Positions 1 to 64,000 of a stretch of 64,000 nt of DNA are shown here, piece by piece. Numbering within the stretch: the stretch's first letter is position 1; each line of letters begins with the position of its first letter. Under the pieces are notes generated by a model. That model did not search any database. It had not been told where the DNA came from and saw nothing but the letters and a program-made list of their open reading frames with translations. The position numbers and the translations under genes are program-made. This DNA is from Deltaproteobacteria bacterium (GTDB lineage: Bacteria; Desulfobacterota; Binatia; UBA9968; JAJDTQ01): the NCBI GenBank assembly GCA_026712905.1, contig JAPOPM010000163.1, forward strand, positions 1 through 64,000. Direction: 5' to 3'.

Positions 1-148
1 GCGTAAATGCGGTCTATTGTCCGTCGCGGCGACCTCTACCGGGGAAGGTTATCACTAAACCGCCCCGGGAACAAAAAGGGAACCCGCGGACGGGGACAAC
101 CCCGACTCGATGAGGACTCGACGAGCACTCGATGAGGAGTTCCACGCC

Positions 149-2176
149 ATGAAGATCCTGTTTGTGAATCCGCGCTTCCCGAACTCTCTGTGGCGCCTCA
201 CCGGCATAACGGACATCCTGCCGCAGCGTTGTGCGCAGACACCGCTGGGCATCCTCACCGTAGCCGCCCTGACGCCGCCGGACTTCGACGTCGAGCTTCA
301 GGACGAGAACGTCAGGCCGCTGAAATTCGATACCGACGCCGACGTGGTCGCGATTGCCTGCTGGAGCATCCAGTACGGCCGCGCCCGGCATATCGCGGAA
401 GCGTTTCGGAAGCGCGGGAAGATGGTGGTGGCGGGCGGTCCGTACCCCTCCCTGTGTCCCGAGCGCTTCACCGACGGGCTGTTCGACGTGGTCTTCGACG
501 GCGAAGTGGAGATCACCTGGCCGCAGTTCTGCGACGACCTCCGGACCGGCACTTGCAAGCCACTCTACAAGCAGGAGGGCAACGTCGACATTTCGCTCTC
601 GCCGGTGCCGCGGGTGGACCTGGCTTCCCGTGAAGACTACCTCTACTACTTCCTGCAGACCACTCGGGGCTGTCCCTTCAAGTGCGAGTTCTGCGACATC
701 ATCATTACCGACGGACGGGTGCCGCGCACCAAGAGCGTGGAGCAGGTGCTGGCGGAGATCCGGGCGGTGGAGTCCGTCGGCGGCATACACATCAGTTTCT
801 CGGACGCCAACCTCATCGGCAACATGCGCTACGCCGAGGAGTTGCTCACCGCGGTGGCGGAGTACGGCCGTGAAAACAACTACCCGATCAACTTTTCTGC
901 CGAGATGACCATCAACGTGGCGGAGAAGCCCAGGCTGCTCCAGTTGCTGCACGACGCCAACTTCACGAGCATGTTCCTCGGCATCGAGTCGCCGCGGGTG
1001 GCGAGCCTCAACGAGACCCAGAAGCGGCAGAACACCACCTCGCCGCTGATGGAGAGCATCCGCAAGATCCAGTCCCACAACATGGCGATCCTGGCGGGCA
1101 TGATCGTCGGCTTCGACAACGACGACACGGACATCTTCAAGGAGCAGTTCGATTTTCTCCAGGAGGCCGGCATCGCCTTTACCACCAGCGGCGTGCTGAC
1201 GGCCATCGAGAAGACGCCCCTTTACGAGCGCCTGGAGAAGGAAGGCCGGCTGATCCCCTACGACTCCGCGCAGATGAAGGGGCACGGCTCCGCCGACCTG
1301 AACTTCGTTCCCAAGCTGATGACCGTCGAGCAGGTCCAGCAGGGCTACAACTGGCTGATCCGGAGCCTCTACAAGTACGAAAACTACGGCGCGCGGCTGG
1401 CCACCGGGGTGAGGGCATTCCGGCCGGAGTACGTGCGCCGGGGCCGGGGAAGCAAGATCAATCGGGAGGTCCTCGGGATCCTGACCAACACTTTCCGGCA
1501 CTACATCTTCACCACCGACAGCGTCCGGCGCCGCTTCTTCCTGAAGACCCTGCGGCAGATCATGTGGCCCCACCCCAGCTTCGAGAAGCTGGACTACGCC
1601 ATCAGCTACATGATCTCGGAAAAACACTTCCACGACTACGTGGACAAGGCCCACGGCGACCCCGAGACGGTGGCCGGCGGGCCGTTCGTGGAAAGCGCCA
1701 CGGTGGAGCAGACCTGGGGCGAGCTGAGCAAGGAATACCTGAGAAAGCTGAAACGGGAAGTCTACCCCGGCGCCATGCGCTGGGTGTGGATGCGGCGCCG
1801 GCTGCGCCACGCCGTGGCGGTGCCGGAGGCGTTCCTCAAGGACCAGGTGGGGCAGCGGCTGAGCCACTTCCTCTCCGACCTCGGCATCGACGTGGTGCCG
1901 GTGGCGAGCGCCGCCCTGTCACGCATCCAGGACAAGGCCGACGTGCTGGTGCTGCCCATCCTCAACAAGATGCTCAAGGGCCGCGAGGAGTTGCAACAGG
2001 CGGTGGAGCACCTGACCGAGGAGTCCCAGAAGGAAATCAAGCGCTTCCGCAAGGTGATCCACTTCCCCATGGACCAGGGAGACGGCGCCGCCCTGGAAGC
2101 GTTCGCCCGCCTCGGCCTGCTGTACACGGGCCGGGTAGAGAGGGTGCAGCGGGCGTACGTCAGAGCGTTCCAGTAG
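149..2176 (+). CDS. Cobalamin-binding radical SAM protein (DUF4070-type)
   Basis: 675 aa. Residues 1-140 look like a B12-binding Rossmann domain (opening MKILFVNPRFPN). A radical SAM core follows with the CxxxCxxC cluster ligands at Cys175, Cys179 and Cys182 (GCPFKCEFC), then a DUF4070-like region and about 140 extra C-terminal residues. Proteins of this architecture perform radical SAM chemistry such as methyl transfer; the substrate cannot be read here. The ATG at 149 is preferred over an in-frame start at 110 because GAGGAG lies about 12 bases upstream and the B12 domain normally begins at this point. It is followed by the accessory island, and its last codons (RVERVQRAYVRAF) have a diverged second copy at 6215-6263. 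Family assignment is firm; substrate unknown. Confidence 0.9.
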   Translation: MKILFVNPRFPNSLWRLTGITDILPQRCAQTPLGILTVAALTPPDFDVELQDENVRPLKFDTDADVVAIACWSIQYGRARHIAEAFRKRGKMVVAGGPYPSLCPERFTDGLFDVVFDGEVEITWPQFCDDLRTGTCKPLYKQEGNVDISLSPVPRVDLASREDYLYYFLQTTRGCPFKCEFCDIIITDGRVPRTKSVEQVLAEIRAVESVGGIHISFSDANLIGNMRYAEELLTAVAEYGRENNYPINFSAEMTINVAEKPRLLQLLHDANFTSMFLGIESPRVASLNETQKRQNTTSPLMESIRKIQSHNMAILAGMIVGFDNDDTDIFKEQFDFLQEAGIAFTTSGVLTAIEKTPLYERLEKEGRLIPYDSAQMKGHGSADLNFVPKLMTVEQVQQGYNWLIRSLYKYENYGARLATGVRAFRPEYVRRGRGSKINREVLGILTNTFRHYIFTTDSVRRRFFLKTLRQIMWPHPSFEKLDYAISYMISEKHFHDYVDKAHGDPETVAGGPFVESATVEQTWGELSKEYLRKLKREVYPGAMRWVWMRRRLRHAVAVPEAFLKDQVGQRLSHFLSDLGIDVVPVASAALSRIQDKADVLVLPILNKMLKGREELQQAVEHLTEESQKEIKRFRKVIHFPMDQGDGAALEAFARLGLLYTGRVERVQRAYVRAFQ

Positions 2177-2186
2177 AAGTAGACCC

Positions 2187-2210
2187 CCGGCTGATTGCCG
2201 GCTTTCCTTT
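2187..2210 (+). terminator. Possible weak rho-independent terminator
   Basis: CCGGC and GCCGG form a 5-bp stem around a 5-base loop, followed by CTTTCCTTT. It sits 11 bases after the radical SAM stop codon. The short stem and interrupted T-tract make this modest evidence only. Confidence 0.35.
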
Positions 2211-2296
2211 AACGCCCTCGCCACGCTCTTTACGAGCATGCAGGCGTGCGGCCACTTTGAGGACTCCGACGAAAGCCAGTCCTCGAAGTACTTTCT

Positions 2297-2779
2297 CTAC
2301 AACCCTACCCAATTCTCCTGATCATCCATCACTTGGAGGATTTCGGGCCAAGTAAGCGTCCTTATCCTCCTGACCGCGTCCCGGGTGGGGAACCTTACCT
2401 GCTGCGGAACCTGAACCACCCAGTCGCCGTCAACGGGACCAGCGCCATCCCATTCGACGAAGACCCGACGACCCATTTCGCCATCGGGATGGGCATCTGC
2501 CGGGGGAACGAGCGGCTCCCAGTCGCCGTCTCCGATCGCTGTGCCTGTGACCTCGCCAACGCGGCCAAAACGCCTCCCCGGCAGATGAACGACGATGTGG
2601 TGACCCACTTCAATCGCTGCCAGACAAACCCGCGCACGTTGCCAGGGCGTGCTTTCCGTAGGGCCCTCCAGCAGGAATTCCCGCGGAGGCCACCCAACGG
2701 CTACGCAGTTGTTTTCCAACCAGCACTGCCACAAGCCGGGATGGCGATTTTCCCTGCAAAAGAATTTCCATACGGGCAC
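2297..2779 (-). CDS. Hypothetical 160-aa protein, EVE/Mrr-N-like start
   Basis: 160 aa, divergent from the three-gene operon beginning at 2928. The start motif, VWKFFCREN then LWQCW then CVAVGW, follows the pattern W-x(n)-W-x(n)-(I/V)-A-(I/V)-GW seen at the N-terminus of several restriction-associated modules that read modified bases. That resemblance is pattern-level only. The GTG at 2779 is chosen because an AAGGAGG sits 8 bases upstream; an earlier in-frame GTG at 2788 directly abuts that Shine-Dalgarno. No membrane segment or signal peptide is visible. Divergent placement and shared island borders suggest it belongs with the neighbouring ATPase/nuclease module, perhaps as a specificity subunit. 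Function not established. Confidence 0.6.
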   Translation of the reverse strand: MPVWKFFCRENRHPGLWQCWLENNCVAVGWPPREFLLEGPTESTPWQRARVCLAAIEVGHHIVVHLPGRRFGRVGEVTGTAIGDGDWEPLVPPADAHPDGEMGRRVFVEWDGAGPVDGDWVVQVPQQVRFPTRDAVRRIRTLTWPEILQVMDDQENWVGL

Positions 2780-2893
2780 TTCCAGCACCTCCTTTTCGCG
2801 TAGTTCTCTCTCATCGGCAGGTCACGGGCGCATTGTGGCTCAAGACGGGGTCACGGCGCTACCGTACTAATACAATCAGTACTCAGTCCTGAC

Positions 2894-2921
2894 TTGCGAC
2901 AGACCTGACTTGGTGTATAAT
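2894..2921 (+). promoter_or_regulatory. Sigma70-type promoter giving a leaderless start
   Basis: TTGCGA (2894-2899) and a perfect TATAAT (2916-2921) are separated by 16 bases. The expected transcription start, about 7 bases after the -10 box, falls on the ATG at 2928, so the mRNA would be leaderless. This agrees with the absence of any Shine-Dalgarno upstream of that ATG. Confidence 0.7.
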
Positions 2922-2927
2922 TGCGCC

Positions 2928-4118
2928 ATGAGATCACCGACCCGAGAAGTTCGAGACACCATACCACGGCTCCAACAGATCGTCCCCCATATGCGCGATC
3001 AGTTGACGGGCCTGCGCGACGGATCAACATTCGAGCACGCTCGACGGCGTTATGCGGGGACGGTCGACCGACTGGATTCCCAAGGGCTGGGACGGCGAAC
3101 CGCCAGTCGCGTGGGGGATCGAGACCAGTATTGGTCGCCAACGCGTGACGTGCTGGATGAGGCCATGCGCCTTGGATTCGTCGAGCGCCAGCCGCTCCCC
3201 TCGTCACGCCGATACGTGGACGCGCATCGGCACCGTCAGTACACCCTTACTCAACTGGGCCTTCTAGCCGCAGAGGAAGCCGAGACAGACGTGGCGGCTT
3301 TCTGCGACCGAATAGCTGCTTCCGTATACGGCAACCATCGCTACTTTCGTGCCTTCATTGACACCCTGCGGGACGGGCCGATCGGCTGCCCGGAGGTCAC
3401 GGAAGGCGAAGTCGAGGAATCACGCCGCACGGGCAAGGACACCGAACATTGGGTCGAGATCGCAAACCAACGAATTTCCCGCCAGACGACCTGCGACGAT
3501 CAAAAGGTTCGAATCCGCGAAACCATCGTCGCCGTTGTGCGACAGCGGTTCGGGCGGACGCCTGCGCGGCTCCCGACGAACAAGCAAATGGCTGAGGCGC
3601 TTAATGACGCCTACATCGAAGCCGCTCTTCGCCTCCGTGGCCTTTCGATCGGTGCTATCGACCTGAAGGTCATGAAGAAGTGGGGTTCGCAACTGATGCT
3701 GTTGGACGAGTCGCGGTACGTTCCCGCCTTCACGGGGCAGAACATCATCTGGCTTGCCGCGGACGTCAGCGACAACGGCGATGTCCGCATACGGCGCAGG
3801 ACACTACGGAACCATGAACGCCCGGTAGCCAAGGCAGTCGTCGCCGCCTACAACACCCAGGCGGGCACAGAAGAGACCAGCCTTAGAGCACCGTATCTTC
3901 CAATCTACCGCGTCCGCGCACAAGCCGCTTTCGAGTGTCAGGTCACACGCGCTCTCGTCGACCTCGTCATCGAGCGACTGGCATCCGGCTCCGTTCCTGA
4001 CCCACAAAGTCAACTCTGGCTTCACCTCGGGACGACACGACAGCCTGAATCGGAGCCTGTCTATCGACGCGGCGGCAATCGACGATACGAGATCACAATC
4101 CAGTCCCCAAACATCTGA
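2928..4118 (+). CDS. Unrecognised 396-aa protein with winged-helix-like N-terminus (island gene A)
   Basis: 396 aa, first gene of a tight operon with the ATPase (12-base gap) and the nuclease. Roughly residues 45-105 look like a winged-helix domain: a helix-rich stretch (WSPTRDVLDEAMRLGFVE), then RQYTLTQLGLLAAEE, the usual shape of a wing followed by a C-terminal helix. The middle is charged and helical; the C-terminal 100 residues are mixed alpha/beta. No catalytic motif was recognised. The ATG at 2928 is chosen because the promoter's -10 box ends at 2921, making the TTG at 2910 untranscribable from that promoter. Codon third positions look less GC-biased than in flanking genes, consistent with acquisition. 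A DNA-binding or sensor role in a defence module is inference. Confidence 0.72.
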   Translation: MRSPTREVRDTIPRLQQIVPHMRDQLTGLRDGSTFEHARRRYAGTVDRLDSQGLGRRTASRVGDRDQYWSPTRDVLDEAMRLGFVERQPLPSSRRYVDAHRHRQYTLTQLGLLAAEEAETDVAAFCDRIAASVYGNHRYFRAFIDTLRDGPIGCPEVTEGEVEESRRTGKDTEHWVEIANQRISRQTTCDDQKVRIRETIVAVVRQRFGRTPARLPTNKQMAEALNDAYIEAALRLRGLSIGAIDLKVMKKWGSQLMLLDESRYVPAFTGQNIIWLAADVSDNGDVRIRRRTLRNHERPVAKAVVAAYNTQAGTEETSLRAPYLPIYRVRAQAAFECQVTRALVDLVIERLASGSVPDPQSQLWLHLGTTRQPESEPVYRRGGNRRYEITIQSPNI

Positions 4119-4130
4119 AAGGAGACCCTT

Positions 4131-5402
4131 ATGGCAGTTGACGCACTCGACCACATGGAAGAAGCGTGGAATCTGGAAGGCAATCCGTTTCCGGCGGAAG
4201 CTATCAACACCCAAGACGCCCCCTATTCCCCGACCGTGTTCGGTGAGGAGGCCCAGGAGTTCCGTCGGAAGCTCGTCCGCGGCTCCGTTCGCGGCAACGT
4301 AAACATCGGGTTCCTCTGGTCGCAAGGCGCTCACGTGGACACCGGTTTCGGCAAGACGACCTTGATGCGTGAGATCACGAAGGAGATCAACCACGACCTG
4401 GGTGTCGACACCCTCACGAAGGCGGGCATCCGCGCAGACAAACAGGTCCCCATAGCGGCCGCCTTCTCCAATCTGAACAACCTCAACGCGTCCGGGCTTT
4501 ACCCGGTGCTCTTCAACGCGGCTCTCGATCTCACCCGATCGGCGGCCGGGAGCACGACCGTGCTCGACCAGGCCAGGGCACGTATTGTGGAAGACCTGGG
4601 CACTGCCGACCCCGCCCGTCTTTCCGGTCGCGTTACTGATACATGGCTCAACATCTGCGGCACTGCGCCGCCGTTGCGTCCCGAAGTGGTAAGCGCCTTT
4701 GCAAACGACGGATCTCAAGGGGTGAAGGTTGCCTTGGGGACGGTGTCCGCGACCGCCCGTCTTCGCAACGGACTCCACTATCTCGACTTCGCCCTTGCTG
4801 CACTCGCCGCAGCCGGTATCGATCACCTGTATCTTATGATCGACCAGTTGGAAGATCTTGCAACCACTCGCACCATCACTGCTGCAAAGCGCTCTCGGGA
4901 GATCGGGCGCATCCGCGACATGCTGGAAGGCCCTCCCTATGCCAACAGGGTCCACTTCATTTTCACGTTCCACCACCGTGCAGCACAGGTCCTTGAACGA
5001 TTCTGGGTGGAGAATCGGCTACCGCCATTCGAGACCTCGCCCAGCAATGTTGCATCTGTTGTAGTGCTCCGTGGACTCAAGGACGACGCTCAGGTGTCGG
5101 ACCTGCTACGCGTGTACCTGGAGGAACAACGCGAGGGCCAGATTGAAGACGATCTGCTTCCCTTCGACACCGGAGCGATCACCGTACTCAGGGAGGTCTC
5201 CGAGGGTCGGGTGGGAATACTGTTGAACCGTGCAAGAGAGCTGCTCGACTTCGCCGCTGGGCAGGGTGCGCCACGCATAACTGGCGAATTTGCGTCCAAG
5301 TTCTTTGCAGGAACCGACACTGCTGACCCTGAACCTGGAAGCCACGACGGCAGCGGCCCCGAGGAAAGCGATATCGACGATCTCCTTCTCGGCACACGAT
5401 GA
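4131..5402 (+). CDS. AAA/STAND-type ATPase with DQLED Walker B (island gene B)
   Basis: 423 aa. The N-terminus (EAWNLEGNPF) resembles the start of ExeA/TniB- and Cdc6-like AAA ATPases (x-GLxxNPF). The P-loop is DTGFGKTT with Lys75, but the first Gly/Ala of the canonical motif is Val69. Walker B is LYLMIDQLED (Asp238, Glu241) and a sensor-1-like strand follows at 274-282 (VHFIFTF). The C-terminal part is helical and could be a winged-helix lid; the tail is acidic (residues ~395-423). A Shine-Dalgarno AAAGGAG precedes the ATG. It lies 12 bases after gene A and 7 bases before the nuclease. In conflict systems such ATPases commonly license a nuclease partner; here that is inferred from order and motifs. 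Confidence 0.85.
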   Translation: MAVDALDHMEEAWNLEGNPFPAEAINTQDAPYSPTVFGEEAQEFRRKLVRGSVRGNVNIGFLWSQGAHVDTGFGKTTLMREITKEINHDLGVDTLTKAGIRADKQVPIAAAFSNLNNLNASGLYPVLFNAALDLTRSAAGSTTVLDQARARIVEDLGTADPARLSGRVTDTWLNICGTAPPLRPEVVSAFANDGSQGVKVALGTVSATARLRNGLHYLDFALAALAAAGIDHLYLMIDQLEDLATTRTITAAKRSREIGRIRDMLEGPPYANRVHFIFTFHHRAAQVLERFWVENRLPPFETSPSNVASVVVLRGLKDDAQVSDLLRVYLEEQREGQIEDDLLPFDTGAITVLREVSEGRVGILLNRARELLDFAAGQGAPRITGEFASKFFAGTDTADPEPGSHDGSGPEESDIDDLLLGTR

Positions 5403-5409
5403 CGGGATC

Positions 5410-6177
5410 ATGCCGCACGATCTCGATATCCTGGCCGAGTTCTCTCTGGACTCCTGGCTCCTGGCCCGGTCCGCTCTCGACACCCGCATGTCGCCAGTGG
5501 ACGGGCGAGCCTGGGAGCAAGCCATCGGCGACCTCTTGCGGCGCCCTGGATTACCCAACCGCCAACGCGCTGGCTCGACGACCCTCTTCGGCGTTCAGGC
5601 GGCGTCCGGCGTGGCACAGGAGCTTGACGCATGTGCCGCAGGCGGCGGCACCCTATTGGTCGTGGAATGCAAATCACAGACCTTGGGCGTGACCAAGGCT
5701 GATGCAGCGTTGTTCCACGAAAAGACCCTGGACTTCTTTTACGCGGAGCCCGATCGGTTCGGCAAAGAGCATTGGTGGCGAGTCCTCGCGTCGGCTACTC
5801 CTGTTTCAGACAGTGTTCGGGCATTCTGCGTGAGTCTCGGGCTCGTTCTCGCTGAACCCAGTCTCTTGCCACTCCCTGTCGTGCTTCGGACCGCCTCTCG
5901 GCCGAGTGCTGACATGCATCTACGGGAGACGTTGCTTCAGGATGCGGTTCGCCTGGCAGAACGTGCCGTGGTGTCGTTGCAGGATAGATGGCGATACGAC
6001 GCGCAAGCCAAGGAGATTCGTTTTCAGCCCAGGACTCTGTCTCCGAACGAAATTCAGGATCTCTTCTGGATACAGGAAGAGCTCGGTTCCGACATTCTCG
6101 ACCTCTACGAAACTTACCGTCCCGGTTCGCTGGAACGTCGAGCCAACGAACTTCTACGGATGCTCCGTCCCACATGA
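5410..6177 (+). CDS. PD-(D/E)XK (Mrr-like) nuclease (island gene C)
   Basis: 255 aa. The restriction-endonuclease fold signature is in order: an N-terminal helix GRAWEQAIGDLL (Glu36), then Asp73 in QELDAC, then Glu86-Cys-Lys88 in LLVVECKSQ. This matches the Mrr/type IV pattern G-x2-(W/F)-E-x2-I-x2-LL ... D ... ExK. The remaining 165 residues, including a Trp-Arg-Tyr segment and QDLFWIQEEL, have no recognised domain. The ATG at 5410 lies 7 bases after the ATPase stop, so translation is probably coupled. A start at 5290 would overlap the ATPase by 113 bases and precede the fold. Likely a DNA endonuclease effector of the module. No methyltransferase is nearby, so a classical type II system is unlikely. 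Confidence 0.8.
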   Translation: MPHDLDILAEFSLDSWLLARSALDTRMSPVDGRAWEQAIGDLLRRPGLPNRQRAGSTTLFGVQAASGVAQELDACAAGGGTLLVVECKSQTLGVTKADAALFHEKTLDFFYAEPDRFGKEHWWRVLASATPVSDSVRAFCVSLGLVLAEPSLLPLPVVLRTASRPSADMHLRETLLQDAVRLAERAVVSLQDRWRYDAQAKEIRFQPRTLSPNEIQDLFWIQEELGSDILDLYETYRPGSLERRANELLRMLRPT

Positions 6178-6214
6178 CTTCACTGCTGCGATCAAGTCCT
6201 TGGTTGCGAAGTGC

Positions 6215-6263
6215 GACCCGCGTGGAACGGCTCCAGCGGGCCTACGTCAAGGCTTTTCGATAG
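6215..6263 (+). repeat. Diverged second copy of the radical SAM gene 3' end
   Basis: In frame this stretch encodes RVERLQRAYVKAFR and a TAG stop, against RVERVQRAYVRAFQ and TAG at the end of the gene at 149-2176. Similarity stops sharply upstream of the Arg codon. The two copies bracket the island (2177-6214). This looks like an integration border at a gene 3' end, or the remnant of a paralogue deleted when the island arrived. No integrase gene is present between them. Confidence 0.6.
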
Positions 6264-6316
6264 ATCGGACAACGCGCGTACTCTCTCGGTGTACCGGTGA
6301 GTCGGGAGTTTATCCG

Positions 6317-7297
6317 TCAAGGCCCAAGCAATGCGCCTTTGAGCACAACTTCGTGACCGAGGCCGAGAATCCACGCCTCCTCCGTCTCGATGACGCCGCG
6401 CTGGGCCGGCGTGAGCCACGGAGCGCCGCCGAAGAGCGGCGCCAACCCCCCGACCGCGTCGAGTCGCGCGAACGCCTCCGCGTTCACCCGCACTTGCGCA
6501 CAATCCAGGATTTCACCCTCGCGCCTGCGTTGTCCGACCTGATCCCTCAACAACGAAGGGTACACCTCGGCTATCACGGCCGGCGCCTCCGGTGTCCGGA
6601 GACCCGTTTGAAACGGCCAGACCACGGCGCGGCCGGCGATGCACCGGGCCTCCATCAACTGCTTCAGCGCCGGCAGGCCGAGCAAGACCTGCGAGCCGAC
6701 GGAGCCGGTATAGGCCAATTGCCAAACGGTCTTCGAGCCCTTGGCGCATTTGTCCGCGGAGCGGCGTTCCGGCGGGTGGCATTCCCTCTCGGTGCGCTCC
6801 GATTCCTTCACCGGGATGGTCGGATAGGACCACTTGGCAGGGCGACCCCAGCACGGACCGCAACCCGGGTAGGCCGCGTTGATCTCGGCCGCAACATCGT
6901 AGCGTTTGTTGTCGTTGTCGGGTTGATCATCGACGCGTTCCGCCAGCCAATCCCAAAGGGCCAGGGCACATGCCCTGCCCGTCAGATGCGCGGCGACACC
7001 CTCCGGATAGCCGAAGGGGAAATCGAACCCCACCAGCGGGCGCCGGCCGGAGTCGAGTTCCTCCGCGATCAGACGCGCGAGGCGGCGCAGGGCACAGTGG
7101 CGGGTACGCGCGTACTCGGGTTCGCATACCGATACGCTGCCGCCGGCGACACGGGCGACAGCCCACCAGATTGCGTCCTTGGTGCGCTTCGCGGGACTCG
7201 GCTTGGATCGCGCCGACCAGTCGACGATGACGTGGGTGTGGAAGAGCGGTGATGGTTTGCGTGGAGCCGGCCTCGGGGATTTCCTGGAAACGGCCAC
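6317..7297 (-). CDS. DUF429-like / RNase H-fold protein
   Basis: 326 aa. The N-terminal HVIVDWSARS, followed by DAIWWAV, and an internal VGFDFPFGYP match a family with a predicted RNase H-like fold (DUF429-type, often auto-annotated as a cobalamin- or molybdopterin-related protein). The acidic residues of VIVDWS and VGFDFPFG are the likely metal ligands. A third conserved block, AVIAEVYPSLL, is present. The start is a GTG with only a weak AGG upstream. It follows the SirB1-family gene by 24 bases on the same strand, so co-transcription is likely. Biochemical role unknown. It ends 54 bases from the island border repeat and so marks the return to ordinary chromosome. Confidence 0.7.
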   Translation of the reverse strand: MAVSRKSPRPAPRKPSPLFHTHVIVDWSARSKPSPAKRTKDAIWWAVARVAGGSVSVCEPEYARTRHCALRRLARLIAEELDSGRRPLVGFDFPFGYPEGVAAHLTGRACALALWDWLAERVDDQPDNDNKRYDVAAEINAAYPGCGPCWGRPAKWSYPTIPVKESERTERECHPPERRSADKCAKGSKTVWQLAYTGSVGSQVLLGLPALKQLMEARCIAGRAVVWPFQTGLRTPEAPAVIAEVYPSLLRDQVGQRRREGEILDCAQVRVNAEAFARLDAVGGLAPLFGGAPWLTPAQRGVIETEEAWILGLGHEVVLKGALLGP

Positions 7298-7321
7298 TTG
7301 GGAACCTGGAACCGCCCGCCC

Positions 7322-8137
7322 TCAGTGCTTGCGGATCCGTTCGATCTGTTCGCGCACCGTGGCGGCGCTGCCGGAGTCCGGCGCCAGCTCCAGGAACCGC
7401 TCCAGGTCGGTCAGCGCGCCGGCGCCGTCGCGCAGCCGCAGCCTTAGCAGGCCCCGTTCGCGCACCTGCTCGGCGTCGTCGGGGTTGAGGATCACCAGTT
7501 GCTCCACCGCCCGGAGGCAGCGCGTCAGGTCCTGGCGGTTGGCGTAGATCAGCTTGATGTTGTTGAGCATGCGCTGGACGATGTGACGGGCGGACACCGC
7601 GGAAAGATATTCCGGCTGGACTTGCAGCCGGCCGCCGTAGAGCTTGTCGAGCAGGCCCTGGAGGTCGGCCGGCGAGAGGATGTCTCCGCCGTGGAAGGGA
7701 TCCACGAGGATCTCCTGGCCGTCGCACTGAGCCTTCACCAGGAAGTGGCCAGGGAAACCTACCCCCCCGACATCGAGTCCGACGCGCCGGGCCACTTCCA
7801 TGTACAGCGCCGACAGCGTGATGGGGATGCCGCGCTTGCGCGCCATGACCCGGTTGAGGAAGCTGTTCTCGGGATCGTAGTAGTCGTCCTCGTTACCCTC
7901 GAAACGTTCCTGCTTGAACAGCACGTAGTCGACGCACGCGAGACGCCGATAGGCGCTGTCATCCACGCCCGCCGCTTCCCTCACCCTCTCGGCGAGCCGG
8001 TCAAGGCGGCCCAGGTACTCCTGGATGTCGAGGTCGGGATACTCGGGCAGGGCGATGGTCAGGGCCACGCGGGCCAAGTCCATATCGGGTGCGGACACCG
8101 CCGCGGCGAAAGCCTGGTACTGCGCGCTCTCGTCCAT
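7322..8137 (-). CDS. SirB1 family transglutaminase-like/TPR protein
   Basis: 271 aa. Residues 60-170 form the transglutaminase-like SirB1 domain: NSFLNRVMARKRGIPITLS, VGFPGHFLVK (catalytic-type His) and ILVDPFHGG. The C-terminal 90 residues hold tetratricopeptide-type repeats (LNPDDAEQVRERGLLRLRL). In this family the nucleophilic Cys is often absent, and here too no Cys sits at the expected site, so it may bind rather than cleave. Length is typical. GGAGGGAG precedes the ATG at a good distance. Molecular role of the family is unsettled. Confidence 0.88.
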   Translation of the reverse strand: MDESAQYQAFAAAVSAPDMDLARVALTIALPEYPDLDIQEYLGRLDRLAERVREAAGVDDSAYRRLACVDYVLFKQERFEGNEDDYYDPENSFLNRVMARKRGIPITLSALYMEVARRVGLDVGGVGFPGHFLVKAQCDGQEILVDPFHGGDILSPADLQGLLDKLYGGRLQVQPEYLSAVSARHIVQRMLNNIKLIYANRQDLTRCLRAVEQLVILNPDDAEQVRERGLLRLRLRDGAGALTDLERFLELAPDSGSAATVREQIERIRKH

Positions 8138-8237
8138 GTCTCCCTCCGGCGTGAAACCGCGGCGCTCCCTCTCCGCCGCGCGGGGACGCCGCCGGCCCGC
8201 GCTCCGGCGGGCCGGCGATCCCCCAGGCCGAACCCGG

Positions 8238-10007
8238 TCAGCGCGGCTCGGATACCACGTCCACCACGGCCGGCAGCCGTTGCTCCTTCACCACCTTGTA
8301 GGCCCGCTCCAAAGCGAGGCCCAACTCCGCGGGCGTGCGGATGGGGCCTTCGCCCCACACTCCGAAGCACTCGGCCATCTTTGAGTAGTCCACGAAAGGA
8401 TCGCTCACGTGGGTGCCGATGCCGGCGTTCTCCACCGGGCGATTGCGGAACTCCGCCAGCTTGATGCCGTGCTCTTCCGAGTTGTAGAAGGACTGGTTGT
8501 TGTGGATGATGATGAGCAGCGGGATCTTGTGGTGCGCCGCCGTCCACAACGCGCTCGACGTCATCAACAGGTCGCCGTCCGACTGGATGTCGACGCAGAA
8601 CTTGTCCGTCTTCATGTGGCCCAGCGCCACGCCGAGGGCCGCGCTCATGCCGTAGCCCACGCCGGCGCCGCCGCTTCGTCCCAGGTACTGACCCGGCTTG
8701 GTCCAGTCCCAGAGCTTCCGCGCCCACCCGTTGGCGCTGCCGTTGGCCAGCACCCAGTCCTCGCGCTTGATCGTCTCGCCCAGCTCGTAGGCCAGGCACG
8801 CCGTAGAGATGTCGTTGCGCGTCAGGGTCTGGCGCGCTTCTTCCTGCCAGCGGGCGCGCGCCGCATCGTGCACCGCCTGGACCTCCTTGGCGCGGGCCTC
8901 GATGCCCGTTTTGTCCCGGCCCATGAGCTCGCGGCACAGCCGCGTCAACTCGGGCAGGGCGATGGCGGTGTCGGCGCTGATGGGCACGTCCACCGGCTGC
9001 AGCGGCTGCACGTCGGTGGCCCAACTGTGCACCAGCATGTCGTTCAGGTTGATGTGGATGATCTTGGTGCTGGGCTGGATCACGTAGCCCATCTCGCGGG
9101 TGGTGCGGTCCACGGTCGTGAGCGAACCGTAGAGGTCCTGCACATCCAGGGCCAGCACCACGTCGGCCTTCTTCACGAACTCGCCGGAGACGTTGGTCAC
9201 GTCCAGCGGATGGGTGTTGGCGATGTTGTGGCGGTTGCCCTTGTCGATGACCGGGATCGCCAGCAGCTCCGCCAGCTCGGCCAGGGGCGCCAGCGCCGCG
9301 GGTTTGCGCCCCATGAAGTCGGCGATGATGAGCGGTGCCTTGGCGCCCACCAGCAGCTCCGCCGCCCGGCGCATGGCGTCCGGGTTCCCCTGCATCGGGG
9401 CCTGGGGCGCGAACCGGCTCACGTCCGGGATCTCGATCTGCTTGGACATGGCCATTTCCTGGAGGCCGGCGTCGTAGTTGATGTAGACCGGCGCGGTGGG
9501 CTCCGTGACCGCCAGGCGGTAGCCGCGGATGAACGATTCCGGGATGCTCTCGAGCGTGGCCGGCTGGTCGTCCCACTTGGTGTAGTCGCGCACCTGGTTG
9601 CCCTGGGTCAGCGCGGTGTGGATCCAGTCGATCCAGGGACGGCGGATGGTGGTGTCCACCGGGCCGGTGCCGCCGAGACAGATCACCGGCACCCGGTCGC
9701 ACCACGCGTTGAAGATGCCCATGCTGCCGTGCTGGAGGCCCACCACGTCATGCAGGATCGCCACCATGGGCTTGCCCGTGGCCTTGGCGTAACCGTGGGA
9801 CATGGCCACCGAAATCTCTTCGTGACAGCAGAAGATCACCTCCGGGTGGTGGTTGCCGCCGTAGTTCACGATGGAGTCGTGGATGCCGCGGAAGCTCGCC
9901 CCGGGGTTGAAAGCCGTGTACTCGATGTCGAAGGCCTTGAGCATGTCGACGACGACGTCGGATCCGTACTCGGCCTGTTTCTTCTCCGTCCTGCTGGCCT
10001 TTGCCAT
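8238..10007 (-). CDS. Thiamine pyrophosphate-dependent enzyme (acetolactate synthase/benzoylformate decarboxylase-like)
   Basis: 589 aa in the three-domain order of the acetolactate synthase superfamily. The Pyr domain carries the catalytic Glu in FCCHEEISVAM. The middle Rossmann domain (~200-340) has LIIADFMGRKP. The PP domain has the TPP/Mg motif DIQSDGDLL ending in IIIHNN. It catalyses decarboxylation or carboligation of a 2-oxo acid; the substrate is not decided by motifs. The ATG at 10007 is supported by GAGGGGAGAA upstream; an in-frame extension to 10121 has low-complexity character. The minus-strand dehydrogenase-like gene lies 153 bases upstream with no gene between. Confidence 0.9.
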   Translation of the reverse strand: MAKASRTEKKQAEYGSDVVVDMLKAFDIEYTAFNPGASFRGIHDSIVNYGGNHHPEVIFCCHEEISVAMSHGYAKATGKPMVAILHDVVGLQHGSMGIFNAWCDRVPVICLGGTGPVDTTIRRPWIDWIHTALTQGNQVRDYTKWDDQPATLESIPESFIRGYRLAVTEPTAPVYINYDAGLQEMAMSKQIEIPDVSRFAPQAPMQGNPDAMRRAAELLVGAKAPLIIADFMGRKPAALAPLAELAELLAIPVIDKGNRHNIANTHPLDVTNVSGEFVKKADVVLALDVQDLYGSLTTVDRTTREMGYVIQPSTKIIHINLNDMLVHSWATDVQPLQPVDVPISADTAIALPELTRLCRELMGRDKTGIEARAKEVQAVHDAARARWQEEARQTLTRNDISTACLAYELGETIKREDWVLANGSANGWARKLWDWTKPGQYLGRSGGAGVGYGMSAALGVALGHMKTDKFCVDIQSDGDLLMTSSALWTAAHHKIPLLIIIHNNQSFYNSEEHGIKLAEFRNRPVENAGIGTHVSDPFVDYSKMAECFGVWGEGPIRTPAELGLALERAYKVVKEQRLPAVVDVVSEPR

Positions 10008-10160
10008 ATCGGTGTTCTCCCCTCGGCGCGTGCGCCGTGTTGTTGCGTTGTTGGTGTCTCCACGGGCCACACTCGCGGCGCCGCGCCAACAGCGTGGATC
10101 TCCCGCGAGCCCGCTCTCCACTCCTTGCCGGTGGGATCAGGCAACCCGCGGTCGTTGGGT

Positions 10161-11078
10161 TTACCTGTCCTTCCCCTCGCCGCCGCCTTCGACACCCGCG
10201 GCCAGCAGCCCGTGTTCCACGAATCCCTCCACGGTCTCCGGCAACGACCCCACGTCGTCCCGGTCCCTTGGCCTGTGCTCTTGCTCCGCCGCCGCGACGG
10301 CCTTCAAGAGCCGCTCGATGGCCGGCGTCACCACCGGCTCCAGGCCCACGTGTCGGAAGGTGTCCGCCAACTCGGCCATCTCCTCGCCGCGCCGCGCCGC
10401 GTGCAGCCGCAACGACGTGATGGAGCCGCTCGCCTTGCCCGGCAGTCCCGGGAAGCTCTCCTCGTAGCGCTCCAGGATCTGTTCCAGAAGACCCAGCTTG
10501 CGCGCCCCGGCCAGAAGCTCGGTCAGGAGACCCGCGAGCCCCTTGGTGAACCCAGCGTACACGACCTTGAAGGCCGACGCCTGGGTCGCGCCGTCCCCCA
10601 GCACGCGGATCGGCAGCCCCAGTTCCCGTAGCGGCACCAGCCGCTCCGCCTCCGGGCCGGAGACGTACACCGCGGCCTTTTCCAGCCGCCGTGCGCTGCC
10701 GATGATGCAGCCATCCACGTACACGCCGCCACCGCCTTCCAGCTCGGCGCGCGCGGCGTCGGCGGTCATGGGCGAGATGGCGTTGGCTTCGAGGAACGGG
10801 AGCCCTTGGCGCTTCACCGCCGCGACCGCGTGCGCCACCGACCGCGCCACCTCCAGGGCCGCCGACGGCACCACGATGGACACGACCAGATCGGCTTCCT
10901 CGACGAGCCGTTCCAGGGTCTCCACCTGCCGCACCGGAGCTTCGTCGCAGCGCTGCCGGGTGGCCTCGCTCCGGCCGGCGACGCAGGTCAGCGGCTCGGC
11001 CCCGCGCGCCGCCAGGAGGCGCGCCCAGTGGTAACCCATCTCGCCGATGTTGAGAATGCCGATGCGGCGGAACTCCAC
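10161..11078 (-). CDS. NAD(P)-binding 6-phosphogluconate dehydrogenase-like protein with DUF1932
   Basis: 305 aa. The N-terminal Rossmann motif is RRIGILNIGEMG (GxGxxG-like with Asn and Glu), typical of beta-hydroxyacid dehydrogenases. The C-terminal half (from about 185, KVVYAGFTKGLAGLLTELL) matches DUF1932, with the conserved Lys in the SAFKVVYAG helix. Probably an oxidoreductase of a 3-hydroxyacid or imine. The GTG at 11078 is selected because GGGGAGA lies 6 bases upstream and the glycine-rich loop follows directly; a longer frame to 11261 has no family similarity. Same orientation as the TPP enzyme; co-expression is plausible. Confidence 0.85.
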   Translation of the reverse strand: MEFRRIGILNIGEMGYHWARLLAARGAEPLTCVAGRSEATRQRCDEAPVRQVETLERLVEEADLVVSIVVPSAALEVARSVAHAVAAVKRQGLPFLEANAISPMTADAARAELEGGGGVYVDGCIIGSARRLEKAAVYVSGPEAERLVPLRELGLPIRVLGDGATQASAFKVVYAGFTKGLAGLLTELLAGARKLGLLEQILERYEESFPGLPGKASGSITSLRLHAARRGEEMAELADTFRHVGLEPVVTPAIERLLKAVAAAEQEHRPRDRDDVGSLPETVEGFVEHGLLAAGVEGGGEGKDR

Positions 11079-11268
11079 GGTCGATCTCCCCGATGCTCTT
11101 CCGCGCGGGCCTTGCGGGGTTCGGAAACGCTGCGTCCGCAACCCGCGCGCAACGTAGCCATAGCCCCTTTGCCCGGCCTGCGTCAACCGGGCGCGCCGCG
11201 GCCGAATTTGACACCCTCGCGAGGTCCGGCTACTAAGGAAACTCCAATCTATCGCCAGCATCCATGGC

Positions 11269-11349
11269 GTCCTTCGACTGCGCTACGCTCAGGACGAACG
11301 GAAGATCGGCTCGCAACCGTTCGTCCTGAGCGTAGCGCAGTCGAAGGAC
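11269..11349. repeat. Perfect 33-bp inverted repeat
   Basis: Arms at 11269-11301 and 11317-11349 are exact reverse complements, separated by 15 bases. Arm core: CCTTCGACTGCGCTACGC. It lies in the 300-base gap between the dehydrogenase-like gene and the LLM oxidoreductase, ending 19 bases before the latter's Shine-Dalgarno. A related short inverted repeat is at 18400-18439. It resembles REP/BIME-type intergenic palindromes; apart from it the gap holds no gene. Confidence 0.85.
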
Positions 11350-11378
11350 GACCCAGTTCACCGAAACGGAGCCGCACC

Positions 11379-12311
11379 ACGAAAACCGGTGTTTTTCTGC
11401 CCATCTCGGGACGCGCTGCCACTCCCGAGACCTTGCGTCAGGCAGCCCAGAACGCGGAGGCGTGGGGCTTCGACTCCATCTGGGCGGCGGACCGCATCAT
11501 CATCCCCTGGCGCATCGACACACACTATCCCTACGCCCGGGGCGGGGCGTTCATCGTGCCGCCGGACCGCCCCTTTCTCGACTCTCTCACCTGCCTGACG
11601 TTTCTGGCCGCGTGCACGAGCCGCGTCGAACTCGGCATCAGCGTTCTGGTTCTGCCGTACCGCCAGCCCCTGGTGTGGGCCAAGATCGCGGTCACCCTGG
11701 ACCATCTGTCCAACGGGCGCTTCATCCTGGGAGTGGGCGTGGGCTGGATGGAGGAGGAATTCCGCGCGCTCCAGGCGCCGTTCAAGGACCGGGGGCGCCG
11801 CACCGACGAACAGTTGAAGGTGCTCAAGGAACTCTGGAGCGCCGAGCACGCGAGCTTCTCCGGCCGCTTCTACGAGTTCGAGGACATCGCCTTCCTGCCC
11901 AAACCCACCCGTGCCGGAGGCATCCCCATCTGGGTCGGCGGCGAAGGCGAGCACGCCCAGCGGCGCGCCGGCCGCCACGGCGACGCATGGTTTCCCTACT
12001 TCGTGCGTATCGAGCCCGGCGAATTGGCCCGGCGCTTCGACAACGCCCGGCGCCACGCGACCGCGGCCGGGCGCGACCCCGAGAGCCTGCACCTGAACTG
12101 CTGCCTCCCCGTGGAGGTGACGCGCGAACCCGTGGCGCAGGAACCGGACCGTCTCGCGGGCACCCCGGCCCAGCTCGTGGAAGCCATCGCGCGCTACCGC
12201 GACGCCGGCGTGGAGCACCTGGCGCTGCAGTTCATGGTGCCGCGCTGGCCCGACCGTCTGGAGCAGATGCAGCAGTTCGCCGAGGAGACTCTGCCGCACC
12301 TCCAGGCCTGA
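11379..12311 (+). CDS. LLM class F420-dependent oxidoreductase, ACG at the start position
   Basis: 310 aa counted from ACG. Family members of the TIGR03619 type begin Met-Lys-Thr-Gly-Val-Phe-Leu-Pro; here the sequence reads Thr(ACG)-Lys-Thr-Gly-Val-Phe-Leu-Pro. A GGAG at 11368-11371 sits 7 bases upstream of that ACG, exactly where it should be for initiation. No in-frame ATG or GTG exists nearby; the closest TTG is near 11206, across the inverted repeat. Luciferase-like TIM barrel features are present (AEAWGFDSIWAADR, GRFILGVGVGW, GGIPIWVGGEG). Either an ACG start, a recent ATG-to-ACG loss, or a sequencing error. The MFS gene starts 5 bases downstream. Confidence 0.82.
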   Translation, partial: TKTGVFLPISGRAATPETLRQAAQNAEAWGFDSIWAADRIIIPWRIDTHYPYARGGAFIVPPDRPFLDSLTCLTFLAACTSRVELGISVLVLPYRQPLVWAKIAVTLDHLSNGRFILGVGVGWMEEEFRALQAPFKDRGRRTDEQLKVLKELWSAEHASFSGRFYEFEDIAFLPKPTRAGGIPIWVGGEGEHAQRRAGRHGDAWFPYFVRIEPGELARRFDNARRHATAAGRDPESLHLNCCLPVEVTREPVAQEPDRLAGTPAQLVEAIARYRDAGVEHLALQFMVPRWPDRLEQMQQFAEETLPHLQA

Positions 12312-12316
12312 ATCCC

Positions 12317-13606
12317 ATGGCCCGCCGCCCCTTCTTCTACGGCTACGTCATCGTCGCCCTGTGCCTGTTCAACATGGTGCTGTTGCGGGGCATCCTGGCC
12401 TCCTTCAGCGTCTTCAACATCGCACTGCTGGAAACGTTCCGGTGGTCGCGGGCCGCCACCGGCACCATCGCCTCGGTGAACGGCATTTTCTACAGCTTCT
12501 CCTCACCGCTGGTGGGTTGGGCCTACGACCGGGTGGGGCCGCGCGTCCTCATGCCTGTCGGCGGCGCCCTCATCGGCGCCGGGTTGCTGGTGTCGGGCGT
12601 AAGCACAACCCTCTGGCACTTCTACATCGGCTTCGGCCTGCTCGTGGGGCTCGGCATCGGCTGCATCGGCTTCGTCAGCAACACGGCCCTGCTGTCCCAC
12701 TGGTTTCGGCGCCGGCGGGGCGCGGCCATCGGCGTCGCCACCATGGGGCTGGGCTTCGGCATCCTGGTGGTACCCGTGGTGCAGGCGGTGATCACCGGCT
12801 ACGGCTGGCGCGTCGCCATGGTGTTGTTGGGAGTGGTGGTGCTGGCAACGGTCGTGCCTCTTAACGCCCTGTTCCAGAGACGCCGGCCCGAGGACATCGG
12901 CCAGCTTCCGGACGGCGACTCGATGGGAGCCGTGGACCAACCCCCGACGCCAGGGGAGAGCGCTGCCGAAGAGGTTGTGCGGGAGGTCGTGCCGGAGCGG
13001 GACTGGACGCTGATGGACGCGTTCGGCTCGTTTCCGTTCTGGGCCATCGCCGTGGGCCACCTGGGGCTCGGCACCGGGCTTGCGCTCATGTACACCCACG
13101 CGGTGGCGCACCTGGTTCACGTCGGACTGGCGAAGCAACTGGCCGCCAACGCCTTCAGCCTGGTGGGAGTGGCGCGAATTCCGAGCACGGCCATTTGGGG
13201 GTTCATCTCGGACCGCCTCGGGCGCGACCGCGCCTACCGCCTCGGCACCGTTTTCACCCTCGGCGGGATCGGGGTCCTCATGGCCCTGAGCGCCGACGCC
13301 CCGGCATGGTGGTTCGTGGCCTTCGCGATCCTCTACGGCGTCGGGCACAGCTCCGGCAACCCGACCTTCGGCTCCACCATCGCGGACATCTTCGGCGGAA
13401 AGAACGTCGGGACCATCTTCGGGTGGCTCGAGATCACCTTCGGCATCGGCGTGGCCCTGGGATCGTGGTTCGGCGGCTATGCGTTCGACGTGAACGGGTC
13501 CTACCAGTACGCCTGGGTCCTGGGACTGATATCCTTCACGGTGGCCTATCTGAGCATCCAGGTGTGCATCGTGTGGAAGCGGCGGTCCCGCCACGAGACG
13601 CGGTGA
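12317..13606 (+). CDS. MFS transporter, MCT/OFA-like (copy 1 of 3)
   Basis: 429 aa with 12 predicted membrane helices. It opens MARRPFFYGYVIVAL and carries the MFS loop motif GWAYDRVGPR between helices 2 and 3, plus the loop block RRRPEDIGQLPDG before the central cytoplasmic loop. Monocarboxylate or oxalate/formate-type transporters have this layout. It begins 5 bases after the LLM oxidoreductase stop, so it is likely expressed with it, and is the first of three paralogues that share the same opening and the PEDIGQLPDG block. Substrate unknown; an organic acid related to the neighbouring oxidoreductase is a guess. Confidence 0.88.
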   Translation: MARRPFFYGYVIVALCLFNMVLLRGILASFSVFNIALLETFRWSRAATGTIASVNGIFYSFSSPLVGWAYDRVGPRVLMPVGGALIGAGLLVSGVSTTLWHFYIGFGLLVGLGIGCIGFVSNTALLSHWFRRRRGAAIGVATMGLGFGILVVPVVQAVITGYGWRVAMVLLGVVVLATVVPLNALFQRRRPEDIGQLPDGDSMGAVDQPPTPGESAAEEVVREVVPERDWTLMDAFGSFPFWAIAVGHLGLGTGLALMYTHAVAHLVHVGLAKQLAANAFSLVGVARIPSTAIWGFISDRLGRDRAYRLGTVFTLGGIGVLMALSADAPAWWFVAFAILYGVGHSSGNPTFGSTIADIFGGKNVGTIFGWLEITFGIGVALGSWFGGYAFDVNGSYQYAWVLGLISFTVAYLSIQVCIVWKRRSRHETR

Positions 13607-13652
13607 GTCGGCCGGCGAGCCGGAGAGCGGCCTCGCAACCGGCCCGGATGCC

Positions 13653-14945
13653 ATGCTTCGACGCCCCTTCTTCTACGGTTACGTCATCGTCGCCCTCTGC
13701 TTCTTCAACCTGGTGCTGGCGGGGGGCTTCATGGCGTCGTTCGGCGTGTTCAACATCGCGCTGCTGGAGGCGTTCCAGTGGTCTCGCGCCACCACCGCGG
13801 GCATTGCGTCGGTAAACGGCATCGCGGTCATCGCCCTGGCACCGCTGGTGGGATGGACCTACGACCGGTTGGGGCCGCGCGTCGTCATGCCCCTCGGCGG
13901 GCTGCTGATCGGCACCGGGCTCATGCTGGCGGGAGGGAGCACGGCGCTGTGGCAGTTCTACCTCTGGTACGGGCTCCTGGCGGGTCTCGGCCTCATCTGC
14001 CTCGACTTCGTCGGCACCACCACCTTGCTGTCCCACTGGTTCCGCCGGAACCGGGCCACCGCCATCGGCTTCGCCGCCGTGGGCCTGGGCGTCGGCATCG
14101 TGATCGTGCCGGGCGTGCAGTTCCTCGTCACCCGCTATGGCTGGCGCGCCGCGATGGTGCTGCTGGGGGCCGTCTTGCTGGCGTCTCAGGTGCCGCTGAA
14201 CGCGTTGCTCCAGCGGCGCCGGCCCGAGGACATCGGGCAGCTCCCGGACGGCGCATGGGTCGAAGCCAACACTCGGGACGCGGTCACTCGGGGGACCCCG
14301 CCGGCATCCGGGCCCCCCGCCGCGGTGCAGACCCGCCACGACTGGACGCCGGCCACGGCGGTGTGCTCGTTTCCCTTCTGGTCCATGGCCGTGGGCCATC
14401 TGGCGGCCGGCATCGCCGTGTCGCTCATGCATACCCACACCGTGGCCCACATGGTCCACGTGGGCCTCGACAAGCTCGCCGCCGCCACGGTCTTCGGCGT
14501 GGCGGGGCTGGTGCGGATTCCCGGAACGCCCTTCTGGGGCTTTGTCTCGGACCGTCTGGGGCGTGATCGTGCCTATGTCATCGCTACCGTCATGGCCCTC
14601 GCCGGCATCGGACTGCTCATGTTCCCGGACCCCGAGGCCCCCGCGTGGTGGTTCGTGGGCTTCGCCGTCCTCTACGGCGTCGGTCACAGCGCCGCCAACC
14701 CCACCTTCGGCGCCACCCTCACCGATATTTTCTGGGGACGGCACGTCGCCACCATCATCGGCCTCCTGGAGATCTTTTACGGCATCGGGATCGCGATCGG
14801 ACCCTGGTTCGGCGGACTCGCCTTCGATGTCACGGGCTCGTACCGTTACGCCTGGATGCTGGCGCTGCTGTCGTATACGCTGATGTACGTGAGCATCCAG
14901 GTGAGCATGATGTGGAAACGGCGGACCCGCCACGAGACGCGGTGA
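13653..14945 (+). CDS. MFS transporter, MCT/OFA-like (copy 2 of 3)
   Basis: 430 aa, 12 predicted membrane helices. It shares with its neighbours the opening LRRPFFYGYVIVAL, GWTYDRLGPR after helix 2, RRRPEDIGQLPDG before the central loop, and the C-terminal block TDIFWGRHVATIIG. The central loop (about 195-230) is the most divergent part. It starts 46 bases after copy 1 and is followed 53 bases later by copy 3. The C-terminus ends MWKRRTRHETR, close to copy 1's WKRRSRHETR, so these two look the most recently duplicated. Confidence 0.88.
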   Translation: MLRRPFFYGYVIVALCFFNLVLAGGFMASFGVFNIALLEAFQWSRATTAGIASVNGIAVIALAPLVGWTYDRLGPRVVMPLGGLLIGTGLMLAGGSTALWQFYLWYGLLAGLGLICLDFVGTTTLLSHWFRRNRATAIGFAAVGLGVGIVIVPGVQFLVTRYGWRAAMVLLGAVLLASQVPLNALLQRRRPEDIGQLPDGAWVEANTRDAVTRGTPPASGPPAAVQTRHDWTPATAVCSFPFWSMAVGHLAAGIAVSLMHTHTVAHMVHVGLDKLAAATVFGVAGLVRIPGTPFWGFVSDRLGRDRAYVIATVMALAGIGLLMFPDPEAPAWWFVGFAVLYGVGHSAANPTFGATLTDIFWGRHVATIIGLLEIFYGIGIAIGPWFGGLAFDVTGSYRYAWMLALLSYTLMYVSIQVSMMWKRRTRHETR

Positions 14946-14998
14946 ACCAGCAGGACGGCACACGGGACAACCCCCGGCCGACCCATCCGGCAAACTCC

Positions 14999-16273
14999 AT
15001 GCCGCGCCGCCCCTTCTTCTACGGCTACGTCATCGTCGCCATGTGCTTCCTCAACCTGGTGGTGGTGGGCGGCCTCATGGCCGGGTTCAGCGTGTTCAAC
15101 GTCGCGTTGCTGGAGGCATTCCGGTGGTCGCGCGCCACCACCGCCACCATCGCCTCGGTGAACGGCGTCGTCTACAGCGCCATGGCGCCGGTGGCGGGTT
15201 GGGCCTTCGACCGGCTCGGACCGCGTATCGTCATGCCCCTGGGCCTGGGCCTCGTCGGCATCGGGCTCGTGCTGGCGTCCGGCGGTGAATCGCTGTGGCA
15301 GTTCTACCTCTGCTACGGCCTGCTGGCGGGGTTCGGCATCGGCTGCATCGACTTCGTCGGCACCACCGCCGTGCTGGCCCACTGGTTCCACAGGCGCCGG
15401 GCCACCGCCATCGGCCTCGCAGCCATGGGGCTTGGCGTGGGCATCGTGATCGTGCCCGGCGTGCAGATTCTCATCACCGGCTACGGCTGGCGCGGCGCCA
15501 TGATGCTGCTGGGGGTGGCCATCCTGGTAGCCCACGTGCCGCTCAACGCGCTGCTGCAGCGGCGCCGGCCGGAGGACATCGGTCAGCTTCCGGACGGCGG
15601 CTTCATCGAAGCGCAGGCGCGCGACGCGGCGGCCGCCACGCGGTCGGCACGGGACGCGGGCCATCGGGACTGGACGCTGAAGCAGACGCTGTCCTCCTTG
15701 CCCTTCTGGTCCATCGCCGTGGGCCACCTTGCGGTCGGCACGGGAATTTCGCTGGTGTATACGCACGCGGTCGCCCATCTGATCCATGCCGGGCTGGACA
15801 AGCTCGCCGCGGCCTCGGCGTTCGGCCTGGTGGGGGTGGCGCGGATTCCCGGTACCGCCATCTGGGGCTTTGCCTCGGACCGCATCGGCCGCGAGCGCGC
15901 CCTGGGCCTTGCCACGCTCATGGGCATGGCCGGCGTCGGCCTTCTCATGGTCCTCGGCGCCGATACCCCCGGTTGGTGGTCCGTGGCATTCGCTCTCCTC
16001 TACGGGCTGGGCCACAGCGCCAGCAACCCGGTCTACGCCTCCACCATCGCCGACATCTTCTGGGGCCGGAACGTGGCCATGATCGTCGGACTCCTGGAGG
16101 TCACCTTCGGCTTGGGGGCGGCCCTCGGCACCTGGTTCGGCGGGTTCGCCTACGACCTGACGGGCTCCTATCGGTACGCGTGGGTCCTTGAGCTGCTGTG
16201 CCTGGTGGTCATCTACGCCAGCATCTGCGCCGCGCTGGCCTGGAGGCGGCGGTCTCGGCCCGATCCGGCGTGA
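14999..16273 (+). CDS. MFS transporter, MCT/OFA-like (copy 3 of 3)
   Basis: 424 aa, 12 predicted helices. It has the same opening (MPRRPFFYGYVIVAM), the GWAFDRLGPR loop motif, the RRRPEDIGQLPDG block and the helix-11 region ADIFWGRNVAMIVG. The C-terminus (AWRRRSRPDPA) differs from copies 1 and 2, suggesting it split off earlier. The frame is open upstream to 14645, but homology begins at the ATG at 14999. It is probably the last gene of the oxidoreductase-transporter operon: a new promoter follows at 16296. Confidence 0.88.
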   Translation: MPRRPFFYGYVIVAMCFLNLVVVGGLMAGFSVFNVALLEAFRWSRATTATIASVNGVVYSAMAPVAGWAFDRLGPRIVMPLGLGLVGIGLVLASGGESLWQFYLCYGLLAGFGIGCIDFVGTTAVLAHWFHRRRATAIGLAAMGLGVGIVIVPGVQILITGYGWRGAMMLLGVAILVAHVPLNALLQRRRPEDIGQLPDGGFIEAQARDAAAATRSARDAGHRDWTLKQTLSSLPFWSIAVGHLAVGTGISLVYTHAVAHLIHAGLDKLAAASAFGLVGVARIPGTAIWGFASDRIGRERALGLATLMGMAGVGLLMVLGADTPGWWSVAFALLYGLGHSASNPVYASTIADIFWGRNVAMIVGLLEVTFGLGAALGTWFGGFAYDLTGSYRYAWVLELLCLVVIYASICAALAWRRRSRPDPA

Positions 16274-16295
16274 GGTCGGAGGAGACCTTCACAGG

Positions 16296-16324
16296 TTGAC
16301 ACGGCCAAATCCTTTGGCTAATGT
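16296..16324 (+). promoter_or_regulatory. Sigma70-type promoter upstream of the first UbiD gene
   Basis: A perfect TTGACA (16296-16301) and TAATGT (16319-16324) are separated by 17 bases. Transcription would start near 16331, leaving a leader of about 165 bases before the ATG at 16497. Confidence 0.65.
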
Positions 16325-16496
16325 TGTCGAACTCCGCTCGTGAGTGCATTACCCCGTTCGACGAGTTCCTTTTGTAGACTTGAGGAAGCGTTTTCTGTCA
16401 TCGGCAAGCCCCGATGACCCGGGGGGGCCACCATCACGCGGGGAGCGGCGAACATTCGCCGCGAAACAACCGTAAATCACACAAGAGGAGTAGGAA

Positions 16497-18071
16497 ATGG
16501 CGAAACCAGCGAAGAAAACGGGGCCCGCGGCCGAGCAGATCCACGATCTGAGGACCGCGCTCGAGTGGCTCAAGGCCGAGGGCGACCTGATCGAGACGGA
16601 CAAGGAGGTCGATCCCGACCTTGAAATCACCGCCATTCAGAAGAACCTCGACGGCGGCTGTCCGATCCTGTTCAACAACGTCAAGGACAAGCCGCATCAC
16701 CGAGCGGTGACGAACCTGTTCGGCGACATGGGCGTCATCAACAAGATGTTCGGGTGGGAGACCCACACCGACCGCACACGCAAGCTCGCGGATGCCATCA
16801 AGAACCAGATCCCGCCGTTGGAGGTGAGCTCGGAGGAGGCACCGGTCCACGAGGAGATCATCAAGGATCCCAAGGAAGTCAACGAGTACATGCTGCCCAT
16901 TCGCCACACCGAGTACGAGCCTGAGCTCACGGTGGGCTCGGGCAACCGGCTCATCTCCGGCGAGCACTTCGACGGCGGCACCGACCTCGGCTACAACCGC
17001 ATGAACTTCCGCTGGGGCAACGTCGCCACCTTCCAGATCTCGCCCGGATCGCACATGTGGCAGGTGGTGTCCAAGTACTACAAGGCCGACAAGCCGGTGC
17101 CCATCACCATGTGCTTCGGCGTTCCGCCCTCATGCACGCTGCTGGCCGGGGCCGGCTTCGACTATGTCGTGCTGCCCCAGGGCTGCGACGAGCTGGGCGT
17201 GGCCGGTGCCGTGCAGGGCTCGCCGGTCCGGGTGGTGAAGGCCAAGACCGTGGACGCGCTGGCGCTGGCCGACTGCGAGGTGGTGCTGGAGGGTTACGTA
17301 AACCCGCGCGACCGGCGCTACGAGACCGAAGAGTCCGAGAAGGCCGACATCCAGGGCCGCTACCACTTCCATCCGGAGTGGGCCGGCTACATGGGCAAGG
17401 CCTACAAGGCGCCCACCTTCCACGTGACCGCGGTGACCACGCGCGCACGCGAGGGCAAGCCCATCATCTTCCCGCTGGGCGTGCACACCCTGGACGACCA
17501 CAACATCGACACCACCGTGCGCGAGGCGTGCATGTACCTCCTGTGCGAGCGCATGCAGCCCGGCATCATCCAGGACGTCAACATCCCCTACTGCATGACC
17601 GACTGGGGCGGCGCCATCATTCAGGTGAAGAAGCGCAACCGCATCGAGGAGGGCTGGCAGCGGAACTTCATGTCCGCCATCCTGTCCACCTCCCAGGGCT
17701 CCCGCCTGGTGGTCGCGGCCAGCGAGGACACCGACATCTACGACATGGACGACATCATGTGGTGCCTCACCACCCGGGTGAACCCCAGGACCGACATCCT
17801 GAACCCGATCCCCGGCGGACGCGGCCAGACCTTCATGCCGGCCGAGCGCATGACCGCCGGCGACCAGCAGTGGACCGCGTCCAACACCGTGTTCGAGGGC
17901 GGCATGGGCATCGACGCCACCGTGCCCTTCGGCTATGAGAGCGACTTCCTGCGCCCGGTTTACGCGGTGGATAAGGTGGACCTCAAGAACTTCTTCAGCG
18001 ACAAGGACATCGCCAACGCGAAGTCCCGGATGCAGGGCTGGGTGCACTCCCTGGCCCGCACCGGCCGGTAA
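16497..18071 (+). CDS. UbiD family decarboxylase
   Basis: 524 aa. UbiD enzymes bind prenylated FMN and decarboxylate or carboxylate aromatic and unsaturated acids. Supporting blocks are DLRTALEWLKAEGDLIETDKEVDPD at the N-terminus, a central GPxTMCFG-like PVPITMCFGVPPSC, and the Arg/Glu region ending NRIEEGWQ. GAGGAGTAGGAA lies just before the ATG. It is followed by a strong terminator, so it is a single-gene unit with its own promoter. No UbiX-type prenyltransferase is in the window, so the cofactor must be supplied from elsewhere. A second family member lies at 48230-49801; the two appear only distantly similar and probably act on different substrates. Confidence 0.9.
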   Translation: MAKPAKKTGPAAEQIHDLRTALEWLKAEGDLIETDKEVDPDLEITAIQKNLDGGCPILFNNVKDKPHHRAVTNLFGDMGVINKMFGWETHTDRTRKLADAIKNQIPPLEVSSEEAPVHEEIIKDPKEVNEYMLPIRHTEYEPELTVGSGNRLISGEHFDGGTDLGYNRMNFRWGNVATFQISPGSHMWQVVSKYYKADKPVPITMCFGVPPSCTLLAGAGFDYVVLPQGCDELGVAGAVQGSPVRVVKAKTVDALALADCEVVLEGYVNPRDRRYETEESEKADIQGRYHFHPEWAGYMGKAYKAPTFHVTAVTTRAREGKPIIFPLGVHTLDDHNIDTTVREACMYLLCERMQPGIIQDVNIPYCMTDWGGAIIQVKKRNRIEEGWQRNFMSAILSTSQGSRLVVAASEDTDIYDMDDIMWCLTTRVNPRTDILNPIPGGRGQTFMPAERMTAGDQQWTASNTVFEGGMGIDATVPFGYESDFLRPVYAVDKVDLKNFFSDKDIANAKSRMQGWVHSLARTGR

Positions 18072-18084
18072 CTCGAACCGACCT

Positions 18085-18115
18085 AAAGGGCGGCCCTGGT
18101 GGCCGCCCTTTTTTT
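18085..18115 (+). terminator. Strong rho-independent terminator
   Basis: An 8-bp stem GGGCGGCC/GGCCGCCC with a 5-base loop is followed by seven T's and preceded by AAA. It begins 16 bases after the UbiD stop codon. The A-tract before the stem could let it work in both directions. Confidence 0.9.
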
Positions 18116-18128
18116 GGTGCACTCATCC

Positions 18129-18354
18129 GTCATTCCCACGGAACAGGCTGTGTCAAAACGCCATCTGAGAGAGGCAATTACGTAACAGAACGTCATTCCC
18201 GCGAAAGCGGGAATCCAGGGGCGGTGGTGGGGCGCTACGGCGGCGTTTCCCCACCTCGCCACCCCTGGATTCCCGCTTTCGCGGGAATGACGATTCAGGG
18301 GGTTGCTGCCTCTCTCAGATGGCGGTTTGACACAGCCTGTTCCGCAGGAATGAC
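18129..18354. repeat. Nested palindromic repeat element (~226 bp, MITE/BIME-like)
   Basis: Two inverted repeats lie one inside the other. The outer arms at 18140-18176 and 18307-18343 match at 36 of 37 positions and extend with few mismatches to 18129 and 18354. The inner arms at 18191-18232 and 18249-18292 are REP-like, containing TTCCCGCGAAAGCGGGAA. It fills most of the 411-base gap between the UbiD terminator and the next gene. No open frame inside looks coding. A non-autonomous mobile element or stacked REP insertion is likely. Confidence 0.8.
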
Positions 18355-18399
18355 AGATTGCTTTGCTTTTCGACCGGACGACTCCCGCCCACCAACCGC

Positions 18400-18439
18400 C
18401 CTTCGACAACGCTTAGGACAGGCGTAGCGAAGTCGAAGG
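18400..18439. repeat. Short inverted repeat related to the 11269 element
   Basis: CCTTCGAC (18400-18407) pairs with GTCGAAGG (18432-18439), and pairing continues inward with two mismatches. The arm begins like the one at 11269. It lies 43 bases before the mutase start. Confidence 0.6.
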
Positions 18440-18482
18440 ACGTTATTTCAGAAGACGCCATTCCCGACATGGACCGCTCAAC

Positions 18483-20675
18483 ATGACCGACCCCGCGCGA
18501 CTGGACCGGATGTGCACCCTGCTGACGGAGCGCTACGGCGCCACCGGCACCGAGGCCGCCGCCCGCCTGCGCCGCTGGATCAGCGGCGCAATTCCCTACG
18601 CCAAGCCGGAAATGATCGAGCGGCATCTGGACGAACCTCACGCGGCGCTGGTGTTCGACGCCTTCCGGCAGGTGCTTCCCTTCGGCACGGGCGGGCGGCG
18701 CGGCCCCATGGGCTACGGCGCCAACCGGATGAACCCGTCGACGGTGGCCATGACCGCGCAGGGGCACGCGAACTACCTGCGGGAGCAGTCGCCCGACGCC
18801 GCGCTCAGCGTGGTGGTGGCCAACGACGTGCGCGTCTTCGCCGACAACGCCGAAGTGTACGCGTTCCTGGGTCCGCGGCATCCCCTGCTGGGCGTGTCGT
18901 CGCGTTCGCTGGCGAGACTGGCGTGCGAGATCTACGCCGCCAACGGCATCGTCGCATATCTGGCGGAGCCGGAAGACGACCACGCCGTCACCAGCACGCC
19001 GGAGCTTTCCTTCTACATCGTGCAACTGGGTGCCGGCGGCGGCATGAACGTCTCGGCGTCCCACAACCCCCCGGACGACAACGGCATCAAGGTCTACGAT
19101 TCCTACGGCAGCCAGCCCGTCGCCCCCGAGGACCAGCGGCTGGTGGACGCCATGGATCGGGCCACGGCCGTGCGCACCGTGCCGTTCGCGGAGGGGCTGC
19201 GTACGGAGATGATCCGCCCCTTGCCCGGGGACCTGCACACCGCCTACGTCGACACCTACGTGGACCTGTACGGCAACCTCTATCCCCCCCGGGCCGACGC
19301 GCCGGTGGTCTACACGCCCCTGTGCGGCTGCGGCGTGCACACGGTGAAGCCGGTGCTGGAGCGGCTGGGCTTCCCGGTGCTCATGCCGCCCGACCAGGGA
19401 CTCGACGGGAGCTTCGCCGCCATCCCCTTCAAGGCACCCAATCCGGAGGTGCCTCATGCCACCGCGCCGGCGCGGGAGTTCGCCGACCGCCACGGCGCCG
19501 GCATCGTCCTGTCCAGCGACCCCGACGCCGACCGCATCGGCATGGAGGCGCGCCTGGAGGACGGCTCCTGGTACCACTTCGACGGCAACCAGATCGCCGC
19601 CATCCTGTGCCACCATCTCATGCTCGACCCCGAGGGGCCGCGCCGCCGGGGGCTGGTGATGGAGACCCTGGTGACCACGAAGCTGCTGGGGAGGGTCGTG
19701 GCCGAGGCCGGCGATTCGTGGCTCATCGACGACCTGCTGGTGGGTTTCAAGTACGTGGCCGACGTGCTCAAGACCCTGGAGCGCACCGGCCGCTACAAGG
19801 ACATCGCCTGTGCGCCGGGGGACCTGGTCCTCGCCGCCGAGGAGAGCCACGGCGTGGTCATGGCCCCGGGCATCCGCGACAAGGACGCCACCCCGGCGTG
19901 CATGGTGCTGGCGGGCCTGTACCAGCGGCTGCTGGACGAGGGTCGCACCATGCTGGACTACTACGTGGCCATGCTGCGGGAGCTGGGCGGCTACGACAAC
20001 GTCAACCGCAGCATCGCCCTGGCCGGCGCGGAAGGGTCGCGCAAGAAGGACCGCATCATGGCGGCGCTGCGGGAGGCGCCGCCCCGGGAACTCGGCGGAC
20101 GCCCGGTGCAACGCTTCGTCGACTACTGGGACCCGGAGCGCTTCGGCCCCATCGCCAGCGAAACCGACCGGCTGCCGCGGAACGTCCTCCAGGCCCACAC
20201 CGACCGCTTCGTCATCACCATGCGCCCGTCCGGCACCGAACCCAAGCTCAAGCTCTACTGCCAGTTGCTGCCGGACGGAGAAACACTGGACGCTGGCGGC
20301 ACCGACCTGCTGCGGCAGATAAGGGCCAGGGCCGACGCGGTCGTCCGTACCGTGTACAACGAGATGCTCTCGCGCATCGACGTCTCCCTCGACGAAGCCG
20401 CGCTGCTGCTGCCCGACATCATCGACCTGGAAGGCAAGCAACGCTTCGGCCGGGAGACCGTGCCGCGCCTGCGCGATGCCATGAAGAGCGGGAAGTTCGC
20501 CGGCGTCGACGGGTTGCTGGATTGGCTGCGGCGCGAAGCGGCCGCCATGACCCCGGCGTCAGACCCCCTACCCGCCCTCAAGCCCGCGCTGGCGTACCTG
20601 TGCCGCCAGTGGCGCCGCGAGGCCGGCATGACCCTGGTGGAAGAACTCGAGAACTGGGCGGAGCGTGGCTTGTAG
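18483..20675 (+). CDS. Phosphoglucomutase/phosphomannomutase family enzyme
   Basis: 730 aa. All alpha-D-phosphohexomutase motifs are present: phosphoserine loop NVSASHNPP with catalytic Ser193, metal loop SSDPDADR (Asp346, Asp348, Asp350), sugar loop AAEESHGV, and the C-terminal phosphate-binding TMRPSGTEPK. It interconverts sugar 1- and 6-phosphates (glucose, mannose or a pentose). It is longer than the ~450-580 residues usual for the family, with an extra ~130-residue C-terminal tail rich in helices that has no recognised domain. The start at 18483 follows a weak purine stretch. A small CxxC gene follows 100 bases downstream. Confidence 0.9.
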   Translation: MTDPARLDRMCTLLTERYGATGTEAAARLRRWISGAIPYAKPEMIERHLDEPHAALVFDAFRQVLPFGTGGRRGPMGYGANRMNPSTVAMTAQGHANYLREQSPDAALSVVVANDVRVFADNAEVYAFLGPRHPLLGVSSRSLARLACEIYAANGIVAYLAEPEDDHAVTSTPELSFYIVQLGAGGGMNVSASHNPPDDNGIKVYDSYGSQPVAPEDQRLVDAMDRATAVRTVPFAEGLRTEMIRPLPGDLHTAYVDTYVDLYGNLYPPRADAPVVYTPLCGCGVHTVKPVLERLGFPVLMPPDQGLDGSFAAIPFKAPNPEVPHATAPAREFADRHGAGIVLSSDPDADRIGMEARLEDGSWYHFDGNQIAAILCHHLMLDPEGPRRRGLVMETLVTTKLLGRVVAEAGDSWLIDDLLVGFKYVADVLKTLERTGRYKDIACAPGDLVLAAEESHGVVMAPGIRDKDATPACMVLAGLYQRLLDEGRTMLDYYVAMLRELGGYDNVNRSIALAGAEGSRKKDRIMAALREAPPRELGGRPVQRFVDYWDPERFGPIASETDRLPRNVLQAHTDRFVITMRPSGTEPKLKLYCQLLPDGETLDAGGTDLLRQIRARADAVVRTVYNEMLSRIDVSLDEAALLLPDIIDLEGKQRFGRETVPRLRDAMKSGKFAGVDGLLDWLRREAAAMTPASDPLPALKPALAYLCRQWRREAGMTLVEELENWAERGL

Positions 20676-20775
20676 TCGCCTGTCGGATCACGCCTTCGGC
20701 AAATCCGGCTTGCGTGCCTATCGACTGACGAAAGGTTCCGAACATTCGCCTGACAGGTTGAGAAAGGAGCACCCG

Positions 20776-20961
20776 ATGAAGGACAAGATCAACACCAGCG
20801 TGGAAATCGAGCGCGCGCAACGGGAATGGCTGGAAGCCATGACGGAGAAGTACCAGATCGCCGACGCATCCAAGGCGCTGCGCATCGTGCTGGACCACGC
20901 GCGCACCGCCACCGACGAAAAGGCTCTCTTCGAGACCGTCCGCTGTCTGGGCTGCGGTTAG
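20776..20961 (+). CDS. Small protein with C-terminal CxxC
   Basis: 61 aa. A helical middle (VEIERAQREWLEAMTEKY, then ALRIVLDHARTATDE) resembles a ribbon-helix-helix or small regulatory fold, ending in RCLGCG. The ATG at 20776 is preceded by AAAGGAG at ideal spacing. The stop overlaps the convergent aminopeptidase stop by 4 bases. Homologues of this short CxxC type are usually annotated hypothetical; metal binding by the Cys pair is possible but unproven. Confidence 0.7.
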   Translation: MKDKINTSVEIERAQREWLEAMTEKYQIADASKALRIVLDHARTATDEKALFETVRCLGCG

Positions 20962-22301
20962 GTAGACAGAGGCGGTGCCGGGCTCGGGCTCGCCAGCGCT
21001 TCGCGCCGGATCGCCTCGATGGCGTCCACTTCCTTGGGAATCGCGGCCGACAGCACCTCGTGGCCCGCGTCGGTGACCAGGACGTCGTCCTCGATGCGGA
21101 CCCCGATCCCGCGGTAGTCGTCGCTCACCCCGTCCACGTCTTCGGCGATGTAGAGCCCGGGCTCCACCGTGAGCACCATGCCGGGCTCCAGCGGACGCAC
21201 GGCGCCGTCGATCCGGTACCGGCCCACGTCGTGCACGTCCAGCCCTAGCCAGTGGCCGGTCCGGTGCATGTAGAACCTGGCGTGCTCGCCCTGCTCGATC
21301 AGTTCATCGGCCTTCCCTGACAGCAGCCCGGTATCGAGCAGTCCCTCCACCAGCACTTCCGTGGCGCGCCGGTGGATGTCCTCCATGGACACGCCCGGCC
21401 GCACCAGCGCAATGCCCTCCTTCTGCGCCCGCAGCACGGTCTCGTAGATGCGCCGCTGGGGCGGCGAGTAGGCCGGCGCCACCGGGAACGTGCGCGTGAC
21501 GTCCGAGCAGTAGCCGTCGAACTCCGCGCCCGCGTCGATGAGCACGAGGTCGCCGTCGCGCATGCGGCGGTCGTTCTGCGTGTAGTGGAGGATGGTGGCG
21601 TTGGCTCCGGAGGCGACGATGGAGGGATACGCCATGCCCGACCCGCCGGCCGCGCGGAAGTGGTATTCCAGCAAGGCCTCAAGCTCGTACTCGCACGCGC
21701 CGTCGCGCGCCGCCCGCATGGCCGCGGCGTGAGCCCGTTCCGACGCCGCCACCGCCTTGCGCATGAGGTCCAGTTCACCGGACGACTTGAAAAGCCGCAT
21801 TTCGTGCAGGATGGAGGCCGGGTCCACCAGCGACACCACCCCCCGGCCGGTGCGCGCGCGCCCGGACCGGCTGGCGTCGAGAAGCCCCTGGATCAGAGCG
21901 TTCATGCGCTCGTCCCGCCCCGGCGCGAAGTACACCCGGTCCGCCCCGGCCAGAAGCCCCGGAAGAACCTCCTTCACCTGATCGATGGTGTAGGCCGCGT
22001 CCGCCCCGAACACCTCCTTCGCCCCCTCGGTCCCGTAGCGCTTCCCCGTCCAGGTCTCCTTCTCCCGGTCCCGCGGCTGCACAAAGAGTACGAAGCGTTG
22101 CGCCTCGTGCCCCGGCACCAGCACGCAAAGACAGTTGGGCTCCGGAAAGCCGCTCAGATAAAGCAGGTCGTTGTCCTGCCGGTAGCGGTACTCCACGTCG
22201 TTGGACCGAGTGGACTGGGGCGCCGCCGGAATGATGGCCACGCCCTCGCCCATGCGCTCCATGAAGGCACCGCGCCGCTCCGCATAGGTGGTTGCGTCCA
22301 T
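20958..22301 (-). CDS. pepP: Xaa-Pro aminopeptidase (M24 family)
   Basis: 447 aa, two-domain aminopeptidase P. The N-terminal creatinase-like domain (1-165) has NDVEYRYRQDNDLLYLSGFPEP. The C-terminal pita-bread domain has the five dinuclear metal ligands: Asp in LVLIDAGAEF, Asp in SDVTRTFP, His in HRTGHWLGLDVHD, Glu in LTVEPGLY and Glu in GVRIEDDVLV. It removes N-terminal residues penultimate to proline in the cytosol. Length and motif spacing match E. coli PepP. It converges with the small CxxC gene. Confidence 0.93.
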   Translation of the reverse strand: MDATTYAERRGAFMERMGEGVAIIPAAPQSTRSNDVEYRYRQDNDLLYLSGFPEPNCLCVLVPGHEAQRFVLFVQPRDREKETWTGKRYGTEGAKEVFGADAAYTIDQVKEVLPGLLAGADRVYFAPGRDERMNALIQGLLDASRSGRARTGRGVVSLVDPASILHEMRLFKSSGELDLMRKAVAASERAHAAAMRAARDGACEYELEALLEYHFRAAGGSGMAYPSIVASGANATILHYTQNDRRMRDGDLVLIDAGAEFDGYCSDVTRTFPVAPAYSPPQRRIYETVLRAQKEGIALVRPGVSMEDIHRRATEVLVEGLLDTGLLSGKADELIEQGEHARFYMHRTGHWLGLDVHDVGRYRIDGAVRPLEPGMVLTVEPGLYIAEDVDGVSDDYRGIGVRIEDDVLVTDAGHEVLSAAIPKEVDAIEAIRREALASPSPAPPLST

Positions 22302-22509
22302 ACCGTCTGCTTACGGCAAGATTCCGCCGGTGACAAGGCGGGGAGGCAAACGGACGCCGAACCGAATCTTTCTTCTCGCTTCACGCGGCCCGATCTGGTA
22401 CACAATCCGGAACTCAGCCGTCCCCCCTCATCATTCCGGGCATTCGCCCAAAGAGGGCTCGCGGAGCTTCGCAAGCCCGCGCAGGGACACAGGCCAAGGA
22501 GGAATGCGC

Positions 22510-23373
22510 ATGGCGGAAACGGTGTACAAGGACTTTCGCCGCGAGGAGATGGAATACCAGTTCAACCCTCGCTTCACGGTTACCGAATACGCGCGGTTGC
22601 AGGAGGAGCGGGACAGGGCCAGCGAGGCCGCCCGGGCCCAGTTCAAGCACCACCGCGACGTGCGTTACGGCGACGGCCCGCGAATGACGCTTGACATCTT
22701 CCCGGCGGAGCAGCCCGGCGCTCCGGTGCAGGTCTACATCCACGGCGGGTACTGGCGGGGCGGCAACAAGGACCAGTACAGCTTCTTCGCCGATCCGTTC
22801 GTCGAGGCCGGGGTGACCCTGGTGCTGCTGGAATACGACCTCTGTCCGCAGGTCACCGTGGCCGACATCATGCGCGAGACCCGAGAAGGGATCGCGTGGG
22901 TGTACCGCCACATCGCCGAGTACGGCGGCGACCCGGAGCGGCTCTACCTGTCGGGGTCCTCGGCCGGCGGCCACCTGACGGCCAGGGCCCTCAGCCATCG
23001 CTGGGAAGAGGATGGTCTCCCCGAGGACATCATCAAGGCGGCCGTGGCCATCACCGGTGTGTATGACCCCGACCCGGTCTTCTATATCTCGTCCAACGAG
23101 GACATCCGCCTGACCCCCGATATCGCCCGGGAGATCAGCGCCATGCTGCATCCGCCCCTGGACCGGACCCCGTTCGTGGTGGCGGTGGGCGGGGCGGAGA
23201 CCCGCGGGTGGATCGGCATGTCCAGGGACTTCTTCACCCTCTGCCAGGAGCGGGGCCTCGACTGCAGTTTCCTGGAAGTGCCGGGCACACACCACTTCTC
23301 CGTTTCGGGACAACTAGGCGAACGGGGCAGCCTCATGTCGCGTACCGTGTTAGGTCAGATGGGTTGTCTCTGA
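22510..23373 (+). CDS. Alpha/beta hydrolase, arylformamidase/kynurenine formamidase-like
   Basis: 287 aa. The oxyanion motif is VYIHGGYWRGG and the nucleophile elbow is GSSAGGH. The catalytic His is in GTHHFSV and the Asp is probably in the strand before it. The HGGYW form is typical of kynurenine formamidases and related esterases. The ATG at 22510 is preferred because AAGGAGGA at 22496-22503 is 6 bases upstream; an ATG at 22504 would leave no spacer. Its stop overlaps the start of the SH3 protein (TGATG), so the two are translationally coupled. Physiological substrate unknown. Confidence 0.87.
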   Translation: MAETVYKDFRREEMEYQFNPRFTVTEYARLQEERDRASEAARAQFKHHRDVRYGDGPRMTLDIFPAEQPGAPVQVYIHGGYWRGGNKDQYSFFADPFVEAGVTLVLLEYDLCPQVTVADIMRETREGIAWVYRHIAEYGGDPERLYLSGSSAGGHLTARALSHRWEEDGLPEDIIKAAVAITGVYDPDPVFYISSNEDIRLTPDIAREISAMLHPPLDRTPFVVAVGGAETRGWIGMSRDFFTLCQERGLDCSFLEVPGTHHFSVSGQLGERGSLMSRTVLGQMGCL

Positions 23374-23939
23374 TGGAGCAAGCGTCGGTGACCGCCCGCC
23401 GCGTGGCGCTCGCGGCCCTGTGGGTTCTTGCACTCAGCGCGTTGTGCCACGCGCAATCCGCGTACATCAGCGGCTATCGCGAGGTCATGCTGCGCTCGGG
23501 ACCAAGCGTGGAGCACCGTATCCTTGCGGTGCTGCGCACGGGCAACGAGATGGACATCCTCGGCGAGGACGGCGACTACAACCTTGTGTCCCTTCCGGAC
23601 GGGCGTGAAGGCTACGTGCTCAAGAGCTTTCTCACGAACGAGGCCCCGCCGGAACGGCGCCTCGAAGAGCTGACCGCAGTGGTCGACACCCAGGCGACCG
23701 AGCTCCAGCGGCTGCGCAACGAGAACCGGGATCTCGTGGCGCGCAATGACAAGCTCACGGAGGATCACGAGGGCGAGCGGCGCCAGTTGCAACGCCTGCA
23801 ACAGGAAAGCGCCAACCTGGAACGAGACGAGCGCCTGTGGTGGTTCGGCAGCGGCGCCGGCGTGCTCCTCGTCGGCTGGCTCATGGGGATGACCCGGGTA
23901 CGGTTGAGGAGGAAGGCGCGCGCCCGGAGCTTTACCTAG
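23373..23939 (+). CDS. SH3-domain envelope protein (TIGR04211/YgiM-like)
   Basis: 188 aa in the family's characteristic order: signal peptide (1-28, ALSALCHAQS), bacterial SH3 domain (30-90, VMLRSGPSVEHRIL ... DGREGYVLKSFL), coiled coil (95-155, LEELTAVVDTQATELQRLRNENRD), one membrane helix (WWFGSGAGVLLVGWLMGM) and a basic tail. It is likely anchored in the inner membrane with the SH3 domain in the periplasm, where such domains bind peptidoglycan. The start codon overlaps the preceding hydrolase stop. Its function with that hydrolase is not obvious. Confidence 0.88.
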   Translation: MEQASVTARRVALAALWVLALSALCHAQSAYISGYREVMLRSGPSVEHRILAVLRTGNEMDILGEDGDYNLVSLPDGREGYVLKSFLTNEAPPERRLEELTAVVDTQATELQRLRNENRDLVARNDKLTEDHEGERRQLQRLQQESANLERDERLWWFGSGAGVLLVGWLMGMTRVRLRRKARARSFT

Positions 23940-23950
23940 TCGCCTCAATA

Positions 23951-23978
23951 CGTCATTCCCGCGGAAGCGGGAATCCAG
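23951..23978. repeat. REP-like palindrome
   Basis: Single copy of the TTCCCGC-GGAA-GCGGGAA unit (CGTCATTCCCGCGGAAGCGG start), same family as the inner arms of the 18129-18354 element and the copies at 26087 and 40488. Confidence 0.7.
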
Positions 23979-24005
23979 TTGGGGCAGGGCATGGAGGATA
24001 CGAGG

Positions 24006-25250
24006 ATGCACCCGGTACAACTTTTCTGCTGGCATTTCATGGCCTACCCGCATCTGCCCGCGGACTTCGATGAGAAGTACGACACGGGCTGGGTGACGGT
24101 TCCCAACAGCCTGTGGGATTCGGAGAAGTCCCGCGGCCTTTTCCAGGAATACATCGACCAGCTCGCCTACGCCGACGACCTGGGCTTCGACGGGCTGGTG
24201 CTGAACGAGCATCACCAGAACATCTACGGCCTGATGCCCTCGCCCAACCTCATCGCCGCGGCGTTGACGCAGCGCTCCAGCAAGGCCAAGATCTGCGTTC
24301 TTGGGAACCTGCTGCCGCTGCACAACAACCCGCTCCGGGTGGCCGAAGAGTACGCCATGCTCGACAACATGAGCAACGGGCGCATTATCGCGGGGTTTGC
24401 CCCCGGCGGCGGCCCGGAGAACTACAACTACGACATCCCCTCGGTGACCTCGCGGGAGCGGTTCTGGGAGGCCATGGACCTGGTGGTGCGCGCGTGGACC
24501 GATGACGGCCCGTTCAACCACGAGGGCCGCTACTATCCGCTGCGCTACGTCAACCCGTGGCCCAAGCCCACCCAAAAGCCCCACCCTCCCATCTGGGTCC
24601 CCGGTTCCCGTAGCGCGTCGACCCTGACGGAGGTGGCCAAGCGCGGCTACTGCTACTTTCTTTCTTCCCGGAGCCACGGCGGCGAGACCTACAAGGCGCG
24701 CGAGCAGTTCTCCAAGGTGCTGGAGGATCACGGCGACAGCTACCAGCCATATCGCATGGGCATCCTGATGTCGGCCTACGTGAGCGAGACCGACGCGCAG
24801 GCCAAGGAGGAGTGCGAGGAAGGCGTCTGGTACTTCCTGCGCAACTGCCTCAAGGGGCACCTGCGCAAGGAAGGGCGCCAGCTCACCTTCGGCGCCGGCG
24901 TGCCCTACATCCCGGCGCCCGCCTGGAAGGAGTTCCTGAAGCACTCCGATCCGAACCGCGCCATGCTGGGGGACGTCAACGACTGGGACGAACTGGACAA
25001 GGCCCAGTCCATCGTGGTGGGCAGTCCCGAGACCGTGCACCGCAAGATCCTGGACCTCATCGAGAAGTCGCAGGTGGGGAACCTGCTGATCCAGTTCCAT
25101 CTCGGCAACATGCCGAGCGAGCTGGCGCTCAAGAGCCAGCGCCTGTTCGCCACCGAGGTGGCGCCGGCCCTGCGGGAGGACTCCGCGCGGGTGTTCGCCA
25201 AGGCCTATCCGAGGATGGAAGAGACCCTTGCCGCGGGGACGGTGGCATGA
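24006..25250 (+). CDS. LLM class flavin-dependent monooxygenase
   Basis: 414 aa, bacterial-luciferase-like TIM barrel. Supporting blocks are MHPVQLFCWHFMAYP at the start, YADDLGFDGLVLNEHHQN (the conserved NEHH of FMN-dependent members), and DNMSNGRIIAGFAPGGGPENY. The NEHH motif suggests FMNH2-dependent oxygenation of an aldehyde or alkyl substrate rather than F420. The ATG at 24006 has GGAGG 8 bases upstream; earlier in-frame ATGs at 23979 and 23991 overlap the repeat or the Shine-Dalgarno. The stop overlaps the start of the following hydrolase by 4 bases (ATGA). Confidence 0.9.
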   Translation: MHPVQLFCWHFMAYPHLPADFDEKYDTGWVTVPNSLWDSEKSRGLFQEYIDQLAYADDLGFDGLVLNEHHQNIYGLMPSPNLIAAALTQRSSKAKICVLGNLLPLHNNPLRVAEEYAMLDNMSNGRIIAGFAPGGGPENYNYDIPSVTSRERFWEAMDLVVRAWTDDGPFNHEGRYYPLRYVNPWPKPTQKPHPPIWVPGSRSASTLTEVAKRGYCYFLSSRSHGGETYKAREQFSKVLEDHGDSYQPYRMGILMSAYVSETDAQAKEECEEGVWYFLRNCLKGHLRKEGRQLTFGAGVPYIPAPAWKEFLKHSDPNRAMLGDVNDWDELDKAQSIVVGSPETVHRKILDLIEKSQVGNLLIQFHLGNMPSELALKSQRLFATEVAPALREDSARVFAKAYPRMEETLAAGTVA

Positions 25251-26065
25251 GCGCGCGGGCCATCGAGATCAACGGTCGCAAGGTTTCGGTGCTGGAGGAC
25301 GGCGCGGGCGAGCCCACTTTTTATCTGCACGGCTTCGCCGACGTGCACGCGGTCACGGAAGGCTGGATGCCGTTCCACGAGAAGCTCATGGAAAGCTGCC
25401 GGCTTTACGCCCCGGCCCACCCGGGGTGCGCCGCGTCGGACGAGATCGAGTACCTGGAGTCCGCGGAGGACCTGATATTCCACTACCTGGAGGTCATCGA
25501 CGCCCTCGGACTCGAGCGGTTCGACTTGGTGGGAACCTGTGTCGGAGGATGGATGGCTGCCGAGTTGGCCGCGAGACACCCCGAGAAGGTCCGCCGGCTG
25601 GCGCTCATCGACGCGTCGGGCCTGTTCGTCCCCGGAGCGCCCATCGGCGACATCTTCATGATGTCCCACCCGGTGCGCGGCACCGACTACTCCGAACTCC
25701 GCGCCATGCTGTTCGCAAGCGACAGTACACCGGTAGGGCACGCGCTGTTCCCCGACGGCCGGGCCGAGAACATTGAGGACGAGCTGCGGCGTTACCAGAT
25801 GATACGCTTCACCAACCGGTTCGGCTTCAGCCCGCCCTACTTCTACAACCGCTCGCTGAGAAGCCGGCTGCGCCGCATCTCCGCGCCGACGCTGGTGGTG
25901 TGGGGTGAGTCCGACCGCATGGTCCCGCCGGCCCACGGCGAGGCCTACGCGGAGGGCATTTCCGGTTCCAACGGCGTCCAGTTGGTCAAGGGAACCGGCC
26001 ACAGCCCCCAGGCGGAGGACCCGGAGGCCACGGCGGCGCTGGTGACGGGTTTTCTGGCGGGTTGA
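25247..26065 (+). CDS. Alpha/beta hydrolase
   Basis: 272 aa. Nucleophile elbow GTCVGGW (position ~101-107) with Cys at the nucleophile position in place of the usual Ser; the oxyanion-side motif is FYLHGFADV. The acid is in VWGESDRMVPP and the catalytic His in KGTGHSPQAEDP. Its start overlaps the LLM monooxygenase stop, so the pair probably form one pathway: the oxygenase makes an ester or beta-diketone-like product and the hydrolase cleaves it (inference). A Cys nucleophile is found in some C-C hydrolases and dienelactone-type enzymes. Confidence 0.86.
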   Translation: MSARAIEINGRKVSVLEDGAGEPTFYLHGFADVHAVTEGWMPFHEKLMESCRLYAPAHPGCAASDEIEYLESAEDLIFHYLEVIDALGLERFDLVGTCVGGWMAAELAARHPEKVRRLALIDASGLFVPGAPIGDIFMMSHPVRGTDYSELRAMLFASDSTPVGHALFPDGRAENIEDELRRYQMIRFTNRFGFSPPYFYNRSLRSRLRRISAPTLVVWGESDRMVPPAHGEAYAEGISGSNGVQLVKGTGHSPQAEDPEATAALVTGFLAG

Positions 26066-26086
26066 CGGGAAGCGCCACCCACCCCA

Positions 26087-26117
26087 CCCCTGGATTCCCG
26101 CTTCCGGGGGAATGACG
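26087..26117. repeat. REP-like palindrome
   Basis: Reverse-orientation copy of the dispersed unit (TGGATTCCCGC ... GGGGGAATGACG) between the convergent hydrolase and metH genes, with one base change in the palindrome. Confidence 0.65.
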
Positions 26118-26158
26118 ATTCGGAACGTTGGTGCCATTTCGTAGCCGAGCCGGGGCGG

Positions 26159-29839
<3,681 letters not shown>

Positions 29840-29861
29840 GCCCTCGCCTGCTCCTTTCCTC

Positions 29862-29935
29862 GGTGTGCTGCGTCACGAACAGGCTTGTGAATCTGCTCTC
29901 GCATATTCATGAGCCTGTTCGTGACGCGGTACACC
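29862..29935. repeat. Core-deleted copy of the 161-bp palindromic element
   Basis: A 74-bp imperfect inverted repeat with outer arms GGTGTGCTGCGTCAC and GTGACGCGGTACACC, continuing through ACGAACAGGCT/AGCCTGTTCGT. Its right half aligns with the right end of the full copy next to it (CTCGC...TTCAT...GTGACGC), but the ~90-bp conserved core is missing. It directly abuts the full copy at 29936. Confidence 0.65.
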
Positions 29936-30096
29936 AGTGTCCTGCGTCACAAATAGCTTGATGAAACCGCGGGTCCTTTTCGCCGTCGGCTGCGTTGCTC
30001 TTCCTCGCGTGGTGCCCGCCACTGCTCGTCATCGCGCCTTGCCGACGACAAAAATGCCCTCGCGGTTTCATCAAGCTATTTGTGACGCAGGACACT
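29936..30096. mobile_element. 161-bp palindromic element, full copy 1 (MITE-like)
   Basis: Terminal arms of 36 bp (29936-29971 and 30061-30096) are perfect reverse complements beginning AGTGTCCTGCGTCAC. Between them is an ~89-bp core with its own inner stem (CCGTCGGC ... GCCGACG) that is nearly identical to the core of the copy at 48019. It lies in the 255-base gap between metH and the SDR gene. The SDR stop codon TAG (30095-30097) overlaps its right border. No coding capacity; presumably mobilised in trans or acting as a structured RNA. Confidence 0.8.
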
Positions 30097-30883
30097 AGCG
30101 CGGCCGCCCCGCCTCCGGCGTGACGTAGGCCGCGGTGATGCCGCCGTCGACGACGAACTCCGTGCCCGTGACGAACGACGATTCGTCGCTGGCCAGATAC
30201 AGTGCCGCCCGGGCGATCTCTCGGGCCTCGCCGAAACGCCCCATGGGGATGTGCACCAGGCGCCGCCGTTGCTTGCGCGTGGTGTCGAGAACCTTCATGA
30301 GCAACTCCGTGCGTAGCGGACCCGGGCACAACGCGTTCACACGGATGTTCTCGCGCGCGTGGAGCACCGCCAACTCACGGGTCATGGCCACCACGCCCCC
30401 CTTGCTGGCGGTGTAGGCAAGCTGCGGCGTGGCCGCCCCCATGAGGGCCACGAACGACGCCGTATTGATGACCGACCCGCCGCCCGCCCGGCGCAACGCC
30501 GGAATCCCGTGCTTGCAGCCCAGGAACACCCCCTTGAGATTCACCGCCAGCGTCCGGTCCCACACCTCCTCCGACGTCGCCACCGCGTCCGCGTCCTCGG
30601 CCAGCATGATGCCGGCGTTGTTGAAGAGGACGTGGAGCGCGCCGAACTCGGCTTCCGCCGCGGCCACCATGCGCGCGCAATCGCCGTCCCGGGAAACGTC
30701 CGCGTGGCAGTAAGCCGCCTCGCCGCCGGCCCGCTTGATCCGCCCCGCCAGACGCTTGCCGCTCCGGTCGTCGACGTCCGCGATGACCACCCGCGCACCC
30801 TCCTGGGCGAACAGCAGAGCCGTCTCCCGGCCGATGCCGCTGGCGCCGCCGGTGATGAGGGCGACCTTGTCCTTCAAACGCAT
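30095..30883 (-). CDS. Short-chain dehydrogenase/reductase (SDR)
   Basis: 262 aa classical SDR. The cofactor loop is TGGASGIGRE and the NNAG motif is LFNNAGIM. The catalytic Ser is in VINTASFVALMG and the Tyr-x3-Lys in LAYTASKGG. The C-terminal block is VTGTEFVVDGGITA. Asp at the end of beta-2 (VVIADVDD) predicts NAD(H) preference. The ATG at 30883 directly precedes the Rossmann strand; the 17 residues of the longer frame are not family-like. The stop codon is formed at the border of the palindromic element, so the last few residues (TPEAGRPR) may have been changed by its insertion. Confidence 0.92.
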   Translation of the reverse strand: MRLKDKVALITGGASGIGRETALLFAQEGARVVIADVDDRSGKRLAGRIKRAGGEAAYCHADVSRDGDCARMVAAAEAEFGALHVLFNNAGIMLAEDADAVATSEEVWDRTLAVNLKGVFLGCKHGIPALRRAGGGSVINTASFVALMGAATPQLAYTASKGGVVAMTRELAVLHARENIRVNALCPGPLRTELLMKVLDTTRKQRRRLVHIPMGRFGEAREIARAALYLASDESSFVTGTEFVVDGGITAAYVTPEAGRPR

Positions 30884-30952
30884 GGGGTCAATCGAACGAC
30901 GGCTTGCGCCGAGGTGCTCTTGCGCACGAGACACCCATTCGGCGGCCTCCGC

Positions 30953-31663
30953 TCAGCGTGTTCCCGCGGCCTCCACCAAGGCGTCGAACAGACGCTGCTG
31001 GATGGGGTCCTCCGCCGCCGTCAACTCCGGGTGCCACTGCACCGCCACCAGCCAGGGGTGCGCGGGCATCTCCAGCCCCTCGATGGTACCGTCCGGAGCG
31101 TGCGCCACCACCTCGAATCCCGGCGCCACCCTGCGCATGGCCTGGTGGTGCCACGACATGCACGAAAAATCAGTGGCTCCGAGGATACCGGCCAGCCGGG
31201 ATGCCGGGTCCACCCGGATCGGGTGGGGCGTGGGCTCGCGCGGCGGCACCCGGTGGTTCACCGTCTCTCCCACCTCGTCGGGCAGGTGCTCGATCAGGGT
31301 CCCGCCCTTGGCGACGTTCAGGATCTGGCTGCCGCGGCAGATGGCCAGGGTGGGGACCTCCAGATCGAATACGCGCCGGGCGAGGTCGATCTCGGAACGG
31401 TCCCGTTCCGGTTCCACCATGTAGATGGTCTCGTGCTGGCTGCCGCCGTAGAGGTCGGGGTCGAGGTCGCCGCCGCCGCTGAGCACCACCGCCTTGAGCA
31501 GCGGCAGGACCGCGTCCAGGCGCTCTTCCCCGGGCGGCAGCAGCAACGGGATGCCGCCGGCCCGGCGCACCGCGTCCACGTACTCCGCGGGCAGGATGAA
31601 CCGGTTGTGCGGGCCGCGCCCGTAGGTGGTGATGCCGATGAACGGCGTGTCGGTGGCGCGCAT
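30953..31663 (-). CDS. Class I glutamine amidotransferase-like hydrolase (PuuD/C26-like)
   Basis: 236 aa. The nucleophile is in LAICRGSQILNV (Cys in the CRGSQ elbow) and the His-Glu pair in AVQWHPE. This is the peptidase C26/gamma-glutamyl-gamma-aminobutyrate hydrolase family, which releases glutamate from gamma-glutamyl compounds. Its ATG begins 1 base after the stop of the glutamine-synthetase-like gene, so the two are coupled. Together they fit a ligase/hydrolase pair for a gamma-glutamylated amine, as in the PuuA/PuuD putrescine route. PuuB and PuuC equivalents are not adjacent. Confidence 0.88.
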   Translation of the reverse strand: MRATDTPFIGITTYGRGPHNRFILPAEYVDAVRRAGGIPLLLPPGEERLDAVLPLLKAVVLSGGGDLDPDLYGGSQHETIYMVEPERDRSEIDLARRVFDLEVPTLAICRGSQILNVAKGGTLIEHLPDEVGETVNHRVPPREPTPHPIRVDPASRLAGILGATDFSCMSWHHQAMRRVAPGFEVVAHAPDGTIEGLEMPAHPWLVAVQWHPELTAAEDPIQQRLFDALVEAAGTR

Positions 31664-31664
31664 T

Positions 31665-33068
31665 TCAGATCCGCTCGAAATAGCGTTTCCTTTCCCAGTC
31701 GGTGACGGCGTCGCGGTACTTCCGTTCCTCGGTGTGAAAGAAATGCGCGTAGTGCTCCACCACCTCCGCGCCGAAGCTTTCGCGCGCGAACTCGCTCTCC
31801 GCGAAGAGGTCCGTTGCCTCCCCCAGGGACCCCGGTACCTGGAGCACGTCGCCGGCGGCGTACAGGTTGCCGTCGAAGGCCGGCGGCGGCTCGGTCCGGT
31901 GCCGGATGCCGTCCACGCCGGCGGCCAGCGCGGCGGCATAGGCGAGATAGGGGTTGCAGTCCGCGCCGGGCACGCGGCACTCGATCCGGGCACCCTTGCC
32001 CTGCCCCAGCACCCGGAAACCGGCGGTGCGGTTGTCGTGGCTCCAGCCGACGCCGGTGGGCGCCCAGGACTCCGCGCGGTAGCGTTTGTACGAGTTGACC
32101 GTGGGCGCGTAGAACACCATGGTCTCGGGCAGATGCGCCAGCCAGCCGCCGAGGAACCATCGGAACACGTCGGAGAAACCGCTCGCGCCGGTCCCGGCGA
32201 AGGCGTTGCCGCCGTCGCGCCACAGGCTCAAATGCACGTGACAGCTCGAGCCCGCCAACTCGGTCGCGAACTTGGCCATGAAGGTGACGCTGAGCCCCAT
32301 CTGCTCGGCTATTTCCTTGAGGCACTCCTTGTAGACGCAGTGGCGGTCGGCCATGGTGAGCACGTCGGCGTAGCGCACGTTCAACTCGTGCTGGCCCGGT
32401 CCCCACTCGCCCTTGGAGCTTTCCACCGGAACGCCGGAGTCCCGCAGATGGCGCCGGGCGGCGCCGTGGAAGCCCTCCTCCCGGAAGGCCTGGAGCACAT
32501 GGTAGTCCTCGATGTAGCCACCCGCCGGAGCAAGGTCCAGGTAATGCTTTTCCGCCGCCTGCCGGTAGGAGTTCTCGAAGAGATAGTACTCCAGCTCCGA
32601 CCCCGCCATGGCCTCGTACCCCAGGGCGCCGGCGCGCTGCAGTTGGCCGCGCAGCACCGACCGGGGCGCTTCAGGCACCAGCTCGTGGGAGACGTTCTCC
32701 TTGACGTCGCACAGCACGAGCGCGGTCCGGTCCTGCCAGCTCAGACGCCGCAGCGTCGTCAGATCCGGCACCAGATGGACGTCGCCGTAACCGCGCTTCC
32801 AGTTGGCCAGCCGGTACCCCTGCACCGGCTCCATCTCCATGTCCACGGTCAGGAGGTAGTCGCACACGTGAGTGCCGCCCGCGGCCGCGGTGTCGAGAAA
32901 GAACTCCGCGTCCAGGCGCTTGCCCAACAAACGGCCATACAGGTCGGTGAAGGCGACCACGACCGTATCCAGCTCGCCGGCGGTCACCGACGCCCGGAGC
33001 TGGTCGACGGTGAGCATGCCGGTGACCTCGGCGGCGCCGTTTTCGATCTTTCGTTCCTCTTTTGCCAT
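31665..33068 (-). CDS. Glutamine synthetase-family gamma-glutamyl ligase (PuuA-like)
   Basis: 467 aa, type I GS fold. N-terminal beta-grasp (VVVAFTDLYGRLLGKRL); catalytic domain with AGSELEYYLF (metal Glu), GEWGPGQHELN, FMAKFATELAGSSCHVHLSL (metal His) and NRTAGFRV; C-terminal IECRVPGADCNPYLAYAA. Bona fide glutamine synthetase has NRSAxxRIP and an adenylylation Tyr loop; the variant here and the adjacent C26 hydrolase point to gamma-glutamylpolyamine or related ligation. Divergent from the TAXI receptor gene across a 274-base gap in which no gene or convincing promoter was seen. Confidence 0.9.
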   Translation of the reverse strand: MAKEERKIENGAAEVTGMLTVDQLRASVTAGELDTVVVAFTDLYGRLLGKRLDAEFFLDTAAAGGTHVCDYLLTVDMEMEPVQGYRLANWKRGYGDVHLVPDLTTLRRLSWQDRTALVLCDVKENVSHELVPEAPRSVLRGQLQRAGALGYEAMAGSELEYYLFENSYRQAAEKHYLDLAPAGGYIEDYHVLQAFREEGFHGAARRHLRDSGVPVESSKGEWGPGQHELNVRYADVLTMADRHCVYKECLKEIAEQMGLSVTFMAKFATELAGSSCHVHLSLWRDGGNAFAGTGASGFSDVFRWFLGGWLAHLPETMVFYAPTVNSYKRYRAESWAPTGVGWSHDNRTAGFRVLGQGKGARIECRVPGADCNPYLAYAAALAAGVDGIRHRTEPPPAFDGNLYAAGDVLQVPGSLGEATDLFAESEFARESFGAEVVEHYAHFFHTEERKYRDAVTDWERKRYFERI

Positions 33069-33342
33069 GATGGATTCCGCGCCAACCCGCCTCGGGGTTT
33101 CCTAGTGTCCTAACCCAGGATGCCGGAAATATCCACTCGCCGGAGCGCCGGCGCGCCCGCGGGCGGTCCTAGGGTGCCCATAAACCCGACGCGGTTCAAT
33201 AGCTTATTGGCAATCGGCGATTCGCAAACGGGTTGATCTCGAACCGGTTCAGGTTGCATTGCCCCACCTGATGTGGCATGGACAACGACTGTTGGTTGCA
33301 GTAGCTCTCAAGTCCGTAAACCTAACCTACAAGGAGGTTACC

Positions 33343-34308
33343 ATGAAGCGTTTTCTCGTATTCGCGCTCGGCTTGGCACTCTGCGGCGCCTTGGCCGCGA
33401 CGGCCAAGGATGCATCCGCTCAGAACTACCTCGTGGTCGGCGGCGGTTCCACGACCGGCGTCTACTACCAGGTGGCCCTCAACATCTGCAAGATCGTCAA
33501 CGACAAACTGGGGAGCAAGGGCTACAACTGTATCGGCCGGCCGGCCTTGGGATCGGTCTTCAACATCAATGCCATCAAGCGGGGACTGCTGAACTACGGC
33601 GTGGCCCAGTCCGACCGCGTCTGGCAGGCCACCAACGGCAAGAAGGACTGGAACGGCAAGCCCCAGACGGGACTGCGCACGGTCTTCAGCGTCCATCCCG
33701 AGGTGATCATGCTCGTCACCCGCAAGGACACCGGGATCAAGTCCATCGCCGACCTCAAGGGCAAGCGCGTAAACATCGGGAACCCCGGCTCGGGACAGCG
33801 GGGCAACGCGGAGGATGTGTTGCGCCTCTCGGGCATCGACAAGGACAAGGACATCAAGGCCGAAGGTCTGCAACAGAACGAGGCCAACCGCGCGCTGGTG
33901 GACAAGAAGATCGATGCGTTCTTCTACACCATCGGCGTTCCCTGGGGCGGCGGTCTGGAGATCGCCAACAGCACCGCCATCGACGTCGTTCCGGTGAACA
34001 CGGCGCCGATCCAGAAGCTGGTGAAGGACAACCCCTACTACGTCATGACCAAGATACCCGGCGGGACCTACAAGGGCGTAGACAAGGACGTTGAGACCTA
34101 TGCCGTGAAGGCGACCTTCGTCACCGGTGAGCAGGAACCAGCCGACTCGGTCTACCAGGTGGTCAAGACGATCTTCGAAAACCTCGACACGCTCCGCAAC
34201 TCGTATGCCAACTTCAAGAACCTGCAACCAAAGGACATGCTGAAGGGCCTCTCGGCTCCGATGCATCCGGGAGCGGTGAAGTACTACAAGGAGAAGGGCT
34301 GGCTGTAA
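33343..34308 (+). CDS. TAXI-family TRAP transporter solute receptor
   Basis: 321 aa. A signal peptide (1-26, ending KDASAQ) is followed by the TAXI-type start YLVVGGGSTTGVYYQVALNIC and the conserved internal SVHPEVIMLVTRKD, RVNIGNPGSGQRGNAEDVL and FFYTIGVPWGG. It binds an organic acid or similar solute in the periplasm and feeds the fused permease downstream. A perfect AAGGAGG at 33331-33337 precedes the ATG. The same frame is open further up, but the family begins at the signal peptide. Confidence 0.93.
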   Translation: MKRFLVFALGLALCGALAATAKDASAQNYLVVGGGSTTGVYYQVALNICKIVNDKLGSKGYNCIGRPALGSVFNINAIKRGLLNYGVAQSDRVWQATNGKKDWNGKPQTGLRTVFSVHPEVIMLVTRKDTGIKSIADLKGKRVNIGNPGSGQRGNAEDVLRLSGIDKDKDIKAEGLQQNEANRALVDKKIDAFFYTIGVPWGGGLEIANSTAIDVVPVNTAPIQKLVKDNPYYVMTKIPGGTYKGVDKDVETYAVKATFVTGEQEPADSVYQVVKTIFENLDTLRNSYANFKNLQPKDMLKGLSAPMHPGAVKYYKEKGWL

Positions 34309-34339
34309 ACAACCGGCCTTCTTTTCCGAAATGACGCGC

Positions 34340-34376
34340 GGCTCGGGGCACGGGCGGAATCGCCCGGCCCCGGGCC
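34340..34376 (+). promoter_or_regulatory. Intergenic stem-loop between TAXI receptor and permease
   Basis: A near-perfect hairpin: 10-bp outer stem (GGCTCGGGGC/GCCCCGGGCC, one G-T pair), a bulged A, a 6-bp inner stem CGGGCG/CGCCCG and a GAAT loop. No T-tract follows, so it is more likely an mRNA stabiliser or partial attenuator that keeps receptor output above permease output. Confidence 0.65.
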
Positions 34377-34383
34377 GATTCAC

Positions 34384-36597
34384 TTGACGAAAGAACCAAC
34401 GGCAACAGGCCAGCCAGGCGGCCCCGTGAATTCAACCGATCGCGACGACACAGCCGACGAGACCGTCGACCTCGAAGCGTTGGCCGAGTTGGGCGAGGGC
34501 GAAGGTAAGACCCGCTCCCCCGGCGGTCCCGTCGGGGGGTTCCTCTGGGTGCTTGCGCTCTGCTGGTCGCTGTTCCAGCTCTACATCGCCTACCGGCCCA
34601 TCAACTCCATCATCGCCCGCAGTATTCACCTGACCTTCGCCGTGCTGCTGGTCTACATGGCCTTTCCGGCCATACGGCGGACCGCGACGCTGGAGCGCGT
34701 TCACGCGCTGATGCAGCAGTTGTTTCCAGGACGGCGCAAGCGGGACCCCGTCAAGGTCCCTTGGTACGACTTCATCATCGCGGCCCTGGCCGGCTGCGGC
34801 ACCGTCTACCTGGCCTGGGACTACGTGGGGATCATCCAGCGTTCCGGCCTGCCGCTGGCGCGGGACGTCTACATCGGCGCGGCGTTCATCATCCTGCTGC
34901 TGGAGTCCGCGCGGCGGTCCCTGGGGCTGGCGCTGCCGGCGCTCGGCACGGTCTTCCTGTTCTACTGCTTCATCGGCCCGTACATGCCCAGGTTTCTCGC
35001 CCACCCCGGCATCCCCCTCGACTTCGTCGTCGACCACATGTACCTGTCGGACAGCGGCATCTGGGGTGTGCCGCTGGGTGTATCCACCGATTTCGTTTTT
35101 CTGTTCGTGCTGTTCGGGGCGCTGCTGGACCGGGCGGGAGCGGCGGAGTACTTCGTGCAGGTGGCCTTCGCCATGGTGGGCCGTTTCCGCGGCGGACCGG
35201 CCAAGGCCGCCGTGTTGGCGTCGGGCCTGACCGGCATGGTGTCGGGATCATCCATTGCCAACGTGGCCACCACGGGGACTTTCACCATCCCGCTCATGAA
35301 GCGGGTGGGGCTGCCGGCCTACAAGGCCGGCGCGGTGGAAGTCGGCGCCAGCACCAACGGACAGCTCCTGCCGCCGGTCATGGGGGCGGCGGCCTTCATC
35401 ATGGCGGAGTTCCTCGGGCTGCCTTACATCGACATCGTCACCGCGGCGGCGATTCCCGCGGTTCTGTCCTACATCGCCCTGCTCTACGTCGTCCACCTCG
35501 AAGCCCTCAAGCTTGACCTGACCGCGATACCGGACGAAGAGTTGCCCCGATTCTGGCCGACGTTCCTAAGGGGTGCGCACTTCCTGATCCCAATTCTGGC
35601 GCTGATCTACACGCTGGTCATCCTCAGGTTCTCCGCGGTTTCCGCGGCCTTCAACGCGATCCTGCTCACCCTGGCCATCATGGTCATCCAGCGGGTGGTG
35701 CAGAGTTGCGCCGCGGTTCTCCGACCGTCACCCGACAACCTGGCGACCGGCTCCCTCGGACAGGCCGTGTTTCAGGGTCTGGTCCTCAGCGTCCGCGAGA
35801 TTTTGCAGGGCTGCGTGTCCGGCGCCCGCAACATGGCGCCCATTGCGGTGGCCACCGCGGCCGCCGGAATCATCGTCGGCACCGTGACCCTGACGGGCCT
35901 CAGCAGCCGGTTCATCGAGGCCATCGAGATCATCTCCCTGGGCAACGTGGTGCTCATGCTGATCCTGACCGCGGCCACGAGCCTGATCCTGGGCATGGGC
36001 CTCCCCACTACCGCCAACTACATCGTCATGGCCACGCTGACGGCGCCGGTGATCGTCACGCTGGGCGGGCAGGCGGGTCTGGTGATCCCGGTGCTGGCGG
36101 CCCATCTGTTCGTCTTCTACTTCGGGATTCTGGCCGACGACACGCCGCCGGTGGGCCTGGCGGCCTTCGCGGCCTCGGCCATTGCCGGCTCGGACCCCAT
36201 CAAGACGGGGATCCAGGGGTTTACGTACGACCTGCGCACCGCGATCCTGCCCTTCGTCTTCATCTTCAACCTGGAGTTGCTGCTGATCGCCGGCGTAACC
36301 GCCGACGGCACGATCATCTGGCTCACCGACATGTTCAGCGTCGTCTGGGTGATCGTGAACGGCCTAGTGGCCATGATGGCCTTCGCCGCCGCCATGCAGG
36401 GGTTCTTCGCCGACCGTTGCGGCTGGCCCGAGCGGGCTCTCCTGTTCGTAATCTGCGCCGGCGCCTTCCGGCCGGATCTCCTGGCGGGCGACACCGACTC
36501 CCTGCGCATGACCGTCCAGTTCGGCGCCTGGGTGCTGTTTGCCGGGCTGTATCTGGTGCAGAGGAGGAGGCGGGGGTCGCGGTTGGCGGCGGCGTAG
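34384..36597 (+). CDS. TRAP transporter fused permease (TAXI type)
   Basis: 737 aa. This is the fused small and large membrane subunits of a TRAP transporter, with about 4 helices in the first 200 residues and 12 or more in the rest. The large-subunit signatures are FVLFGALLDRAGAAEYFVQVAF, GLTGMVSGSSIANVATTGTFTIPLMK, GASTNGQLLPPVMGAAAF and MGLPTTANYIVMATLTAP. It uses a Na+ or H+ gradient to move solute delivered by the receptor upstream. The start is uncertain: TTG at 34384 or GTG at 34426, neither with a strong Shine-Dalgarno, in keeping with reduced expression after the hairpin. Confidence 0.93.
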   Translation: MTKEPTATGQPGGPVNSTDRDDTADETVDLEALAELGEGEGKTRSPGGPVGGFLWVLALCWSLFQLYIAYRPINSIIARSIHLTFAVLLVYMAFPAIRRTATLERVHALMQQLFPGRRKRDPVKVPWYDFIIAALAGCGTVYLAWDYVGIIQRSGLPLARDVYIGAAFIILLLESARRSLGLALPALGTVFLFYCFIGPYMPRFLAHPGIPLDFVVDHMYLSDSGIWGVPLGVSTDFVFLFVLFGALLDRAGAAEYFVQVAFAMVGRFRGGPAKAAVLASGLTGMVSGSSIANVATTGTFTIPLMKRVGLPAYKAGAVEVGASTNGQLLPPVMGAAAFIMAEFLGLPYIDIVTAAAIPAVLSYIALLYVVHLEALKLDLTAIPDEELPRFWPTFLRGAHFLIPILALIYTLVILRFSAVSAAFNAILLTLAIMVIQRVVQSCAAVLRPSPDNLATGSLGQAVFQGLVLSVREILQGCVSGARNMAPIAVATAAAGIIVGTVTLTGLSSRFIEAIEIISLGNVVLMLILTAATSLILGMGLPTTANYIVMATLTAPVIVTLGGQAGLVIPVLAAHLFVFYFGILADDTPPVGLAAFAASAIAGSDPIKTGIQGFTYDLRTAILPFVFIFNLELLLIAGVTADGTIIWLTDMFSVVWVIVNGLVAMMAFAAAMQGFFADRCGWPERALLFVICAGAFRPDLLAGDTDSLRMTVQFGAWVLFAGLYLVQRRRRGSRLAAA

Positions 36598-36665
36598 CGG
36601 GTGGAGTATCTGCTATTGACTTGGGTGATTTGAAACCGCAACTGACAACGAGGAGGTTTTCAGAC

Positions 36666-37394
36666 ATGGCGGATACCATACCCTATCTCGTCGACGAGAA
36701 TGATCCCGGGCTCGAATCCGGAATGGTGGAATACGGAAGCTGCACCGGCTACCTGTCGCGGCCCAAGGGCGGCGCCAGCCTGGGCTCCGTCGTCGTCATT
36801 CACGAGAACGTCGGCCTGGTCGACCACATCAAGGACGTGGCGCGCCACTTCGCCAAGGAGGGCTTCGCCGCCCTGGCTCCGGACATGCTTCAACGCACCG
36901 GCGGCACCGCCCAGTACCAGAGCTCGCAAGACGCCATCGCCGCCATCCGGAGCCTGGACCCGGCGGGCTGCGTTGAAGACCTGACCAGCGCCGTCGAGTA
37001 CCTCAAGAGCCAGGGCTTCGCCAACGGCAAAGTCGGGGTCGTGGGCTACTGCTGGGGCGGCGGCCAGTCCCTCAACTTCGCCACCAAGTGCAACCAACTC
37101 GACGCCGCCGTGGTGTACTACGGCCGCAACCCCGATCCGCTGGAGCAGGTGGCCGACATCTCCTGCCCGCTCATGGGCAACTACGCCGAGGACGACCCCA
37201 ACATCATGCCCGGCATCGACCCCCTGAAAGAAGCGTTGGCCAAGGCGGGCAAGAGCATCGACCTCAAGATCTACGGCGACGGCGCCAAGCACGCCTTCAA
37301 CAACAACACCAACGCCGACCGCTGGCACCCGGACGCCGCCGGGGACGCGTGGCAGCGCACGGCGGATTTCTTCAAAGCCAATCTTTCGGGCTGA
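36666..37394 (+). CDS. Dienelactone hydrolase family protein
   Basis: 242 aa. The catalytic Cys129 sits in VGYCWGGGQS, Glu47 in IHENVGL, and the His in GDGAKHAFNN, the usual Cys-Asp-His triad with the regulatory Glu. Dienelactone hydrolases open lactones in aromatic catabolism (for example maleylacetate formation). A GAGGAGG precedes the ATG. It follows the TRAP permease by 68 bases on the same strand and may act on the imported compound or its product. A 13-bp hairpin closes the unit. Confidence 0.9.
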   Translation: MADTIPYLVDENDPGLESGMVEYGSCTGYLSRPKGGASLGSVVVIHENVGLVDHIKDVARHFAKEGFAALAPDMLQRTGGTAQYQSSQDAIAAIRSLDPAGCVEDLTSAVEYLKSQGFANGKVGVVGYCWGGGQSLNFATKCNQLDAAVVYYGRNPDPLEQVADISCPLMGNYAEDDPNIMPGIDPLKEALAKAGKSIDLKIYGDGAKHAFNNNTNADRWHPDAAGDAWQRTADFFKANLSG

Positions 37395-37410
37395 CCGACC
37401 GCTCAACGGA

Positions 37411-37449
37411 CGGGACTTGGCAATGGCCTGGACTACTTGCCAAGTCCCG
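37411..37449 (+). terminator. Perfect 13-bp hairpin after the dienelactone hydrolase
   Basis: CGGGACTTGGCAA (37411-37423) pairs exactly with TTGCCAAGTCCCG (37437-37449) across a 13-base loop. There is no T-run after it, so it may stabilise the 3' end or be a non-canonical terminator. Confidence 0.5.
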
Positions 37450-37502
37450 CCTTCCTCCACACGCTGACCGTTGACACGCTTACGAGCTCCGTGAAATCAT
37501 AC

Positions 37503-37530
37503 TTTACATTTGGACGCCTGAATGTAAGAT
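37503..37530 (+). promoter_or_regulatory. Promoter-operator of the DUF4143 ATPase
   Basis: TTTACA (37503-37508) and TAAGAT (37525-37530) with 16-base spacing put the transcript start on the ATG at 37537, so the mRNA would be leaderless. An inverted repeat TTACATT/AATGTAA (37504-37510 and 37521-37527) overlaps both promoter boxes and looks like an operator. Confidence 0.55.
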
Positions 37531-37536
37531 ACGAGT

Positions 37537-38691
37537 ATGATTGAACGCGCACTTTGGTTGGACCGAGTCCTCCGAGCCTGGTCACGTCGGTCCGTGGTCT
37601 GGCTATCGGGAGTCCGTCGGGTAGGCAAGACGACGTTGGCGCGGATGCTGCCGGATGAGAACGTCATCCATCTGAACTGTGATCTGCCGTCCTCGCTTCG
37701 GGCTCTCGAGGATCCGGAGCTGTTCCTGGAAGGTCAGACGCCGGGGGCCGTCGTAGTGTTGGACGAGGTGCACCGTCTGACCGACCCCAGCCGTCTATTG
37801 AAGATCGCGGCCGACGAATATCCGCAGGTCAGAGTGTTGGCCACGGGATCGTCGACGTTGGCTGCCACCGGCAAGTTTCGTGACTCGCTCACGGGACGCA
37901 AGGCGGAAGTGCACCTTTGCCCGGTGTTGTGGGAGGAATGTTCCGGTCCGTTCGGGATCGGAAGTCTCGACCGCCGGCTGCTTCACGGCGGCCTGCCGGA
38001 GCCGCTGTTGGCGGAGCGCAAGGACCCCGAGTTCTTCAGCGAATGGATCGACGGCTTCTACGCCCGCGACATCCTGGAACTGTTCGCGATCCGCAACCGT
38101 CAGGGCTTCCTGTCCCTTTTCCGGCTGCTGCTGCGCCAGAGCGGCGGGCAACTCGACTACGGTAAGCTCGCCAGTCTCAGCGAACTCAGCCGTCCGTCCG
38201 TCAAGGCCCACATCGAGGCCATGCAGATCGCTCACGCGGTGCATCTGGTGCGCCCCTTCCATGGCGGCGGCCGGCGCGAGATCGTCAGCCGCCCCAAGTG
38301 TTATGCCTTCGATACGGGTTTCGTCACGCTGGAAAAGGGTTGGGACAGTGTCAGGGACGACGACCGCGGGCTGCTGTGGGAGCATCTCGTTCTGGACGCT
38401 CTGCGTTTCAGGCACCGGGACGAGGATATCTTCTACTGGCTGGACAAGTCGCGCCGCGAGGTGGACTTCGTGGTCCGCCGGGGACGCGACCGGTTGGATC
38501 TCTTCGAGTGCCGGATCGATCCCGACAGGTTGAACATCGCCGCGGTCCAGGCGTTCCGCGAAATTTATCCGCTGGGGGACAACTACCTTGTCAGTCCCGC
38601 GGCCAAGCGCCCATACCGCGTGCGACGGGGTGACTGGGTGTTCAACGTGTGCACGACCGGGGGGTTACCGGCGACGACCGGTCTGGCCTGA
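37537..38691 (+). CDS. AAA ATPase with DUF4143 domain
   Basis: 384 aa. P-loop SGVRRVGKTT (Lys31), Walker B VVVLDEVHR (Asp76-Glu77), then a sensor region VLATGSSTLAATGK. The C-terminal DUF4143 includes a winged-helix-like stretch (YGKLASLSELSRPSVKAHIEAM) and a nuclease-like strand pattern (SRREVDFVVRRG ... LDLFECRID) that recalls the D-x(n)-ExK core but with Cys-Arg after Glu. The family is common in accessory regions and its function is poorly defined. It has its own promoter-operator and no Shine-Dalgarno. Neighbours are unrelated, so it is probably a single-gene acquired unit. Confidence 0.85.
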   Translation: MIERALWLDRVLRAWSRRSVVWLSGVRRVGKTTLARMLPDENVIHLNCDLPSSLRALEDPELFLEGQTPGAVVVLDEVHRLTDPSRLLKIAADEYPQVRVLATGSSTLAATGKFRDSLTGRKAEVHLCPVLWEECSGPFGIGSLDRRLLHGGLPEPLLAERKDPEFFSEWIDGFYARDILELFAIRNRQGFLSLFRLLLRQSGGQLDYGKLASLSELSRPSVKAHIEAMQIAHAVHLVRPFHGGGRREIVSRPKCYAFDTGFVTLEKGWDSVRDDDRGLLWEHLVLDALRFRHRDEDIFYWLDKSRREVDFVVRRGRDRLDLFECRIDPDRLNIAAVQAFREIYPLGDNYLVSPAAKRPYRVRRGDWVFNVCTTGGLPATTGLA

Positions 38692-38768
38692 CGGGAAAAC
38701 GCACCTCTCCGACGTGATTCGCCACCCGGACCGATCATCGGTACCGCGCCCAAGGTCTACTTTATTCG

Positions 38769-39053
38769 TCAGCAGTCGTCGGCATCGAAATACGCCAGGA
38801 GCTGGCGGCGGATGCCGTTGTGGCCGGGGTCGTCGTAGTGGCGGATGCCGAAGTAGTAGCAGCAGCTTTCGTTGTCGAGGTCGTTGTGGAAGACGCGAAG
38901 GCGGCCGTCCTGGAAGCGGATGCGGGCGAGGCAGGTGCCGCCAGGGACGCTGGAGGTCATCACCTCTTCAACGATGCCGACGCCCCACTGGAGGTTGCGG
39001 TTGTGCTTGACCTGCTCTCCCGCCCTCAGGAATAGCCTTACGTCGTTGCGCAC
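38769..39053 (-). CDS. DUF3553-like small protein
   Basis: 94 aa. LRAGEQVKHNRNLQWGVGIVEEV followed by LARIRFQDGRLRVF matches the small beta-barrel DUF3553 pattern found alone or at the C-terminus of UvrD-like helicases (G-x-V-x-H-x(n)-WGVG-x-V). The GTG at 39053 follows GGGAGAAGGA; the longer frame to 39101 adds low-similarity residues. A nucleic-acid or protein-binding role is likely by family analogy only. The tail ends in Asp-Cys. Confidence 0.7.
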   Translation of the reverse strand: MRNDVRLFLRAGEQVKHNRNLQWGVGIVEEVMTSSVPGGTCLARIRFQDGRLRVFHNDLDNESCCYYFGIRHYDDPGHNGIRRQLLAYFDADDC

Positions 39054-39149
39054 GGTCCTTCTCCCTGCTTGGCTTGCACGGTAACAGCATCGGCCGGGCA
39101 ATACAAATCGGCGCCCGGCGCTCTCGGCGTGCCGTGACCGCCCTGCTGC

Positions 39150-40007
39150 TCACGCGAGGAACGATGCCAGGACACCGGCCAGCGCCTCCGGGTTGTCCTG
39201 CTGGACCATGTGGCCCGCGTCGGCAACGGTCACCAGACTTGCGCCCGGAACCAGCTTGCAACGAGCCTCGATGTCGCCGCGTTCCCGGTGATCGCTCTCG
39301 GCGCCTTGAACGACCAAGGTCGGGCAGGCGACGCGGCGCAGGAACGCGCGGAACTGTTCCAGGTAGAAGGGTTGCGGCGTTGTGGTGCGGTGAAGCGGAT
39401 CGAACTTCCATTGCCATGCGCCCGACTCGCTACGGCGCATGCCGTGCTTCGCCAGGTGGCGCGCCCGTTCCGCCGTCAACCTCGGATGGGCGCGCAGGAG
39501 GCGGTCCACCGCCTCGTCCGGACTCGCGTAGCCGGCGCCCTCCTTCACCGCCGGAACCTGCTCCAGCCATCGCGCCGCGCGACCGGGCGCGTCGGCGAAC
39601 GACATCCCCACCGGACCCAATCCCTCCACCAGCGCGAGCCTGGACACCCGCTCGGGATGAGTCCCCGCGTACAGGCACGCGATGGTGCCGCCCATGGAGT
39701 GGCCCACGAGCCGCACGACCGGTTGACCAAAATGCCGGATGAGGGCGTCGAGATCGAGCAGATAGTCGAAGAAATGATAGTAGCCGCCGGCGCCTACCCA
39801 GCCGCTGTCGCCGTGGCCCCGACAGTCCGGCGCCACGAGCCACAGGTCCGGCAGCGTCGCCAGTAGTTCATCGACGAAGAAGTCCCAGGTCCGACAGTGG
39901 TCGCGGAAGCCGTGGACGAGGATGAGCGGTTGCGAGCCCTGCCTGCCCCACTCGACCCAGTGTATGCGCAGACCGCGCACGTCCAGGCTGTGATGTTCGG
40001 GTTTCAA
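39150..40007 (-). CDS. Alpha/beta hydrolase
   Basis: 285 aa. LILVHGFRDH (oxyanion side), nucleophile Ser104 in LVGHSMGG, acid probably in LVVQGAESDHR, and His in VADAGHMVQQD: the classical triad. The TTG at 40007 overlaps the stop of the JAMM gene by 4 bases (TTGA), the usual pattern for coupled genes; there is no other convincing start. The frame continues upstream through the JAMM gene, but hydrolase similarity begins only here. Substrate not readable. Confidence 0.87.
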   Translation of the reverse strand: MKPEHHSLDVRGLRIHWVEWGRQGSQPLILVHGFRDHCRTWDFFVDELLATLPDLWLVAPDCRGHGDSGWVGAGGYYHFFDYLLDLDALIRHFGQPVVRLVGHSMGGTIACLYAGTHPERVSRLALVEGLGPVGMSFADAPGRAARWLEQVPAVKEGAGYASPDEAVDRLLRAHPRLTAERARHLAKHGMRRSESGAWQWKFDPLHRTTTPQPFYLEQFRAFLRRVACPTLVVQGAESDHRERGDIEARCKLVPGASLVTVADAGHMVQQDNPEALAGVLASFLA

Positions 40008-40471
40008 CGGCCCGGAACTTTCCGCGTCGGGCTCTCCACGAAATCGCCGACGTCCGGGTCCCACGCGTAGACCGCGGCGCGGCCGACCTTGCCGCCCATG
40101 ACGGAGATGACGATCTGCGCCGTGTCCGGATAGGTAGGCTCGCCAAAGGGCGTGGCGCAGGCCTTGTCTTCGGCGGAGAAGTAGGCGTCGTGATCGGGAT
40201 GGGAGTGGTAGAGGGCCTTGAACGCCAGGCCGCGGCGTTCCGCCTGTTCCAGGATCGCTTCCAATTCCCTGGGATCCAGGGTGTAAGCGGTCCGCGCGTC
40301 CCTGGGAAACGTCTCGGGGTCGGTGGCGTGCAGCCGGTTCTGGATGTTCTCGAGCCGATGTACCTCGTCGCCGCCCTCGCCGCCGAGGATCACCCCGCAG
40401 CATTCCTCCGGGTAGGTCTCCGAGGCGTGTTCAGCGATGTTTGCGAAGACCGGCTCGCTCAGCACGAACAC
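40004..40471 (-). CDS. JAMM/Mov34-type metalloprotease
   Basis: 155 aa. The complete JAMM motif is visible: Glu22/23 in TYPEECCGVILG, then HSHPDHDAYFSAED with His89, His91, Ser99 and Asp102 for zinc. Bacterial enzymes of this size cleave a C-terminal extension from ubiquitin-like sulfur carriers or act in cysteine/thiamine-related sulfur transfer. No ThiS/MoaD-like gene is adjacent; instead it overlaps an alpha/beta hydrolase. The start is GTG at 40471. Confidence 0.88.
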   Translation of the reverse strand: MFVLSEPVFANIAEHASETYPEECCGVILGGEGGDEVHRLENIQNRLHATDPETFPRDARTAYTLDPRELEAILEQAERRGLAFKALYHSHPDHDAYFSAEDKACATPFGEPTYPDTAQIVISVMGGKVGRAAVYAWDPDVGDFVESPTRKVPGR

Positions 40472-40487
40472 TGGACCCTCCCCACCA

Positions 40488-40517
40488 CTCCTGGATTCCC
40501 GCTTTCGCGGGAACGAC
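40488..40517. repeat. REP-like palindrome
   Basis: Copy of the dispersed GGATTCCCGC-TTTC-GCGGGAA unit in the 64-base gap between the JAMM gene and the first CoA-transferase gene. Confidence 0.7.
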
Positions 40518-40535
40518 CGAACGGGGATGACCGCA

Positions 40536-41750
40536 CTAGTCGATGATTCCCTCTTGCGTGAACGCCTCGAACTCCGCTTCCGAGAGGCCCAGCAGTTCGC
40601 GGTAGACGTAGGCGTTGTGCTCGCCCAGCAGAGGATCCGGGCGGTCGGGGCCGCTGTCGCTCTCGGACAGGGTGTAGGGGGCGCGCTGGTAGGACATGGC
40701 GCCGATCTCGGCCTGTTCCATGCGGGTCCACTGCCCCCGGTGCACGAGCTGGGGGTCGTCGTAGATCTGTTCCATGCCGTTGATCATGCCCGCGGGGACG
40801 CCCGCGGCCTGGAGCTTCTCCACCAGCTCCCGCGCCTCGAATTGCCGGGTCCACTCGCCGATGCGCGCTTCCAGCTCGTCGGCGCGGGCGCGCCGGCGTT
40901 CGGCCGTGGAGTACTCGTCGCGGCCGCCCCAGTCCGGGCGGTCCATGGTCTGGCACAGCGCGCGCCACTGCTCGTCGGATGCCACGCTCAGCACGCACCA
41001 TTGGTCCTCCCCCGCGCAGGGGAAGGCGCCGTGGGGCGAGGCCTCCGGGTGGCGGTTGCCGTCGCGTTCGGCGATGCGGCCGTTGACGGTGTAGTCCAGC
41101 AACAACGGCGCGATGTACTGGAGGCCGGTCTCGTACTGCGCCAGATCGATGTGCTGGCCGCGGCCGGTGGCCTCGCGGTACTCCAGGGCCGCCAGCACGG
41201 CCACCACGCCGTAGCCCACCGCGATGTAGTCGATGTAGGGGCCGTAGAGGATCTGGGGGGAGCCGTCCCGGTAGCCCGTAAGGTTGGTGAAGCCGGCCAG
41301 GGAAGAGAGCTGGGAGCCGAAGCCGGGATGGTGCGCGTGGGGTCCGGTCTGTCCCAGGTTCGAGCTGCTCAGCATGATAAGCCGCGGGTTGACCTCCCTC
41401 AGGGCCTCGTAGCCCAGGCCCAACCGGCCAATGGTGCCGGGGCTGAAGTTCTCCACCAGGACGTCCGCCCACTCCACGAGGCGCTTGGCCAGGGCAAGGG
41501 CTTTCGGGCCCTTCTTCAGGTTGAGGGTGATGCCCAGTTTCTCGCTGTTGCACAGGGCGAACAGACCGGACCGGTTCAGCCCGTGAATGTTGTCCTTGTA
41601 CGGCGGATAGTGGGTGCGGAAGCCGTCGGGCCGCGTCCGCGACTCCACGTGCACCACCGTGGCCCCCTGGTCCACGAGATGCTTGCCCACCACGGGTCCG
41701 GCCGCGTATGCGGCGGCCTCCACGACCTTGAGACCTTCCAGTGCTTTCAT
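40536..41750 (-). CDS. CaiB/BaiF family CoA-transferase (copy 1)
   Basis: 404 aa, type III CoA-transferase with an interlocked-dimer fold. Supporting blocks are LEGLKVVEAAAYAAGPVVGKHL, the NLKKGPKALALAKRLVEWADVLVENFSPG region, and the catalytic Asp in GRGQHIDLAQYE. It moves CoA between carboxylic acids. It is followed upstream on the same strand by a second CoA-transferase gene 94 bases away; the two share the layout but clearly differ in sequence, so they may form a heteromer or serve different acids. Confidence 0.92.
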   Translation of the reverse strand: MKALEGLKVVEAAAYAAGPVVGKHLVDQGATVVHVESRTRPDGFRTHYPPYKDNIHGLNRSGLFALCNSEKLGITLNLKKGPKALALAKRLVEWADVLVENFSPGTIGRLGLGYEALREVNPRLIMLSSSNLGQTGPHAHHPGFGSQLSSLAGFTNLTGYRDGSPQILYGPYIDYIAVGYGVVAVLAALEYREATGRGQHIDLAQYETGLQYIAPLLLDYTVNGRIAERDGNRHPEASPHGAFPCAGEDQWCVLSVASDEQWRALCQTMDRPDWGGRDEYSTAERRRARADELEARIGEWTRQFEARELVEKLQAAGVPAGMINGMEQIYDDPQLVHRGQWTRMEQAEIGAMSYQRAPYTLSESDSGPDRPDPLLGEHNAYVYRELLGLSEAEFEAFTQEGIID

Positions 41751-41844
41751 GACGCTTTCATTCCATGGATTCGTTGATGAGGCGACGACGCGGACCGTCC
41801 GGCAATGGCGTTCCTCGTCCCGCGTCGCCCGCCGAGAATTTTCG

Positions 41845-43101
41845 CTATATCACGCCCGCGCTGTCCAGTCGCGCCAACTCCCCGGCATCCAGTCCCAGCT
41901 CGCCATAAACTTCCCCGTTGTGTTCGCCGATGAGGGGCGCCCGCCGGTAGATCCGGCACGGCACTTCCGAGAAACGGGCGAACCCCCCGGGGTAGGTCAG
42001 GGAGCGGTTCAACTCGGGATGCTCCACCTCCTGCCAGAAATCCCGCGCCGCGAGCTGGGGATCCGCCAGGAGTTCCTGGGCGGTGGACACGGGATAGCCC
42101 AGCATGCCGCGGCCGGTCACGGCCTCGAAGAACTCCCGCTTGGTGACCCCGGTGAAGAACTCGGCGATGGGCGCCTCCATGACGTCGATCTCTTCCTGGG
42201 TCACGCGCTCGATGTTGAACGTGCGCCAGTCCCTTTCCAGCAGGAACGCGGGCGCCTCACCCTTCTCGGCCATCCACTCCACCAACGCCTGGTTGGTCTT
42301 GCGGCCGGCCTCGCCCCCGTAAATGATGAAGTTCAGGTAGCCGTCCTTGCAGGGCCAGAAAACCCGCATCTTGGCGCCGGTGATGGTGCGGCCGGTCATG
42401 AAGGAGCCGGCGCGCTTTTCCACCGAGCGGTTGAGGTCCCAGAAGGTATGCGCGTGGGAGAAGCCCCAGAGCATGCACGCCTGGGCGGACACGTCCACGT
42501 GTTCGCCGCGGCCGGTGCGCCGCCGCTGGGTGTGGGCCACCAGCGCCGCCATGGCGGCGTAGGAGCCGGTCCACTGGTAGGACTGGGGAAAGGTCACCCG
42601 GAGCGGCGGCTTGCCCGGATCGCCGGTGAGCGACATGCAGCCGCTCATGGCCATGATCTCGATGTCCGTGGCGCGGTAGCGGCTGTAGGGACCGGTCTGG
42701 CCGAAGGGGGTGATGGAGACCTGAACCAGCCTGGGGTTGACGCCGCGCAGCACGTCGTGGGCGAGGCCGATGTCCTCCAGGTAGCCCGGCCGGAACGTCT
42801 CCAGGACGAAGTCCGCCTTCTCCACGAAACGCTTGAACAGCTCCCGCCCCTCGGCTGACTCGAGGTTCAGCGTGATCCCGCGCTTGTTGTTGTTGAACGC
42901 GAACCAGTAGAGGCTCTTTTCCGGGTCCTGCCCGCCGTCGAGGTACGGACCGATGCGCCGGGCCGCGTCGCCGCCCGGACGCTCCACCTTGATCACGTCC
43001 GCGCCGAGATCACCCAGCGTCTTGCCGCAGAGGAAGCCGAGTTCGTCGGTCAGGTCCAGGATACGATAGGGAGACAAAGGTCCGTTTTCGCGTAGAGTCA
43101 T
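41845..43101 (-). CDS. CaiB/BaiF family CoA-transferase (copy 2)
   Basis: 418 aa. ILDLTDELGFLCGKTLGDLGADVIKVE at the N-terminus, NLESAEGRELFKRFVEKADFVLETFRPG, and the catalytic Asp in GRGEHVDVSAQA identify a type III CoA-transferase. The EKSLYWFAFNNNKRGITLN block is typical of the family. The gene lies between copy 1 and the lipoprotein gene, all on the minus strand. Donor and acceptor acids are not predictable here. Confidence 0.92.
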   Translation of the reverse strand: MTLRENGPLSPYRILDLTDELGFLCGKTLGDLGADVIKVERPGGDAARRIGPYLDGGQDPEKSLYWFAFNNNKRGITLNLESAEGRELFKRFVEKADFVLETFRPGYLEDIGLAHDVLRGVNPRLVQVSITPFGQTGPYSRYRATDIEIMAMSGCMSLTGDPGKPPLRVTFPQSYQWTGSYAAMAALVAHTQRRRTGRGEHVDVSAQACMLWGFSHAHTFWDLNRSVEKRAGSFMTGRTITGAKMRVFWPCKDGYLNFIIYGGEAGRKTNQALVEWMAEKGEAPAFLLERDWRTFNIERVTQEEIDVMEAPIAEFFTGVTKREFFEAVTGRGMLGYPVSTAQELLADPQLAARDFWQEVEHPELNRSLTYPGGFARFSEVPCRIYRRAPLIGEHNGEVYGELGLDAGELARLDSAGVI

Positions 43102-43126
43102 CGTTCAACCAAGGTTCGATTTTGAG

Positions 43127-43525
43127 TCAGTATTCCATGTAGTTCGACACGCGCCAACCCGCCTCTTCCTTGCGCACGCGGATCATGAGTCTGCGGTTGA
43201 ACTCGCCGCCTCCATCGGGGCGGATGGTGAGCTCGTAGACAAAGGCGGTGCGTCCCCTGGACTCCCGTTGTTGCAACAGCTTGTAGTAGACCCGGGGCTT
43301 GCGCGTGGCCACGTCGATGGCCTGGCCCGAGGTGAGCCGAAGCTCCTCATCGATCTTGCTCCGCGCGAGACCGGCGGTGAGATCCCTGGCCCTGGCGAGG
43401 TCGATCTCGACGTAGTGCCGGTCCAAGAACGCCTCGGCGGCGGCCCGAGGCGTGGTGTCGCCTTCCCCCTGGCAGCCCGCGAGTGCCAGCAGCAGCGCCA
43501 CGCACAGAACACCGCGCCGGTTCAC
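43127..43525 (-). CDS. Small lipoprotein of unknown function
   Basis: 132 aa. The signal peptide ends in a lipobox LLALAGC (Cys18), so it is lipid-anchored. The rest (EAFLDRHYVEIDLARARDLTAG ... RRLMIRVRKEEAGWRVSNY) resembles small NTF2/DUF4878-like periplasmic folds; no function is known. The GTG at 43525 overlaps the lspA stop (GTGA), so it is made with the peptidase that would process it. Confidence 0.8.
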   Translation of the reverse strand: MNRRGVLCVALLLALAGCQGEGDTTPRAAAEAFLDRHYVEIDLARARDLTAGLARSKIDEELRLTSGQAIDVATRKPRVYYKLLQQRESRGRTAFVYELTIRPDGGGEFNRRLMIRVRKEEAGWRVSNYMEY

Positions 43526-44040
43526 GCCGTTGGACTCCGCGGCGCGAACGGGTCCCGGCCCTTGGTCCGCATCAGGAACCACAGGCACAGCACCGCGCCG
43601 ACGGTGATGAAGCTGTCCGCGACATTGAACGCGGGCCAGTGGTAACCGTTCCAGTACACGTCCAGGAAATCGATCACCTCGCCGTAGAACACGCGATCGA
43701 TGAGGTTGCCCAGCGCGCCCGCCAGTATGAACGTCAGCGACAGGATCAGCCCGGTATCGGTCTCCACCAGCCTGCGCAGCAGGTGGATGATGAAGCCCAC
43801 GGCCGCCAACGAGAACACGATCAGAATGAAGGAGCCCACGGCCCTGCGCTCGCCGGCCAGCAGCCCGAAGGCGGCACCCGTGTTGCGCGCGTGGGTCAGG
43901 TCGAACCAGCCCTCGATGACCGGAATGGAGCGGTACAGCGGAATCGTGCGGTCCACGATCAGCTTGGTGCCCTGGTCGAGCAACAGGATCGCGGCCAGCA
44001 GCAGGATTACGCGTGCGCGTTTTCGGCCCGCGGTAAAGAT
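43522..44040 (-). CDS. lspA: Lipoprotein signal peptidase LspA, probable ATC start
   Basis: 172 aa from ATC. Four membrane helices with the aspartyl-protease motifs: VIEGWFDLTHARNTGAAFG, then the first catalytic Asp in GALGNLIDRV and the second in FNVADSFITVG. No ATG, GTG or TTG stands at a sensible place: ATGs at 44118 and 44127 would add about 30 non-family residues and overlap ileS by over 110 bases, and downstream TTG/GTG would cut the first helix. GGAGG at 44048-44052 lies 7 bases before ATC at 44040, which gives the normal family length. It overlaps the 3' end of ileS by 34 bases, the usual ileS-lspA arrangement. Confidence 0.85.
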   Translation of the reverse strand: MFTAGRKRARVILLLAAILLLDQGTKLIVDRTIPLYRSIPVIEGWFDLTHARNTGAAFGLLAGERRAVGSFILIVFSLAAVGFIIHLLRRLVETDTGLILSLTFILAGALGNLIDRVFYGEVIDFLDVYWNGYHWPAFNVADSFITVGAVLCLWFLMRTKGRDPFAPRSPTA

Positions 44041-46919
44041 CGCAACACCTCCGCGCAGCGCGGGCAGACGCCCGGTTGGTCCGGGTCCTCGCCCACGCCC
44101 ACGTGATACTTCCAACATCGCTCGCACTTGGCCCCGTCCGCGGGGTACACGGCGATGGTCCCGCCCAGGTGCGTACTCTCGTAACCCGTGCCCTGACCCG
44201 CGGCCGCGGCACCGTCACCGTTGCCGGCCTCGGCGCCAGGCTCGGCCTTGGGATCCGGGTAGGCCAGGTCCGCGGGCGCACCGCCCGCCATGACGGACAC
44301 CTGCGACACGATGAAGACATCCTCCCAGGGCATGGGCGCGCCTCCGCGCAGCAGCTCCCGGACGTCCGGCGCCTTGTCGTAAGCGTCCGGGTAAAGCGCC
44401 ACCCGCGCGTCGAGGGAATGGCCGATGGCGCCGCACTGGCGCGCCACCTCCAGCGCCTTCAGCACCTCGCCGCGCAGGTCCAGCCGCAACTCCCACTCCG
44501 CCGCCACCGCGGCGTCCAGCAACCCTTCGTCGGGTTCCGGGATGGGCGAGAGCAGCACGCTGTCGGGGCTCGTCGCCGTGCGCGGCGCGTGCTCCCAGAT
44601 CTCCTCTGCGGTGAACGACAGCACCGGCGCCATCAGGTGCACCAGGGTCTGCAGGATGCCGTGGAGGGCGGTCTGGGCCGAGCGGCGGGCAGCGGAGTCG
44701 CGCCCCGCGCAATAGAGCCGGTCCTTGACGATGTCGAGGTAGAGCGCGCTCAGGTCCACGCTGCAGTAGTTGTTGAGCGCGTGGTAGACGAAGTGGAACT
44801 CGTACCTGTCGAAGGCATCCAGGCACCGTCCCAGCAACCGCTGGTTGCGGTCGAGGATCCAGCGGTCCAGGGGTTCCAGGGCGTCCGCGCTCACGGCGTC
44901 GCGCGCCGGGTCGAAGTCGTGGAGATTGCCGATGAGGAACCGGGCGGTGTTGCGCAGCCGCCGGTACGACTCCACCAGGCGGTTCAGGATCTCGTTGGAG
45001 ATGCGCACGTCGTCGCGGTAGTCCTCGGCGGCCACCCACAGCCGGATGATGTCGGCGCCGAACTTCTTGATGATCTCCTGCGGCGCGGTGACGTTGCCCA
45101 TGGACTTGGACATCTTGTGGCCCTTGCCGTCGAGCACGAAGCCGTGGGTGAGGACGCCCTCGTAGGGCGCCCGGCCGCGGGTCCCCACCGAGGTCAGGAG
45201 CGAGGTGTGAAACCAACCCCGGTGCTGGTCGCTGCCCTCCAGGTAGAGGTCCGCCCGTCCGCCCAGCTCCGGGCGGCGTTCCACCACCGCGGCGTGGCTC
45301 ACGCCCGAGTCGAACCACACGTCCAGGATGTCCTCCTCCTTGGAGAACCGGGTGGAACCGCAGGCCCGGCACGATAGTCCCGCGGGCACCAGCTCTTCCG
45401 GCGGGCGCGCGAACCAGGCGTCGGACCCCTCTTCCTCGAACAGTTCCGCCACGTGCTCGCACAGCGCCTCGCTCAACTGCATCTCGCCGCAGTCCTTGCA
45501 GTAGAGCACGGGGATGGGAACGCCCCAGGAACGCTGGCGGGAAATGCACCAGTCGGGCCGGTTGGCCATCATGCCGGTGATGCGGTCCTGTCCCCAGGGC
45601 GGGATCCACTGCACCCGCTCGATGGCGTCCAGGGAGCCCTGCCGCAGACCCGTGTGCGCCATGGAGATGAACCACTGCTCGGTGGCGCGGAACAGCACCG
45701 GCTGCTTGCAGCGCCAGCAGTGGGGGTAGCTGTGGTTGAAGTCCTGGGCCTTGAGCAGCTTGCCCGCCTCGCTCAGCCTGGCGACGATGGCGGGGTTGGC
45801 GTCGAAAACCATCTGGCCCGCGAACTCCTCCGCGTCCGCGGTGAAGCGTCCGGCCCCGTCCACCGGCGCGTAGGCCTCGAGGCCGTAGCGCTGGCCGGCC
45901 TCGAAGTCCTCGTGCCCGTGGCCCGGCGCCACGTGAACGCAGCCGGTACCCTGATCCGCGGTGACGAAGTCGCCGAGGATGACCGCGACGTCCCGCTCGA
46001 GCCACGCGTGCGCGCACACGATGCCCTCCAGCTCGGCCCCGGACCAGGACCCCTCCAGCGCCTCGAACTCGCCGGCGCCGTAGCCGAAGACCTCCATCAG
46101 CGAGGACGACAGCTCCTCCGCCACCACCAGCACGCCCGCGGGCGTGCGTACCCGCCGGTAACGCATCTCCGGGTGCAGGGCGATGGCCTGGTTGGCCGGC
46201 AGCGTCCAGGGCGTGGTGGTCCAGATGACGAAGGCGCAGTCCTCATCGGGCAGCTTTCCCTTGGCATCCTTGACCGGAAACTTCACGTACACCGAGGGCG
46301 TCACCTGATCGTTGTACTCGACCTCGGCCTCGGCCAGGGCGGTGGCGCAGGACGCACACCAGTACACCGGCTTCTTGCTCCGGTACATCGCGCCGCTGGC
46401 CATGAACTTGCCCAGCTCGCGCACCTCGGTGGCCTCATAGGAATAGTCGATGGTGCGGTAAGGCTCCTCCCACCGACCCAGCACTCCCAGGCGCTTGAAC
46501 TCCTCGCGCTGCACCCCGATGAACTTCTCCGCGTGTTCCCGGCACAGCCTGCGCACCTCCACCTTGCTGAGGGCGTTCTTCTTGGCGCGCCCGAGGCTCT
46601 TTTCCACCTGCAGCTCGATGGGAAGCCCGTGACAGTCCCAGCCCGGGATGTAGGGCGCGCAGAAACCGCGCATGCTCTTGTACTTGACGATGATGTCCTT
46701 CAGGACCTTGTTGAGCGCGTGTCCGATGTGAATGCGCTCGTTGGCGTAGGGGGGGCCGTCATGGAGGATGAACGTCGGGCGGCCGCGATTGGCCTCCACC
46801 ATCTGCTCGTGAATGGCTTCACGCTCCCACTGCTCCACCCGCGCGGGCTCCTTCTGGGGCAGGTTGCCGCGCATGGGAAACGCGGTCTTGGGGAGGTTGA
46901 GCGTTGCTTTGTAATCCAT
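44007..46919 (-). CDS. ileS: Isoleucyl-tRNA synthetase
   Basis: 970 aa, class I synthetase charging tRNA-Ile. HIGH motif at 64-67 (HIGHALNK), KMSKS at 602-606 (GHKMSKSMGN), CP1 editing domain between them (TTTPWTLPANQAIALHP), and the C-terminal zinc finger CERCWKYHVG ... CPRC. All are intact and length is typical of bacterial type 1 IleRS. Leads the ileS-lspA-lipoprotein operon. The 336-base gap upstream, shared with the divergent aldolase gene, shows no T-box or gene that I can recognise. Confidence 0.97.
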   Translation of the reverse strand: MDYKATLNLPKTAFPMRGNLPQKEPARVEQWEREAIHEQMVEANRGRPTFILHDGPPYANERIHIGHALNKVLKDIIVKYKSMRGFCAPYIPGWDCHGLPIELQVEKSLGRAKKNALSKVEVRRLCREHAEKFIGVQREEFKRLGVLGRWEEPYRTIDYSYEATEVRELGKFMASGAMYRSKKPVYWCASCATALAEAEVEYNDQVTPSVYVKFPVKDAKGKLPDEDCAFVIWTTTPWTLPANQAIALHPEMRYRRVRTPAGVLVVAEELSSSLMEVFGYGAGEFEALEGSWSGAELEGIVCAHAWLERDVAVILGDFVTADQGTGCVHVAPGHGHEDFEAGQRYGLEAYAPVDGAGRFTADAEEFAGQMVFDANPAIVARLSEAGKLLKAQDFNHSYPHCWRCKQPVLFRATEQWFISMAHTGLRQGSLDAIERVQWIPPWGQDRITGMMANRPDWCISRQRSWGVPIPVLYCKDCGEMQLSEALCEHVAELFEEEGSDAWFARPPEELVPAGLSCRACGSTRFSKEEDILDVWFDSGVSHAAVVERRPELGGRADLYLEGSDQHRGWFHTSLLTSVGTRGRAPYEGVLTHGFVLDGKGHKMSKSMGNVTAPQEIIKKFGADIIRLWVAAEDYRDDVRISNEILNRLVESYRRLRNTARFLIGNLHDFDPARDAVSADALEPLDRWILDRNQRLLGRCLDAFDRYEFHFVYHALNNYCSVDLSALYLDIVKDRLYCAGRDSAARRSAQTALHGILQTLVHLMAPVLSFTAEEIWEHAPRTATSPDSVLLSPIPEPDEGLLDAAVAAEWELRLDLRGEVLKALEVARQCGAIGHSLDARVALYPDAYDKAPDVRELLRGGAPMPWEDVFIVSQVSVMAGGAPADLAYPDPKAEPGAEAGNGDGAAAAGQGTGYESTHLGGTIAVYPADGAKCERCWKYHVGVGEDPDQPGVCPRCAEVLRSLPRAENAHA

Positions 46920-47255
46920 GAACTTCGTCCCTCACTTGCCGGCAAGCGACTTCCGGAACGTCGGGTTGACCATGCGGGGAATTCGGGCCTCGGGTCGAGT
47001 CGTCGTGTCCTCGACCGGGCCGCTGATCGGGCCGAGCAGGTTGAAAAGAGTTGTAACACAAAGCCGCTTCGTATGGTACAGCCCGACGGCCGCCGGGTGG
47101 ATTCACACGCGGCCTTGTGATATGAAACCGGCAGTTCCGACGGGCTTTCCGCTCGTTCTCATTCCCGCTGAAGCAGCGTTCCGCCTTGCCGTTCATCCGT
47201 GTGATCGACGAATCCCGCGGCGGGTGCCGGTTCGGCATTTCGAGGAGGCATCTCC

Positions 47256-48020
47256 ATGGCCAAGAAACAACCAGGCAAGGCCAGCGCGCGTCAGATCGGG
47301 CAACTCAGGAAAACCGTGGCGCTGGCCACGCGCATCCTCTTCCACCAGGGACTCGCCGACTACCACGGCCACGTGAGTGCGCGCATCCCCGGCACCAATC
47401 GCCTGCTCATCAAGCCGGTGCTCGCACCCCTCGGGTCCATCCGCGCCAAGGACCTCATGGAAGTGGACATCGACGACTACATGGAGAACTGCGAAGCCAA
47501 CTGGGCCAAGGCCGGAAACCAGAAGGCGGTCATCGATCTCAAGATCCCGCCCCGTGAAACCATGATCCACGCGGCCATCCTGAATGCGCGCCCGGACCTC
47601 AACTCGGTGGTGCACACGCACCAGCCCCTGGCCACGGCCTTCGCCATCGCCGGCGTGCCCATCCGTCCCATCTACAACCAGGCCTCGGCGTTCGCCCCGG
47701 AAACGCCCATCTTCCACAGCCCCCGGCTCATCTACACGCTCCAGGACGGCGCCGAGCTGGTGGCCACGCTGGGCGACCGCATGGCCGTGCTCATGCAGGG
47801 TCACGGCATGACCACGGTGGGCGACTGTGTCGAGGAGGCCACGAGCCACGCCGTCTACCTGGAGCGCACCGCCTACATGCAGTGGGTGGCCAGCAGCATC
47901 GGCGAGGCGCCCTCCATGCCGGACCGGAACATCGCCGTCATGGGTGCCACGAACCGCGGCCGCGCCCATCACGCGTTCGCCTATTTCTCCGGCCTGCTGC
48001 CGAACGACATGAAGGACTAG
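47256..48020 (+). CDS. Class II aldolase/adducin family protein
   Basis: 254 aa. YHGHVSARIPGTNRLLIKP, the zinc-binding HTHQPLATAF and the third His in MQGHGMTTVG match the L-fuculose-phosphate aldolase/adducin fold. The lone-gene context and absence of a sugar-phosphate cluster leave aldolase or decarboxylase activity open. GAGGAGG precedes the ATG. Its TAG stop coincides with the left border of palindromic element copy 2. Confidence 0.9.
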   Translation: MAKKQPGKASARQIGQLRKTVALATRILFHQGLADYHGHVSARIPGTNRLLIKPVLAPLGSIRAKDLMEVDIDDYMENCEANWAKAGNQKAVIDLKIPPRETMIHAAILNARPDLNSVVHTHQPLATAFAIAGVPIRPIYNQASAFAPETPIFHSPRLIYTLQDGAELVATLGDRMAVLMQGHGMTTVGDCVEEATSHAVYLERTAYMQWVASSIGEAPSMPDRNIAVMGATNRGRAHHAFAYFSGLLPNDMKD

Positions 48021-48179
48021 TGTGGTGTCTCACAAATACGCTTATGACTCTGCGGGTCCTTTTGGCCGTCGGCTGCGTTGCTCTTCCTCACGTGGTATTG
48101 GCCACTGCTCGTCATCGCGCCTTGCCGACGACCAAAATGCCCTCGCAGATTCACAAGCGTATTTGTGAGACACCACACT
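48019..48179. mobile_element. 161-bp palindromic element, full copy 2 (MITE-like)
   Basis: Same length as the copy at 29936. The 36-bp arms pair at 34 of 36 positions and begin AGTGTGGTGTCTCAC. The core (about 48055-48143) differs from copy 1 at only a handful of positions. The arms differ from copy 1 at many positions, yet still pair internally. It is flanked on both sides by CTAG (48017-48020 and 48178-48181), which may be a target duplication or part of the element. It separates the aldolase from the second UbiD gene. Confidence 0.8.
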
Positions 48180-48229
48180 AGCGGGCGCCGACAACAACCA
48201 CGAACACCGCACGACAAGGAAGGTGAAGC

Positions 48230-49801
48230 ATGGCCGAAGCGAACAGCGCCGGGTCCGCGGGGACCAGCCGCCCGATTCAAGACCTCCGTGAATGGCTCGA
48301 CCGGGCCGAAGGGGTCAACGAGCTGATCCAGATCGACAAGCCGGTGGACCGCGACGAGGAGATGAGCGCCATCACCTACCTGGTGGCCAAGCAGGAGCCG
48401 TCGCCCGCCATCCTGTTCGAGAACCCCAAGGGGTTCGAGGACAGCGCCATCGGCGCGCGCATGCTGTGGAACATCCTGGGGCCGAGCCCCAAGCGCATCG
48501 CCCTCACCATCGAGGAGCCGCCCGAGACTCCCACGCTGGAGCTGATCCGCCGGCTGAAGGAGAAGATGAAGGACCGCATTCCGCCGCGCGAGATCCCGGC
48601 GGCCCAGGCGCCGGTGTACGAAAACACCCTCGCCGGCGACGACATCGACCTGGAGCAGCTCCCCATCCCGCGCCACTGGCCGCTGGACGGCGGCCGCTAC
48701 GCCGGCACGGCGGACGCGGTGTTCACGCGCGACCCGGACTCCGGCTACCTCAACATCGGCACCTACCGGATGATGCTCCAGGGCAAGAACGAGGTGGGGC
48801 TCTACCTGTCGCCGGGCAAGGACGCGCGCCTGCACATCACCCGCTCCTGGGAGAAGGGCGAGGCCGTGCCCGTGGCCGCGGCCTGGGGCATCGACCCGCT
48901 GTTCATGCTGGTGGGCTCCCAGACCTTCCCCAAGAACGTGTCCGAGTACGAGTTCGCCGGCGGCATCAAGGGCGAAGCCATCCCGGTGGTGCGCGCCGAG
49001 ACCAGCGACCTGTTGCTGCCGGCCAACGCCGAACTGGTGATCGAGGGCGTCATCCGCCCCAATTCCGTCAAGACCGAAGGGCCGTTCGGCGAATTTCCGG
49101 GCTACTACGGCCGGCCCGAGGCGGGCTGTCCGCTGGTGGAGGTCACCCGCGTGCACCATCGCACCCGCCCGGTGCTCACCAACGCCATCATGGCGGACTA
49201 CCCATCGTGCGAGCAGAGCGGCTTCTTCGCCATCATCCGCTCGGCGCGCATCTGGGACGACATGGAGAAGCTCGGCATCCCGGGCGTGCAAGGCGTCTAC
49301 GCCCACCCGGCGGGCGCCGGCGGCTTCGGCATGACGGTCATCAGCCTGGAGCAACGCTACGCCGGTCACGCGGCCCAGTGCCTGGCGCTGGCGGCGCAGG
49401 TACCCGGCGGCGCCTACTACACCAAATGGATCATTGCCGTGGACGAGGACATCGACCCCACGGACATGGACCAGGTGATCTGGGCCATGAGCAGCCGCTC
49501 CAACCCCATCGAGGACATCGACGTGCTGCGCAACACCTGGAGCACGTGGCTGGACCCGACCCAGAACCCGCCGGAGGAGCGGCCCTACGGCTCCAAGGCG
49601 CTCATCAACGCCTGCAAGGAGCACCGCTACCTGCCGGTCTTCTCCAAGCGCACCACCCTGCGCCGGGAGATGTACGACCAGGTGGCGGAACGCTGGAAGG
49701 AACTGGGGCTGCGCGGCACCATACCCACGGTGCGCGCCTTCGAGGAAGACAAAAAGGTCGTGTACCACGAACAGGGCGGATTCGAACCCGGCAAGGAATA
49801 G
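48230..49801 (+). CDS. UbiD family decarboxylase (second member)
   Basis: 523 aa. N-terminal LREWLDRAEGVNELIQIDKPVDRDEEMSAITYL, central PVAAAWGIDPLFMLVG, the GPFGEFPGYYG block with conserved Glu, and C-terminal IIAVDEDIDPTDMDQVIWAM place it in the UbiD superfamily that uses prenylated FMN. AAGGAAGGTG lies before the ATG. It is preceded by the palindromic element rather than an aldolase read-through. It differs enough from the gene at 16497 to suggest a different aromatic or unsaturated acid substrate. Confidence 0.9.
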   Translation: MAEANSAGSAGTSRPIQDLREWLDRAEGVNELIQIDKPVDRDEEMSAITYLVAKQEPSPAILFENPKGFEDSAIGARMLWNILGPSPKRIALTIEEPPETPTLELIRRLKEKMKDRIPPREIPAAQAPVYENTLAGDDIDLEQLPIPRHWPLDGGRYAGTADAVFTRDPDSGYLNIGTYRMMLQGKNEVGLYLSPGKDARLHITRSWEKGEAVPVAAAWGIDPLFMLVGSQTFPKNVSEYEFAGGIKGEAIPVVRAETSDLLLPANAELVIEGVIRPNSVKTEGPFGEFPGYYGRPEAGCPLVEVTRVHHRTRPVLTNAIMADYPSCEQSGFFAIIRSARIWDDMEKLGIPGVQGVYAHPAGAGGFGMTVISLEQRYAGHAAQCLALAAQVPGGAYYTKWIIAVDEDIDPTDMDQVIWAMSSRSNPIEDIDVLRNTWSTWLDPTQNPPEERPYGSKALINACKEHRYLPVFSKRTTLRREMYDQVAERWKELGLRGTIPTVRAFEEDKKVVYHEQGGFEPGKE

Positions 49802-49941
49802 CGGGCCGCGGGCTTGTTGCCCAGGGCACGACCCTGTGATATTGTTGGGCCGGTTTCTGAGTTTGGCCGATCAGTTGTAATTGGCGATCACGCCGTCGGG
49901 GTGCAAGGAACAGGGTTATCGAACCCGGGAATAGGTGTCGG

Positions 49942-50274
49942 ATGGACATTCAAGAGGAAACCAGCGGATCCACGATCGTTGTGGCCCCGAGCGGGCGCGT
50001 TGACGGGTTTACCAGCCCCGAGCTGGAGAAACGCATCTCGGAAATCATCGAGCGCGGCGATCATCGCGTGCTGTTGGACTGCGCCAACATGGACTACATC
50101 AGCAGCGCCGGACTGCGCGTGGTCCTTGTGAGCGCCAAGAAGTGCCAGCAGCAAGGCGGAAAGTTGTCGGTGTGCGCGCTCCAGCCCTCGTGCAAGTCGG
50201 TCATGGAGGTCAGCGGCTTTCTCAACATGCTCGAATACCACGAGACCCGCGATTCAGCCCTCGCCGCGGGATAG
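49942..50274 (+). CDS. STAS domain anti-sigma factor antagonist
   Basis: 110 aa, single STAS domain. The phosphorylatable serine region is MDYISSAGLRVVLVSAKK (Ser54/Ser55). Such proteins switch partner binding through phosphorylation by an anti-sigma kinase; no kinase, phosphatase or sigma gene is adjacent. It starts 15 bases before the GPP34 gene on the same strand, so the two are almost certainly co-expressed. The upstream 140-base gap contains a possible TTGTTG/TGATAT promoter with 17-base spacing. Confidence 0.9.
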   Translation: MDIQEETSGSTIVVAPSGRVDGFTSPELEKRISEIIERGDHRVLLDCANMDYISSAGLRVVLVSAKKCQQQGGKLSVCALQPSCKSVMEVSGFLNMLEYHETRDSALAAG

Positions 50275-50288
50275 GTCGAGGCGACGCC

Positions 50289-50942
50289 ATGCTCACATTC
50301 ACCGAAGAAATCACACTCTTGATGCTGGACGACGATGGGCTGTTCCTGCCCATCCGCGGCGGCGCCGTGGAACACATCCTGATCGGCGCGGTGTTGATGG
50401 ATCTGGCTTTCGCCAACCGCGTCGACACGGACCCCGAGCGGCTCGTGGTCATCGATGCCACGCCTACCGGCAATTCCCTGTTCGACGGCGCGCTGGAGCG
50501 CATCGCCAACTCCGGCGAGAACCTGGACACCAAGGGATGGGTGGAGTTGCTGGCGCGGGAGCAGGCCGCCGCCATTCGCCAGCGAGTCATGGACAACCTC
50601 ATCGAACGCGGCATCATCGAGGCCAAGGACGAGCGCTTCCTGTGGGTGTTCCAGTCGCGGCGCTATCCCACCATCGACGGGCGCGTGGAACGCGGCGTCA
50701 AGCTGCGCATGGAGGACGTACTGCTGTCCGACGACATGCCCGATCCCCGTGACATCGCACTGGTATGCCTCGTCGACGCCTGCGACATCCTCGGCGATCT
50801 TTTCTCGGAGCGGGAGATGGAGCGGGTGCGCCCGCGCATCGAACAGCTCCGCAAGATGGACCTCATCGGCCGCGAGGTCGGCGCCGTCATCGCCGACATC
50901 GAGGAGTCCATCACCATGGCCATGGCCCAGGTGGCGCACTAG
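50289..50942 (+). CDS. GPP34/GOLPH3 family protein
   Basis: 217 aa. LTFTEEITLLMLDDDGLFLP, GAVLMDLAFANRVDTDPERLVVIDATPTGNSLFDGAL and IERGIIEAKDERFLWVFQSRRYP match the GPP34 helical domain; eukaryotic GOLPH3 binds PI4P with this fold. In bacteria such proteins are taken to be membrane- or lipid-associated, with no settled role. Coupling to the STAS gene hints at a membrane signalling switch, which is inference. The ATG at 50289 follows a weak purine stretch. Confidence 0.85.
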   Translation: MLTFTEEITLLMLDDDGLFLPIRGGAVEHILIGAVLMDLAFANRVDTDPERLVVIDATPTGNSLFDGALERIANSGENLDTKGWVELLAREQAAAIRQRVMDNLIERGIIEAKDERFLWVFQSRRYPTIDGRVERGVKLRMEDVLLSDDMPDPRDIALVCLVDACDILGDLFSEREMERVRPRIEQLRKMDLIGREVGAVIADIEESITMAMAQVAH

Positions 50943-51169
50943 CGAGTTTCCGCCAGGCCACTCGAACAGCCCTGCCCGGCGCAACGCGCCTTGTCCACCA
51001 GATCGGGGTCGACCGGCACCGCTTTGCGAGCCCGTGCCCGTACTTCCGGCGCCCCACCCGCTTGCACATTTCCAAGAAAGTTCTACCTCCTCGCCGCTAA
51101 AGTCCGGCTCTCCGTGGTCGATCCTTATTCGTGAGGCCGAAGGAATCTGGCCTCGTCCGAGAGCCGGTG

Positions 51170-52495
51170 ATGAACCAGTCCCGTCGCACAGACATACTCT
51201 TGCTCGTGGCGTTGTGCGTCTTTCTCGTGGGCACGCTCACGTGGGCCTCCGTGGCGGAGGTGGAGCTGGCGGCGGTGGCGCCCGGGCGGATCGTCCCCAC
51301 CGAACAGGTGAAGGTGATCCGGTCCTTCGAGGCCGGCAAGATCAGGCGCATCTCCGTGGAGGAAGGGAGCCCGGTGGAACGCGACGACCTCCTCATCGAG
51401 TTCGACACGACCCTCGTGGACGCCGAGATCTCCAAACGCACGAGCGAACTCCAGACCCGGTCGGTGGAGGCGGCGCGCCTGGTGGCCCTCCTGGGCTGGC
51501 GCGAAAAACGCAACTTCCGCCCACCCGACGGCGCGCCGCCCGCGATCGTCTCCATCCACGAGGCACTCCTGACGGATCAGATCGCGGCGCACCGCGCACA
51601 CCTCCGGGAACTCGACAACCGCATGGCCGAGCGCCGGGCGGAGAGGGGCACCCTGGAGGCCGCCCTGGCGAAGCATCGCCGGCTTCTGCCGATCCTGCGC
51701 GAGCGAACCGCCATGCGCGAGACCCTCTATCGCACGAACCACGGCTCACGCCTGGCCTTCATCGACGAACAGGAACGGCTGGTGGAGATGGAGGGCAACA
51801 CGGCGTTGCGCGAGCGGGAGCTGGCCGAGGTCCGGGCCGGGTTGGCGGCGATGCGGGCGCAGAAGGAGCGGACAGTGTCGGAGTTCTACCGCGAGCGCCG
51901 GGGCGCCCTGGCCGCCGTGAGCGAGCGTATCCTCGTGCTGCGCGAGGACATTCGCCAGGCGCGGGAGCTGCGCGCGCGCCATACCCTGCGCGCACCCGTG
52001 GACGGCGTCGTCCAGGACCTCGCGGTGCATACGGAAGACGGCATGGTGGAACCGGGCGCCCGACTCATGGTCATCGTTCCCCGCGACGCCGGCATCCAGG
52101 TGGAAGCGTTTATCGCCAATTCCGACATCGGTTTCGTCAAGCCCGGCCAGCGGGTCACCCTCAAGGTGACCACGTTCGATTTCCGCCGCTACGGCGCCAT
52201 CGAGGGGACCGTGCGCCACGTCGGCAAGGACGCGGTGAACGCGGGAGCCCAGGACGGAGTCTCGGCGGGTGCGGCAGGCGCATCCTCCCCCGCGTCCGGA
52301 ACCGTACCGAGCGGCCCCGTGTTCAAGGCTCTCATCGATCTCGACCAGAGCTACATGGTGGTGGAGGGCCGGAAGATCAACCTGCTGCCCGGCATGTCAT
52401 CGGAGGCCGCGGTCATCCTGGGCAAACAACGCCTCATCGAATACGTCCTTCAGCCTCTTCGCGGCTACCGGCAGGACGCATTCCGGGAGAAGTAA
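51170..52495 (+). CDS. HlyD-family membrane fusion protein
   Basis: 441 aa. One membrane anchor near the N-terminus (ILLLVALCVFLVGTLTWASVAEVE), a lipoyl half (APGRIVPTEQVKVIRSFEAGKIRRI), a long coiled coil (~110-290), then the second lipoyl half (RAPVDGVVQDLAVHTEDGMVEPG) and beta-barrel. It is the periplasmic adaptor of a type I secretion machine, but no ABC transporter or TolC gene is nearby. ATG 51170 is preferred; a GTG at 51131 lacks a better Shine-Dalgarno. It abuts the dioxygenase gene with no gap. Confidence 0.88.
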   Translation: MNQSRRTDILLLVALCVFLVGTLTWASVAEVELAAVAPGRIVPTEQVKVIRSFEAGKIRRISVEEGSPVERDDLLIEFDTTLVDAEISKRTSELQTRSVEAARLVALLGWREKRNFRPPDGAPPAIVSIHEALLTDQIAAHRAHLRELDNRMAERRAERGTLEAALAKHRRLLPILRERTAMRETLYRTNHGSRLAFIDEQERLVEMEGNTALRERELAEVRAGLAAMRAQKERTVSEFYRERRGALAAVSERILVLREDIRQARELRARHTLRAPVDGVVQDLAVHTEDGMVEPGARLMVIVPRDAGIQVEAFIANSDIGFVKPGQRVTLKVTTFDFRRYGAIEGTVRHVGKDAVNAGAQDGVSAGAAGASSPASGTVPSGPVFKALIDLDQSYMVVEGRKINLLPGMSSEAAVILGKQRLIEYVLQPLRGYRQDAFREK

Positions 52496-53491
52496 GTGCA
52501 CACGGACACGAACGTTTCGACCCCTGTTCCATGCACGGCGGAGTTCCCGCGGGCGTCCGACCCCGCGGCATGGGTGCCGGGCGACCTCGACCGGTCGCCC
52601 GCGTGGTTGCATGATTTCACCCCGAACGAGCTGACGGAGTTGTCGGCGATGTCTCGCGCCGCCCTTCACGGCGAACCCCCCTCGGTGCCGGCAGGTTCCT
52701 TCCTCGCGTGGCAGATGGCGCGGACCGGGTGGGAGCTGCGCTCGGGCGTGGGGTTCCGGATCCTGCGCGGGCTTCCGGTTCAGGAGCTGACGGCACAGGC
52801 CGCGGCCACGACGTTCATGGCGCTGAGCCGGTGTCTCGGCGAGCCCGTGGAACAGTTCAGAGGGGTTACGCTCGCGCACGTGCGCGAGGAGGCGGAGAAC
52901 AAGGGTCTGGGCTTCCGCGCCGCCGGCGCCCTTCCCTTCCACGCCGACCTCGAAGACGTGATCGGGTTCGTGTGCCTGCGCGCCGCCCGTGGCGGCGGCA
53001 CACGGCGCTTCGCCAGCGCCGCCAGCGTCTACAACATCCTGGCGGCCGACTGTCCGGATCAACTGCGCGTCCTCACCCGCCCCTTCCACGTGGCGCTGCA
53101 GGAGCCTCATCCGGACTACGGGCACCGCTGGACCCGCCTGCCGTTCGTGAGCGTCCGCGACGGCGTCTTCAACGCCTGCGCCTATCCGGTGCACATCAAG
53201 CGGGCACAGAGACTTGCGGGGGTTCCGGAGCTGACAGCGGCACAGAACCAGGCACTGGAGGTGTTCAACGAGGTCGCGGACCAGGTGGCGGTTTCACTGG
53301 AGCTTCGACCCGGGGACGTCGAGTACTTCAACAACCACGTGGTCCTGCATTCGCGCACACGCTTCACCGGCGACGGCTCCGAGCGCCATCTGCTGAGAGT
53401 CTGGCTCTCCGTGGCCGACTTCAGGCCCCTCGATCCGGAGCACCCGATCCGTCTTCGGCGCAAGGGGAAGGAACGCGTCCCGGCGGCGTGA
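52496..53491 (+). CDS. TauD/TfdA-family Fe(II)/2-oxoglutarate dioxygenase
   Basis: 331 aa. The iron triad fits: HxD in LPFHADLEDV and the distal His in NNHVVLHSRTRF, followed by Arg of HLLRVWLS for 2-oxoglutarate. Hydroxylates an unknown substrate. The GTG start follows the HlyD stop codon with zero spacing, with GGGAGAAG just upstream, so the genes are coupled. A secreted or exported small molecule modified by this enzyme is one possible link. Confidence 0.87.
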   Translation: MHTDTNVSTPVPCTAEFPRASDPAAWVPGDLDRSPAWLHDFTPNELTELSAMSRAALHGEPPSVPAGSFLAWQMARTGWELRSGVGFRILRGLPVQELTAQAAATTFMALSRCLGEPVEQFRGVTLAHVREEAENKGLGFRAAGALPFHADLEDVIGFVCLRAARGGGTRRFASAASVYNILAADCPDQLRVLTRPFHVALQEPHPDYGHRWTRLPFVSVRDGVFNACAYPVHIKRAQRLAGVPELTAAQNQALEVFNEVADQVAVSLELRPGDVEYFNNHVVLHSRTRFTGDGSERHLLRVWLSVADFRPLDPEHPIRLRRKGKERVPAA

Positions 53492-53508
53492 GCGGCCGCG
53501 GCCTTGGG

Positions 53509-55092
53509 TCATTCGGTGGCCAGCAGCCGCCCCCGGCCCCATTCCTCGTGGCGGAAGATGAGGGACTTGATGACCACCGGCACCGCCTTGGCGTCCGGCA
53601 GTTCCTCACCGATGTCGACGAAGTCGAAGTCCTTGAGGTCGATGCCGTCAATGGAGATGACCCCGGCCCCGGGGAGGATTTCCTTGTCGATGATGTTGCC
53701 CACGAGCTTGGCGATGTCCGCGTCGAACACCAGCACGAGGTGATGTCCCCGGCGCAGGTGCTCGCGCATGCCTTCCACCACACCGGTGGCCAGGGTCTTG
53801 ATGAGGGGGTAGGAGGGGCCCAGGTCCCAATGGAGCGCCAGCGCCGCGCCGCGGTCGCCGTCGGTCATGTCGAAGCGCTGGAGCGCGTTCTCGATGGAAC
53901 CGCGCACGTCCTCGGTGGAGAGCGGCTCGGTCTGGCGGAAATGAGGCGTGATCACCTGCAGGTTCCGCAGCGGCAGTACCGAGTCGTCGGAAAGGAAGAT
54001 GGTGTTGCCGCTCACCTGCACCGTGTACTGCGACGCACCGATGACCGTGGCACGGATGCGCACGTCCGGTTCCTTGAACCGCCACGACTCGCGGGTCGAC
54101 AGTTCCACCGCGCCCGCGCGGATCTTGCGCCCCACGTAGTTGCCCAGGTCTCCCTTGTCCGCGGTCTCGTAGCCGTAGATGTACTCGGACACGCCGCCGG
54201 AGAACTGGAGCGTGTGGATCGGCCCCTCGTAGGACAGCGCCGGCGTGAGCATCATCTCCCGGGTCAGCGGCGACAGCGGCCCGCGTCCCAGCACTTCCAT
54301 GAGACAGCCGCTCAGGGTGTCGGCCATGCGCTCCTTGTCGGCCTCCGCCAGCGTCTGGCCCAGGGCCAGCGACAGGCCGCTGGCCGCGGCGACGCGCGCG
54401 CCCGCGTCCTCCAGGCGGTTGATTTGCTGCGCGCCGTCCAGCGCCACCAGCCGCGCGCCCACCTCGAGCGCCGCGGTGTCCACCACCTGCCCGTCGCGGG
54501 TAACCGCGATCTTGCTGGTGCCGCCGCCGACGTCCACGTTCATGCACGCGACATCTCCGTCCTGGTTGGACAACTCCACCGCGCCGGAGCCGAACGCCGC
54601 CAGGATCGCCTCGAGGTTGTGCCCCGCGGTGGCGCACACGAACTTGCCCGCCTCCTCCGAGAACAGGGCCGCGATGGCCTCGGCGTTCTTCTTCTTGGCC
54701 GCCTCGCCGGTCACGATCAGGGCGCCGGTGTCGATGTCCTGCCGCGTAAGACCGGCGCGCGCGTAGGCGTCGTGGATGAAATCGTTGAGCTTCTCCGTAT
54801 CGATGGTGAGCTTGTCGACGTACGGGGTCAGCAGGATCGGCGACTCGTACACGATCTCGCGGCTCACCACCACGAAGCGGCTCGACAGGGAGATGCCCTG
54901 GCGGCGCAGCAACAACCTGGAGAAGATGAGATGGGAGGGGGACGAGCCGATGTCGATGCCGACCGAAGTCAGCGAGATGCGCTCCGAGCGCCACATGGGG
55001 TGGTCTTCATCGGGCAGCGGCATGTCGTCGTGGTCGTGGTCTTCATGTCCTTCGTGACACAGGAGAGGAAGCTCGGCGGAATCGCGATCCAT
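53509..55092 (-). CDS. eutA: EutA-like ethanolamine ammonia-lyase reactivating factor
   Basis: 527 aa. An actin-like ATPase fold: SVGIDIGSSPSHLIFS (phosphate 1), VDVGGGTSKIAVTRDG (phosphate 2) and LQFSGGVSEYIYG (adenosine) match EutA, which releases damaged cobalamin from ethanolamine ammonia-lyase. The N-terminal 40 residues are unusual, with a His/Asp-rich segment (HEGHEDHDHDD) that could bind metal. No eutB, eutC or other ethanolamine gene is in the window, so it is an orphan and may serve another B12 enzyme. Confidence 0.88.
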   Translation of the reverse strand: MDRDSAELPLLCHEGHEDHDHDDMPLPDEDHPMWRSERISLTSVGIDIGSSPSHLIFSRLLLRRQGISLSSRFVVVSREIVYESPILLTPYVDKLTIDTEKLNDFIHDAYARAGLTRQDIDTGALIVTGEAAKKKNAEAIAALFSEEAGKFVCATAGHNLEAILAAFGSGAVELSNQDGDVACMNVDVGGGTSKIAVTRDGQVVDTAALEVGARLVALDGAQQINRLEDAGARVAAASGLSLALGQTLAEADKERMADTLSGCLMEVLGRGPLSPLTREMMLTPALSYEGPIHTLQFSGGVSEYIYGYETADKGDLGNYVGRKIRAGAVELSTRESWRFKEPDVRIRATVIGASQYTVQVSGNTIFLSDDSVLPLRNLQVITPHFRQTEPLSTEDVRGSIENALQRFDMTDGDRGAALALHWDLGPSYPLIKTLATGVVEGMREHLRRGHHLVLVFDADIAKLVGNIIDKEILPGAGVISIDGIDLKDFDFVDIGEELPDAKAVPVVIKSLIFRHEEWGRGRLLATE

Positions 55093-55221
55093 TCAAGAAG
55101 GTTCCTTTCGGGAAATGCGGGCAAACATGGTTGGCTACTAGCACAAGCCCCGGCGGCTTTCCAGTTGGAGGGCGGCGCGGCCGACGCGCCGCGATGCGCC
55201 GGAACATCCGGTCGAGAGCGC

Positions 55222-55249
55222 TTGTCAAAACGGGAAAAAACTCTAGAAT
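55222..55249 (+). promoter_or_regulatory. Sigma70-type promoter of the DUF4175 gene
   Basis: TTGTCA (55222-55227) and TAGAAT (55244-55249) with 16-base spacing. Transcription would begin near 55256, giving a leader of about 87 bases. The rest of the 250-base divergent gap to eutA holds no gene. Confidence 0.65.
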
Positions 55250-55342
55250 GAATCGCGTGCTTTCGGTCGGTGCCGAACGCGCGTTGCACCCAGGCTATCA
55301 AGGGTCGACAAGCGTTCCCGAGGCGCCGGGAAGGGACCTCCA

Positions 55343-58300
55343 GTGCACGAAGAAGAATACCGCCCGATCGACGATTTCCTGAAGAGGTTCCTGGCGCGGT
55401 TGCGAACCGTCGAGGGGCTGGAGGCGCTCTGCCTCGGCGCCACCGCGCTGGCGGTGCTGGCGGCCCTGGGCGTCGGCGTCGACCTGGTGAAGGAGCGGCT
55501 CCTCTACGCGCCCCTGGTCTTCAGCGTGCTGTCCATCCTGATTCTCCTGGTGCTGGCGGGATTCATCCTGTACGCGTTCCTGCGCCGCCGGGGCCTGGGG
55601 TGGGCGGCGCGCGCCATCGAACGGCAACATCCGGACCTGCGCAACAACCTGATCAACTCGTTGCAGCTTTATCCGCAACTCGCGGACCCGGGAAGAGGCG
55701 CCGGCGTCTCGGCCCCGATGATCCTCGCGCTCATCCGCCAGACCCGCGCACAGATCGGCGACCTGCGGCCCACCGCACTGGTGGACACCCGGCCGCTCCG
55801 GACCAAGGCGCGCCTGCTCGCGCTGGCCGTGATCCCGGTCCTCGCGCTCGCCTTGTGGCATCCGGGGTTCCCCGCGCGCTCCCTGGCGCTGGTCGCACAC
55901 CCGCTGGAGCACATGCCGCCCGCCGAGATCTTCATCCACGTCGTGACCCGCGACGTGCGCGTCATCCGCGGCACCGCGGTATCGGTGGAAGCCGTCACCT
56001 CCGGCGCGCAGCCCGAGGTCGTGGAACTCGCTTTCCGGCCCCCGCCCTCTTCCGGCGCCGGCGAAGCCGCCGGGGTCGACGCCGTCGCCATGACGACCGG
56101 CGAGAACGCCGGCGACGCCAACCGCTACGCGGCGGTGCTGCCGGAGGTCACGGAAGATCTGGACTATCGCGTGGTGACCGGCCCCTTCGTCTCACCTTGG
56201 TACCGGATCACGGCGGTGGACCGGCCGGTGGTCACCGGCCTCAAGGTCACCCTCTATCCGCCCCACTACACCGGCCTGCCACACCAGACCTTCTCCAGCG
56301 GCAACGTGCGCGGCATCAAGGGCTCCACGCTGAGCTTCTCCGCCAGCGCCAACAAGGCCATGGCGGGCGCCGTCGTCGCCCTGGACGACGGCCGGGAGGT
56401 GCCGCTCAAGGTAGCCGGCGACCTGGCCCAGGGGAGCCTGGTGCTGTTCCGCTCGCAGCGATACCGCATTCGCATCGAGGACGGCTTCGGTTTCGAGAAC
56501 CTGCCGGTTCCCTACGCGATGCACGCGGTGCCCGACGGCTTTCCGGTGGTGGAGGTGCTCAAGCCCTCGGAAGACCTGGAGGTGAACGGCGACGAACGCA
56601 TCGCGCTGGAATACCGCGCGAACGACGACTACGGCCTCCAGGAAGTCACGCTGGTGGCCACCATCGGCGAGCGCGAGGAGCGCATCCCGGTGTGGCGCGC
56701 CGAGCTGACCCGTGAACTCCAGGAGACCTTCATCTGGGACCTCGACGGCATGCGCCTGGAGGAAGGCGACGTGGTGGTCTACCACCTCGAGGTGCTGGAC
56801 AACGACACCATCTCGGGTCCCAAGGTGGGCAAGTCGCGGCCCCTGAGCCTGCGCCTCAAGAATCTCAAGGCCGAGCACCGCCAGGTCGCCGAGATGATCC
56901 GCGACATCTCGGACAAGATGGTGGACCTGCTGGGCGACCACCTGGAGGCGCCGCCGGACCAGCCGGCCGGTGACGAGCAGGCGGCGGACCGGCCGATAGA
57001 ACGGCTGGCCGAAGGCATCGACCGGATGATGCAGCGCGTGGACGACACCATGCAGCGTACGCGCGAGGACCGCATCAGCGACTTCGCCACGTGGTCCGAC
57101 CTGGAGACCCTGAAGCGCAACCTGCGGCATGCGCGCGAGGACTTGGTGGAGCAGATGCGCCAGGCGGCGTCGCCGGAGGAGCGCGAGCGCGCCCACGACG
57201 CCATGGCCACCGAGCTGGAGCGGCTCTCGATGCTGAGCGAGGACGTGAGCCGCCGGATGACGGGTCAGGACATGGCCGACTCCGCCCGCGACATGGTCAA
57301 GAACCAGGAACGCTTTCTCGAGTCGCTGGAGAAGCTGCGCAGCGGCAACAAGGAGCTGGACGAAGTGCTCCAGGAGTTGTCCAAGCTGGCACAGCAGCTC
57401 CAGGAGCTTCAGGCCTCGCTCTCGCAGTTGGCCCGCCAGATGCCCAACGAGTTCGTCAACCCGTCGTCCATGCGCAACATGCCCTTCTCGGACATGCGCT
57501 CGATGATGGAGCAGATCCGCCAGAAACTGAGGGAAGGCGACATCGAAGGGGCGCTCCAGATGGCGCGGGAGATGTTCAACCAGATGGCGCAGTTGGCCGC
57601 CATGCTGCGCAGCGGACAACAACAGGCCCAGGGCAACATGATGTCGCGCATGCAGGGGGCCATGGGCCAGTCCAGCAACGAGCTCATGGAGATTCTCCAG
57701 GAACAGCAGGACATCCTCCTGGGCACCGAACGCACCCACAAGGAGATCGCCGGGAAGATCGAGGAGATCCGCGAGCGGGCCACCCAGGAGCTCGCGGCCG
57801 GAACACGGACCGACTTGGCGGTGCTGGAAAAACTGCTGGCCGCCCCCGACCTCGAGAGCGACCGGCAACGCACGCCGGCCGAACGGGAGCGCAACGAGGC
57901 CATTCGGGGGCTCCTGACCGGACTGCGCGACATGCTCAAGAACCGGGACTTCGACACGCTGTCCAAACAGCTCGGACCGGCGACCGAAGCGTTGGCGGGG
58001 ATGGGCGAGCTGGACCCGGCGCAGAACGCCGCGCTGGCCATGATGACCGAGCTGGCGCGCGCCTATGAAGCCATCGCCGGCCTTCCCGAACCCGATCTCA
58101 CTCCGGAACAGGAGGAGGCCACGCGCTCGCTGGCGACCCGCGAGGACGTGCTGGAACGGCGCACCCGGGACCTCGTCGACCGGCTCCGGTACCTGTTCCA
58201 GCTCTTCCCGTCGCTCGACCCGACGATCGTCAACAGCATCGCCGAAGCGCGGGAATCCATGGCCGAGGCCCGGCACGAGCTGGGGTCGCTGCGCCCGGGA

Positions 58301-58666
58301 CAAGCCGTGCCGCCCGAGCAGCAGGCCATCAACCTCCTGTCCCAGTCGAGTCAGCAAATGCAGCAGGCCATGCAGCGGATGGCGCAGCGCGGCCGCTTCG
58401 GGCGCGTGCCGCTGGTGCACGTATTCCGCCGGGGCCGGTTCCTGCCCACCGGCGAGTTCCTGCCGCCCACCGGTGCACCCCAGTTCCCCGAGCACGACAT
58501 CGACGAGAACCTCACCGGACTGGACACGGAGAAGTTCAAGCTGCCCGGCAAGGACGACTACCGGCCCGAACGGTTTCGCGAGGAAGTCCTGGAATCGCTC
58601 AGGGAAGGCGTGCCCGATCAGTTCAAGGAACAGATCGAGCGCTACTTCAGGGAGTTGTCACAATAG
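55343..58666 (+). CDS. DUF4175 large membrane-anchored protein
   Basis: 1107 aa. Helices at about 24-45 and 52-75 and another near 150-170, then a beta-rich periplasmic-type region (170-500), then a very long helical/coiled-coil part rich in Gln and Met (for example LAQQLQELQASLSQLARQM and QQAQGNMMSRMQG). This is the DUF4175 layout, normally found with MoxR ATPases. A GTG start with GGGAAGGGA upstream. It heads a plus-strand run to the MoxR gene and is probably an envelope assembly component; function unknown. Confidence 0.85.
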   Translation: MHEEEYRPIDDFLKRFLARLRTVEGLEALCLGATALAVLAALGVGVDLVKERLLYAPLVFSVLSILILLVLAGFILYAFLRRRGLGWAARAIERQHPDLRNNLINSLQLYPQLADPGRGAGVSAPMILALIRQTRAQIGDLRPTALVDTRPLRTKARLLALAVIPVLALALWHPGFPARSLALVAHPLEHMPPAEIFIHVVTRDVRVIRGTAVSVEAVTSGAQPEVVELAFRPPPSSGAGEAAGVDAVAMTTGENAGDANRYAAVLPEVTEDLDYRVVTGPFVSPWYRITAVDRPVVTGLKVTLYPPHYTGLPHQTFSSGNVRGIKGSTLSFSASANKAMAGAVVALDDGREVPLKVAGDLAQGSLVLFRSQRYRIRIEDGFGFENLPVPYAMHAVPDGFPVVEVLKPSEDLEVNGDERIALEYRANDDYGLQEVTLVATIGEREERIPVWRAELTRELQETFIWDLDGMRLEEGDVVVYHLEVLDNDTISGPKVGKSRPLSLRLKNLKAEHRQVAEMIRDISDKMVDLLGDHLEAPPDQPAGDEQAADRPIERLAEGIDRMMQRVDDTMQRTREDRISDFATWSDLETLKRNLRHAREDLVEQMRQAASPEERERAHDAMATELERLSMLSEDVSRRMTGQDMADSARDMVKNQERFLESLEKLRSGNKELDEVLQELSKLAQQLQELQASLSQLARQMPNEFVNPSSMRNMPFSDMRSMMEQIRQKLREGDIEGALQMAREMFNQMAQLAAMLRSGQQQAQGNMMSRMQGAMGQSSNELMEILQEQQDILLGTERTHKEIAGKIEEIRERATQELAAGTRTDLAVLEKLLAAPDLESDRQRTPAERERNEAIRGLLTGLRDMLKNRDFDTLSKQLGPATEALAGMGELDPAQNAALAMMTELARAYEAIAGLPEPDLTPEQEEATRSLATREDVLERRTRDLVDRLRYLFQLFPSLDPTIVNSIAEARESMAEARHELGSLRPGQAVPPEQQAINLLSQSSQQMQQAMQRMAQRGRFGRVPLVHVFRRGRFLPTGEFLPPTGAPQFPEHDIDENLTGLDTEKFKLPGKDDYRPERFREEVLESLREGVPDQFKEQIERYFRELSQ

Positions 58667-58739
58667 CGGAGCGTGCCGTGCGGGCGGCTCGTGACCCGGG
58701 CCATGTGCCAACGCGGCGGCGACGGTGCGGAAGACCATG

Positions 58740-60335
58740 ATGAAACGGCTGAGACTCCAAACGGCGTGTCGTGTCCTGTGGCTCGCGGCCCTGCTCGGCC
58801 TGGGAGCCGCGGCGCCGGGACACGCCGCGGACGAGCCCGCGTCCGAGATCGAGAAGGCACGGGAGTTGCTCGGTGCCTGGGCGGTGGAGGAAGCCCGCCC
58901 GGTGGTCGACAGCCTGCTGGCGGCGGACCCCGGCTCGCTGGACGCGCTGGATCTGGCGGCGCTTCTGGCCTACTACGAAGGCGACTACGACAAGGCCCTC
59001 AAGACCGTGGAAAAGGCGCTGGCCGTGGACGCCGAGGACGAGCAGCGTCATGCCCTCCGGCTGCTGCTGCAACAGACTCAGGACGTCACCGCAGGGTTCA
59101 GGCGTTACGAGAGCGACCACTTCGTGCTGCACCTTCACGAGGAGAGCGACGGCATCCTCGCGGAGCCGGCGCTGGCGGCGCTGGAACAGGCGCACCAGGA
59201 GGTGGGGCGCGCCCTGGGCTACTGGCCGCGCGGCAAGGCGCGCATCGAGATCGCGCCCGACTCGCGCTCCTTCATGGCCATCACCACGTTCACCCTGCGG
59301 GACATCGAGGGAACCGGCGCCATCGGCCTGTGCAAGTTCAACAAGGTGATGGTCATCTCGCCGCGGGTCATGGCCCGCGGCTACCGCTGGCTGGACTCGC
59401 TGGTTCACGAGTACATCCACCTGGCCATCGTCCACCTGACCCACAACAAGACACCCATCTGGCTTCACGAAGGCATCGCGCGCTACTACGAGACCGTGTG
59501 GCGCAATCCGACGCAGGGCGAACGCCCCGACTACCTCACGCCGGCCAACGAGACCCTGCTGGCCACCGCCGTCGAGCAACAGGAGTTCGTGAGCTTCAAG
59601 GACATGGAGCCGTCCCTGATCCGCCTGGACACGCCGCAGCAGGTCCAGCTCGCCTACGCGGAGGTGGCCTCGGCGGTGGACTACATCACGCGCATCAAGG
59701 GACCCGCGGGCATCCGCGAGGTGCTGTCCCTGGTGAACCGGCTCTCCACGGCGGAAGCCATCGAAGCGGTCATGGGCATGCCGCTGGACGGCTTCGAGGC
59801 GGATTGGCGGAACTTCGTGGAGGGCCAGGGGCTGACCACGGTTCAGGGCAGCCGCATCCGCACGTACAAGCTGGCGGAGGAAGGCGGCGACCCCCCGCCC
59901 GTGGAGCTGGACGAGATCCAGTCGGAAATCGCCCGCAACCGCACCCATCTTGGCGACCGGCTGCGCACGCGCGGCCGGCTGCGGGCGGCCAGCGCCGAGT
60001 ACCGCCGGGCGCTCCGCGCCGGGCCCAACTCCACCATCATCCTCAACCGGCTGGGCGAGACCCTGATCCAATCGCGGCTCTACGACGAGGCGTTGCCGCA
60101 CCTGGACAAGGCCGGCTACCTCGACCCCGACGCGGTGCACACGTACTATCTCAAGGGCCAGCTCCACCACGCAACGGGAGAACACGCGCGCGCGCGCGAC
60201 GCCCTGCGGGAAGCCCTGCAGATCAACCCGTTCCACCCTGGGGTCTATCGTGTGCTCAGCCAGGTCTACGAGGCCATCGGAGACGACGCGGGCGTGCGCA
60301 AGACCCGCGAGATCATGCGGAAGCTGCGCGGATAG
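58740..60335 (+). CDS. Gluzincin-type peptidase with TPR repeats
   Basis: 531 aa. A signal peptide (AALLGLGAAAPGHAAD), TPR-like repeats (~30-110), then a metallopeptidase domain with HEYIH (His223, Glu224, His227) and a third-ligand region WLHEGIARYYE, then C-terminal TPRs (~390-530). This is a peptidase-MA-like domain, likely exported. ATG 58740 is chosen because GGAAG is 6 bases upstream; alternatives at 58725 and 58737 are less well placed. It sits between DUF4175 and MoxR, pointing to envelope protein processing or assembly. Confidence 0.87.
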   Translation: MKRLRLQTACRVLWLAALLGLGAAAPGHAADEPASEIEKARELLGAWAVEEARPVVDSLLAADPGSLDALDLAALLAYYEGDYDKALKTVEKALAVDAEDEQRHALRLLLQQTQDVTAGFRRYESDHFVLHLHEESDGILAEPALAALEQAHQEVGRALGYWPRGKARIEIAPDSRSFMAITTFTLRDIEGTGAIGLCKFNKVMVISPRVMARGYRWLDSLVHEYIHLAIVHLTHNKTPIWLHEGIARYYETVWRNPTQGERPDYLTPANETLLATAVEQQEFVSFKDMEPSLIRLDTPQQVQLAYAEVASAVDYITRIKGPAGIREVLSLVNRLSTAEAIEAVMGMPLDGFEADWRNFVEGQGLTTVQGSRIRTYKLAEEGGDPPPVELDEIQSEIARNRTHLGDRLRTRGRLRAASAEYRRALRAGPNSTIILNRLGETLIQSRLYDEALPHLDKAGYLDPDAVHTYYLKGQLHHATGEHARARDALREALQINPFHPGVYRVLSQVYEAIGDDAGVRKTREIMRKLRG

Positions 60336-60360
60336 CGCAACCGGAAGGAATCACACCCCC

Positions 60361-61412
<1,052 letters not shown>

Positions 61413-61416
<4 letters not shown>

Positions 61417-62066
61417 ACAGCCGCATGCTGCTCCACTTCGACTATGACGGCGTTCTCGTCGACTCCTTCGATGCCTTGCTCTCCGCCTTCCGGCAAACCG
61501 CCGTGGACACCGGTCTGGGGCGCCCGCCGACGCGGCATGACTTCGAGACCATCGAGGACCTGAACGCCACGGGCGTCGCCACGCTTCTGGGCGTGTCCGA
61601 GGATCGCATCGAGGACTACACCCGGCGCATTCACGAGGTGCTGGGGGCCGGCGGTTACGAGCCCGCCCTGTTTCCCGGCATTCCCGGTCTACTGCGAGCG
61701 CTCTCCGAAGAGCACACCCTCGTAGTCGTCACCTCCAACTACGAACACATCGTCAGGCACGGCCTCGCCCGCAACGGCGTGGACGCGTGCGTCTCCCTGG
61801 TGCTCGACGCCGGCCGGCCCGGCACCAAGAGCGACAAGATCCGGCACGCCCTCGAACGCTTCGAGGTGCCGCCGGGTGAAGCCTTCATGATCGGCGACAC
61901 GCGCGGAGACATCCACCACGGCCGTGCCGCCGGAGTCCGGACCGCCGGCGTCACCTGGGGCTATCAGGCGCGCGAGACCCTGGCGCTGGAATCCCCCGAT
62001 TTCATCGTGGATACACCGGAAGAGTTGCTCGAGTTGCTGGGCGACGGAAACCAGACACCGCACTAG
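61413..62066 (+). CDS. HAD-family phosphatase
   Basis: 217 aa. Motif I FDYDGVLVDSF with the nucleophile Asp, motif II VVVTSNYEH, motif III Lys in GTKSDKI and motif IV MIGDTRGDIHHG. It dephosphorylates a small molecule (phosphoglycolate phosphatase-like). The GTG start overlaps the MoxR stop (GTGA); an ATG at 61425 is the alternative. A short palindrome GCGTGTTTACACGC follows just after the stop. Confidence 0.9.
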
Positions 62067-62145
62067 CGTGTTTACACGCGCATCCCGGACATCATACGAT
62101 AGGGACGTCTTGAACCTGAAACTCGAACCTGGAAAGGAATTTCCC

Positions 62146-63072
62146 ATGTCAGAACGCACGGCATACGTCAACGGCGAGTTCTTGCCCGAGAGTCGGGCGA
62201 GCATCTCCATCTACGATCGCGGTTTCCTGTCCGGACTGGGCGTGTTCGAGCGGACGCGCACCTTCGGCGGCGAGATCTTTCAACTGGACCGGCACATCGC
62301 CCGGCTCTACCGGTCGCTCAAGGCGGTGAAGCTGGATGCCGGCCTCACGGCGGACGAAATGCACGAGACCACCGTGGAGCTGGTGAAGCAGAACAAGGGA
62401 CTGCTGGGAGCGGACGAGGACTATTTCGTGGGCCACTACGTCACCCGCGGGCCGGACAAGGCAGGGCGTGCCACGGTGGTGATCTTGTGCGAACCCATCG
62501 GCTTCGACAAGTTCGCCCACCACTACATCTACGGCGGCCACGTCATCACCACGCACATCCGCGCCGTTCCCACCCAGGTGTGGGACCCCAAGATCAAGAG
62601 CACCAGCCGGATGCACCTGTGGCTGGCGGAGCAGCAGGCCCAGTTGGTGGACCCCGAGGCCTATGCCCTGCTGTTGACCCTGGACGGCAACGTCACCGAG
62701 CTCACCGCGGCCAATTTCTGGATCGTGCGCAACGGGACGCTGGTCACCGCGCCGGTCCAGACCATTCTATCGGGTGTTACACGGGGCGCGGTGCTGGAGA
62801 TCGCCCAGCACCTCGACATCCAGGTGGAAGAGACCGACTTCCAGTTGTACGACATCATGAACGCCGACGAAGCGTTCATGACGACGACTTCCCGCTGCGT
62901 GCTGCCGCTCACCCGCATCAACGGGAACGCCATCGGCGAGGGCAAGCCCGGTCCGGTGGTGGGGCGGTTGCAGAAGGGCTGGACCGAGGTGTTCGGGCAG
63001 GATTTCGTCCTTCAGGCACTCAAGCACATCGACAAGGACAAAGTGCCGGAGGGCGAGGCCGTACCCCTGTGA
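62146..63072 (+). CDS. PLP class IV aminotransferase (BCAT/D-amino acid transaminase-like)
   Basis: 308 aa. Opening YVNGEFLPESRASISIYDRGFLSG is typical of the class. The PLP Lys is in DPKIKSTSRMHLWLA, the conserved Glu in GNVTELTAANFWIV, and the phosphate-binding region in TILSGVTRGAVLEIA. It transaminates branched-chain or D-amino acids, or acts as aminodeoxychorismate lyase. GGAAAGGA precedes the ATG. Its end lies 7 bases from the converging LLM gene. Confidence 0.92.
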   Translation: MSERTAYVNGEFLPESRASISIYDRGFLSGLGVFERTRTFGGEIFQLDRHIARLYRSLKAVKLDAGLTADEMHETTVELVKQNKGLLGADEDYFVGHYVTRGPDKAGRATVVILCEPIGFDKFAHHYIYGGHVITTHIRAVPTQVWDPKIKSTSRMHLWLAEQQAQLVDPEAYALLLTLDGNVTELTAANFWIVRNGTLVTAPVQTILSGVTRGAVLEIAQHLDIQVEETDFQLYDIMNADEAFMTTTSRCVLPLTRINGNAIGEGKPGPVVGRLQKGWTEVFGQDFVLQALKHIDKDKVPEGEAVPL

Positions 63073-63079
63073 CACGGCC

Positions 63080-64000
63080 TCACGCGTTGCACGCCGCCAG
63101 CGCCTTGAGCGCGAACTCCCGATCCTGGCCGTAGACATTGACGATGAGCTGGCCAAGGCCCTCCACGGCCCGCAGCTCGGCGATCTTCCGCGCACAGTCG
63201 TCCGGCGTTCCCGCCAGGGTCATCTCCCGGAAGAGATCGTCGCCCAGGGCGGAGCGGAGCGTCCGCGCCACTTCATACTCGTGGTCCTGGCGCGTCACCG
63301 CCTCGCGCACGTGCGCGCGCAACTCGGGTGACAGCAACGGCTCCGGCGCCCCCAGGACCTCGTGGGGGATCCGCAGCGCCGCCTTGAACAGCGTCCGGCC
63401 CACCTCTGGCGCCAGGGCGTCCAGAGCCTGCTCGGTGGTCTCCGCCACGACGCAGTGGGTCCAGGCACAGATGTAGAGCGCATCCGGATCGCGGCCGGAC
63501 CGCGCCGCTCCCTCGCGGATCTTCCCGATGGCGTAGCGCAGGAACCGCGTGGACCCGCCCGGACTGATGATGGCGCCGTCGGCGGCCTCCCCGGCCAATG
63601 CGAAGGTGCGCGGTCTTTCCGCCGCCAGCAACAGTGGCGGCTTGGTCTCGGGCACCGCGGGGAGCCGCAGCCGGCGGCCGTTGTACGGCACGCTCTCGCC
63701 CTGGAGGAGCCCCTGCACGACTTCCACGCTCTCCTTGAACGCATCGAAAGACGACGGCTTCCGGCCGAGGAACTTCACCGCGCTGTCGCCGAGGCCGAGG
63801 CCGAACTTGACCCGGCCGCCCGTGAGGATGGCGAGGGTGGCGAAGCTGTTGGCCACCACCGTGGGGTCGCGGGTCTGCAGATTGGTGACCGCCAACCCCA
63901 CGACCGCGCGTGAGGTGGCCATGGCGCAGTAAGGCATGGACACGTAGGGCTCGGCGCAGCGCGGCGAATCGTAGAGCCAGATGTGGTTGAACCCGGCGTC
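63080..64000 (-). CDS. LLM class oxidoreductase, 5' end beyond window
   Basis: At least 306 aa are visible, and the frame continues unbroken to the window edge, so the true start lies beyond 64000 (an in-frame GTG at 63943 is internal). GFNHIWLYDSPRC, then VGLAVTNLQTRDPTVVANSFATLAILTGGRVKFGLGLGDSA, and GEAADGAIISPGG identify a luciferase-like F420- or FMN-dependent enzyme (methylenetetrahydromethanopterin-reductase-like). It is the third LLM gene in the window. Convergent with the aminotransferase. Confidence 0.9.
   Translation of the reverse strand, partial: DAGFNHIWLYDSPRCAEPYVSMPYCAMATSRAVVGLAVTNLQTRDPTVVANSFATLAILTGGRVKFGLGLGDSAVKFLGRKPSSFDAFKESVEVVQGLLQGESVPYNGRRLRLPAVPETKPPLLLAAERPRTFALAGEAADGAIISPGGSTRFLRYAIGKIREGAARSGRDPDALYICAWTHCVVAETTEQALDALAPEVGRTLFKAALRIPHEVLGAPEPLLSPELRAHVREAVTRQDHEYEVARTLRSALGDDLFREMTLAGTPDDCARKIAELRAVEGLGQLIVNVYGQDREFALKALAACNA

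What the first reader, a model, noticed from the sequence alone, without database searches (positions are those of the whole stretch)
49942..50942. STAS protein coupled to a GPP34/GOLPH3 protein
A phospho-switch STAS domain and a GPP34 fold that binds phosphoinositide in eukaryotes are 15 bases apart. This pairing suggests a bacterial membrane-lipid signalling unit of unknown output.
Basis: partly seen in the sequence, partly recalled or inferred. Interest (0 to 1): 0.5.

Follow-up and report, generated by a model that had tools for sequence, protein, structure and literature searches.

The report
STAS phospho-switch paired with GOLPH3-like protein
Bacteria of several phyla, apparently many of them sponge symbionts, keep a small phosphorylation-switch protein next to a protein shaped like the Golgi protein GOLPH3, and gene order in some relatives suggests that a sensing pathway uses this pair to control something at the bacterial membrane.

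Summary
In detail: a 110-aa RsbV/SpoIIAA-type STAS gene (49942-50274) lies 14 nt upstream of a 217-aa GPP34 gene (50289-50942). The pair sits at the same place in 9 of 9 genomes of the genus, and STAS lies beside GPP34 in 39 of 79 related loci from several phyla with differing flanks. The switch serine is invariant (48 of 48). The GPP34 model matches GOLPH3 (Z 21.0). Three of GOLPH3's four PI4P ligands are replaced, but the hydrophobic hairpin tip is kept (45 of 48 linked sequences). So phosphoinositide binding is not supported; membrane docking is plausible. At seven places in relatives GPP34 lies next to or near the kinase and/or PP2C phosphatase of a partner-switching system; one has STAS-GPP34-response-regulator/PP2C-kinase-periplasmic binding protein-histidine kinase in one run. 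The window's genome carries the same sensory cassette at another locus. Best reading: GPP34 is a membrane-associated partner, probably the output, of a ligand-sensing partner-switching pathway. Direct STAS-GPP34 binding is inferred; a tethered AlphaFold test gave no support for a rigid complex. This is a new variant of a known kind.

The parts
49942..50274 (+). STAS-domain-only protein, RsbV/SpoIIAA type, 110 aa
   Evidence: PF01740 E 1.6e-18; TIGR00377 above cut-off; nearest PDB sequences SpoIIAA and other anti-sigma factor antagonists
50104..50106 (+). codon of Ser55, aligned with the serine of SpoIIAA that is phosphorylated (that it is phosphorylated in SpoIIAA is recalled)
   Evidence: alignment; Ser in 48 of 48 GPP34-linked STAS
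50275..50288 (+). 14-nt intergenic gap
   Evidence: gaps range from -7 to 51 nt over 40 pairs
50289..50942 (+). GPP34/GOLPH3-fold protein, 217 aa
   Evidence: PF05719 E 1.4e-44; AlphaFold model pLDDT 86.3, pTM 0.84; GOLPH3 9qpq_B Z 21.0, rmsd 2.2 over 196 residues
50577..50579 (+). codon of Arg97, the only one of four GOLPH3 PI4P ligands with an equivalent (R174)
   Evidence: alignment; Arg in 44 of 48 linked sequences
50637..50651 (+). codons of the hydrophobic hairpin tip FLWVF (residues 117-121), aligned with GOLPH3 F194-F197
   Evidence: alignment; strands E113-117 and E121-125 in the model; all five hydrophobic in 45 of 48 STAS-linked and 56 of 125 other sequences

Best explanation
The pair is part of a partner-switching signalling pathway. 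SHOWN by gene order and conservation: the STAS is of the RsbV/SpoIIAA class with an invariant switch serine; it stays beside GPP34 in many lineages; and in a few relatives a STAS-GPP34 pair is encoded together with an RsbW-like kinase, a PP2C phosphatase (with a receiver domain in two of three cases) and, in one, a periplasmic ligand-binding protein and a histidine kinase. INFERRED: a periplasmic ligand is sensed by the binding protein and histidine kinase, which phosphorylates the response-regulator/PP2C. The PP2C dephosphorylates STAS Ser55 and the RsbW-like kinase phosphorylates it. The phosphorylation state decides whether STAS binds GPP34. [quoted passage not shown] In the window's genome the sensory cassette lies on another contig (C77) and would act on the pair in trans.
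For: (1) Conservation: same position in 9 of 9 genus genomes; STAS beside GPP34 in 39 of 79 loci, 14 of 30 loci of 24 of those genomes (overlapping with the 79), 8 of 27 loci of an Alphaproteobacteria sample, 2 of 29 Actinomycetota, 1 of 26 Chloroflexota; flanks differ by clade; both gene orders occur, STAS first in 46 and GPP34 first in 4 of 50 pairs. (2) On a 173-sequence GPP34 tree the STAS link needs 10 changes, at least 6 forced. (3) STAS and GPP34 distances correlate, r 0.894 over 48 pairs, best of 2000 permutations 0.336 (not corrected for species history). (4) Link to the switch machinery at 7 places: L284 STAS-GPP34-RR/PP2C-kinase-PBP-HK; L287 RR/PP2C-GPP34-STAS-kinase; L294 kinase-STAS-GPP34; L286 PP2C-STAS-(ORF without Pfam match)-GPP34; L319 GPP34-RR/PP2C-PBP-HK, no STAS seen; a divergent kinase gene next to the pair in L285 and one about 2.7 kb away in L290 (parts of L319 and L285 by phmmer only). 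(5) The window's genome has kinase-STAS-RR/PP2C-PBP-HK at C77, its RR/PP2C 51.7% identical to L284's. That cassette is in 9 of 9 genus genomes, while none of 30 GPP34-less relatives has a full-length RR/PP2C match at E 1e-20 (6 have partial, PP2C-only matches at 30-45%); 21 of 30 further GPP34-bearing genomes have it at 52-61% identity, 2 of them in two pieces whose second piece is 43% (no GPP34-less genomes in that call). (6) The STAS of L284 and L294 fall inside a 36-row clade made only of GPP34-linked STAS, SH-aLRT 99. (7) Hairpin tip conserved.
Against: Most STAS-GPP34 loci, the window included, have no kinase or phosphatase gene close by: 5 places in 231 partly overlapping loci; 6 of 13 loci with longer flanks, those 13 chosen in part for earlier hits. 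The modules of L286 and L287 are distant kin: L287's RR/PP2C is 25.8% identical to C77's and its STAS 31% to the window's, and that STAS lies in no well-supported group with the window's. Nine of 30 further GPP34-bearing genomes lack a full-length C77-type RR/PP2C, among them four with STAS-GPP34 pairs like the window's: G436, G440, G441, G450. C77 has a STAS of its own, so the cassette may not act on this STAS. Co-occurrence is confounded by shared descent. A tethered STAS-GPP34 read-through model gave pTM 0.62, against 0.84 for GPP34 alone, so no rigid interface is supported (14 rows, artificial tether). The direction (GPP34 as output rather than input) is not shown. Other GPP34 genes have no STAS: 0 of 20 loci in one set, 18 of which are P450 fusions.
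Confidence: 0.6

Rival explanations
1. GPP34 is the input: it senses membrane lipid or membrane state and controls the STAS protein, which then titrates the RsbW-like kinase and so alters the kinase's usual target (a sigma factor or other protein).
For: Canonical SpoIIAA/RsbV act on kinases (PMC8256260, passages); the genome has two strong HATPase_c_2 candidates, at C77 and C178; kinase in one run with the pair in L284, L287, L294; the hairpin is conserved as a possible membrane-contact element.
Against: The module already has dedicated sensors, PBP and HK, in L284 and C77; no sigma-factor match among the neighbours given to Pfam (not every neighbour was scanned).
Confidence: 0.22
2. GPP34 is a scaffold or anchor that only brings the STAS and its kinase/phosphatase to the membrane; the output lies elsewhere.
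For: GPP34 occurs in very different partnerships, including fusions to a P450 and to a stretch that reads as several membrane helices (my reading), as a docking domain would.
Against: In most of the paired loci GPP34 is unfused and no kinase or phosphatase lies near, so it would anchor the STAS alone.
Confidence: 0.1
3. Passive hitch-hiking: the two genes were transferred together and have no functional link.
For: Patchy distribution suggests horizontal transfer: in the sample of the window's phylum only 1 of 394 other genomes had a GPP34 over the cut-off.
Against: At least 6 forced changes of the STAS link on the tree, both gene orders, different flanks, kinase or phosphatase linkage in several groups.
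Confidence: 0.06

Closest known systems
RsbU/RsbV/RsbW and SpoIIE/SpoIIAA/SpoIIAB partner-switching systems
   Same: STAS protein with conserved serine; HATPase_c_2 kinase and/or SpoIIE-type PP2C phosphatase next to it in a few relatives
   Different: A GPP34/GOLPH3-fold protein is built into the module; no sigma-factor match among the neighbours scanned; in L284 and C77 the PP2C carries a receiver domain and is linked to a periplasmic binding protein and a histidine kinase
GOLPH3 / Vps74 (eukaryotic GPP34)
   Same: Same fold over residues 1-199 of 217 (Z 21.0 and 19.4); hydrophobic hairpin tip kept
   Different: PI4P ligands W81, R90 and R171 replaced; the chain starts at the equivalent of residue 59, so GOLPH3's N-terminal region is absent; paired with STAS
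Streptomyces coelicolor SCO4440, GOLPH3-like protein (PMC12402492, title, start of abstract and passages seen)
   Same: A bacterial GPP34 protein, linked there to wall-deficient cell formation
   Different: [quoted passage not shown] no STAS pairing in the passages seen
STAS-only proteins with non-sigma or unknown targets (review PMC8256260, passages)
   Same: Phospho-switched STAS thought to act on targets other than the classical sigma factor; several targets stated as unknown
   Different: No GPP34 or Golgi-type partner in that review (0 occurrences of either word)

Membership tests
GPP34 / GOLPH3 family (PF05719) | Sequence match over the family cut-off | tested here: met
   153 bits against cut-off 29.1
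GPP34 / GOLPH3 family (PF05719) | GOLPH3 fold | tested here: met
   Predicted model: Z 21.0, rmsd 2.2 over 196 residues with 9qpq_B; next unrelated row Z 5.7
GOLPH3-type PI4P reader | W81, R90, R171, R174 ligands | tested here: not met
   Only R174 kept as R97; W81 0, R90 0, R171 3, R174 44 of 48; ligand list from PMC13408441 passages
GOLPH3-type PI4P reader | Hydrophobic membrane-inserting hairpin | tested here: met
   Hairpin in the model; all five tip residues hydrophobic in 45 of 48 linked sequences; insertion itself not tested
GOLPH3-type COPI adaptor | Binding of coatomer and glycosyltransferase tails | not testable with these tools
   Needs binding assays; the N-terminal region is absent (alignments start at chain residue 59-60)
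RsbV/SpoIIAA-type STAS | STAS domain with switch serine | tested here: met
   TIGR00377 above cut-off; Ser55 48 of 48
RsbV/SpoIIAA-type STAS | Candidate kinase and PP2C in the genome | tested here: met
   C77 kinase-STAS-RR/PP2C; that they act on this STAS is not shown
RsbV/SpoIIAA-type STAS | Serine is phosphorylated by the kinase | not testable with these tools
   Needs a kinase assay
Sigma-factor partner switch (Rsb/SpoII) | Sigma factor encoded with the module | tested here: inconclusive
   None among the neighbours of C77, L284, L286, L287, L290 and L294 that were given to Pfam; not every neighbour was scanned, and the genome was not searched for the target

The most novel reading that the evidence does not exclude
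GPP34 proteins in sponge-associated bacteria are a general membrane-docking module for lipid or redox enzymes, and STAS-GPP34 is its signal-controlled form: a ligand-sensing histidine kinase and partner switch whose output is not a sigma factor but a GOLPH3-fold membrane protein, passed between phyla of sponge symbionts.
Probability: 0.35. Interest if true: 0.8.

Novelty: new variant of a known kind. Interest (0 to 1): 0.58.

Why it matters
Several bacterial STAS-only switch proteins have no known target (PMC8256260, passages). A conserved two-gene unit that places a GOLPH3-fold protein beside the switch, and in some genomes beside its kinase, phosphatase and sensor, gives a concrete candidate target and a testable route from a periplasmic signal to the membrane. 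It also gives bacterial GPP34 proteins, of which the searches made here showed very little in print, a first regulatory setting, and may be a signalling trait shared by unrelated sponge-associated bacteria.

Tried and rejected
Translational read-through fusion of STAS and GPP34 was considered because 16 of 40 pairs are in frame; rejected, as frames are mixed (16, 7, 17) and all three stop codons occur.

Phosphoinositide signalling: rejected as stated, three of four PI4P ligands replaced.

The pair as part of a UbiD, EutA or HlyD operon: rejected, since the flanks change between clades while the pair stays. Promoter and terminator scans of 49780-51140 gave only weak matches (1 and 3 found, 0.2 and 0.8 expected).

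Long open frames around GPP34 in L184, L186 and L043 were suspected to be fusions; judged to be GPP34 at the end of a chance open frame (my reading; no P450 match in L184 and L186).

Paper searches for GPP34 or GOLPH3 with sponges, bacteria, Streptomyces, eukaryotic-like proteins, and for STAS partner switching showed in their listings no description of a STAS-GPP34 pair. Listings were partial for (30 of 49; 12 of 74; 12 of 1,708), and the library lacks most subscription journals and preprints. Many 'Gpp34' hits are an unrelated insecticidal protein name.

Limits: the search for related loci kept the best 80 of 472 relatives, so 39 of 79 describes the nearest relatives only. The host habitat of the records was not verified one by one. 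In the tree and pair counts, identical sequences were dropped (186 to 173; linked 50 to 48). L243 is counted as unlinked there because an ORF lies between its STAS and GPP34. Searches used an E-value limit of 1e-20. A structure search of the STAS-GPP34 read-through model was not made.

Full report
WHAT IS THERE. The STAS gene is 49942-50274 (110 aa; PF01740 E 1.6e-18; TIGR00377 above its cut-off) and the GPP34 gene is 50289-50942 (217 aa; PF05719 E 1.4e-44), both on the + strand with a 14-nt gap. Flanking genes are a class II aldolase-family protein, a UbiD-family decarboxylase, a type I HlyD-family protein, a TauD-family protein and EutA.

CONSERVATION IN THE GENUS. A search with the GPP34 protein in 39 related genomes (the window's own included) found it in 9, all of the window's genus, and in none of the other 30. 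In all 9 a STAS lies directly upstream of one copy; 4 of the 9 have a further GPP34 copy (68-71% identical) before the STAS. Two of these genomes (G001, G004) have the pair on contigs of about 4.1-4.2 Mb, which argues against mis-binning. In a sample of 395 genomes of the phylum 3 matched: the window's own, one over the cut-off and one below it.

CONSERVATION ELSEWHERE. A scan of the genome collection found 472 stretches that encode relatives, of which the best 80 were kept, giving 79 loci. STAS is directly upstream in 39 of 79. By NCBI rank these 39 are Alphaproteobacteria 14, Binatota 11, Nitrospinota 5, records filed under Myxococcota 3, Campylobacterota 1, Gammaproteobacteria 1, unplaced 4 (MAG taxonomy as deposited). 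Flanking genes differ from clade to clade. Four loci have two STAS genes before GPP34. The window and the 39 pairs have gaps from -7 to 51 nt. In loci with 1.5-kb flanks from whole genomes, STAS adjoins GPP34 in 14 of 30 (24 genomes of the 79 loci, so overlapping with them), 8 of 27 (Alphaproteobacteria class sample; at least two appear to be places already among the 39), 2 of 29 (Actinomycetota), 1 of 26 (Chloroflexota) and 0 of 20 (a set picked for long open frames, 18 of them GPP34-P450). GPP34 was over the family cut-off in 29 of 385, 30 of 246 and 27 of 251 genomes of the three group samples, the seeded genomes included. On a tree of 173 distinct GPP34 sequences the 48 STAS-linked ones need 10 changes, at least 6 forced (FastTree, 67 of 170 inner branches weak). 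STAS and GPP34 distances correlate at r 0.894 over 48 pairs (not corrected for species history).

LINK TO PARTNER SWITCHING. The most telling evidence is gene order. In L284 (genome G802) one strand reads STAS, GPP34 (4-nt overlap), response-regulator/PP2C, HATPase_c_2 kinase, periplasmic binding protein, HAMP/HisKA protein (cut by the end of the stretch). In L287 (G1297, Chloroflexota sample) it reads response-regulator/PP2C, GPP34, STAS, kinase. L294 (G441) reads kinase, STAS, GPP34, ammonium transporter, second STAS. L286 (G960, Actinomycetota sample) reads PP2C, STAS, an ORF without Pfam match, GPP34. L319 (G742) reads GPP34, response-regulator/PP2C, periplasmic binding protein, histidine kinase, with no STAS or kinase seen in the stretch held (by phmmer and my own profiles). 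L285 has a divergent kinase gene next to the pair and L290 a kinase gene about 2.7 kb away on the other strand (L290's confirmed by Pfam). Against this, only 5 places among 231 partly overlapping loci showed a kinase or PP2C within the stretch held; 6 of 13 loci did with longer flanks, but those 13 were chosen in part for such hits. The L287 module is distant kin: its RR/PP2C is 25.8% identical to C77's and its STAS 31% to the window's.

THE WINDOW'S OWN GENOME. On contig C77 it carries kinase, STAS, response-regulator/PP2C, periplasmic binding protein and histidine kinase in one run: the gene types of the L284 run without GPP34, with the kinase placed first. The RR/PP2C proteins of the two are 51.7% identical, and this is the genome's only SpoIIE-family match. 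The cassette is in 9 of 9 genus genomes with the same order (in L303 the stretch ends before the histidine kinase); of 30 GPP34-less relatives none has a full-length RR/PP2C match at E 1e-20 and 6 have partial, PP2C-only matches at 30-45%. Of 30 further GPP34-bearing genomes all match at E 1e-20 or better; 21 match over both receiver and phosphatase at 52-61% identity (2 of these in two pieces, the second 43%), and 9 do not, among them G436, G440, G441 and G450, which have STAS-GPP34 pairs (no GPP34-less genomes in that call). A second HATPase_c_2 domain lies at the C-terminus of a DUF924 protein on C178. The STAS of L284 and L294 lie within a 36-row clade made only of GPP34-linked STAS (SH-aLRT 99), so the kind of STAS paired with GPP34 in the window is the kind encoded beside kinase or phosphatase there; L287's STAS lies in no well-supported group with it. 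This supports, but does not prove, that the C77 cassette acts on the window pair in trans.

STRUCTURE AND RESIDUES. The GPP34 model (47 sequences, pLDDT 86.3, pTM 0.84) matches GOLPH3 9qpq_B at Z 21.0, rmsd 2.2 over 196 residues, and Vps74 at Z 19.4; the next unrelated row is Z 5.7 (best Foldseek E about 3e-11). GOLPH3's PI4P ligands W81, R90, R171, R174 and its membrane-inserting hairpin 190-201 are as given in PMC13408441 (passages). Only R174 has an equivalent here (R97); across 48 STAS-linked sequences W81 is kept in 0, R90 in 0, R171 in 3, R174 in 44. That paper reports that R90L largely abolishes Golgi localisation. The tip F194-F197 aligns with FLWVF 117-121, all hydrophobic in 45 of 48 linked and 56 of 125 other sequences, in a modelled hairpin. 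So membrane docking is plausible and PI4P reading is not. STAS Ser55 is invariant in 48 of 48. A read-through tether of STAS and GPP34 (14 rows) gave pTM 0.62: inconclusive and, as far as it goes, no support for a rigid complex.

WIDER SETTING. The 24 genomes tested, all picked for a GPP34 locus, have 1 to 8 GPP34 matches each. The family also occurs fused to a P450 (own genome, C28; nearest PDB sequences include CYP51 and CYP120), with a KshA-like Rieske oxygenase nearby in some loci, and with a C-terminal stretch that reads as several membrane helices (my reading) before a multihaem cytochrome c gene (L098; family membership of the rest). The nearest relatives carry labels of the kind jk18x/p16x (31 of 79) or RHO/COS/CAR/APA (21 of 79). 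PMC9531527 names jk18x7 MAGs as from Ircinia sponges; 'p16' does not occur in its main text (passages). PMC8163846 lists Rhopaloeides, Coscinoderma, Carteriospongia and Aplysina hosts (passages); matching those to the labels is my inference. The sponge setting is therefore likely but not verified record by record, and enrichment was not tested.

NOVELTY. In the paper searches made (some listings partial) the only bacterial GOLPH3-like protein that I saw described is Streptomyces SCO4440 (PMC12402492, passages; a second Streptomyces paper, PMC13238533, seen as a listing only). The authors of the first say that such proteins had not been reported in prokaryotes. A STAS-GPP34 unit did not appear in those listings. 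I class it as a new variant of a known kind: a partner-switching system with a GOLPH3-fold partner.

Noticed in passing
G000:C28:41621-42232 (L003, L044): GPP34 fused to a cytochrome P450 (677 aa; nearest PDB sequences include CYP51 and CYP120), divergent from a KshA-like Rieske oxygenase and near a class II aldolase-family gene and another GPP34. Of 20 further loci fetched, 18 have GPP34 followed by P450, and 6 of these have a KshA-like gene nearby (L187, L188, L189, L193, L195, L199; weak hit in L198); also genus locus L046.
   Followed up: partly
L098:6001-7179 and relatives (L099, L101, L102, L106, L107, L108, L114, L118, L132, L140): GPP34 with a C-terminal extension that reads as several membrane helices (six of them inspected). 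A gene of the multihaem cytochrome c cluster follows in 10 of these 11 and one of the Tll0287-like cluster in 8 (Pfam run on L098 only).
   Followed up: partly
window 48017-48063 and 48135-48181: 47-nt inverted repeat, arms 87% complementary and 71 nt apart, at the end of the class II aldolase-family gene; looks like a small mobile or hairpin element.
   Followed up: no
G000:C178:50859-52415 (L147:2860-4416): DUF924 protein with a C-terminal HATPase_c_2 (RsbW-like kinase) domain, an unusual fusion and a second candidate kinase for STAS proteins.
   Followed up: no
L034, L035, L036, L037: Further GPP34 copy (68-71% identical) upstream of the STAS-GPP34 pair in 4 of 9 genus genomes.
   Followed up: no
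L094:8219-8545 (L294:7893-8219): Ammonium transporter gene and a second STAS downstream of kinase-STAS-GPP34.
   Followed up: no
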